Origin: a virus
Virus record (IMG/VR): IMGVR_UViG_3300018481_000048
Location: 1 to 34,900 of that record
Direction: 5' to 3' (one strand)
DNA: 34,900 bases
Below the pieces are notes generated by a model, which worked only from the letters and a program-made list of their open reading frames with translations, was not told where the DNA came from and ran no database searches. A program made the position numbers and the translations under genes. Shown here piece by piece: positions 1 to 34,900 of the stretch; position 1 is the first letter of the stretch, and each line of letters begins with the position of its first letter.

Positions 1-4
1 CCCA

Positions 5-30
5 AAAAAAGCCCCGGGGGAATTTTTAGA
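5..30. terminator. Possible terminator at the window edge
   Basis: An A run, then CCCCGGGGG, then AATTTTT can fold as an A/T stem capped by C/G pairs with almost no loop. It resembles the better hairpin at 25536-25556. It may end transcription of a gene lying before the window. Weak, because the GC core leaves little room for a loop. Confidence 0.3.
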
Positions 31-68
31 AAAAGCGTTTTCACTTTCAACCATAAAGGAGGTTCCAG

Positions 69-404
69 ATGTCAGATGCTGTAATTGTCAAAGGAACTAC
101 AACTGATCAAACAGATGTTCCTGTTTCCGCAGATGGTAACAACCTTGTGGTTGTAGCTAATATTTCTTCTGGAGCGGGATCTTTGGTTGTTACGATCAAA
201 GGACAAACGTCTTCAGGATATGAGTATACCCTGCTTACTTCTGAATCTTTGTCTGGAGTTGGTAGTACCCCCCTTCGTATTTTTCCGGGAGCGACTCCAA
301 GTGAAAATGCTGTTGCTAATGACGTTGTTCCATCCACTGTTTTTATTAGTGTTGATGTAACAGGAACAATTACTTACGGCATCGACGCTTTCTCGGAGGA
401 CTGA
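69..404 (+). CDS. Small beta-rich virion protein, hypothetical
   Basis: I do not recognise the 111-residue product. It has alternating Val/Thr/Ser/Gly segments typical of a beta sandwich, no signal peptide and no membrane segment. A strong ribosome site (AAAGGAGG, 56-63) precedes the ATG. The stop is followed one base later by the next ATG, so the two genes are probably translationally coupled. Position at the head of a tail-fibre block suggests an accessory tail or capsid surface protein; this is inferred from context only. Val, Ser and Thr richness matches the next gene, so the pair may contribute to one structure. Confidence 0.6.
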   Translation: MSDAVIVKGTTTDQTDVPVSADGNNLVVVANISSGAGSLVVTIKGQTSSGYEYTLLTSESLSGVGSTPLRIFPGATPSENAVANDVVPSTVFISVDVTGTITYGIDAFSED

Positions 405-405
405 T

Positions 406-825
406 ATGGGGAACACCGGAACACAAGATGTATCAGAATCGGGATCAACGTCACGAGTAATTGAGCTATTTGCATCAGATCCAAATGGTGCAGATTTAAC
501 TATTGGTGATGGAAAAGTGTTTTGGGTTTGTCCGGAAACGTATAATAATCATACGATTTCTTCTTTCCATACTGCAGTAACGCAGTCGTCGTCTTCTGGT
601 GTGCCCACCACTCAGTTTGCTAATGTTACTTTGGGTTTAGATATCCTTTCAACCAAAGCCACCATTGATGTTTCTGAAACTACTAGTTATACAGCTGCAG
701 TTCAACCAGTAATAAATGAAAGTAATAACACAATAACGACCGGCGATCTTCTTAGAGTAGATGTTGATGTTGCTGGTACTGGAACTAAAGGACTTATTGC
801 CCTTTTCACTCTAACCCCACCATAG
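406..825 (+). CDS. Beta-rich virion or tail-tip protein, hypothetical
   Basis: This 139-residue protein is rich in Thr, Ser, Val and Asp, has no membrane segment and is probably an all-beta domain. The ATG lies directly after the stop of the preceding gene, with GGAGGA (395-400) as ribosome site inside that gene's end. The next gene, a large spike-like protein, begins ten bases after its stop. It reads like an accessory subunit of the host-recognition apparatus, but no diagnostic motif is visible and function is inferred from position. Confidence 0.6.
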   Translation: MGNTGTQDVSESGSTSRVIELFASDPNGADLTIGDGKVFWVCPETYNNHTISSFHTAVTQSSSSGVPTTQFANVTLGLDILSTKATIDVSETTSYTAAVQPVINESNNTITTGDLLRVDVDVAGTGTKGLIALFTLTPP

Positions 826-835
826 AGGTTTTCTT

Positions 836-3229
836 GTGGCTACTAGAACAATCAGTAACGCAGGCGGAAACTGGAATTCTACTGGAACATGGGTTGAAGG
901 AGCAGTTCCTACCGCGGCAGATGATGTTGTAGCTACAGGAACTTCTGGAGCAATTAACATTACTTCTACTGCGGCTTGTCGATCTATTAATCTTACAAAT
1001 TATACAAACACATTTACTGCTGGGGCGTTTAACGTCACAGTTGGAACAACTACATTACCAGCAGATAATAAAATTATTTATTTTCCAGCAACTATGACTT
1101 ATGTTCCTGCGGCCATTACTTTTACTATTATTAATAGTAATGCTACGTCAGGAACGTTAGATTTTGGATTAGCTTCCGCTTATACTCTGAGCGTAAACGG
1201 TAATTCAACATTAGCTAATCATTTAGTTTGTACTGTTTTTTCTCATGTTGGAAGAAATTTTGATACAGCTAACTTTAATATTACTTCTACTGTCACTTTT
1301 TCCTCTACAGGATCTACTGTAAGATCTTTGACTTTGGGAAGTTCTGTTATAACTGCTGGGTTCGTCACAGATACTGTTGTTACTCGAATTAATGGTATTT
1401 CTGGTAGTAATTGCACATTTAATGCAGGTACTAGTCGGATTGTGTTAAATGGCATTTGTGTTTTTTCAATGCTAAGTTTGACTTGGTATGATGTTGAGCT
1501 TCGTGGCCGAAATCAAACGGCGTCTTTGGGTTATTGTACTCAAATTTCATCGCCAGGAACTTGTCATAATCTTTCTTTTATTCCAACACTTAGTAGTTCT
1601 CGATATGATGATCGCCTTGGGTGGACTGGAACTTTAACTGTCACAAACAATTTTACAGCCACCGGTTCAGGTCCTTATAGCAGAGCAATTGTACATTATT
1701 CAACAGCTCAAATAGAAGTTGCTAATTATATTTTTGGATTAGGAACCGCCACACTTTCTCTTGGTGGTAGCGGGACTGCTTCTTTAAATGGTGCAGATTT
1801 TATTGATATTTCTGTTACTGGAACAAATACCCCAATTGGCGGTATTAGAATTGGAGATTGGGGCGGTAACAGCGGAATTACATTTGACGCTCCTTTGAAC
1901 CGATATTGGGTTGGAGATTCTGGTGCTTGGGCAGATGTGGCGCATTGGTCCCTTACTTCTGGCGGTTCGGGTGGCGCAGATATTCCTCTCCCACAAGATA
2001 CCGCAATAGTTGATTCTGGATCGGGATTTCCGGTTTATGTGGGAATCAGAAATATTTATACGAATGTTGTGTGGGCTGGATGTGCTTTTGTAGCAACACA
2101 AACGACCACCACAGATTTACGGTTTAAATTGCAACATGGACGTTTGATGCTAGCTAATAATATAGATTTTAATTCTAGAGCTACTTTTGAGGGCGATTCA
2201 AACAATCGAATTTCATTGATTCCAAGAGGAACTCAAACAATAAATCATCCATCAGCTATGTTAAGAATTACTCCTACCTATTTTTATGGTCCAGGAATCG
2301 TAAAACTATTAAGTGATTTCAATAATCTTGGTGGAATGGTTTTGGGTACTGGGTCAATTGATATTAACGGTTTTATTTTAGGATGCACTTCTTTTTCCTT
2401 GGGTGCCGCGGCAGCAACCAGAACCATTGATTTTACTAACGGCGGAAAAATTCGTGTTGATAGCGGAGCGGCAAACTTTACTGGAACTGGTTTTTCGTTT
2501 GTTGTTCCTGCTAATGGGGTATTAGAAATGGTTGGTGGAGCTTCATCGACTATTACCACGGCAGGTCTTACAATGCCCGGGTTATCGTCTGGAAAAACTG
2601 GCGCGTTTGTAACCACTCTCGCAGATACATACCTTTCTTCTGGTGGATTTTCTCATACAAGTGGTAGCGTTAATTTCAATGGTCAAACCTGCGTATTTAC
2701 TTCGTTTGTTTCTTCTGGATCGTCTCGCACATTACTTCTTGGCGCATCCAATATTACAGTAAATGGTGATTTTACATTTACAGGTAATGGATTAGTTTTT
2801 ACTCCTGACACGTCTACAATCACTGTAAATGCTACAACAGTAGATACAATTGTAAATCTTAAAGGAGCAGCATTCAATATTCTTTTATTGAAGACTGCAT
2901 CAGGAAGTGGAAGTATAACCGTTCTTGCTGACAGCGTTCTTCAATGTTCTACTTTAACGCTGTCTTCATCAACCACCGGAACCAAAAATAAAATTATTTT
3001 ACCTAAAGAGTTAACTGTTACCGGAACTTTAACTGTTACTGGCAACGGACAAACTCTTCATGTTTATGGTCCAAACTTTGGTGGAAGAACTGTCTTAACT
3101 GCTGCCGTAACTGTTCTTGATAACGTTGAGTTTATGAATGTAATCAAATCCGGGGCGGCTGCCTGGACTGGTACAAACGTTACAACCTTACAAGATACTG
3201 CTTGGATGAATCATTCTGTCACTAGTTAA
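836..3229 (+). CDS. Large Gly/Ser/Thr-rich tail-spike-like beta protein
   Basis: The 797-residue product starts at a GTG with AGAGG about eight bases upstream. Nearly the whole chain is short Thr/Ser/Gly/Asn-rich beta strands with recurring patterns such as TLTVTGN, TFTGNG and SGSITV, as in parallel beta-solenoid adhesins and phage spikes. The N-terminus (RTISNAGGNWNSTGTWVEG) and a second GDSGAWADVAHWSLTSGG segment around residue 360 look like two copies of the same W-rich opening motif, implying two tandem solenoid modules. No enzymatic motif is evident. Expected role: host-surface binding by the virion. Alternative: a decoration fibre of the head. Confidence 0.65.
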   Translation: MATRTISNAGGNWNSTGTWVEGAVPTAADDVVATGTSGAINITSTAACRSINLTNYTNTFTAGAFNVTVGTTTLPADNKIIYFPATMTYVPAAITFTIINSNATSGTLDFGLASAYTLSVNGNSTLANHLVCTVFSHVGRNFDTANFNITSTVTFSSTGSTVRSLTLGSSVITAGFVTDTVVTRINGISGSNCTFNAGTSRIVLNGICVFSMLSLTWYDVELRGRNQTASLGYCTQISSPGTCHNLSFIPTLSSSRYDDRLGWTGTLTVTNNFTATGSGPYSRAIVHYSTAQIEVANYIFGLGTATLSLGGSGTASLNGADFIDISVTGTNTPIGGIRIGDWGGNSGITFDAPLNRYWVGDSGAWADVAHWSLTSGGSGGADIPLPQDTAIVDSGSGFPVYVGIRNIYTNVVWAGCAFVATQTTTTDLRFKLQHGRLMLANNIDFNSRATFEGDSNNRISLIPRGTQTINHPSAMLRITPTYFYGPGIVKLLSDFNNLGGMVLGTGSIDINGFILGCTSFSLGAAAATRTIDFTNGGKIRVDSGAANFTGTGFSFVVPANGVLEMVGGASSTITTAGLTMPGLSSGKTGAFVTTLADTYLSSGGFSHTSGSVNFNGQTCVFTSFVSSGSSRTLLLGASNITVNGDFTFTGNGLVFTPDTSTITVNATTVDTIVNLKGAAFNILLLKTASGSGSITVLADSVLQCSTLTLSSSTTGTKNKIILPKELTVTGTLTVTGNGQTLHVYGPNFGGRTVLTAAVTVLDNVEFMNVIKSGAAAWTGTNVTTLQDTAWMNHSVTS

Positions 3230-3240
3230 GGAGGGTCAAA

Positions 3241-3567
3241 GTGGCCACGCTGAATATTTTCAAACGCCGAACCAACACAATCCGTTTTCGTTTGGGGGCT
3301 GATTATTCAGCAGATACTCTTTCGAGTGACATTCGGGTTAGCAAAGATGATGAATCAGAATTAATTGTTTCTTGGACAATTATTCCAGAACCGGCAACAG
3401 ATCCCGAAGATGGAATTTATTTATTTTCTATTGATGATGCACTTCTTCCAAGTGACATTGTTGATAAAGGTTGGATGGATATCAAACGAGTTAGTGGTGG
3501 AGAGCCCGTTCCCGGTCCATTTGACAAGCCGCTTCAAGTTAAATTTGTGGAGGTCGTGACAGAATGA
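3241..3567 (+). CDS. Small tail-fibre-associated protein, hypothetical
   Basis: A 108-residue protein with a GTG start behind AAGGAGGG (3229-3236). It has a basic N-terminus (IFKRRTNTIRFRLG) followed by an Asp/Glu-rich beta-type domain. The stop overlaps the next start as ATGA, so it is coupled to the collagen-repeat fibre downstream. The size and placement resemble small baseplate-upper or fibre-adaptor domains found next to fibres in other siphophages. That is an analogy; I see no signature motif. Confidence 0.55.
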   Translation: MATLNIFKRRTNTIRFRLGADYSADTLSSDIRVSKDDESELIVSWTIIPEPATDPEDGIYLFSIDDALLPSDIVDKGWMDIKRVSGGEPVPGPFDKPLQVKFVEVVTE

Positions 3568-5222
3568 GTGATATCGAAGTCACGTTTACTGAACAAGTTA
3601 TTGAAGTTCAAACGGTTGTCCAAGAAGTTGTGGTTAATCCAGCCACTGGATCAGTTGTTGTTATTCAAGGCGGCGGCCCAAGAGGAATTCCTGGTGTAGA
3701 TGGTTCTGATGGAGTTGACGGTGTTGATGGAACTGATGGCGCATCAGCTTATGAAATTGCATTAGTCAATGGATTTGTTGGTACCGAGGAAGAATGGTTA
3801 ACTTCTTTAGTAGGCTCTGATGGCGTTGACGGAACTGATGGCATTGACGGAACTGATGGCATCGACGGAACTAACGGCGTCGGCGTTCCGATTGGTGGTT
3901 CCACCAATCAAGTATTAGCAAAAAATTCTGGAACAAATTATGATACAGAATGGGTAGATCCAACTGCGGGAACGGGCGTTGTTGAAACCATTGTCGCCGG
4001 CGACAATATTGATGTAGATTCAACAGATCCTGCAAATCCAATCGTATCATCTACCGGAGGAAGTGGAATTCCCAATGGTGGATTAACACAACAAGTATTA
4101 TCTAAATTAAGTGCTTCTGATGGAGATGCGGATTGGGTTTCTATTGGTCTTGGAGCAGCAATAACGAGTGATTCAAATACGACTTTATCTCAAATTATTA
4201 CGGGCCAAGCCGAAACCGTTGTAGCACAAATTTCTGGTCCAGCACAGTCATCGGGTGGCGCTCTATTAATAACTGAATTAAAATTGTCGGCGCATGATCC
4301 TGGGAACGCTAAGCAAGCGATTGTTAGATTGCGCAGAGGTAACACAACTTCTGGAACAATTTTATTTAGTGAAACTTTTGGACCGGCTGCTCCTTTTGGA
4401 TCTGATTCTACGGCAGGTAACGTTGTTACTTTTTCTAATTTATATATGGATGGTGCTTATACAAACGGAGAATATTGTATAACGGTTCAATTAGTGTCTG
4501 GTACTTCTGGAACTGCCACGTGGAGCGCGGGGCATATTCTATCGACACTGGCTGCTGAACCATATGATTATGCGAATCCTCCAACCGTTGATGATGCATC
4601 TGTTTGGCCAATTGATTCTGATAATGAAGAATTTAGCGAAAATGGCGTTATAACTTTACCTTCTGGTTGGTCGTGGTTAAATCAAGGATCTAGTACATAT
4701 CTTGAGAGATTTGGGGCGGGGGTTATTAATTTAGCTGCCGGATCAAATACATATGATTGGCGAGGATTAGTAAAAAATTATACTTGGGTAAATGGTGATA
4801 TTGTTACCGCTAAATTATCAAGTACTAGAACTGATACCGAATCGAATCATAGATATGGTGCTTGTTTAATTCTTCCAAATTCTTCTGGAGGATTTTATTC
4901 TTGTGCGCTTTATTATTCAGATATTAATTTAAGTTTAGGAACGGTTTATTTAGATAGATGGACAAATCCAACAACGCTTCATTCATCATTAGTTGGTCCT
5001 CTTGCTGTTAATTTAGCAACAAATATTTATTGGAGAGTAACGAGAACTACTTCTACTTCTTGGATTATTGAATATTCGTCTGATGGAGTTACTTGGGTTA
5101 TTATCACATCAAATGCAGATCTTTCTTCTGTCAATCCTAATCAAATTGGATTTGCTGCCATGCGAAGTTCTACGTCGTCTACTTATGTTCAACTTGCATG
5201 TCATTGGATTAGATTTGAATAG
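3564..5222 (+). CDS. Collagen-repeat tail fibre with C-terminal LamG-like domain
   Basis: This 552-residue protein has an N-terminal beta segment (1-36) and two Gly-X-Y collagen-like stretches (about 38-60 and 84-107). Between them lies ASAYEIALVNGFVGTEEEW, a motif widely seen beside collagen repeats in phage fibres. Two related linkers follow (GGSTNQVLAKNSG and GGLTQQVLSKLSA), typical of repeated fibre shafts. Residues from about 350 to 552 look like a concanavalin/laminin-G sandwich suited to glycan binding. Collagen repeats normally trimerise fibres. The ATG overlaps the preceding stop. It is the best candidate in the window for host recognition, together with the spike-like gene at 836. 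Confidence 0.8.
   Translation: MSDIEVTFTEQVIEVQTVVQEVVVNPATGSVVVIQGGGPRGIPGVDGSDGVDGVDGTDGASAYEIALVNGFVGTEEEWLTSLVGSDGVDGTDGIDGTDGIDGTNGVGVPIGGSTNQVLAKNSGTNYDTEWVDPTAGTGVVETIVAGDNIDVDSTDPANPIVSSTGGSGIPNGGLTQQVLSKLSASDGDADWVSIGLGAAITSDSNTTLSQIITGQAETVVAQISGPAQSSGGALLITELKLSAHDPGNAKQAIVRLRRGNTTSGTILFSETFGPAAPFGSDSTAGNVVTFSNLYMDGAYTNGEYCITVQLVSGTSGTATWSAGHILSTLAAEPYDYANPPTVDDASVWPIDSDNEEFSENGVITLPSGWSWLNQGSSTYLERFGAGVINLAAGSNTYDWRGLVKNYTWVNGDIVTAKLSSTRTDTESNHRYGACLILPNSSGGFYSCALYYSDINLSLGTVYLDRWTNPTTLHSSLVGPLAVNLATNIYWRVTRTTSTSWIIEYSSDGVTWVIITSNADLSSVNPNQIGFAAMRSSTSSTYVQLACHWIRFE
3813..3884 (+). repeat. Four tandem 18-bp units encoding Gly-X-Y repeats
   Basis: Units begin at 3813, 3831, 3849 and 3867, each encoding two Gly-X-Y triplets such as GTDGID. 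The second and third units differ at one base (GGAACTGATGGCATTGAC versus ...ATCGAC). Such near-identical arrays are prone to copy-number change, which would alter fibre length. Confidence 0.85.
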
Positions 5223-5235
5223 AAAGGAGTGAGTT

Positions 5236-5580
5236 ATGGGTAATACTCGTCGTCAAACATCGGTCCGACGTCGTGTGATGCCGGCAACAACTCCTGAAGA
5301 GCTTGAAGATCGAATGATCATGAAGGCAATGCGGGTTGCAGAAGAGCAAATGGATTCTGGAACTGCTTCGTCGCAGGTAATTACTCATTATTTAAAACTT
5401 GGGTCTTCTAGAGAACGGCTTGAGCAAGAGCGATTGGCTAATGAAAATATCGTTCTTAAAGCACGTGCTGAACAACTAGAATCTCAACGTCATGTTGAAG
5501 AGCTTATTGGTGAAGCACTTGAAGCAATGAGAACATATACTGGGTATATTCCTGTCGAAGAGGGTGGATATGAGGATTAA
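5236..5580 (+). CDS. Probable small terminase subunit-like protein
   Basis: A 114-residue, mostly helical, charged protein. A basic arm (RRQTSVRRRV) precedes helices, and the Glu/Arg-rich central region (about 55-95, LEQERLANENIVLKARAEQLES) is a likely coiled coil. The C-terminal EALEAMRTYTGY segment is a common ending of phage proteins encoded just before the HNH gene and large terminase. Location and fold suggest DNA recognition during packaging, but no helix-turn-helix is obvious and assignment rests on synteny. AAAGGAG (5222-5228) precedes the ATG. The end overlaps the HNH gene. Confidence 0.5.
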   Translation: MGNTRRQTSVRRRVMPATTPEELEDRMIMKAMRVAEEQMDSGTASSQVITHYLKLGSSRERLEQERLANENIVLKARAEQLESQRHVEELIGEALEAMRTYTGYIPVEEGGYED

Positions 5581-5983
5581 GAGACGATATTCTGAACTGC
5601 GTCGAATTAATACGTTCGAAGAGCGGTTTGAATATTTGTCTCTTTCTGGAAGCGTTGGCGCAGATACTTTTGGTTTTGATAGATGGATCAATCAAGAATT
5701 TTATAGATCACGAGAATGGAAACAAGCTCGTCGAGAAACGATTCTTCGAGACCAGGGTTGTGATTTAGGTGTTGAAGGGTATGAAATATTTGATGGGGTT
5801 CTTATTCATCATATTAATCCTATGCTTCCCGAAGATATTGAGTCTGGAGAAGATTGGATTCTTGATCCAGAATATTTGATTACAACCACGTCTATAACAC
5901 ATAACGCTATTCATTATGGAGATAGTTCTTCTTTAAGAAAACCATATGTAGAGCGTTCCGTCGGCGATACTCGCCTTTGGTAA
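5564..5983 (+). CDS. HNH endonuclease, packaging-associated
   Basis: The 139-residue product carries LIHHINPM (His 82-83) and THNAIHYGD (His 113), the first and last parts of the HNH beta-beta-alpha metal site. Nucleases of this kind beside the large terminase are needed for packaging in several phages and are thought to assist genome cutting. Oddly, the central segment reads DPEYLIT where the usual form is PENLI, so the middle Asn is replaced by Tyr. The GTG at 5564 and the ATG at 5570 are both possible starts; both overlap the previous gene. No zinc-binding CxxC knuckles are present. Confidence 0.8.
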   Translation: MDMRIKRRYSELRRINTFEERFEYLSLSGSVGADTFGFDRWINQEFYRSREWKQARRETILRDQGCDLGVEGYEIFDGVLIHHINPMLPEDIESGEDWILDPEYLITTTSITHNAIHYGDSSSLRKPYVERSVGDTRLW

Positions 5984-6005
5984 AAATCGAAAGGAGGGGG
6001 TTGAA

Positions 6006-6380
6006 ATGGCCGACCAAGAAAGCATCTTGCTGACTGTGAAGAAAGTTTTAGGTGTTTCTGCAGATTATACAGATTTTGATTGGGACATCATTACACACAT
6101 TAACAGCGCGTTCGGAGTTCTAACTCAACTAGGAGTTGGACCAACCGAAGGATTCTTCATCGAAGACGAAGACGCGGAGTGGGACGATTTTACTTCAGAA
6201 ATCTCATTCAAAATGGTTCGATCTTATATTTTTCTGAAAGTAAAGATGCTTTTCGATCCCCCACAAGCAGGTTTTCATATTGAAGCTATGAATACTCAAA
6301 TTGAAGAGTGGGAATGGCGAATTAGTCATCAGCGCGAATGGAATCTTAACCCAACTGATCCGATGGAGGAGGCAATTTAG
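6006..6380 (+). CDS. Head-tail connector (gp6-like adaptor)
   Basis: A 124-residue helical, acidic protein. Its layout, with an N-terminal LLTVKKVLGV helix, a DWDIITHINSAFGVL helix, a segment near GPTEGFF and a final VRSYIFLKVKMLFDPP helix, is the familiar pattern of HK97 gp6-type adaptor rings that sit under the portal. A strong AAAGGAGGGGG lies at 5990-6000. The stop overlaps the next GTG by one base. The gene precedes the large terminase here rather than following the capsid gene, which is a rearranged order. Confidence 0.75.
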   Translation: MADQESILLTVKKVLGVSADYTDFDWDIITHINSAFGVLTQLGVGPTEGFFIEDEDAEWDDFTSEISFKMVRSYIFLKVKMLFDPPQAGFHIEAMNTQIEEWEWRISHQREWNLNPTDPMEEAI

Positions 6381-6742
6381 TGGAAGAAAAAAATGATCTT
6401 GTCTCTTTCTTAGAGCATCATGGAGTTAAAGGTCAAAAGTGGGGTGTTCGTAACTCTCGTCGAAACCCCGGAACAAAAGGTCCAATTCTTCCTAGTGGGC
6501 GTCGTGCACGAAAGTTCGATACCAACCAACTCAATAATAAAGAGTTGAAAAAGGTTATCGATCGAATGAATATGGAGAAGCAGTACGCTGAACTCAACGC
6601 CAAAACAAAGACCGAGGGACGTGTATTTACAAAACAGCTTTTTACAGGAATCGTAACTGCGGGCGTTTCTGCTGCTGGCGCAGCTTTAGCTAAGCATTTT
6701 ATTAATCAAATGATGAACAAAGCGCCTGGTCCAAAAAAATAA
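6380..6742 (+). CDS. HxGVKGQKWG-motif virion-associated protein
   Basis: The 120-residue protein starts at a GTG sharing its first base with the preceding stop, with GGAGGAGG upstream. It opens with HHGVKGQKWGVRN (about residues 13-25), a motif found in many siphophage structural proteins, often fused to portal, protease or scaffold-like proteins. The middle (NNKELKKVIDRMNMEKQYAEL) is helical and also typical of this family. A weakly hydrophobic helix (about 88-104, TGIVTAGVSAAGAALA) follows. The exact role is not known to me; capsid assembly is the best guess. Confidence 0.6.
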   Translation: MEEKNDLVSFLEHHGVKGQKWGVRNSRRNPGTKGPILPSGRRARKFDTNQLNNKELKKVIDRMNMEKQYAELNAKTKTEGRVFTKQLFTGIVTAGVSAAGAALAKHFINQMMNKAPGPKK

Positions 6743-6758
6743 TTAAAAAGGGGGTTAT

Positions 6759-8513
6759 ATGACTCTACCATCCTTAGCGAATCATGTAACCCCAAAATAT
6801 TATGAGGAATATCGAAGTCGAGTTCTAAACGGAGAAATTCCTGTCAATCGTGAAATCTCTATGGAGATGAATCGAATTGATGCTTTGATTAATAACCCTA
6901 ATGTTTATTATGATGAGGGTGCTGTTGAAGGATTTATAAAGTATTGTGAGAATGAGTTAACTCTTACTGACGGTACTGATCTTCATATGTTAGACATCTT
7001 TAAAGTTTGGGCAGAACAGATATTTGGTTGGTATCACTTTGAATCACGAAGCGTTTTTGTTCCAGGAAAAGATGGAGTTCCTGGACGATATGTTGAACGT
7101 ACTATACGGAAGCGTTTAACAACTAAACAATATTTGATCGTTGCCCGAGGTGCGGCAAAATCGATGTATGCTATGATGCTTCAAGCATATTTTTTGAATG
7201 TAGATACCGCCACAACTCATCAAATAACAACCGCGCCAACAATGAAACAAGCAGAAGAAGTAATGTCTCCGTTTCGAACGGCCATTACTCGTTCTCGAGG
7301 ACCACTGTTTAAGTTTTTAACACACGGGTCACTTCAAAATACAACGGGTTCCAGATTTGAACGACAAAAGCTTGCTTCAACAAAAAAGGGTGTTGAAAAT
7401 TTTTTAACGGGTTCTCTTCTTGAAGTTCGACCAATGTCAATTAATAAACTTCAGGGATTAAGACCTAAAGTTTCAACAATTGATGAATGGTTGTCCGGAG
7501 ACATTCGAGAAGACGTCGTCGGCGCGGTTGAACAGGGCGCTTCTAAGTTAGATGATTGGCTTATTGTAGCTATTAGTTCTGAGGGAACTGTTCGAAATGG
7601 TTCTGGTGATACAATCAAACTTGAATTGGCATCTATACTTCGAGGAGAGTATCAAGCTCCTCATATTTCTATCTGGCATTATAAGCTTGATGAGATTGAA
7701 GAAGTTGCTAATCCTGAGATGTGGGTTAAAGCCAATCCAAATTTGGGTTTAACAGTCACATATGAGACATATCATTTAGATGTCGAACGAGCCGAGAAAG
7801 CTCCCGCGGTAAGAAATGATATTCTTGCCAAACGGTTTGGCATTCCGATGGAGGGGTTTACTTATTATTTCACATATGAAGAAACCATTCCGCATAGAAA
7901 AGAAGATTTCTGGCAAATGCCCTGTGCGTTAGGTGCAGACCTTTCACAAGGCGATGACTTCACCGCGTTCACTTTTCTTTTTCCACTGAATGACGGTTCT
8001 TTTGGTGTAAAAACACGAAGTTACATAACTTCTCGTACTTTAATGCGTCTTCCTGGTGCAATGCGAGTTAAATATGAAGAGTTTCTATCCGAACAATCTC
8101 TACATGTACTTGATGGAAACATTTTAGACATGATGGAGGTTTATGATGACCTTGATGAGTTTATTCTTCGATCAGAATATGACGTTCGTTGCCTTGGATA
8201 TGACCCCTATAATGCCAAAGAGTTTATTACTCGATGGGAAGCTGAGAACGGGCCATTTGGTATCGAAAAAGTTATTCAGGGTTCTAGAACCGAATCTGTT
8301 CCTCTTGGAGAATTAAAGATTCTGAGCGGGGCACGTCTTCTTCGATTTGATCAGGGTCTAATGTCCTTCGCTATGGGAAATGCAATCACTATGGAGGATA
8401 CCAACGGAAACAGAAAACTGTTGAAGAAACGTAGTGAAGAGAAAATTGATAATGTCGCTGCATTGATGGATGCATGGGTAGCATATAAACTTAACAAAGA
8501 CGCTTTCGAGTAA
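6759..8513 (+). CDS. terL: Terminase large subunit
   Basis: The 584-residue ATPase-nuclease drives DNA into the prohead and cuts it. The Walker A-like segment is ARGAAKS (129-135), with Ala where many families have Asn-Gly or Gly-Gly. STIDEW (Asp242-Glu243) is Walker B with the catalytic Glu. The RNase H-like nuclease starts at CALGADLSQGDD (Asp394), and Asp571 in NVAALMDAW near the C-terminus is the expected last metal ligand. Length is typical. AAAGGGGG precedes the ATG at 6759. Its closest relatives would be HK97-type cos or similar terminases, but the packaging mode cannot be read from the sequence. Confidence 0.93.
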   Translation: MTLPSLANHVTPKYYEEYRSRVLNGEIPVNREISMEMNRIDALINNPNVYYDEGAVEGFIKYCENELTLTDGTDLHMLDIFKVWAEQIFGWYHFESRSVFVPGKDGVPGRYVERTIRKRLTTKQYLIVARGAAKSMYAMMLQAYFLNVDTATTHQITTAPTMKQAEEVMSPFRTAITRSRGPLFKFLTHGSLQNTTGSRFERQKLASTKKGVENFLTGSLLEVRPMSINKLQGLRPKVSTIDEWLSGDIREDVVGAVEQGASKLDDWLIVAISSEGTVRNGSGDTIKLELASILRGEYQAPHISIWHYKLDEIEEVANPEMWVKANPNLGLTVTYETYHLDVERAEKAPAVRNDILAKRFGIPMEGFTYYFTYEETIPHRKEDFWQMPCALGADLSQGDDFTAFTFLFPLNDGSFGVKTRSYITSRTLMRLPGAMRVKYEEFLSEQSLHVLDGNILDMMEVYDDLDEFILRSEYDVRCLGYDPYNAKEFITRWEAENGPFGIEKVIQGSRTESVPLGELKILSGARLLRFDQGLMSFAMGNAITMEDTNGNRKLLKKRSEEKIDNVAALMDAWVAYKLNKDAFE

Positions 8514-8535
8514 GTCTTTTCTGAAAGGATGTCAG

Positions 8536-8925
8536 ATGGAAAACAGTCCTATTAAGCAGGCAGTCGTTACAGAGTCGGGGTCTTTAGATCCTAATCGTGC
8601 TACTGAACGATTGGCGCTTTTTGATTCCGATGGCTCTCCGTTCAATTCAACGGGTCTAGATGCTGTTACTACTGGATCAGCGATTGGCACTACAGCTAAA
8701 ACGACCACTGCTGATGAGCCAGAAGCTAATTCATTGGTTGCTATCGTTTTTACAAATGGGAATTCTGCTGAGACGCCCACCATTAATTTCAATGGTGCTG
8801 GTGCTAGGGCCATCAAGCTCGGTGGTACGGCTTCCGCGGCGGCTAAGTTAACTCTTGCTGCTGGTGGAGTTGCTCTTTTTTGGTTTGATGGAACGGTTCT
8901 TAACCAGATTGGCGTTTATAGCTGA
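8536..8925 (+). CDS. Appendage- or decoration-like beta protein between terL and portal
   Basis: This 129-residue protein has an N-terminal Ser/Asp-rich segment and a C-terminal beta domain with TPTINFNGAGARAIKLGG and AAGGVALFWFDGTVLNQIG. These patterns are familiar from tail-fibre and appendage proteins, where they form small beta modules. A GAAAGGA ribosome site precedes the ATG. It lies between large terminase and portal, normally adjacent genes, so it looks like an inserted accessory gene. A capsid or neck decoration role is plausible. Repeat copy R1 follows its stop. Confidence 0.6.
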   Translation: MENSPIKQAVVTESGSLDPNRATERLALFDSDGSPFNSTGLDAVTTGSAIGTTAKTTTADEPEANSLVAIVFTNGNSAETPTINFNGAGARAIKLGGTASAAAKLTLAAGGVALFWFDGTVLNQIGVYS

Positions 8926-8951
8926 TAGTCAAAATGGGAGTTCTCTGTAAG
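8924..8951 (+). repeat. Directional repeat copy R1 (GTCAAAATGGGAGTTC)
   Basis: The 16-base core at 8928-8943 is identical to R5 at 25429-25444 and lies in the gap between the appendage-like gene and the portal gene, 65 bases before the portal start. The flank GATA before the core is shared with R4. The + strand orientation matches all other copies. Confidence 0.75.
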
Positions 8952-8992
8952 TTATAGTCATAAATGCTGATGTTTGGAGGAGGTGAAACGAC

Positions 8993-10306
8993 TTGCCAAA
9001 TTTGAAACGTACGGTCAAGCGCGTCAAGAATGCCTTCCGTTTCTATGATACAACTCGTGAGCAATATACTCAATCGATAGGAACAAGTTCATACTCAATG
9101 CTCGATGGTTATCGAGCTAAGTATGGAAACGAACGGACTATTGTTTCGTCGATTTATATGCGAATCGCAATCGATGTTGCTGGCATTCCGATGCGGCATG
9201 TAAAATTAGATGATCAAGGTCGATATCTTCATGATATTGATAGCCCGCTCAATGATTGCTTCACTCTCGAACCAAACATCGATCAAGGACCTCGGGCATT
9301 TCGTCAAAACATTGCAGGAAGTTTATTCGACGAAGGTTGTGTTGCTATTGTTCCAGTAAATACTACTATTGATGATATGACTGAAGAAGTTGTTAGTATT
9401 AACGATATGCGTTTAGGGACTATTCTTCAGTGGTATCCCCGGCACGTTAGAATTCGTCTTTATAACGAATCTATTGGGGATCATCAAGAAATTATTATTG
9501 AGAAACAAAAAGCCGCAATCGTTCAAAACCCCTTGTATGCTGTTATGAATGCTCCGAATTCAACTCTACAAAGACTTGTTCGTAAATTGAGCATGCTTGA
9601 TAGCGTTGATGAGGCAACAAGTTCTGGTAAATTAGACCTTATCATTCAGTTACCATACGTTATTAAGTCTGATGCTCGTCGTCGTCAAGCGGAAAGTCGT
9701 CGAGAGGATATTGAGTTTCAGCTTAAGCAAGGTAAGTATGGAATTGCATATACTGATGGAACTGAAAAGATTACTCAACTCAATCGTCCTGCTGAAAATA
9801 ATTTACTTAAACAAATTGAATACTTAACTGAATTATTATATTCTCAGTTGGGTATTACAAAATCGGTTATGGATGGAACTGCTGACGAAGCAACCATGAT
9901 TAATTATTACAACCGAACGGTTGAACCAATTTTAGATGCTATTCGGGAAGCTGAACATCGATCTTTTATTGGTAAAAAAGGAACTAATAATAAAGAGAAG
10001 ATTGAATATTTCAATCAACCATTTAAGTTAGTTCCAGTTTCAAATCTGGCCGAAGTTGCTGATAAATTTACTCGTAATGAAATTCTTACTAGTAATGAGT
10101 TTAGAGGAATTCTCGGTCTTCCGCCTCATCCTGATCCAAAAGCCGATCAATTAGTAAATAGTAATATGCCCCAGCCAGTTCAAAATGTAGATCAACCGTC
10201 AGGTCCTACTTTTGATGAAATTGATGGCATTATGAATGAAGTATTTGCTGGTTTAACATCCGACATCGAAGAACTGTCTAAGGGGGCAGGTGATGGAGGA
10301 GGCTAA
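8993..10306 (+). CDS. Portal protein
   Basis: The 437-residue protein, size and fold type of HK97-family portals, forms the dodecameric gate through which DNA enters and leaves the capsid. Features include an N-terminal basic stretch (KRTVKRVKNAF), the VSSIYMRIAIDVAGIPM helix, a central clip and stem region, YLTELLYSQLGITKSVMDGTADEATMIN (about 276-305) typical of portal stems, and TRNEILTSNEFRGILGLPPHPDP near the C-terminus. It begins at TTG (8993) behind an excellent GGAGGAGGTG site at 8976-8985. The end overlaps the following gene. Confidence 0.9.
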   Translation: MPNLKRTVKRVKNAFRFYDTTREQYTQSIGTSSYSMLDGYRAKYGNERTIVSSIYMRIAIDVAGIPMRHVKLDDQGRYLHDIDSPLNDCFTLEPNIDQGPRAFRQNIAGSLFDEGCVAIVPVNTTIDDMTEEVVSINDMRLGTILQWYPRHVRIRLYNESIGDHQEIIIEKQKAAIVQNPLYAVMNAPNSTLQRLVRKLSMLDSVDEATSSGKLDLIIQLPYVIKSDARRRQAESRREDIEFQLKQGKYGIAYTDGTEKITQLNRPAENNLLKQIEYLTELLYSQLGITKSVMDGTADEATMINYYNRTVEPILDAIREAEHRSFIGKKGTNNKEKIEYFNQPFKLVPVSNLAEVADKFTRNEILTSNEFRGILGLPPHPDPKADQLVNSNMPQPVQNVDQPSGPTFDEIDGIMNEVFAGLTSDIEELSKGAGDGGG

Positions 10307-11111
10307 GGCATTAATTCATTCTGTATTATCTCATGAGTATAATCCTGCCACATATGACCCATTAAAAGCTCATGAGTATTACCTTAGAACTCGAGAATTA
10401 AAAGGTCGAGATCCGTCCGGATTAGGAAAAAAGAATAAAAAGGATTGGACTAAGGTTCGAACTGCTATTGCAGCAGACAAAGCTAACGAGTCAAAAGATC
10501 TAGCAGCTAAAAAGACTGCTGAACTTACTAAATTGCGAGAGACAGTGCAAGCTAAGAGGTCTGAAATTAGAGCAGCTATAAAACAAGCTCTTGACGACAT
10601 CAAAGCAAACACTAAAGCGAGTTTGGAGAAAGTTGCTCAAAGTAAAGCTGATCAACTTGCTGATATCGCTTCTAAGAGACAAGAAGATTTAGAAAAAGCG
10701 CAAGCTAAAACTCAATCTCAACTTGATGCTCTTGGCTCTTTACCTCTAAAAGCAACTCGAGCACAAAAAGCAGCGTATTCATCAAACGTTGCTCGAATCA
10801 AAGGTGAGGGCAAAGCAGAAACAGCAAAAATTATTAATGAATCTAGAACCAATGAGAAACAGGTTCGAGAAGGTTCATCAGAAGTTAGAAAAATGATCTC
10901 CGAACAACGCACTCAGCAGTCACAAGCAGTTCGAGAAGATGCTGCAAACAAGATGACTTCTGACTTGAAAGAAACTGTAAAATCGGCGCAGGTAAAATAC
11001 GACATGCTAAAGAAGCAGTTAACTGCAAAGTATGAGTCGATTTATCAACAGCAGTTTGACGTGATCAAGACCGGTAAAACTTCCCGAAAGGACAGACAAA
11101 ATGGGACCTGA
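10293..11111 (+). CDS. Coiled-coil protein, scaffold-like, with AHEYYLRTRELKGR motif
   Basis: The product (272 residues from ATG 10293; a GTG at 10290 would add one) opens with YNPATYDPLKAHEYYLRTR, a motif seen in capsid-assembly proteins and often linked to the HxGVKGQKWG motif present in the protein at 6380. The rest is Lys/Glu/Ala/Gln-rich with long heptad-like stretches (about 60-150 and 165-250). That composition fits an internal scaffold or capsid assembly factor. AGGGGG (10281-10286) is correctly spaced for 10293. It overlaps the portal end and the protease start. Confidence 0.65.
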   Translation: MEEAKALIHSVLSHEYNPATYDPLKAHEYYLRTRELKGRDPSGLGKKNKKDWTKVRTAIAADKANESKDLAAKKTAELTKLRETVQAKRSEIRAAIKQALDDIKANTKASLEKVAQSKADQLADIASKRQEDLEKAQAKTQSQLDALGSLPLKATRAQKAAYSSNVARIKGEGKAETAKIINESRTNEKQVREGSSEVRKMISEQRTQQSQAVREDAANKMTSDLKETVKSAQVKYDMLKKQLTAKYESIYQQQFDVIKTGKTSRKDRQNGT

Positions 11112-13143
11112 CTTTAGTGGTTGGGCGACTAAGGCGAATGTTAAATGTTCAGATGGTCTGACCATCATGCCTCACGCCTTCCAACGCCAAAATAAGATGC
11201 GAGTTCCTTTGGTGTGGCAGCATGGACACGATGACCCAGAGAATGTTCTTGGGCATGCTATTCTTGAAGACCGTGCCGAAGGCGTTTATGCACATTGTTA
11301 TTTTAATGATTCTGCGAAGGCAGTGGTTGCAAAGGGCTTGGTTCAGCACCAGGATGTCAATTCCCTTTCGATTTGGGCTAATCAGCTGATTAAGCGGGCG
11401 GGAAGCGTTCTTCATGGAGCAATCCGTGAGGTCAGTCTTGTTCTTGCGGGCGCTAACCCTGGCGCGTTGATTGAGACTGTGGCTATTGCTCATTCTGACG
11501 GATTCGATGAGGATTTGGAAGATGAGTTGATTTTTAAGTTCAATGAAGTTGTTGAGCTTGTTCATTCGGATGACGCGACAGAGATTGTCACGGCTGATGA
11601 AACACAGGCAGAGGATGATGTTTCCCACGCGGTTGTCGTCTCTGATCCTAACCTGGGTGACCTCGTTGAAAATGAGGACATCTATAACTCTATGACTGCT
11701 GAGCAACAGGGTCTTTTAGAGTTTCTCGTTGGCGCTGCTATTGAGGCGACGTCGTCTGCTGCTCATTCGGATATGCAGGAAACTGAAGACAACGCCAATA
11801 TCGGCACTAAAGACACCCAGGATGCCATTACCGGCAAGGAAGGAAACGACACGATGTCCCACAGCAATGTGTTTGAGACCAAAGACGAGACGAAGGCTCC
11901 GTACCGACTCTCGCACACCGACATTGAGGCAATTCTCAATGATGCCAAGAACAGCCCGAATGGGTTGCTCAGTCATGCCGTCAATCGCTTCGCGGAGGAG
12001 CATCTCGAGCATGGCATCGAGGACATCGAGGTTCTGTTCCCGGACGCCAAGGCGATCGATGACGTTCCCGAGTTCCGCAAGCGTCGTACCGAATGGGTTG
12101 ACGTCGTTCTTACCGGCGTTCGAAAGAGCCCTTTCGCGAATATCAAGACCATCTGGGCTGACCTGACCTTTGACGAGGCTCGTGCTAAGGGTTATGTCAA
12201 GGGTAATATGAAGAAGGAAGAGTTCTTCAAAGTTGCCAAGCGTGTTACCTCCCCCACCACGATCTATAAGAAGCAGAAGCTTGATCGTGATGATATGCTG
12301 GATATCACTGATTTCAATGTGGTTCTCTGGCTCAAGGGTGAAATGCGCATCATGCTGGACGAGGAAATCGCTCGTAGTATTCTCATGGGCGATGGTCGTG
12401 CAGCAGACGATGAGGACAAGATCGACGAGGAGAAGCTTCGTCCGATTGCGACCGACTCGGTTGTCTATACGACGACGGTTAATGTCAATATCGATGACGC
12501 CAGCTCTTCGATGCAGGAAGTCATTGATAAGCTGATTTTGAATCGTCAGCACCTCCGCGGCACCGGCCTTCCGACGCTGTTTACGACGGAGACGTATATT
12601 TCCAGGCTCATGCTTCTTAAAGATACCACGGGTCGCGATCTCTATCGTTCTCTCGAGGAGATCTCTACGAAGCTTCGTGTCAGCCGTATTGTTCCGGTTG
12701 AGGCTCTTGAAGAGTATTCGGATATCGTTGCGATTCTTGTCAACCCGATCGACTATGTTGTCGGTGCAAACAAGGGCGGAGAGGTTACGACGTTCGAGGA
12801 CTTCGACATCGATTACAACCAGCATAAGTACCTGATCGAGACCCGGATTTCTGGTGCTCTCGTGAAGCTCAAGGCTGCGCTTGTTCTGAATCGAGTTGAG
12901 GGCGATGTTACCCTTGTCACGCCTAATGAGCCGACGTTCGTTTCGTCTACTGGTGTGGTTACCATTGTTGCTACTACGGGTATCGTTTACAAGGATGAGG
13001 ATGGTTCTACTCTGAGCGCCGGTGCTCAGGCTGCTCTGGACCCGGGTGAGAGCCTTGAGGTCTACGCTCATCCGTCAAGCTCCTCTTATGCCCTGGAAGA
13101 CAGTGAGCATGCTTACTGGAAGTTCACCCGGCCCGAGGCCTGA
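11101..13143 (+). CDS. Prohead protease fused to HK97-fold major capsid protein
   Basis: The 680-residue fusion has an S78-type protease at about 1-130: VPLVWQHGHD supplies His41, VNSLSIW and REVSLVLAGANPGA (Ser112) the rest. An acidic linker (about 135-250) leads to the capsid domain. This shows E-loop and P-domain features such as FRKRRTEWVDVVLTG and SRIVPVEAL, and ends in a small Ig-like module near residue 610 (TPNEPTFVSSTGVVTI). A second in-frame ATG at 11854 has AAGGAAGGA upstream (11836-11844), so a separate 429-residue capsid protein could also be made. Codon usage turns GC-rich close to that point. The ATG at 11101 overlaps the preceding gene. Confidence 0.88.
   Translation: MGPDFSGWATKANVKCSDGLTIMPHAFQRQNKMRVPLVWQHGHDDPENVLGHAILEDRAEGVYAHCYFNDSAKAVVAKGLVQHQDVNSLSIWANQLIKRAGSVLHGAIREVSLVLAGANPGALIETVAIAHSDGFDEDLEDELIFKFNEVVELVHSDDATEIVTADETQAEDDVSHAVVVSDPNLGDLVENEDIYNSMTAEQQGLLEFLVGAAIEATSSAAHSDMQETEDNANIGTKDTQDAITGKEGNDTMSHSNVFETKDETKAPYRLSHTDIEAILNDAKNSPNGLLSHAVNRFAEEHLEHGIEDIEVLFPDAKAIDDVPEFRKRRTEWVDVVLTGVRKSPFANIKTIWADLTFDEARAKGYVKGNMKKEEFFKVAKRVTSPTTIYKKQKLDRDDMLDITDFNVVLWLKGEMRIMLDEEIARSILMGDGRAADDEDKIDEEKLRPIATDSVVYTTTVNVNIDDASSSMQEVIDKLILNRQHLRGTGLPTLFTTETYISRLMLLKDTTGRDLYRSLEEISTKLRVSRIVPVEALEEYSDIVAILVNPIDYVVGANKGGEVTTFEDFDIDYNQHKYLIETRISGALVKLKAALVLNRVEGDVTLVTPNEPTFVSSTGVVTIVATTGIVYKDEDGSTLSAGAQAALDPGESLEVYAHPSSSSYALEDSEHAYWKFTRPEA
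11854..13143 (+). other. Possible internal start: stand-alone major capsid protein
   Basis: The ATG at 11854 is in frame with the fusion, corresponds to residue 252 and follows a purine-rich AAGGAAGGA eight to ten bases upstream. The product would begin MSHSNVFETKDETK and contain the whole capsid domain. Capsids need hundreds of coat copies per protease, so internal initiation would solve the stoichiometry. Cleavage of the fusion by its own protease is the alternative. Confidence 0.45.
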
Positions 13144-13161
13144 TTGAAATAGGAGATTTGT

Positions 13162-13491
13162 ATGAACCGGTTTTCTGGTAAAGTCGGTTACGGCGAATCT
13201 CAAGAAGTTCCAACTGATTCTGGTGTGTGGAAGAATGTAGTTATCGAGCGACAATATTATGGGGATATTGTTCCCATTAGTAAGCAAAATGACAGTTCTG
13301 ACCAAGCTAATGATAATATTTCAGTTGGGCATTCGATCAGTATCGTTGCGGATGAATATGCACAAAATAATTTCATGAATATTTTGTATGTTATGTGGGG
13401 TGGAAAACCTTGGCGAGTTGCTAAAGTTCAAGTTCTTCACCCGCGCCTTATCCTTCGTGTAGATAGAATTTATAATGGAGACACGATTTAA
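13162..13491 (+). CDS. Head-tail closure or connector protein
   Basis: A 109-residue beta-rich protein downstream of the capsid gene, in the position of head completion proteins (HK97 gp7/SPP1 gp16-like). Features are an N-terminal SGKVGYGES stretch, VVIERQYYGDIVPIS, SIVADEYAQNNFMNILYVMWGGKPWRV and a final VLHPRLILRVDRIYNGD, the usual signature of a connector that ends with a strand pair. AGGAGATT precedes the ATG. The stop is immediately followed by the next ATG (TAAATG). Assignment is from fold-like pattern plus synteny. Confidence 0.65.
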   Translation: MNRFSGKVGYGESQEVPTDSGVWKNVVIERQYYGDIVPISKQNDSSDQANDNISVGHSISIVADEYAQNNFMNILYVMWGGKPWRVAKVQVLHPRLILRVDRIYNGDTI

Positions 13492-13794
13492 ATGGGGACA
13501 AGACTAGAATTACATACAATACTAAAAACTTTGGGGGCTCAGAAAGTATATTTTCAGCCCCCACCGGATTCAGTTATGGAATATCCGTGCATTCGGTATC
13601 ATCGCAATGACGTCGATACCTCTTTCGCCGACAACCTCCCGTATCGCCGTAAGAAGCGATATCTGGTGACGGTCATTGACACAGATCCAGACAGTCCAAT
13701 TCCAGACCGCGTTGGAGCGCTCGAGGCATGCACCTTTGAGCAATTCTACGCGGTTGACAACCTCAACCATGATGTCTTCCAACTGTTCTTCTAA
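13492..13794 (+). CDS. Tail terminator-like protein
   Basis: The 100-residue protein has the pattern of minor tail proteins that cap the tail tube and join it to the head: an N-terminal helix (LHTILKTLG), YFQPPPDSVMEYPCIRYHR, a strand with LPYRRKKRYLVTVIDTDPDS and a C-terminal helix plus strand. It starts directly at the ATG after the preceding TAA. The first 65 bases are AT-rich, but the rest uses GC-rich codons that continue into the next gene, which may mark a recombination joint inside the gene. Confidence 0.65.
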   Translation: MGTRLELHTILKTLGAQKVYFQPPPDSVMEYPCIRYHRNDVDTSFADNLPYRRKKRYLVTVIDTDPDSPIPDRVGALEACTFEQFYAVDNLNHDVFQLFF

Positions 13795-13803
13795 GGAGAA
13801 GAA

Positions 13804-14712
13804 ATGACTGCTCTTGCATGGGACGAGACGGGTGAACACTTTTTCGAAACTGGTGTTGACCACGGAGTCCTCTACCTGATTACTGCTGGCCTGTATGATA
13901 CGGGCTTCGCATGGAACGGTCTTACTGGCGTTACCGAGACTCCCTCGGGCGCTGAGCCGACTGCTCTTTATGCGGATAACATCAAATATCTTAACTTGAT
14001 CTCACTCGAAGAGTTTGGCGGCACGATTACCGCTTATACTTATCCGGATGAGTTCAGTCTTTGCGATGGAACTGCCATTCCATCTCCTGGCGTCACTGTT
14101 GGTCAACAGGCTCGTCGTAGTTTTGGGCTTAGCTATCGTACCCGAATCGGAAACGACGAGGTCGGCGATCAGCTTGGTTATAAATTGCATCTTGCTTATG
14201 GCGCAACCGCGAAGCCGTCGGAAAAGGCATATACGACGGTTAACGATTCGCCTGCTGGCGTTGAATTTAGTTGGGAATTCTCAACGGTTCCCGTTCCTGT
14301 TACGGATCTTCGAAACACTTCTCTTATTACTGTGGATTCTCGAACCGTTGATCCGGCCGCGTTAGCTTCACTTGAAGAAATTCTTTATGGCAATGTTAGC
14401 ACGGAGCCCCGTCTTCCTGAGCCAGATGAGGTTCTTGCCCTTCTGGCTGGTGATCCTACGGCGTCTAACGTTGCTGTAACTGGTGATGTTGATTCGATTG
14501 ATATCACTGGGACGACTGCTAATGTTCTGTTCACTGTCGCCGCTTGGGATGGGGATAGCTTTAATGTGGTTGTTGGTGGAAACGAGGTTAACGAGGTGGC
14601 TGCTGAAGCACTTGTGCTTGCTAATGGCGTGCACCGAATTACCCTGTCTCCTGCTGCCGGTTTCTATATTCCCACGGCACAGAATGATGTGTTTATCGTC
14701 ACTGTGACGTGA
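13804..14712 (+). CDS. Major tail protein 1 with C-terminal extension domain
   Basis: This 302-residue tail-tube protein has a core (about 1-210) with WDETGEHFFETGVDHGVLY, GFAWNGLTGVTE, FGGTITAYTYPDEF and FGLSYRTRIGNDEVG. These match block by block the protein at 15294, so the two are paralogs. Residues from about 215 onward (SNVAVTGDVDSIDITGTTANVLFTVAAWDG) form an extra Ig-like beta domain, often displayed on tail tubes. AAGGAGAAG precedes the ATG. Its codon usage is more GC-rich than that of its paralog, consistent with high expression, so it is probably the main tube subunit. Confidence 0.85.
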   Translation: MTALAWDETGEHFFETGVDHGVLYLITAGLYDTGFAWNGLTGVTETPSGAEPTALYADNIKYLNLISLEEFGGTITAYTYPDEFSLCDGTAIPSPGVTVGQQARRSFGLSYRTRIGNDEVGDQLGYKLHLAYGATAKPSEKAYTTVNDSPAGVEFSWEFSTVPVPVTDLRNTSLITVDSRTVDPAALASLEEILYGNVSTEPRLPEPDEVLALLAGDPTASNVAVTGDVDSIDITGTTANVLFTVAAWDGDSFNVVVGGNEVNEVAAEALVLANGVHRITLSPAAGFYIPTAQNDVFIVTVT

Positions 14713-14737
14713 TAAAATTTTGATGGGAGACCAGAGA

Positions 14738-15283
14738 ATGCTTAGTATTATCATTCCCGGAATGGATTTCTACAATGATGGAACTAATGAGTTCATTACT
14801 TATGAACCGATCACTGTAGAATTAGAGCATTCTCTGGTCTCGCTGTCAAAATGGGAGTCTAAGTTTGGAAAACCCTTTCTTCTTGATGATGACAAAAGTC
14901 AAGAAGAAATAAAAGGTTACATAGAAGCTATGATAACCTCGAACAATTTCTCTTCAGATATATTCGATAGAATGACACAAGAAAATTATGATGCAATCAA
15001 TGACTATATCAAGTCTCCTCAATCCGCGACGACTTTTTCAGATGTTGGCGCGAGTAGGAGAGGATTTAAAGAAATCATCACATCAGAAGTAATTTATTAT
15101 TGGATGGTTGCTGCTAATATTCCTCTTGATTGTGAAACCTGGCATCTTAACAGACTCTTTTCTCTTATTCGAATTTATAGCGCAAAGAATTCAAAAGAGA
15201 AAAAGATGTCGCCTAGAGACGCTGCTGCTCGTCAAAGGCAACTTAACGAAGAGCGTAAGGCGAAACTAGGAACTACTGGATAG
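14738..15283 (+). CDS. Tail assembly chaperone
   Basis: The product (181 residues from ATG 14738) contains SLSKWESKFGKPFL followed by helices with EEIKGYIEAMITS and NDYIKSPQSATTFSD. This is a known tail-chaperone pattern in actinobacterial and gut siphophages; these proteins coat the tape measure during tail building. GGGAGA (14724-14729) is correctly spaced for ATG 14738, so I prefer it to the upstream TTG. No downstream frameshift partner is visible: a -1 slip near AAAAAGA would hit a stop quickly. Position between two major tail proteins is unusual. Repeat R2 lies in its SKWES codons. Confidence 0.75.
   Translation: MLSIIIPGMDFYNDGTNEFITYEPITVELEHSLVSLSKWESKFGKPFLLDDDKSQEEIKGYIEAMITSNNFSSDIFDRMTQENYDAINDYIKSPQSATTFSDVGASRRGFKEIITSEVIYYWMVAANIPLDCETWHLNRLFSLIRIYSAKNSKEKKMSPRDAAARQRQLNEERKAKLGTTG
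14845..14858 (+). repeat. Directional repeat copy R2, inside the tail chaperone gene
   Basis: An exact 14-base match to the R1/R5 core (GTCAAAATGGGAGT), read here as part of the conserved SKWES codons, so protein constraint could explain this copy alone. Confidence 0.6.
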
Positions 15284-15293
15284 GAGATAGCCA

Positions 15294-16103
15294 ATGACAA
15301 AGATTGCTTGGGATTTGGTTGGGTCTAAAAGATTTGAAATTGGTGTAGATCGGGGAGTATTATATACGCCTTATGATACAGTTCCCATTGGTGTTCTTGA
15401 TGAGTACCCCAAGGGATTTGCTTGGAATGGATTAAAAAGCGTTGAGAGTAGGCAAGAAGGAACCGCAACGACTTCGATTCATTATGATGGCGTAAAAACA
15501 TATGATGTTGTTTATCCTGGAGATTTTTCTGCTTCTCTTACCGCCTATACATATCCTGATGAGTTTGTTCCTTTCGATGGTTTGGTTGAAGTTGTCGAAG
15601 GATTCTTTGTTGACAATCAACCACGAGAAACTTTTGGTCTTAGCTTTAGAACATTAAATGGAAACGATGTATCTGGTATTGAATATGGATACAAACTTCA
15701 CATTTTATATAATTTGGCTGCCGTTTCTGATGGAATTGCCACTAATACGGTTGAGAGTAATGTATCGCCAATTGAATTTAAATGGACTTTAACTACTACT
15801 CCCGTTGAAATTCGTGGACATCGACCATCTGCGCATTTAGTTTTAGATTCTAACAAAGTTGATTCAGATAAACTTTTAATTATTGAAGATCTTTTGTATG
15901 GAACTGAAGATTTAGATGCTCGTCTTCCATCTATGAATGACGTTCTTTCTATCTTAGTTTTGGACGTTATTGATAATGAAGATGGAACATGGAGTGCAAC
16001 TGCTCCTGATGAGATTCTATCTGTTTCATCAACGGGGTCATTTACGCTTATTGCCGCGGCTGCTAGCTATATTGATGCTTACAGCTATGAGATTCCTGTC
16101 TAG
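15294..16103 (+). CDS. Major tail protein 2 (paralog)
   Basis: The 269-residue protein is aligned along most of its length with the protein at 13804: WDLVGSKRFEIGVDRGVLY, GFAWNGLKSVES, FSASLTAYTYPDEFVPFDG, ETFGLSFRTLNGNDVSG and VSPIEFKWTLTTTPVEI occupy equivalent places. It lacks the long Ig-like tail and ends in a shorter beta segment. AGGAGATAG precedes the ATG. Codons are AT-rich, unlike the first copy. It could be a minor tube subunit, a tail-tip tube ring or a relic of duplication. Confidence 0.8.
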   Translation: MTKIAWDLVGSKRFEIGVDRGVLYTPYDTVPIGVLDEYPKGFAWNGLKSVESRQEGTATTSIHYDGVKTYDVVYPGDFSASLTAYTYPDEFVPFDGLVEVVEGFFVDNQPRETFGLSFRTLNGNDVSGIEYGYKLHILYNLAAVSDGIATNTVESNVSPIEFKWTLTTTPVEIRGHRPSAHLVLDSNKVDSDKLLIIEDLLYGTEDLDARLPSMNDVLSILVLDVIDNEDGTWSATAPDEILSVSSTGSFTLIAAAASYIDAYSYEIPV

Positions 16104-16111
16104 GAGCCGAT

Positions 16112-16477
16112 ATGCCTTCTGTTACTGGTTACACCACTGAAGCGATTGATGATATGTTTGACGGTGTAAACAATATTCTTTTTAACCGCCAAACAACCAA
16201 CTATACACTAATTTCATCAGATGCTCGTAAATACATCGAAATGGACATTGCTGGAGCCAACGACCTTACTGTTCCACCAAACGTGGACGTTCCTATTGTG
16301 GTTGGAACTTGGATTACCGTAGTTCAACGAGGCGCGGGGTTAACAACGATCGTTCCCGGATCTGGTGTTACTATTCATTCTCTTTTAGGACTTGACTCGG
16401 CCGGTCAGTATTCCGAAATTCGACTTCTTAAAGTGGCCACAAACGAATGGTACGCTTTTGGAGATCTAACTACTTGA
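16112..16477 (+). CDS. Appendage-like beta protein between tail genes
   Basis: A 121-residue protein. An N-terminal helix-turn segment (GYTTEAIDDMFDGVNNILFN) is followed by a beta domain with NDLTVPPNVDVPIVVGTWITVVQRGAG, GSGVTIHSL and KVATNEWYAFGDLTT. This module is frequently attached to phage appendage and tail-fibre proteins. It is a free-standing gene between the second tail-tube gene and the gp10-like gene. TAGGAG is upstream of the ATG. It probably decorates the tail or tail tip, which is inferred. Confidence 0.6.
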   Translation: MPSVTGYTTEAIDDMFDGVNNILFNRQTTNYTLISSDARKYIEMDIAGANDLTVPPNVDVPIVVGTWITVVQRGAGLTTIVPGSGVTIHSLLGLDSAGQYSEIRLLKVATNEWYAFGDLTT

Positions 16478-16495
16478 CTATGAAAGGAATCGTCG

Positions 16496-16876
16496 ATGCT
16501 TAGTGTTTCGTCTAGCGGTTCCTTTAAGAAATTAGAGAAGTATTTAGATAAAGGTCAAAATGGGAGTTTACCATCAATTTTTGATCGTTATGGTAAACAA
16601 GGAGTTATAGCTTTATCTTCTGGAACACCATTGGAAAGTGGAGAAACTGCTAGTTCTTGGGGTTATCAGATTCGTAAAGGAAAAAGTCGTACAACTCTTG
16701 TATGGACAAACGATCACGTAGAAAATCAAATTAATATTGCCATCATTTTACAGTATGGGCATGGAACTAGAACTGGAGGTTGGGTTGAAGGAAGAGACTA
16801 TATCAACCCAGCAATGCGTCCGGTATTTGACGAAATGGCTCAAAGAATCTGGGAAGAGGTGACAAAGAATGGCTAA
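16496..16876 (+). CDS. Gp10-like minor tail or connector protein
   Basis: The 126-residue protein has the pattern of HK97 gp10-like/tail-completion proteins: an N-terminal helix (FKKLEKYLDK), LPSIFDRYGKQGVIALSSGTP, the signature SGETASSWGYQI, then IAIILQYGHGTRTGGWVEGRDYINPAMRPVFDEM. That last block is a widely shared ending of gp10-type proteins. The usual position is between capsid and tail tube; here it directly precedes the tape measure and overlaps it by eight bases. AAAGGAAT precedes the ATG. Confidence 0.75.
   Translation: MLSVSSSGSFKKLEKYLDKGQNGSLPSIFDRYGKQGVIALSSGTPLESGETASSWGYQIRKGKSRTTLVWTNDHVENQINIAIILQYGHGTRTGGWVEGRDYINPAMRPVFDEMAQRIWEEVTKNG
16554..16568 (+). repeat. Directional repeat copy R3, inside the gp10-like gene
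   Basis: A 15-base exact match to the R1/R5 core (GTCAAAATGGGAGTT), read in a different frame from R2: here the codons spell GQNGS, in R2 they spell SKWES. Protein similarity therefore cannot explain the shared DNA. Confidence 0.7.
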
Positions 16877-19800
16877 TAGTATAGAGAATAAGGTCGTCTC
16901 TCTGAAGTTCGATAATGACGACTTCATGAAGAAACTTGGGCCGACTCTTGCTGGAATTGATGCGCTTAAAAAAAGTCTTGATTTTAAAGATGCGGGAAAC
17001 AATCTTAATCAACTTAAAGCTGCGGGAAAAGATTTTAATCTTGGCGGAATTGGCGAAGCAGTTGATGATACGTCCAACAAGTTTAGTATTTTAGCCGGAG
17101 CAGCTTCTGTAGCTTTGGGAAGCATTGCCGCTACCGCGATTTCTACTGGAGCAGCGTTTGTAAAATCCTTTGCGTTTGGTCCTATTTTTCAAGGTTTTGC
17201 TGAATTCGAAACAAACGCTAATTCCATTCAAACCATCTTGGCTAATACGGCCGATAAAGGCACAACACTAGATGATGTTACTAAATCGCTTGATGTTTTG
17301 AATGGTTACGCTGACAAGACAATTTTCAACTTTGGTGAAATGACCAAAGGCGTTGGTCTCTTCACGGCAAATAACGTTGATCTTCAAACTTCTGTCGATG
17401 CCGTTAAGGGTATTTCGAATCTTATTGCTATGACCGGCGGAAATACAGAACAAGCTAAGGGCGCTTTTATTCAGTTGTCCCAAGCCATTTCTAGAGGTTC
17501 GGTTCAAGCCCAAGATTGGATGTCAGTAATGACGGCCGGTTTTGGTGGGCCTCTTCAGAAATTGTTGTTTGAATCTGCGAAAGCTTTAGGCACACTCCCT
17601 AATGTTCCACTTAATCAAACTTTTGATGAGTGGACAAAGAATGGGGGAGATTTTAAAGAGGCAATGGCAGAAGGCGTTTTTACTGCAGACGCTCTAAAAA
17701 TTAGTCTTCAAGCAATGAGTGGGGATCTGTCTGAGCAAACTCTTATGATGAAGGGGTTTTCTCAGCAACAAGCCGCATATATGCTTAATACAGCTAAACT
17801 TGGCGTTGGAGCAGCTACCGAGGTTAAAACTTTTACTCAGCTTATTAGTACTATGAAAGAAGCAGTTGGTACCGGCTGGGCAGAATCGTTTAAGATTGTT
17901 ATAGGTAATTTCGAGGAAGCAAAAGTTCTTTTAACTGGTGTATCTAATGCTTTTGGTGGAGTTATTTCAGAACTTAGCGGAAATAGAAATGCTGATCTTT
18001 CTTTCTGGAAAATTATGGGTGGTCGAGAAGGATTAATTCAGTCTGTTAGAAATGTACTTTGGAGTTTATTTGCCGTTGTATCAACGTTTAAGAATGCATT
18101 TCGAGACGTATTTCCGTATCGAGTTGGTGAAAATCTTGTTGCCATTACTAATGCTGTCCAGAAATTTACAGCAGCATTAGTTCCTTCTGGCGAAACGCTT
18201 GAGAAATTTAAACGTATATTTGTTGGAATATTCTCAATCTTTTCTATCGCTAAAACCGCCTTTAGTGTGGTGTTCAATATTATTGGAAATCTATTAAACC
18301 TCTTTGGTAAATTTTCTGGTCCGGGAACTGGTGGGTTCTTAGGCGTTCTTGCTTCACTTGCAGACGGAATAGCTAAGTTAGCTGTTTGGATGAAAACTGG
18401 TGGAGAGGCGATTAATAAGTTTGTTGATGAACATCTTGGCGGATTTGCAGATAAATTAAACGATATTGATTTTGCAAATTTCATTAATGATTTTAAACTT
18501 GGTCTAGATGTTATCTGGGAATTTATTAATCGTTTTATAGATTTTGCTGGAGTATTCCATACAATCCAAGACACCATTCAAAATTTCTGGAATTTCATCA
18601 ATTCTAAAATTGATTTTTCTGGACTATTTGAAGATGCTCTTAATAGTCTTGAAGTATTTAAAGATAAAGCGAGTGCATTCTTTAAAGGTCTTGGTGGAGA
18701 ATCTCCAGGAGACTTTATTGATGGATTCGTAAATGGAATCAAACAATTCTCAAAGGATGCATTCGAAAAAATCAAAGAATTTGGTTCTAAGATTTTAGAG
18801 ATTCTTAAGAACGTTCTTGGAATTCATTCTCCTTCTACGGAGATGTTTGATATCGGTAAAAACTTGATTCTTGGCCTTATTCAAGGAATTCGAGAAGGAA
18901 TTCCAAAGATATTTCAAGGAATGAAAGATCTTGGGATTGCCATTGTCAAGGGAATTGCAAATATCGATTTTAGTAAAGTTGGCGAGGGAATTAAATTTGG
19001 TTTGATTACTGGATTTATAACTTCGGTAATTCTTCTCGTTAGGAGAATTTCTGATGCTTTTGGTGGATTAAGAAAAGCGTTTGAAGGTCTTGCTGATCTT
19101 AAACTTCCATTTGCTGATAATCGTTCTGGATTTGAACACTTTGCTGATGCAGTCAAATCGATTGCAAAAGCTCTTGTAATTCTTGCTGTTGGTTTATTTA
19201 TATTTTCTAAGATTGATCCAGAAAGATTAGGTCCGGCTCTATCTTCCGTCGCCATTGGTCTTGGAGTACTTGGACTTGCTCTTGTGGGTCTTAATCAAGC
19301 AATTGGTGGTCAAGAGGATGCTAACAAAATTACTGTGATTGCAGCTGCGCTTCTTATTTTAGGTGGCGCGTTAATTGCTATGAGTGCTGCAATGAAAATT
19401 CTTTCAACAATTGATTCAGAAAGATTAGGAAATGGAATTCTAGCTATTTCTGGTCTTTTGGTTGCTGTAGGTATTTTTGTTAGATTATTACCGCAAGATA
19501 AAAAGAAACTTGGAGCCGATGGTTCTATAGAAGACGCCGCAACTAATTTCATAAAAATTGGTTTGGCATTAATCTTATTTGCTCATGGTTTGAAAACTAT
19601 GGCTAAGATTGTAAAAGTCTTCGGGGAGATGGACCCGGATAAAATGAAGCAGGGTTTATTTGGTCTAGCTGTGGCAATGGGTATTATTTTAGTTGCTATG
19701 AATGCTTTACCAAACGACATGGGTGAAAAGGCTAAGGGTCTTCTCATTATCGCTGGGGCTATTTGGATCTTGAGTAAGGCGATCGAGATTCTCGGTGGTC

Positions 19801-21641
19801 TTCCGTTCGAGACAGCTAAACAAGGACTTGCTTCGTTCGCACTTATCATTAGTCTTCTGGCTATTGCTCTGCTTGCGATTCCGCCAACGGTTGGTGAAGC
19901 AGCAGCGGCTGTTCTGGCTGTTGCCGGAGCCATGTTGGTGTTCCTCTATGTTGTGCAGAAGTTCGGTGAAATGGATTTCAACGTCCTCGTTCAAGGCATG
20001 ATTTCAATCGCCTTGATGCTTGGGGCACTTGTAATCGCGTCGAATCTTATGCGAGGTACGTCAGAAGCCGCGGCAGCAATTGTTTTGATTGCGTTAGCGC
20101 TTATTCCTTTGGCTCATGTTATAAAGATGTTATCAGAAATTGGATTCGGATCAGTAATTTTAGCCATCATTGGTTTAGCTTTAGCACTTGTTGTATTGGG
20201 TGCTGTGGCTTGGGCCGGAATTGCTACTGGGGCAACATTTGCACTTATGGCTTTGGCTGTAGCACTCATTCTCTTTGGTGAAGCCGCGCTTTTGTTTGGT
20301 GTCGGAGCCGTAGCAATGGGTTTCGGAATCGGTTTGCTCGTGGTTGCTTTATCTAAGTTTATAGATCTTGGAAGTAAAGCAGTTAAATTCTTTCGAGATG
20401 ATCTCCCAACGGTTATGATGGGAATCGGTAAAGGGTTTGCTGCGTTCATTCAAGGGTTTGTTGATCAGGTTCCAATGCTTCTTGTTAGTTTTCAGTTAGC
20501 CTTTTTAGAGGTTCTTAAAACTGCTGGAACTTTAATTCCTGCTTTTACAGGATTCATTGGAGATCTTATCATTGGAATTTTGTCTAAGATCGACGAAAAA
20601 CTTCCAGAAATTCAAGAAAAAGGGTTAAGTATTTTCAATAAACTTATTGATGGACTTAATCAAAACATCGACGCTATTACTGGTTCGGTTGTAAGTATTT
20701 TTGTTAAATTTTTGACGGCTATTAGCGAACGACTGGATATTATTACTCTTGCTGGTATCGTTTTCCTAGCAAGATTCATCAGTGGAATCGCTGATAACAT
20801 TCATCTTATGGAAGAGCCGGTTAATAAGCTTATCTCCGAGTTTGTTAAACTCATTGGCGGAGCTTGGCTTTCTCTTCTGATTGCAGGAATTGGATTTATT
20901 GCAGATTTTATCGACGGAGTACTTGGTGCCATTCCCGGATTTGTAAATAAAGTTGTCGGGGCGCTTATTGATTTGATGAATGGTGTTGCTGATGTCATTC
21001 GAGCGAATGATGAAGAATTCGGCAAGGCCATGGGCAATATTGCAGAAGCAATTCTGGAAGGACTTATTACTGGTCTTTGGAATGCTGAAGCAGAATTCTC
21101 CAAGAAATTAATTGATTTCGTTAAAACTGCCGTGGTTCAGCCATTCAAAGATGCACTTGGCATTAAATCTCCATCTAAGATTACTGCAGAAATGGGCGGC
21201 TATTTAGCGCAAGGTTTTGCTGTTGGTCTTAACGAAGATACAACTGCCGAGAAGGCCGCTGGAATTTTTGCCAATAATATCATCACTCAAATGAATTCAA
21301 GTCTTTCTCAGGTAGCTTCTATGGCAACTGAGATGGATGAATTTAACCCAACGATTACTCCGGTTCTAGATTTAGAAGAAGTTCAGAAGGGCGCCAATAA
21401 ACTTAGCGGTCTTCTTGCTTCTCCTACATTAGATACTTCTTTTACATCTGATCAAGCCGCGTCTCTTGCTGCGGTTCAAAAGGCCGTAGAAGAAGTCTCT
21501 CCAGATAGTCAACATGGGAGTCCATCTCAAGGACCGGTGTTCAATCAAACAATTCATGCGCCTACTCCGCTTGATGCGGAAGCAATTTATCGTAACACTA
21601 AATCTCAATTTGCATTTGCGCAGGAGGAACTTTCTGTATGA
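16869..21641 (+). CDS. Tape measure protein
   Basis: The 1590-residue protein sets siphophage tail length. The N-terminal region has FATGTTL-like tape motifs (FEFETNANSIQTILANT, TEQAKGAFIQLSQAISRGSVQAQD), typical of this family. A second block carries GIHSPSTEMFDIGKNLILGLIQG near residue 650 and GIKSPSKITAEMGGYLAQGF near 1430, the familiar SPS hinge repeats. From about 755 to 1140 there are degenerate 60-70-residue hydrophobic repeats (for example ILSTIDSERLGNGILAIS). By the usual rule of about 0.15 nm per residue the tail would be near 240 nm. Start is ATG 16869 overlapping the previous gene. Confidence 0.93.
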   Translation: MANSIENKVVSLKFDNDDFMKKLGPTLAGIDALKKSLDFKDAGNNLNQLKAAGKDFNLGGIGEAVDDTSNKFSILAGAASVALGSIAATAISTGAAFVKSFAFGPIFQGFAEFETNANSIQTILANTADKGTTLDDVTKSLDVLNGYADKTIFNFGEMTKGVGLFTANNVDLQTSVDAVKGISNLIAMTGGNTEQAKGAFIQLSQAISRGSVQAQDWMSVMTAGFGGPLQKLLFESAKALGTLPNVPLNQTFDEWTKNGGDFKEAMAEGVFTADALKISLQAMSGDLSEQTLMMKGFSQQQAAYMLNTAKLGVGAATEVKTFTQLISTMKEAVGTGWAESFKIVIGNFEEAKVLLTGVSNAFGGVISELSGNRNADLSFWKIMGGREGLIQSVRNVLWSLFAVVSTFKNAFRDVFPYRVGENLVAITNAVQKFTAALVPSGETLEKFKRIFVGIFSIFSIAKTAFSVVFNIIGNLLNLFGKFSGPGTGGFLGVLASLADGIAKLAVWMKTGGEAINKFVDEHLGGFADKLNDIDFANFINDFKLGLDVIWEFINRFIDFAGVFHTIQDTIQNFWNFINSKIDFSGLFEDALNSLEVFKDKASAFFKGLGGESPGDFIDGFVNGIKQFSKDAFEKIKEFGSKILEILKNVLGIHSPSTEMFDIGKNLILGLIQGIREGIPKIFQGMKDLGIAIVKGIANIDFSKVGEGIKFGLITGFITSVILLVRRISDAFGGLRKAFEGLADLKLPFADNRSGFEHFADAVKSIAKALVILAVGLFIFSKIDPERLGPALSSVAIGLGVLGLALVGLNQAIGGQEDANKITVIAAALLILGGALIAMSAAMKILSTIDSERLGNGILAISGLLVAVGIFVRLLPQDKKKLGADGSIEDAATNFIKIGLALILFAHGLKTMAKIVKVFGEMDPDKMKQGLFGLAVAMGIILVAMNALPNDMGEKAKGLLIIAGAIWILSKAIEILGGLPFETAKQGLASFALIISLLAIALLAIPPTVGEAAAAVLAVAGAMLVFLYVVQKFGEMDFNVLVQGMISIALMLGALVIASNLMRGTSEAAAAIVLIALALIPLAHVIKMLSEIGFGSVILAIIGLALALVVLGAVAWAGIATGATFALMALAVALILFGEAALLFGVGAVAMGFGIGLLVVALSKFIDLGSKAVKFFRDDLPTVMMGIGKGFAAFIQGFVDQVPMLLVSFQLAFLEVLKTAGTLIPAFTGFIGDLIIGILSKIDEKLPEIQEKGLSIFNKLIDGLNQNIDAITGSVVSIFVKFLTAISERLDIITLAGIVFLARFISGIADNIHLMEEPVNKLISEFVKLIGGAWLSLLIAGIGFIADFIDGVLGAIPGFVNKVVGALIDLMNGVADVIRANDEEFGKAMGNIAEAILEGLITGLWNAEAEFSKKLIDFVKTAVVQPFKDALGIKSPSKITAEMGGYLAQGFAVGLNEDTTAEKAAGIFANNIITQMNSSLSQVASMATEMDEFNPTITPVLDLEEVQKGANKLSGLLASPTLDTSFTSDQAASLAAVQKAVEEVSPDSQHGSPSQGPVFNQTIHAPTPLDAEAIYRNTKSQFAFAQEELSV
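21504..21531 (+). repeat. Directional repeat copy R4, inside the tape measure gene
   Basis: GATAGTCAACATGGGAGT differs from R1 at one base. The following bases extend the similarity to R5: over the 24 bases 21508-21531 only three positions differ from 25429-25452. Confidence 0.6.
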
Positions 21642-22621
21642 ATATAACCGAAATCCAACTGTGCTCTCCTGGCCCGAACTATACCAGTATTATGTTTACT
21701 ACTGATACGTTCGAGAATGACTATATCACTCATGCCGTTCTCCCAGTTAAGAACGTTAATCCAAACGCGCCATATGTTCTTAAAAATGCAACGGGATTAG
21801 ATGCGGAAGAAATTGTTAGGACATACAACGATGGTCCACAGTTCTTTAGGGTGAAACCAAAGGAACGTCTTGTTGCTCTCCAGATCAAACTTAATCCTGA
21901 TTATTCTGGTGGATCAACAATCGGAGACCTTCGCGACTCGATTTACAAATCTATTTCGATTAATACTCTCGGTAGTCAGCAATCTGTATATGGAGACAGA
22001 CTTCCGAATAAGTATTTAGAAATTCGATTTTTGGATGGGGATCATCACATTGCAAGTTTATTTGGCGTCGTTCAGAAATTAGAGGCTAACCTATTTTCTG
22101 ATCAACCGGATTTAGTCCTTCATATTGGATGTGATGATCCCTTTTTGCGGTCAACTATTCGTCATCATGGAAATGACAATATCAATAACGATTTTACTGG
22201 ATCTCATACTAATGCTGGTGTTTCTAGAAACGTTGATGCTCGTTTCACTTATAATGATGAATTATCAACCGCGCCGCATGGGTTTGTATTTCATGCAACC
22301 TGTATTACAGAGCCTCCTCATGAAGAAGGATTTCCTTCGGACGTTTTTGTTTGGGATGAACGAGATTTAGAGCATTATTTCTTTGCTTTTACTTTTTCAT
22401 TTCAAGTTGGAGATAAGTTATATTTTAATAGTAACGAAAGCGACAGAAATCTTTTTGTTGTTCGAGCATATGAAGGTGAAGAATACTTTTATGGTCTTAT
22501 GACTTCTATTTATTGGGGAAGTGTTTGGCCTTTGTTATATCCTGGAGATAATGCCTTCCAGATTTCTGAAGGGTTTCAATTTTCTGGCATATCACATGCG
22601 CCTACTTACTGGGGGGTTTAA
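21638..22621 (+). CDS. Distal tail protein (Dit-like)
   Basis: A 327-residue protein immediately after the tape measure (ATGA overlap), the conserved position of Dit, the hub joining tube to tip. The N-terminal part has beta strands (LVALQIKLNPDYSGGSTIGDLRDSIYKSI) and GDRLPNKYLEIRFLDGDHHIASLFGVVQKLEANLFSDQPDLVLHI. That layout, with a strand pair flanking a conserved FSDQ turn, is typical of Dit N-terminal ring domains. The C-terminal part (about 175-327) is a separate beta domain. No carbohydrate-binding insert can be identified by eye. Confidence 0.8.
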   Translation: MNITEIQLCSPGPNYTSIMFTTDTFENDYITHAVLPVKNVNPNAPYVLKNATGLDAEEIVRTYNDGPQFFRVKPKERLVALQIKLNPDYSGGSTIGDLRDSIYKSISINTLGSQQSVYGDRLPNKYLEIRFLDGDHHIASLFGVVQKLEANLFSDQPDLVLHIGCDDPFLRSTIRHHGNDNINNDFTGSHTNAGVSRNVDARFTYNDELSTAPHGFVFHATCITEPPHEEGFPSDVFVWDERDLEHYFFAFTFSFQVGDKLYFNSNESDRNLFVVRAYEGEEYFYGLMTSIYWGSVWPLLYPGDNAFQISEGFQFSGISHAPTYWGV

Positions 22622-22623
22622 TA

Positions 22624-23784
22624 ATGGACGTGTTTGTAATTAATCGTGATGACATGTCAGCCAATTATGACTCCAATATTGTAAGTTATGATAGTTTAAC
22701 CTGGGTAGAGAGATATAATAAACCTGGCGAATTTACTATGATTGGTAATCCCGTTCCACTTCAAGGGCAACTTCCTCCCGGAACTTGGATTTCACATTCC
22801 TTGTCAGCAACGGTAATGGTTGTTGAAGATCATATTATTAAAGAATCTAAACTTCATATTACAGGTCGCACTCTTGATGCATTTATTATGGATCGTAGAG
22901 TTGTAAAAAATATTGAAGCTACTTGGGATGAAAATGATATTTCAACTGATGATATCCGAGTAGATACTGGGTACGAAACTTCGTGGTGGACGGTTAAAAA
23001 ACTTCTTGATGATGCGCTTATAAATAGTGATGTTGCATCAGAAAATGTGCCCAATCTATATACTTTTATAGATTCGGAATTGAATGTATACACAGAATCG
23101 AATATAACTCAAGACGTACCTAAAAAGGGTGCCCCTCTTTCTGATGCGGTTTATGATATTCTTTTGGCGAATGACACCGGGTTAAGAATTGAACGCCCGT
23201 GGGCTTCACGGCATAATTATTCAGTTATTATTGAGGGCGAACCAGCGGTTATTCCAAATGATTCTTTGGCTTTCGTCATTCATCAAGGTGTAGATTTAAC
23301 AGATGATTTCAGTATGTTATTTAGTTGGAATGATGGAGATTTAATGGATCCACGATATTTGTGGAGCATTAAAGATCTTAGAGATTCTTATTATGTACAT
23401 TCGTATGAATATACTAAAAAATATCATTCTAGCAAAACGGGATGGGATTGTTCTGTAGCGTCTATTGATGCAGAAGATTATGATCCATCTACTGCTGAAG
23501 ATATATATGAAATAACTCAGATACTAAAAGCTCGCGGACTTAATCACATTAATAGGACTAGTGGAAATCAAATATTAGTAGACGCAAAAGTTACTAAAAC
23601 GGCAACTCCTAAATTTGGAATCGACTATGCTCTTGGCGATCTAGTTCCTGTATTGGCTCAATACGGAGTATCACAAACGATGCGGGTCGTTGAATATGCA
23701 ATGATTTCTGATAAAAACGGTCATCATTTCATTCCTACTCTGGCGAATAATTATAATACTTCCTATTATTCTCCGCCAGTATAA
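22624..23784 (+). CDS. Tail-tip protein, ReqiPepy6 Gp37-like
   Basis: The 386-residue protein begins MDVFVINRDDMSANYDSN, followed by the LTWVERYNKPGEFTMIGN block. Both are characteristic of the Siphovirus ReqiPepy6 Gp37-like family, first noted in Rhodococcus phages. Such proteins lie at the tail tip and act in the baseplate hub (Tal-like), perhaps in receptor engagement. Later blocks such as ITGRTLDAFIMDRRVV and FGIDYALGDLVPVLAQYGVSQTMRV fit a beta-barrel hub. ATG 22624 follows directly after the previous TAA. No peptidoglycan-hydrolase motif is visible. Confidence 0.8.
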   Translation: MDVFVINRDDMSANYDSNIVSYDSLTWVERYNKPGEFTMIGNPVPLQGQLPPGTWISHSLSATVMVVEDHIIKESKLHITGRTLDAFIMDRRVVKNIEATWDENDISTDDIRVDTGYETSWWTVKKLLDDALINSDVASENVPNLYTFIDSELNVYTESNITQDVPKKGAPLSDAVYDILLANDTGLRIERPWASRHNYSVIIEGEPAVIPNDSLAFVIHQGVDLTDDFSMLFSWNDGDLMDPRYLWSIKDLRDSYYVHSYEYTKKYHSSKTGWDCSVASIDAEDYDPSTAEDIYEITQILKARGLNHINRTSGNQILVDAKVTKTATPKFGIDYALGDLVPVLAQYGVSQTMRVVEYAMISDKNGHHFIPTLANNYNTSYYSPPV

Positions 23785-23822
23785 CTCTTACGCACCTCAA
23801 TGCAGAAAGGGGTCATATTTTG

Positions 23823-24116
23823 ATGACTGACTCATCTGAAGATAATGATGATGTCTTCGTTGAGCGCCGTCGCCGTCAAGAGCGCCGTAGTCCAAAGCGC
23901 CGTGTTACTGATCTTGAATGGGTACGATGGCGTGACCGAACAAGAGATGCTTGTTTTTTGATTCTTGGTTTAGCTGGAACCGCTAATCAATTGTTCTTTG
24001 CTACTCCACCCAATCCAGTACTATACCCAATCCTAGCGGCTTTGCTGGGGCTTCCGTTTGCTTTGGCTCTTGATGAGCGAAGGAGGAAGTCTAATGAGGA
24101 CGAACGCCCCCAATGA
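23823..24116 (+). CDS. Small membrane protein, holin-like candidate
   Basis: The 97-residue product (ATG 23823; a TTG three bases upstream is possible) has an acidic then very basic head (residues 1-40, with RRRRQERRSPKRR), two hydrophobic helices (about 43-60 and 66-83) and a charged tail. AAAGGGG lies just upstream. It is the first gene after the tail-tip gene, the usual position of lysis genes, and class II holins have two such helices. No proof of function; a membrane anchor or superinfection protein is possible. Confidence 0.55.
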   Translation: MTDSSEDNDDVFVERRRRQERRSPKRRVTDLEWVRWRDRTRDACFLILGLAGTANQLFFATPPNPVLYPILAALLGLPFALALDERRRKSNEDERPQ

Positions 24117-24240
24117 TGAACCACCTTCTCATGGGCCGGTTTACCAAGTGGTGTCGGGAAATAAGTGGTTATTGATCCTAACTCTAACATCATCAATAAC
24201 TACTCTAGTACTTCAGATTTGGCAAATTGTGAAAGGTTAA
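24094..24240 (+). CDS. 48-residue single-span membrane protein
   Basis: The ATG at 24094, preceded by AGGAGG (24081-24086), is a better start than upstream codons in the same frame. The polar N-terminus (APNDEPPSHGPVYQV) is followed by one hydrophobic helix (about 24-45). It overlaps the end of the previous gene and ends one base before the next ATG. The four-gene row of membrane proteins suggests a joint function, perhaps lysis timing, but I cannot assign one. Confidence 0.5.
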   Translation: MRTNAPNDEPPSHGPVYQVVSGNKWLLILTLTSSITTLVLQIWQIVKG

Positions 24241-24241
24241 A

Positions 24242-24646
24242 ATGATAGTACTTGCCAAGGTTAGCCGGAAGTATTTGTATACGTTTTGGATGGGAATTTT
24301 AACCATCGGTCTATGTACCGCATTATTTGGGATTCAAAAGAATTCAAATGATGATTATGCTCATGCACGACGACAAACTGAATTGCAAGGGATTGCTTTT
24401 TGTCATGCACTGGCTGATAGCAATCAGGCGGTTCTTGATTTACTTAGTATTCTAACTCTTCCTTCGCCAATTAGAGATGACATGACGGCATCTCAGAAGG
24501 AAACGTTACAAATTGCTAATCGGCGTAAACTTGCATATCAACAAATCTCACATACTCTGTTTGGCCCCCCTCAATGCCCAGACGAGTATAAGGCAACGTC
24601 ACACCAAAAAGAATTGCTGCCATTGGCAGAAGGAGAACCATCATGA
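24242..24646 (+). CDS. Membrane-anchored protein, hypothetical
   Basis: A 134-residue protein with a short basic start, one N-terminal hydrophobic helix (about 11-30) and a polar, helical remainder, probably outside or in the periplasm-like space. A pair of Cys (in AFCHALAD and GPPQCPDEY) could form a disulfide there. It starts one base after the preceding stop, with GAAAGG upstream, and its end overlaps the next ATG. Compare LydB-like or spanin-like proteins; similarity is positional only. Confidence 0.5.
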   Translation: MIVLAKVSRKYLYTFWMGILTIGLCTALFGIQKNSNDDYAHARRQTELQGIAFCHALADSNQAVLDLLSILTLPSPIRDDMTASQKETLQIANRRKLAYQQISHTLFGPPQCPDEYKATSHQKELLPLAEGEPS

Positions 24647-24978
24647 ATGAAGATAACAAAGGAATCAAGCATTTTATTAAAGTTTGGTCACAGGCAGGTG
24701 CTACTTTGGTAGCGGCGGTTATTGCTATGGCCATTGGGTTTGAGTGGGTCGATTGGACTCCTCAGCAAATCGCTCTCATCATGGGCGTTTATGCGGCGGC
24801 TATGATTCTTCTTCGTCAGATGTTCTCTATCACGGATGATATTCCCGTCGGCGGTGAGATCAACGTGACAATGAAAGAAGATGGTACTAAGCTTTATAGT
24901 CTGGATGTCAACGGCGACCCAGAGCAGATTGATCAGTTATCTAAGGTCATCTTCAAGGTAAATCCACTCAACACTTGA
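24643..24978 (+). CDS. Two-span membrane protein, holin-like
   Basis: This 111-residue protein has two hydrophobic helices (about 17-35 and 42-58) and a polar C-terminal domain containing EINVTMKEDGTKLYSLDVNGDPEQIDQL. The ATG overlaps the preceding stop and follows AGGAG. Two-helix membrane proteins next to tail genes are common holin candidates, though a 50-residue soluble tail is longer than most. The promoter at 24992 lies just after its end, so the gene closes the late operon. Confidence 0.5.
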   Translation: MNEDNKGIKHFIKVWSQAGATLVAAVIAMAIGFEWVDWTPQQIALIMGVYAAAMILLRQMFSITDDIPVGGEINVTMKEDGTKLYSLDVNGDPEQIDQLSKVIFKVNPLNT

Positions 24979-24991
24979 GGCGATGGAACGA

Positions 24992-25016
24992 TCGCAAGTA
25001 AAACAGGCCCTATAAT
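24992..25016 (+). promoter_or_regulatory. Phage promoter P1 (TCGCA-14-TATAAT)
   Basis: TCGCA at 24992-24996, 14 bases, then TATAAT at 25011-25016, followed by GAAAGAG. It drives the gene at 25042. It belongs to a set of five promoters with identical spacing. Confidence 0.75.
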
Positions 25017-25041
25017 GAAAGAGTCAAAGAAGGGACTGTGA

Positions 25042-25332
25042 ATGAGCTGGATGCCATTCAAGAAGGAACCCACCGACCTGGAGACAGCCATCAAGGATGT
25101 TCATGCGCGTATGCGTGAGATCGGTCCGGGTGAAGAGGAATATCGAAAACTGATAGTATTCTTGGATCGACTAGAAGCGATGAAGACGGGAGACCGCCAA
25201 AATCGAATCAGTCGAGACACGATGCTGCAAGTTGCAGGTAGTCTCCTCGGAATCCTGATCATTGTCGCGTACGAACGTGAACATGTGATGGCGTCGAAAG
25301 CGTTGGGTTTCGTCTGGAAGAAGAAAGCCTGA
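25042..25332 (+). CDS. Small membrane protein behind promoter P1
   Basis: The 96-residue protein has a charged helical N-terminal part (about 10-50, TDLETAIKDVHARMREIGPGEEEYRK), one hydrophobic helix (about 61-77, MLQVAGSLLGILIIVAY) and a basic end. It is alone in its transcription unit, between P1 and the hairpin terminator at 25346-25397. The start ATG 25042 has a GAAGGGA site. Codons are rather GC-rich. Function is unknown; membrane localisation is expected from the sequence. Confidence 0.6.
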   Translation: MSWMPFKKEPTDLETAIKDVHARMREIGPGEEEYRKLIVFLDRLEAMKTGDRQNRISRDTMLQVAGSLLGILIIVAYEREHVMASKALGFVWKKKA

Positions 25333-25345
25333 CATAACCAACAAC

Positions 25346-25397
25346 GACGAATCAAGCATAGGGGCTGTGTAGAAATACATGGCCTCTATGCTTCGTC
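25346..25397. terminator. Long hairpin after the P1 gene
   Basis: GACG and AAGCATAG with GGG pair with CGTC and CTATGCTT plus CC, giving a stem of about 15 pairs with a small bulge and a loop of about 15 bases. There is no long U run on either side, so it may be an mRNA 3' end stabiliser rather than a classic terminator. Confidence 0.6.
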
Positions 25398-25428
25398 ATT
25401 CTAACAAGGGCTAACCTTTTTCTGAAAT

Positions 25429-25452
25429 GTCAAAATGGGAGTTCATCGCAAG
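25429..25452 (+). repeat. Directional repeat copy R5, intergenic
   Basis: GTCAAAATGGGAGTTC, identical to R1 over 16 bases and extended by CATCGCAAG similar to R4. It sits between the P1 gene and promoter P2, among three hairpins. Confidence 0.75.
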
Positions 25453-25535
25453 AAAATGAACAACCACGCAAGCTATTTTGGAAAAAGTAAACTTAAAAGG
25501 CTCTGACCCAAATAATCTGGGTTAATCCTTTTTCA

Positions 25536-25556
25536 AAAATTCCGCGGGGGGATTTT
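25536..25556. terminator. Hairpin terminator upstream of P2
   Basis: AAAATTCC and GGGATTTT pair (one G-U) around a five-base GC loop. A T-rich stretch on one side and A-rich on the other make it bidirectional in form. Confidence 0.5.
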
Positions 25557-25568
25557 CTGTAAAACAAT

Positions 25569-25593
25569 TCGCAGAAATAACTACTCGTATAAT
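25569..25593 (+). promoter_or_regulatory. Phage promoter P2 (TCGCA-14-TATAAT)
   Basis: TCGCA at 25569-25573, 14 bases, TATAAT at 25588-25593, then AGAAACC. It precedes the 55-codon gene at 25627. Confidence 0.75.
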
Positions 25594-25626
25594 AGAAACC
25601 ATTCGCTAATAAAAGGAGTAACAGAG

Positions 25627-25794
25627 ATGTTCAACCGCAATCAGCGTTCGCAGATCTCTGCACTGAAGAGCTTGAAGTTCGGAATCCTACTCGTAATCAC
25701 TTACGTGTTGATTCTGATGTTCATCCGTTCAGTGGAGGTCGCTGCGAAGCGCAGTTGGAGGATGTTCAGCTGGTCAGCCAAGAAGCTGGCGTAG
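25627..25794 (+). CDS. 55-residue membrane microprotein
   Basis: A short frame with AAGGAG (25612-25617) and an ATG at 25627. A basic head (FNRNQRSQISALKSLK) is followed by a hydrophobic helix (about 17-34, FGILLVITYVLILMFI) and an Arg/Lys/Trp-rich tail (AAKRSWRMFSWSAKKLA). It sits alone between promoter P2 and the hairpin at 25806. The size, charge and single unit suggest a toxin-like, membrane-perturbing or host-takeover protein, but nothing is proven. Confidence 0.6.
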   Translation: MFNRNQRSQISALKSLKFGILLVITYVLILMFIRSVEVAAKRSWRMFSWSAKKLA

Positions 25795-25805
25795 TGGAAT
25801 CTAGG

Positions 25806-25836
25806 TGATAGCCCTGTCGATAGACAAGGACTATCA
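25806..25836 (+). terminator. Hairpin after the P2 gene
   Basis: TGATAG pairs with CTATCA, then CC/GG and TGTC/GACA pair around a GATA loop with one bulged A. It is followed by TCTTCC. It separates the P2 gene from promoter P3. Confidence 0.6.
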
Positions 25837-25842
25837 TCTTCC

Positions 25843-25867
25843 TCGCAGGTAAAACATCTACTATAAT
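25843..25867 (+). promoter_or_regulatory. Phage promoter P3 (TCGCA-14-TATAAT)
   Basis: TCGCA at 25843-25847, 14 bases, TATAAT at 25862-25867, followed by AGAAAC. The box and flanks are nearly the same as P2. It drives the gene at 25892. Confidence 0.78.
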
Positions 25868-25891
25868 AGAAACTAACCTAAGGAGCAAATA

Positions 25892-26074
25892 ATGAATCGA
25901 AAGATTTATCGAGCACAGGTGGAGAGTGAAGAAGGATACTACGATGTAACGACTTACGCGGCTCTGGGAATTCCCATTGAGACGAAGTCGTTTACCCTCG
26001 TGGTTGACATCATGACATTTCTCTATGAGTGCTTGGATAAGAACCCAAGATTCACATCTAACTGGATGTTATAA
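25892..26074 (+). CDS. 60-residue hypothetical protein behind P3
   Basis: The ATG at 25892 follows AAGGAGC. The product starts MNRKIYRAQVESEEGYY, has a small alpha/beta layout and no membrane helix. It is a single-gene unit bounded by promoter P3 and the hairpin at 26078. I do not recognise it. A small host-directed protein is one possibility. Confidence 0.55.
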   Translation: MNRKIYRAQVESEEGYYDVTTYAALGIPIETKSFTLVVDIMTFLYECLDKNPRFTSNWML

Positions 26075-26077
26075 TAT

Positions 26078-26111
26078 AAAGACCTCTGAACCCACACGGG
26101 TTTAAGTCTTT
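26078..26111 (+). terminator. Hairpin terminator after the P3 gene
   Basis: AAAGAC pairs with GTCTTT and AACCC pairs with GGGTT around an ACAC loop, separated by small interior loops. CTTC follows. It lies in the gap before the next gene. Confidence 0.6.
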
Positions 26112-26134
26112 CTTCATATATTTAAGGAGTTCTA

Positions 26135-26359
26135 ATGGCCTTTTTCAAAGGTAAAGCAGTCCAGATAACTATGGTCGATCCGAGTCCCGCAGACGGCAAT
26201 ACAGAGCCCTCTCAGCGGCTTGTGGAGCTACCTCCTGAGACAATCGAGAAGGTTGGTCAGGTTGCTCGAGAACTTGTTCAAGATGTGGGAAAGATTGTTC
26301 TCGTGTGGGTCGCAGCAGATACCGCCCGTAAAGTTATTGTTGAACTTGCAAAGAAGTAA
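26135..26359 (+). CDS. 74-residue hypothetical protein
   Basis: It has TAAGGAG in good position before the ATG. The first half is polar (FKGKAVQITMVDPSPADGN), the second a helix (ETIEKVGQVARELVQDVGKIVLVWVAADTARKVIVELAKK) that is amphipathic to hydrophobic, so membrane association is possible. No own promoter of the shared type is visible, so expression may come from read-through of the terminator before it. Confidence 0.55.
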   Translation: MAFFKGKAVQITMVDPSPADGNTEPSQRLVELPPETIEKVGQVARELVQDVGKIVLVWVAADTARKVIVELAKK

Positions 26360-26361
26360 GC

Positions 26362-26514
26362 ATGAATAACAGTCGAGTTAGTCAAGAATCAAAACGACTG
26401 ATTATTAAATGTCCAGTTTGTGGACAACGCGGATCAGTCAAAACTATGAAGCAAGCAAAATTCTGGAAACAGAACCACGAAATTATTTGCAAATTTGCTC
26501 GCAAGAAAAACTAG
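26362..26514 (+). CDS. 50-residue C2HC zinc-finger microprotein
   Basis: A frame too short for common gene finders: ATG 26362, two bases after the previous stop, ending TAG at 26512-26514. It contains CPVCG and later NHEIIC, giving Cys17, Cys20, His39, Cys43 (CX2C-X18-HX3C), the layout of a C2HC or C2H2-type zinc finger. The basic head and tail favour nucleic-acid binding, perhaps a regulator. Promoter P4 lies across its last codons. Confidence 0.55.
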   Translation: MNNSRVSQESKRLIIKCPVCGQRGSVKTMKQAKFWKQNHEIICKFARKKN

Positions 26515-26523
26515 CGCTATAGT
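26499..26523 (+). promoter_or_regulatory. Phage promoter P4 (TCGCA-14-TATAGT)
   Basis: TCGCA at 26499-26503, 14 bases, TATAGT at 26518-26523, then GAGAAG. It overlaps the end of the zinc-finger gene and points into the structured RNA. Confidence 0.7.
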
Positions 26524-26638
26524 GAGAAGAAGGCAAGACACGAATGTGTAGGTGAAATACCTACCTGCCTGGCGCGACAAGAAAGTCGCTAAGTATAGTT
26601 TTCGTTGGACTATACGCCCCAGCTTCTCATTTTTATTT
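26524..26638 (+). ncRNA. Structured RNA, four-stem fold with U-run end
   Basis: Pairs are visible: P1 GAGAAG (26524-26529)/CTTCTC (26623-26628); P2 AGGCA (26531-26535)/TGCCT (26566-26570) holding hairpin GTAGGT/ACCTAC (26548-26553/26559-26564); P3 GGC (26571-26573)/GCC (26616-26618) holding GCGAC/GTCGC and GTATAGT/ACTATAC. All nest without conflict. ATTTTTATTT follows directly, so it can be a terminator or attenuator. The gene at 26656 follows. The first bases of P1 lie right after the TATAGT box, so a P4 transcript might start inside P1, and P1 may only form on read-through RNA. Not a tRNA: no T-arm. Confidence 0.6.
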
Positions 26639-26655
26639 CCAACTTAGGAGTTATA

Positions 26656-26787
26656 ATGCTAAAAGGATGCAAACGCCTGATATGGATATTTATTCTTACG
26701 CTTCTGCTATGGTTCTGTTTTGGAATGTTGTTCCGTTTTGGAATGTGGATAGTTATTTCAATCTTGGAGGCCATAAGTGTTAGGTGA
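26656..26787 (+). CDS. 43-residue hydrophobic membrane microprotein
   Basis: ATG 26656 has AGGAG (26646-26650), and I prefer it to the upstream TTG frame that would run through the structured RNA. The product is almost all membrane helix (LIWIFILTLLLWFCFGMLFRFGMWIVISILEAI), probably one or two spans. It overlaps the next small gene by 11 bases. Confidence 0.55.
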   Translation: MLKGCKRLIWIFILTLLLWFCFGMLFRFGMWIVISILEAISVR

Positions 26788-26929
26788 AGCAGCCAAAGAA
26801 CTTCTGGATGTTATTGCATATCTTGGTGGAATCATGTCTTTTATATTTCTGATTCTTTATGTCTGGGCCAATTGGTCTGATTGGATGTCAGACGATGAGG
26901 ATGAAGAAGAGGAAGAGGATTATCGATGA
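26777..26929 (+). CDS. 50-residue membrane protein with acidic tail
   Basis: GTG 26777 has GGAGG (26766-26770) inside the preceding gene. After an N-terminal amphipathic segment there is a hydrophobic helix (about 13-32, VIAYLGGIMSFIFLILYVWA) and a highly acidic end (DDEDEEEEEDYR). The stop TGA overlaps the ATG of the next gene (ATGA). Tight overlap with both neighbours implies co-translation. Absent from simple gene calls because of its size. Confidence 0.6.
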   Translation: MLGEAAKELLDVIAYLGGIMSFIFLILYVWANWSDWMSDDEDEEEEEDYR

Positions 26930-27657
26930 TGAATATTGAAGGGTTATATTACGGAGTAAAGACTGCGTTTAAGCATAATGCTCCTGCAATTCTTACAGGT
27001 CTTGGCGTAAGTGGAACTATTACCACCGCGGTACTTACGGCCAGGGCGACGTGGAAGGCTTCTAACCGCTTGAGTGAAGGCCCGCCGATCGAACAACTCT
27101 CAAAGAAGGAGATCATCCGTGAATGCTGGGATCTCTATATTCCTGCGACCATCGCGGGAACAGTTACTGTCGGTTGCATCCTCGGAGCAAATCACGTCAG
27201 CACAAAAAGAGCGGCTGCTATGGCATCTCTACTGGCAGTTTCTGAACGAACGATAACTGATTATCGAGAGAAGGTTATTGAGCAAATCGGAGAAAAGAAA
27301 GAAAAAAATCTTCGCGATGAAATTGTTCAGGAACGAATTCAGAAAACGCCAGTGTCTGAAGTTGTAGTTGTTGGTGAGGGAGTCGTTCTATATATGGAAG
27401 GGTTTACCGGTAGGCATTTCGCCTGCAACAACTCTGTCCTAGATTCTGCGGTCAATAAGATCAATCACAAAGCACAACGCGAAGGTTATGCAACGCTAGG
27501 TGACTTTTACTTTGAAGTAGGCTTGCCTCAAACCAGTAATTCTGGGCAAGTTGGTTGGCATTCTGATAATCTACTTGAACTTCGTCGCGTTGCTGAAATC
27601 TCTCCTGATGGTCGACCCTGTATCTCAATTGATTATAATTACGTGGATCCCCTTTAG
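26926..27657 (+). CDS. DUF6353-type phage membrane protein, copy A
   Basis: The 243-residue product has two hydrophobic segments (about 20-38 and 70-88) and a charged C-terminal domain with LGDFYFEVGLPQTSNSGQVGWHSDN. The pattern NAPAILTGLGVSGTITTAVLTARATWKA ... ILGANHVSTKRAAAMASLLAVSER is, to my recollection, that of DUF6353 proteins from phages. The gene at 30118 shares the pattern (RNAPTIMFAGGVMGVVASTVMACRATLK ... LTGSHVTLNRRNAGLTAAYAAVSK), so the two are paralogs. Function is unknown. ATG 26926 or 26929; promoter P5 lies just after its end. Confidence 0.75.
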   Translation: MMNIEGLYYGVKTAFKHNAPAILTGLGVSGTITTAVLTARATWKASNRLSEGPPIEQLSKKEIIRECWDLYIPATIAGTVTVGCILGANHVSTKRAAAMASLLAVSERTITDYREKVIEQIGEKKEKNLRDEIVQERIQKTPVSEVVVVGEGVVLYMEGFTGRHFACNNSVLDSAVNKINHKAQREGYATLGDFYFEVGLPQTSNSGQVGWHSDNLLELRRVAEISPDGRPCISIDYNYVDPL

Positions 27658-27660
27658 ACC

Positions 27661-27685
27661 TCGCAGAAAAAACACGGTCTATAGT
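27661..27685 (+). promoter_or_regulatory. Phage promoter P5 (TCGCA-14-TATAGT)
   Basis: TCGCA at 27661-27665, 14 bases, TATAGT at 27680-27685, then AGGAAGA. It drives the small gene at 27718. Confidence 0.72.
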
Positions 27686-27717
27686 AGGAAGATCCATTCC
27701 CCTAGAAGGAGATGATA

Positions 27718-27927
27718 ATGGACGAGTTCGAGACCACCGATGTGGACTTTGATACCGAAGAGAGCGCCGACAGCAGTAAGGTCGCGATCATCGCCCTGGC
27801 AGGCACCGTATTGGTGGCAGCCGGGACGTTGGCCGTGGTCAAGTACCGCAACTGGCGTGCTCAGAAGGCGATCGAAGCCCCCGCGGAGACCCCCGAACTT
27901 CCCGGAGCAACCGCTTCGGAGGAGTGA
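27718..27927 (+). CDS. Small membrane protein with GC-rich codons
   Basis: The 69-residue product starts at ATG 27718, six bases after GAAGGAG; the ATG at 27712 is too close. The acidic head (DEFETTDVDFDTEESAD), a hydrophobic helix (about 22-41, VAIIALAGTVLVAAGTLAVV) and a Pro/Glu-rich tail suggest a single-span protein. Its codons are markedly GC-rich for this window, hinting at recent acquisition or high expression. It is a single-gene unit between promoter P5 and the hairpin at 27937. Confidence 0.6.
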   Translation: MDEFETTDVDFDTEESADSSKVAIIALAGTVLVAAGTLAVVKYRNWRAQKAIEAPAETPELPGATASEE

Positions 27928-27936
27928 TTAACCCAT

Positions 27937-27985
27937 AGAGGAATCCTCTGAAGGCTCAAATGAGAGCCCGACGAGGACTTCCTCT
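27937..27985 (+). terminator. Strong hairpin terminator after the P5 gene
   Basis: AGAGGAA pairs with TTCCTCT, TCCTC with GAGGA, and GGCTC with GAGCC at the tip, a long stem with small interior loops. TTCT follows, then TTTTA. It ends the P5 unit before the kinase gene. Confidence 0.7.
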
Positions 27986-28009
27986 TTCTAAAATTTTATT
28001 GGAGGCTCG

Positions 28010-28576
28010 GTGTTAATTGGATTTACGGGCTATGCCCAATCAGGAAAAACTACTTGTGCTGAATATTTGACTGAAACGTTTGGGTTTAAACAAGTAGGAT
28101 TTGCTGACAAACTTCGCGAATATGTTGAGCAAGTAAATCCTATCATTCAATTTGGATACGATCCACGAAATGGTTTGTGGGGTTTGAAATATAACGAAGC
28201 TCTTCGTCGATATGGATACGAAGAAGCTAAACGGGTGAAGCCCGGATTTCGTAAGGCGTTGATCGACTTTGGTAATGGTGCACGCGATATTTTTGGGGAA
28301 GACTTTTGGGTCGATCAACTTTGGAAGACGTTTCAAGTTAACGAGGATTATGCCTTTCAAGACGTTCGTTTCCTTAGTGAAGCCAAACGAATTCAGAAAT
28401 ATGGAGATGGGATTATAATTCGAATTAATCGCCCGTCGGTTGGACGAGGAAGCAATGATGTCTCAGAAACTGAGATGGAACAAATTAATGCTGATTATAC
28501 GATAGAGAATAATCTATCAAAAGATATTCTTCTTCAAAACGTTCATTACTACGTATCGAAACATGTGAGGCTATAA
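28010..28576 (+). CDS. Deoxynucleoside monophosphate kinase-like protein
   Basis: The 188-residue P-loop protein begins MLIGFTGYAQSGKTT, a Walker A (GYAQSGKT, about 7-14) typical of phage dNMP kinases. Residues FADKLREY and a later YAFQDVRFLSEAKRI block, with Asp and Arg in the region used for nucleotide contacts, also fit. It would turn dNMPs into dNDPs, feeding dNTP synthesis for replication. GTG 28010 has GGAGG (28001-28005) directly upstream. It follows a strong terminator, so a promoter must lie close by or upstream read-through is used. Confidence 0.75.
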   Translation: MLIGFTGYAQSGKTTCAEYLTETFGFKQVGFADKLREYVEQVNPIIQFGYDPRNGLWGLKYNEALRRYGYEEAKRVKPGFRKALIDFGNGARDIFGEDFWVDQLWKTFQVNEDYAFQDVRFLSEAKRIQKYGDGIIIRINRPSVGRGSNDVSETEMEQINADYTIENNLSKDILLQNVHYYVSKHVRL

Positions 28577-28579
28577 ATC

Positions 28580-29092
28580 ATGCTTAAGAAGGAAATGACT
28601 TACGAGGATTACGATGGTAAGAGCGTTACTGAAACGCTTTATTTCCATCTCTCTAAGCCAGAATTGATTGAACTCGAGCTGTCATATCCTGAAGGAATTG
28701 AGGCGGCACTTAAGAAGATGGTAGAAGAAGAGAATCGATCTTCCATTCTTGCTTTCTTTAAAAAGATTGTTTTACTTGCTTATGGTGTTCGAGCAGAAGA
28801 GGGTAAGCGGTTCATCAAGAGCGAAGAGGTCTCTCTCGCATTCTCTCAGACTAATGCCTATAATGAGCTTTATATGCTTTTCTTTACTGATAGCGACGAA
28901 GCAATTAAGTTCCTCAAGGGAATTCTTCCTAATGATCTTTCAGAGCAAGTTAATGAGGAAGATCTTAAGCAGCGAATGATTGCTGTCGGAAAGAGCTCTG
29001 TCGCAGAGGAAGTTATTGATCCTACGACTCTTACTACGGCAGAAATTGCTGAACGTAATCGTAAAGCTGAGGAAGCTGCGGCGCAGGATTAA
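28580..29092 (+). CDS. Conserved phage protein with chaperone-like family pattern
   Basis: The 170-residue product has MTYEDYDGKSVTETLYFHLSKPELIELEL, then LAFFKKIVLLAYGVRAEEGKRFIKSEEV and FSQTNAYNELYMLFFTDSDEAIKFLKGILP. I recognise this as a family common in siphophages, sometimes annotated as tail chaperone-like, but the role is not certain. It is outside the tail operon here. The start ATG lies three bases after the kinase stop, with GTGAGG upstream. Confidence 0.65.
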   Translation: MLKKEMTYEDYDGKSVTETLYFHLSKPELIELELSYPEGIEAALKKMVEEENRSSILAFFKKIVLLAYGVRAEEGKRFIKSEEVSLAFSQTNAYNELYMLFFTDSDEAIKFLKGILPNDLSEQVNEEDLKQRMIAVGKSSVAEEVIDPTTLTTAEIAERNRKAEEAAAQD

Positions 29093-29103
29093 CTGACGCT
29101 AAT

Positions 29104-29412
29104 ATGAGAGAAAAGAAGAACCCCTTGAGTGACGAAGTTCAAAAGAAGCTTCCACGTGATCGTGTGAAGAGCGTTACTGGTTGGGTTGTTGGAACGAGTA
29201 TTGGATTCGTAGTTTCTGAAATTGTTGAGAATAATGTATCAACTGACCTAAATAAGCGCCAAACGGCAGCTAAGTGGGTTGGTCGAGCGGCATTGTCCTG
29301 GGCAATTCAGACCGCAGTCCAAGACATGATCAATAACCAAATCGATACGTTGGCAGACGCCTATGTGAAAGCAAAGAAAGAACTTGAGGACAAGAGGAAG
29401 TCTTCGGACTAA
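29104..29412 (+). CDS. 102-residue membrane-associated protein
   Basis: The basic N-terminus is followed by a hydrophobic stretch (about 24-40, VTGWVVGTSIGFVVSEI), then a helix (AAKWVGRAALSWAIQTAVQDM) and a charged C-terminus. The ATG at 29104 follows closely on the previous gene, without a strong ribosome site. The hairpin at 29420-29446 ends this unit. I cannot assign a function. Confidence 0.55.
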   Translation: MREKKNPLSDEVQKKLPRDRVKSVTGWVVGTSIGFVVSEIVENNVSTDLNKRQTAAKWVGRAALSWAIQTAVQDMINNQIDTLADAYVKAKKELEDKRKSSD

Positions 29413-29419
29413 TCTCTGG

Positions 29420-29446
29420 CTTATAATCCCAAACTGGGGTTATAAG
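29420..29446 (+). terminator. Hairpin terminator after the 29104 gene
   Basis: CTTATAATCCC pairs with GGGGTTATAAG around a five-base AAACT loop, 11 pairs with one G-U. TCTTCCC follows, with only a weak T run. A TATAAT inside it is part of the stem, not a promoter. Confidence 0.7.
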
Positions 29447-29472
29447 TCTTCCCTAACGAAAGGCAACATATA

Positions 29473-30105
29473 ATGGCAGAAATGAAAGACTTCCCTGCTA
29501 ATTCAAATAAAAAGAAGACGAATGCCCCGGCAAAGGCTGAGAATAAGCCGGAAGTCGAAAAAGTTGTCAAGGGTGAAGTTGTTAAGAAGAAAATCCCAAT
29601 TGGCAAGAAGTTTTCAATGGTGTTTCTGGGCGGCGAACTGAAGTCTGCTGGTCGATTTATCGCGACTGACGTTCTTCTTCCCGCGCTACGAAATCTAATT
29701 GTTGAGATGACTGAGAAGGGAATTGAAAAGGTTGTCTTTGGCGACAATCGGCCTACTCCTCGATCGGGAATGGGCAGTACTAGCCGGATTTCTTACAATC
29801 GACCCACAGAACGATATGGTCCTCGTCGAGAAGTAAATATTGGGCATCAGTCTTCGCGACCTCGAACACAAGAGATTGCGGATATTTATTTGGAAACATT
29901 AGAAGACGCAGAAATTGTTGTTGAACGGCTTAGTGATCGCATCGAGCAATATGACTTTGTGACCGTGGCCGAATTGTATAAGATGTGCGGGATTCCGCAT
30001 AATCACGTAGATACGAATTGGGGATGGTCTGATCTTCGTCGTGTCACCATTCGTCAAACACGTCAGGGATATACCCTTGACATGCCCCGTATTGAAGAAG
30101 CCTGA
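29473..30105 (+). CDS. Conserved phage protein with basic N-terminal tail
   Basis: A 210-residue soluble protein. A Lys/Ala-rich, disordered N-terminus (about 1-45) is followed by KFSMVFLGGELKSAGRFIATDVLLPALRNLIVEM and a C-terminal domain with EIADIYLETLEDAEIVVERLSDRIEQYDFVTVAELYKMCGIP and DTNWGWSDLRRV. This family is seen next to DUF6353-type genes in other phages; its role is unknown to me. The ATG is preceded by GAAAGG. It is in a row with the next two genes, probably one operon. Confidence 0.6.
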   Translation: MAEMKDFPANSNKKKTNAPAKAENKPEVEKVVKGEVVKKKIPIGKKFSMVFLGGELKSAGRFIATDVLLPALRNLIVEMTEKGIEKVVFGDNRPTPRSGMGSTSRISYNRPTERYGPRREVNIGHQSSRPRTQEIADIYLETLEDAEIVVERLSDRIEQYDFVTVAELYKMCGIPHNHVDTNWGWSDLRRVTIRQTRQGYTLDMPRIEEA

Positions 30106-30117
30106 TTAGGAGGCATC

Positions 30118-30984
30118 ATGAAACTTATTCCTATTAGTGTCAGTCGAAGCATTGGATCTTCGGAACTCTTTCTTCGCCGTAATGCCCCCACGATCATGTT
30201 CGCTGGCGGGGTTATGGGCGTTGTAGCCAGCACAGTTATGGCTTGTCGTGCGACACTTAAGCTGTCCGATGAGCTTCCTAAGATGAAGCATAACCTGGAG
30301 CAGGCTCGAGAAGATCTTGAGGATGGCGAGGAAAACACAGCTCGTTCTCTTACTCTTGTGTATGTTGATAACGCAGTAAAGGTTGCCAAACTTTATGCTC
30401 CAACCGTTGCGGTTGGTTCGTTGGCTATTGGTGCTTTGACTGGTTCTCATGTTACTTTGAATCGTCGTAATGCCGGACTCACTGCTGCTTATGCTGCCGT
30501 GTCCAAGGCATATGATGAGTATCGCGCTCGAGTTCGTGATGAACTCGGTGATGAAAAGGAACGAGATATTTATCAAGGCGCGGTTGTTGAGAAGGTTGTT
30601 GGAGAAGACGGTAAAAAGACCAAGGTTACTACTATCGATCCCAGTGGAACTTCTCCTTATTCTCGTCTCTATGATGAGTCATCCTATAACTTCCAGAAAG
30701 ACGCTCAATACAATCTGTGCTTTATCAAGGCTCAGCAGGATTATGCCAACGACCTTCTTCATCGTCGCGGGTTTGTTTTCCTTAACGAGGTCTTAAAGGA
30801 ACTTGGTTTGGATATGGGTAATGTCGGCGCTCAGGTCGGTTGGGTTGTTGATGGTGATGGAGATGGTTATATCGATTACGGTCTTGATCGATATCTGACT
30901 GATCCCACTATTGATCCCAAGGAACCGCGCATCTGGCTTGACTTCAACGTTGATGGTACCATCATCGGGAAAATCAAGGAGTAA
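30118..30984 (+). CDS. DUF6353-type phage membrane protein, copy B
   Basis: The 288-residue paralog of the protein at 26926 has hydrophobic segments at about 23-42 and 92-110. Then comes a long charged segment and a C-terminal domain with VFLNEVLKELGLDMGNVGAQVGWVVDGDGDGYIDYGLD, whose GDGDGYID resembles a calcium-binding loop. TAGGAGG precedes the ATG. Codons are more GC-rich than in copy A. Function unknown; membrane-linked by prediction. Confidence 0.75.
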   Translation: MKLIPISVSRSIGSSELFLRRNAPTIMFAGGVMGVVASTVMACRATLKLSDELPKMKHNLEQAREDLEDGEENTARSLTLVYVDNAVKVAKLYAPTVAVGSLAIGALTGSHVTLNRRNAGLTAAYAAVSKAYDEYRARVRDELGDEKERDIYQGAVVEKVVGEDGKKTKVTTIDPSGTSPYSRLYDESSYNFQKDAQYNLCFIKAQQDYANDLLHRRGFVFLNEVLKELGLDMGNVGAQVGWVVDGDGDGYIDYGLDRYLTDPTIDPKEPRIWLDFNVDGTIIGKIKE

Positions 30985-30986
30985 TT

Positions 30987-31754
30987 ATGAATATGTCATC
31001 GATCTTGAGGAAGGAGGTTATCATCCCGGTTTCGGTCGGGTTGGTAGCCTCTGCCGGTGGGTTCGCTGCCGGTTATATTTGGCGAGATCGCAAGGACCAG
31101 AACAGTATTGTTATCAACAACTCCCTAGAAGATCACGGAGACGTGGTTAGAGAATATGTCGATGGGGAATGGGTTGATCCTGAGCGCAAACAAGAGAAGG
31201 AAGAAAACGACGAAGAGATTGCCGCTCTTCTTCGTGAAGCCACCGCGATTCGTAAGATCGTCGCGAAAGAGAATGTTGAGCGTATCGTTGCTTCAGCTCC
31301 ACATATTTTTAAGAATAATCCAGAGGAGCCAGGCGTTGTGACTCAGAATATTTTCGATACCCCGGACGTTGAAGATGACTGGGATATGGAAGCAGAGCTT
31401 GTTAAGCGATCACCAAATGCTCCGTATGTCATTAGTGTAGATGAATTCATGTCTAATGAATCTGATCTTCCTCAAGAAGAATTGACATATTATAGTGGTG
31501 ATGATGTCATGGTTGACACTCATGATGTTCCAATTTATGGACACCGGGACATGATGGGGATTCTTAAATTTGGACATGGATCTGGTGATCTAGGCGTTGT
31601 TTATATTCGGAATGAAAAGGTTGGTCGAGAGTGGGAGATCTGCTATCACGAGGGGTATTACTCGGTTGAGGTCATGGGCCTTGACTTGGAAGATACCTTT
31701 GAGCAGGAAGATCTGAAGCACTCTCAACGACCCCTTAAATTCCGGGGAGACTGA
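30987..31754 (+). CDS. Conserved phage membrane-anchored protein
   Basis: The 255-residue product has an N-terminal hydrophobic helix (about 11-28, IIPVSVGLVASAGGFAAGYI), a coiled region (KQEKEENDEEIAALLREATAIRKIV) and a conserved module PYVISVDEFMSNESDLPQEELTYYSGDDVMVD. I have seen this family next to DUF6353-type genes, without a known function. AAGGAG precedes the ATG (30987 or 30993). The next gene starts two bases after its stop, so the three genes from 30118 probably form one unit. Confidence 0.65.
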   Translation: MNMSSILRKEVIIPVSVGLVASAGGFAAGYIWRDRKDQNSIVINNSLEDHGDVVREYVDGEWVDPERKQEKEENDEEIAALLREATAIRKIVAKENVERIVASAPHIFKNNPEEPGVVTQNIFDTPDVEDDWDMEAELVKRSPNAPYVISVDEFMSNESDLPQEELTYYSGDDVMVDTHDVPIYGHRDMMGILKFGHGSGDLGVVYIRNEKVGREWEICYHEGYYSVEVMGLDLEDTFEQEDLKHSQRPLKFRGD

Positions 31755-31755
31755 C

Positions 31756-32289
31756 ATGAGCGAGCCACTTGAGGTTTTATATTTCAACTGGCTCTGCTCA
31801 GAAATTAACGATCCGAGGCAAAGTAGACGTGGGGCCATTTATACAAGGCTTCTAGTACGGCTTCAAGCTTTTGAATTTATCTGGCTTGTATCCGGTGATG
31901 ATAATAGGTACGAAGACTGTCACGATCTACGCCTCGACTTCCTTTCCAGCAGGTTCTTACCAAGTAATGAACCGTTTGTACATGAGCTTGGATATTCAGT
32001 ATTGGAGGTTTTGGTCGCTTTTTCTCGTAGAGCGTCTTTCGAAACTGATTTGTCAGGACGAGATTGGTTCTGGCGTATGATTAGTAATCTCGGGTTATAT
32101 GAGTTCACAGATAATTTATATCCTGGAGATCGTACGGTTGACAGGATTCTGGAACGATTTGTATTTCGTACATATACCCGAAAAGGTCATGGAGGTCTGT
32201 TCCCTTTGGAGTATTCAAAGAGAGATCAGAGGAAGGTAGAAATCTGGTACCAGTTCTTCGCATATTTGGATGAGAATAATATAAGCTGA
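31756..32289 (+). CDS. Conserved phage hypothetical upstream of replication gene
   Basis: The 177-residue soluble protein has LEVLYFNWLCSEINDPRQSRR, LLVRLQAFEFIWLVSGDDNRYEDCHDLRLDF, SVLEVLVAFSRRASF and DRTVDRILERFVFRTYTRKGHGGLFPL. This layout occurs beside the primase-helicase gene in many siphophages. The role is unknown. ATG 31756 is one base after the previous stop (TGACATGA). Its stop is followed 11 bases later by the replication gene. Confidence 0.65.
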   Translation: MSEPLEVLYFNWLCSEINDPRQSRRGAIYTRLLVRLQAFEFIWLVSGDDNRYEDCHDLRLDFLSSRFLPSNEPFVHELGYSVLEVLVAFSRRASFETDLSGRDWFWRMISNLGLYEFTDNLYPGDRTVDRILERFVFRTYTRKGHGGLFPLEYSKRDQRKVEIWYQFFAYLDENNIS

Positions 32290-32300
32290 GAGGGGGTCCT

Positions 32301-34900
32301 ATGGATTTCTATCAAATCAGAATTAATGAAAGAAAAGATGGACCCCCAGAGATTTTTCCCGATTGGACTGTGGGTAGATCACAAGATCTAATGGTTCGCG
32401 GGAGATCTTTCTATGCTATTTGGGACGAGGCACGAGGTTCTTGGTCTAAGGATGAATATGACGTACAGCGTTTGGTTGATGAAGATCTTCATCGTTATAA
32501 CGACGCACACGGTCAACAATATGTAGTCAAGAATCTCAAATCATTCAGAAATAAGACATGGACTGAATTCCGAAAGTTCATGATGAATATTAGTGATAAT
32601 AGTCATCCTCTGGATGAAACATTGGTATTCGCTAATTCTGAGGTAAAGAAAAGTGACTATTCAACGCAATCCCTTTCTTATTCCCTGCTTCCTGGTGATT
32701 ATTCTGCGTGGGATGAGTTGCTTGGAGTGTTATATTCACCAGAAGAACGAGCGAAGATTGAATGGGCTATCGGAGCCATCGTTGCCGGAGATTCTAAGAA
32801 CATCCAGAAATTTCTGGTGTTTTACGGACCGGCAGGAAGTGGAAAGTCCACCGTCCTTAATATCATCCATGATTTGTTTAATGGATATGCAGTCACATTC
32901 GACGCCAAAGCGTTGGGTAGTGGGAACAATGCCTTTTCGACTGAAGTGTTTCGAGATAATCCGTTGGTTGCTATCCAGCATGATGGTGATTTGTCTCGGA
33001 TTGATGATAACACTAAGCTTAATTCAATAATTTCTCATGAAGAAATGACCATGAATGAGAAGTATAAGCCTTCATATTCTTCACGAGTGAATGCTTTTCT
33101 ATTCATGGGCACAAATCAGCCAGTGAGAATTAGTGATGCCAAGTCCGGTATCATTAGACGATTAATTGATGTGCATCCGACGGGAGTAAAGATTGATCCC
33201 GATCGATATGAATATCTCATGTCTCAAATTAAATTCGAGCATGGTGCTATTGCGCATCATTGTAAGAAACAATACAAAGACATGGGTAAGAATTATTACA
33301 ACGCATATCGTCCTGTTGAAATGATGTTACAGACTGACGTATTTTACAATTATGTTGAGTCATATTTTGACATCTTCAAAGCGCAAGATGGCGTTACTTT
33401 GAAGCAAGCATATGAGTTGTATAAAGAATTTGGAGTTGATTCGGGGATTGAGAAACTTCTTCCTCGGCATAAATTTCGTGAAGAACTCCGTAATTATTTC
33501 AGCACATTTGAAGATAGAGCAGAGATTAATGGGGTGAGAGTGCGCAGTTATTATGGCGGATTCAATCATCTTGCTCCCCCGGCAGCATATGTGTCAGATC
33601 CAGAATATACCATTACTTTGGGTGACTTTGAGTCTGCGTTAGATCGAAACTATGAAGATCAACCGGCTCAATATGCTCGTGCTAATGGTAATCCCGCAAA
33701 TAAATGGGTAAACGTTAACACAACGCTTGAGAATCTGGATACGACAAAGCTGCATTATGTTAAGATTCCTTTGAATCATATTGTCATTGATTTCGATTTA
33801 GTCGGTGATGATGGAGAGAAGAATCTTGATCTTAATTTACAAGCTGCTGCACAGTGGCCACCAACTTATACAGAATTAAGTAAAAGCGGAAAGGGAATTC
33901 ATCTTCATTATATTTACAACGGGGATGTAACAGAATTATCCAGTTTATATTCTGAAGGCATTGAGGTTAAGACCCTTCTTGGGGATGCTTCTTTGCGTCG
34001 GAAACTTAGTGAATGTAATAATCTGGATTTTGCTACCATCTCCAGTGGAATCCCAAAGAAAGAGAAGACCATGCTCGATAAGAAGCAGATCTCCACTGAA
34101 AAGGGGCTCCGTGAATTAATTGACAAGAACCTCCGTAAGGAGATTCATGCCGGAACTAAGCCCTCTATTGATTTCATCCAGAAGATTTTAGATGATGTTT
34201 ATGAGCAGGGATTGTCGTATGACCTTCGGGATATGCGAGGAACGATTCTTGCCTTTGCTGCAAACAGCACTAATCAAGCTGACGCGGCGATCAAAACCGT
34301 TCAGAAAATGCAGTTTGTTGGAAAGACTGAACTTCAAGACGTCAATCTTCCAGATGATAAACCAATTGCTTTCTTTGACTGTGAGGTATATCCTAATCTG
34401 TTTATTGTGTGTTGGAAATATGCGGGAGATACTGACGTTGTTAAAATGATTAATCCAACCGCAGAAGAGATTGAACCTCTGTTCGCTCTTAAATTGGTTG
34501 GGTTCTTTAATCGTCAATATGATAACCACATGCTTTGGGCACGATATCTGGGTTATTCAATTGAAGATGTCTTTAATCTCAGCAACGATATCATTGCAAA
34601 TGATCGTCGCGGGCGTCTTTTCGGAGAAGCATATAATTTATCCTATACGGATATTTATGACTTCTCTTCTAAGAAGCAGTCGTTGAAGAAGTTCCAGATT
34701 GAGCTTGGTATCCATCATATGGAAATGGATATTCCTTGGGATCAGCCGGTTCCCGATAACATGATTGACGCGGTTGTAAAATACTGTGTTAATGATGTGT
34801 TGGCTACAGAAGCAGTATTCTATGCACGAGAACAAGATTTTGTAGCTCGTCAGATCCTTGCAGAACTGTCTGGTATGAGTGTAAATAATAGTACTCAACA
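32301..34900 (+). CDS. SF3 helicase-primase-3'-5' exonuclease fusion (partial)
   Basis: The frame is open to the window end, over 866 codons. Helicase: Walker A GPAGSGKST (176-184), then VAIQHDGDLS and FLFMGTNQPVRI as in phage D5-like SF3 helicases. Primase: VIDFDL (Asp497, Asp499) and SGKGIHLHY (His534) match archaeo-eukaryotic primase motifs I and II. Exonuclease: FFDCE (Asp693, Glu695), FNRQYDNH (Asp741) and YCVND (Asp832) match DnaQ Exo I-III. The end (RQILAELSGMSVN) resembles the start of a family A polymerase, which lies past the window. GAGAGGGGG precedes ATG 32301. Checked codon by codon, no internal stop. Confidence 0.88.
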   Translation, partial: MDFYQIRINERKDGPPEIFPDWTVGRSQDLMVRGRSFYAIWDEARGSWSKDEYDVQRLVDEDLHRYNDAHGQQYVVKNLKSFRNKTWTEFRKFMMNISDNSHPLDETLVFANSEVKKSDYSTQSLSYSLLPGDYSAWDELLGVLYSPEERAKIEWAIGAIVAGDSKNIQKFLVFYGPAGSGKSTVLNIIHDLFNGYAVTFDAKALGSGNNAFSTEVFRDNPLVAIQHDGDLSRIDDNTKLNSIISHEEMTMNEKYKPSYSSRVNAFLFMGTNQPVRISDAKSGIIRRLIDVHPTGVKIDPDRYEYLMSQIKFEHGAIAHHCKKQYKDMGKNYYNAYRPVEMMLQTDVFYNYVESYFDIFKAQDGVTLKQAYELYKEFGVDSGIEKLLPRHKFREELRNYFSTFEDRAEINGVRVRSYYGGFNHLAPPAAYVSDPEYTITLGDFESALDRNYEDQPAQYARANGNPANKWVNVNTTLENLDTTKLHYVKIPLNHIVIDFDLVGDDGEKNLDLNLQAAAQWPPTYTELSKSGKGIHLHYIYNGDVTELSSLYSEGIEVKTLLGDASLRRKLSECNNLDFATISSGIPKKEKTMLDKKQISTEKGLRELIDKNLRKEIHAGTKPSIDFIQKILDDVYEQGLSYDLRDMRGTILAFAANSTNQADAAIKTVQKMQFVGKTELQDVNLPDDKPIAFFDCEVYPNLFIVCWKYAGDTDVVKMINPTAEEIEPLFALKLVGFFNRQYDNHMLWARYLGYSIEDVFNLSNDIIANDRRGRLFGEAYNLSYTDIYDFSSKKQSLKKFQIELGIHHMEMDIPWDQPVPDNMIDAVVKYCVNDVLATEAVFYAREQDFVARQILAELSGMSVNNSTQ

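Follow-up and report, generated by a model that had tools for sequence, protein, structure and literature searches.

A conserved, folded non-coding RNA of about 110 bases in viruses infecting soil actinobacteria

Between the small genes of a virus, a stretch of DNA with several nested stems and a terminal run of T raises the question of whether a folded RNA is encoded there and, if so, whether it works as a free molecule or as a control element of the gene that follows. The stretch in question occupies positions 26522-26634 of the window, which is the whole virus record of 34,900 bases that was analysed, and it lies in an intergenic gap within a small-gene region flanked by tail genes and the DNA polymerase. 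The capsid and DUF6353 genes of the window match about 240 phage records, mainly of actinobacteriophages (Arthrobacter, Gordonia, Streptomyces, Curtobacterium and others). The small-gene region also contains, distant from the tail genes, a PF23803 tail assembly chaperone domain (28580-29092). By eye, a second DUF6353-like protein was noted at 30118-30984, the other copy being 26926-27657, and two are also found in most relatives. An alignment of DUF6353 was tried as a search route, and its conservation proved too low.

Six nested helices had been proposed at this site in the original prediction, and all six were found in place (P1 to P6; Table 1), followed by five T residues at 26630-26634. 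P1, which pairs GTGAGAAG with CTTCTCAT (26522-26529/26623-26630), exceeds the stem first described by two pairs; a further hairpin, P2a (26538-26547), had been overlooked, as had the pairing of its loop with that of P6. The minimum free energy of 26522-26634 is -38.5 kcal/mol, as against -24.3 +/- 3.4 for shuffled sequences (z -4.16), and none of 200 shuffles folded as well.

Table 1. Elements of the RNA locus and its surroundings, with positions in the window.
Feature	Position	Strand	Observation
Predicted phage-type promoter, CTCGCA-N14-TATA	26498..26521	+	exact YTCGCA-N14-TATART match; predicted +1 at G26522
P1 5' strand, GUGAGAAG	26522..26529	+	pairs with 26623-26630; compensatory changes at 8/8 pairs in 28 homologues
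P2 5' strand, AGGCA	26531..26535	+	pairs with 26566-26570; compensatory change at 5/5 pairs; 99.3% of cells paired
P2a hairpin, ACA-CGAA-UGU	26538..26547	+	loop 26541-26544 covaries with 26601-26604
P3, GTAGGT/ACCTAC, T-arm-like (5-bp stem, 7-nt loop UGAAAUA)	26548..26564	+	alignment of homologues
P2 3' strand, UGCCU	26566..26570	+	partner of 26531-26535
P4 5' strand, GGC	26571..26573	+	pairs with 26616-26618; third pair exchanges C-G to U-A
P5 hairpin, GCGAC/GUCGC, loop variable	26574..26589	+	compensatory change at 4/4 modelled pairs
P6 hairpin, GUAUAGU/ACUAUAC, loop UUUCGUUGG	26593..26615	+	compensatory change at 7/8 pairs; 97.3% of cells paired
P4 3' strand, GCC	26616..26618	+	partner of 26571-26573
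P1 3' strand, CUUCUCAU, with U-run; closing stem and predicted intrinsic terminator	26623..26634	+	sequence, covariation and folding
Next gene, 43-aa membrane-like ORF	26656..26787	+	no conserved partner of the RNA (27 loci compared)

Distant BLAST searches found the core of the RNA in Gordonia phages, inside unannotated gaps, and patterns built from these matches gave further copies in viral contigs. A covariance model (R1) made from six sequences gave 28 matches among the loci searched, scoring from 129 down to 25 bits. In the alignment of these 28 homologues, which was fitted to the structure and drew on search patterns in which the P2a loop and some of P3 were fixed, 94.5% of the pair cells hold standard pairs versus 36-43% when the partners are slid. 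Compensatory changes, which the original prediction had set as its own check, are present at 32 of the 41 pairs across these actinobacteriophage sequences, and the observed values were reached by 0 of 500 shuffles. Later patterns left P1, P4, P5 and P6 free, and P2 was fixed in the first scan only. In P3 the covariation consists of changes in two sequences only (L054 and Qui), because this stem is almost invariant. The reading of the locus as a chance fold beside a terminator, with no functional RNA, is refuted in practice by the covariation; the folding statistics and the conservation of the RNA in many phages also speak against it, and we give it practically no credence. The RNA of about 110 bases is non-coding, folded and conserved in viruses infecting soil actinobacteria.

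At locus L028 a second RNA (11159-11265) is situated in tandem just upstream of the homologue; its 5' domain is similar and its 3' domain different (14-20 bits).

The P2a loop CGAA (26541-26544) is complementary to UUCG in the P6 loop (26601-26604), and the two generalize across homologues to CKAA and UUMG. At the variable K-M pair, 14 of the 28 sequences have U-A, 12 have G-C and 2 have a G-A mismatch, and on a tree built without the loop columns either partner of the loop-loop pair has switched about seven times, in most cases jointly with the other. The patterns fixed just one of the two loops, and sought both K letters, so the match seen in the other loop is no product of how the sequences were selected. 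As such, the covariation of the two loops makes a P2a-P6 loop-loop pseudoknot very likely. Shorter RNAs at the same place in two Arthrobacter phages retain the CGAA/UUCG complementarity, namely in ElephantMan (16.8 bits, E 0.02 for its genome) and, by eye, in Shiba.

The original prediction had matched this RNA to no known tRNA or riboswitch, and the Rfam 15 search gave nothing at the gathering score in the window and nothing up to E=10 in 26450-26700. ARAGORN called neither a tRNA nor a tmRNA at the locus. Identity with a tRNA was rejected for want of an ARAGORN call or an Rfam tRNA match, and identity with a tmRNA (tRNA-like ends plus a tag reading frame) was rejected on the negative ARAGORN result. 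P3 nevertheless has the form of a T-arm in most homologues, with a 5-bp stem and a 7-nt loop whose first base is U and whose fifth is A (exceptions: L057, L060 and Qui), and in L049 and L062 it is the literal T-arm sequence GGUUCGAAUCC with the loop UUCGAAU. This T-arm-like P3 and the tRNA-like neighbours in the same island are points of likeness to tRNA and tRNA-like RNAs (RF00005), but the acceptor/D/anticodon layout and the CCA are absent from the RNA described here. No published account of an RNA at 26522-26634 was found in the literature searched. Judged from the sequences at hand, the RNA is an uncatalogued, well-supported family with a probable tertiary contact.

Directly upstream of the RNA is a copy of the motif YTCGCA-N14-TATART, which has four exact matches in the window where 0.03 would be expected (25568-25593, 25842-25867, 26498-26523 and 27660-27685), all of them in the small-gene region. 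Relatives carry it as well, ahead of dozens of their genes and RNAs. With this excess of copies, the promoter that had been proposed at the 5' end of the RNA is real at the level of a motif. It is evidently the same motif as a 43-50 bp intergenic repeat of cluster DJ Gordonia phages, which has been interpreted as sigma-70 in the portions of the two papers available to us; those portions, unlike the present analysis, report no RNA at the motif (PMC9671010, PMC10868162).

The doubt attached to the 5' end in the original prediction was apt. The P1 5' strand begins at the base directly following TATA, and since P1 covaries at 8/8 pairs this strand should belong to the RNA, which suggests that transcription starts directly after TATA, at about 26522, and not at sigma-70 spacing. 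A sigma-70 start would be placed 6-7 bases further downstream and would delete most of the P1 5' strand. Host sigma-70 transcription, an alternative that concerns the 5' end only and is mostly compatible with our main reading, would take TATAGT as the -10 box and GAGAAG as promoter DNA, with a start near 26530. The TATAAT-like box and the cluster DJ annotation of the motif favour it (PMC10868162, PMC9671010). However, the covarying P1 pairs include the promoter-adjacent cases L029 and L056, and the phage Fazel keeps P1 though no promoter adjoins its copy. Furthermore, the YTCGCA box stands 14 bp from TATA rather than about 17 bp, and the conservation of a fixed 26-bp motif is unusual for sigma-70. 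We regard a sigma-70 start as unlikely.

A phage enzyme is a candidate for using these promoters. The protein family phrog_4291 (about 900 aa, labelled RNA-dependent RNA polymerase) occurs in 21 of 23 records of the phage group, its gene lying outside the window, and its GADFDGD motif is invariant. In most of these genomes the gene is near the right end (L042 15772-18474, L044 17317-19902, L069-L076). DFDGD is the signature that was used to find the cellular-type polymerase of P23-45, a phage with polymerases that use promoters of their own (PMC10770324), and in SPbeta the late genes are transcribed by YonO, a comparable polymerase (PMC5467207). No significant similarity between phrog_4291 and YonO was detected by hhalign. 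The DFDGD motif and the PHROG label are the two grounds for regarding phrog_4291 as a putative polymerase, and it could use the YTCGCA promoters. A T7-type polymerase was rejected as the transcriber, Pfam RNA_pol being absent from 10 phage records in a search run without a positive control.

The SPbeta late operon transcribed by YonO begins with an ncRNA, and the YonO start lies upstream of that ncRNA (PMC5467207). In having a phage ncRNA made from the promoter of a phage-encoded RNA polymerase of non-T7 type, SPbeta resembles what is proposed for the RNA here, but it gave no match to the covariance models R1 or R2. In the SPbeta record (L068) about 1.7 kb without annotated genes, also without a model match, extend from 19153 to 20834 between yonK and yonN, upstream of yonK, and it is upstream of yonK that the YonO late promoter and the ncRNA were reported (PMC5467207).

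Two roles had been offered for the RNA in the original prediction, of which the free regulatory RNA has held up, with strong covariation, promoter and terminator motifs of its own and no Rfam or tRNA match, while a cis attenuator for 26656-27657 has found no support as a general role, in view of the varied downstream genes and new promoters. An attenuator or riboswitch would place the RNA as a leader of 26656-27657, where folding of P1, perhaps aided by a ligand or protein, would terminate transcription and misfolding would let it continue. The closing stem and U-run have the make-up of a terminator, and the U-run adjoins the closing stem in nearly all homologues. In the window the 43-aa ORF starts 22 bases past the U-run with no promoter between, and a similar layout is seen ahead of a related membrane protein of about 40 aa in L026, L030, L032, L046, L057 and L062. 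Against this, the ORFs downstream of the RNA at 27 homologous loci belong to several unrelated families, and a new promoter stands between the RNA and the next ORF, in Gordonia phages among others, at seven loci by pattern (L001, L006, L008, L009, L054, L056 and L060) and at two more by eye (L002 and L005), or about a third of loci in all. L056 even carries the same gene of about 40 aa behind a promoter of the gene's own, the RNA of Fazel follows a tRNA-like RNA within one unit, and no alternative anti-P1 pairing was noticed. A conserved downstream gene with no promoter between, as expected of a cis element, was not found across the loci, whereas the promoter and terminator motifs and conserved structure of a stand-alone small RNA were. 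Since the downstream genes vary, often with a promoter of their own, the loci taken together are better explained by a stand-alone RNA than by an attenuator, and the former is the best reading of these sequences; the attenuator appears rather improbable. The next ORF does follow 20-45 bases past the terminator, with no intervening promoter, both in the window and in several relatives. Some read-through is thus possible in the window, and a read-through or leader role is possible there and in several relatives. The related membrane-like protein of about 40 aa, with a conserved WLIW...RE motif, is the first ORF after the RNA in L026, L030, L032, L046, L056, L057 and L062.

The distribution of the RNA bears on whether a stand-alone molecule would serve a core or an accessory function. 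Its carriers fall in one phage group (DUF6353 in 18/20), and none of the bacterial genomes searched with the core pattern gave a match. Several fully sequenced relatives, searched over their whole genomes, are without the RNA. Within Kenoshavirus, Schwartz33 has the RNA, whereas Kenosha and Duffington are without it and have a tRNA-like RNA at that place instead; Fazel carries both, the tRNA-like RNA first. Gain and loss of this kind in a phage genus speak for an accessory function and against a core one such as packaging. A core RNA machine would be exemplified by the DNA packaging RNA (pRNA) of phage phi29, which has about 110-120 nt, paired ends and two hairpin loops with covarying 4-nt complementarity, the loops pairing between molecules. 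The RNA here is similar in size, its ends are paired, its complementary 4-nt loops covary, and this covariation fits intramolecular and intermolecular pairing alike. However, it is missing from the complete genomes of same-genus relatives (Kenosha, Duffington and others), the phage group has an ordinary large terminase gene, and there is no match to the known pRNA family in Rfam. A packaging role is very improbable; of a core and an accessory role, the accessory one, exerted in trans, is the likelier.

Built alike, with this promoter and a closing stem, many further candidates for small RNAs are found in the same island. In the tRNA-like RNAs of L016 (4725-4805), L024 (4430-4511) and L005 (443-509) a GNRA-type tetraloop hairpin replaces the anticodon arm and there is no CCA; two of the three are closed by a promoter-proximal GAGA/UCUC stem. 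The one in L005, which is that of Fazel, scores 42.8 bits against Rfam tRNA and has no ARAGORN call. A small RNA candidate at L018 5297-5459 has three near-identical hairpins (GTGAAAAAGATCGCWCTGACGATCACAC), and another on the minus strand of L049 (reverse complement offset 1864-1949) has an internal repeat (CGGAGNCGTGACACTACGNCACC), each with the same promoter upstream. On the minus strand of L007 two 57-nt promoter and closing-stem candidates (reverse complement offsets 9303-9359 and 9390-9446) lie about 1.1 kb upstream of the homologue. The ElephantMan record (L044) contains a homologue of Tad3, a type I Thoeris inhibitor, at 7542-8279. Phage T4 makes two stable stand-alone RNAs of about 100 nt, C and D (species 1 and 2), which are located near tRNA genes and have no function assigned to them. 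Compared by description, they and the RNA here are alike as stand-alone phage RNAs of about 100 nt, and the host group differs; RNAs C and D are not known to belong to an array in which promoter and closing-stem design are shared.

The conserved fold, the loop-loop contact, and the promoter and terminator as motifs are supported by the comparison of homologues. Building on these, we consider it reasonably probable that 26522-26634 is a stand-alone structured RNA gene of about 110 nt, started by a phage polymerase, pseudoknotted, and with an accessory role in trans, in host takeover or counter-defence. Transcription would probably be initiated at 26522, directly past the TATA of the phage-type promoter, by the RNA polymerase that the phage itself encodes. 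The 5' and 3' ends of the RNA would then pair as P1, and, to judge from this anatomy, P1 and the U-run would terminate transcription. The molecule would form two arms, P2/P2a/P3 (with the T-arm-like P3) and P4/P5/P6, and both arms would be locked together where the CKAA loop of P2a pairs with the UUMG loop of P6, a contact to which the covariation points. What we infer is that the RNA is transcribed by the phage enzyme, is released as a free molecule and acts in trans; most likely it would be bound, as a folded ligand or decoy, by a protein of the host or the phage or by the tRNA/ribosome machinery, and so contribute to host takeover or counter-defence in an accessory capacity. For the target our guess, prompted by the T-arm likeness and the tRNA-like neighbours, is either RNA-directed defence or the machinery that handles tRNA. 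More speculatively, and with considerable doubt, the RNA may found a class of phage effector RNAs that are compact, pseudoknotted and T-arm-bearing, made by the phage's cellular-type polymerase from a swap-in/swap-out island shared with anticodon-less tRNA mimics, and that jointly hit the host tRNA or RNA-directed defence machinery.

This new RNA family sits in phages culturable on Gordonia and Arthrobacter, and the annotated 'gaps' of these genomes appear to house an array of genes for small RNAs. The predicted start at TATA+1 would give a handle on the promoter choice of DFDGD-motif phage polymerases, and the RNA itself may give one on what structured phage RNAs do to the host.
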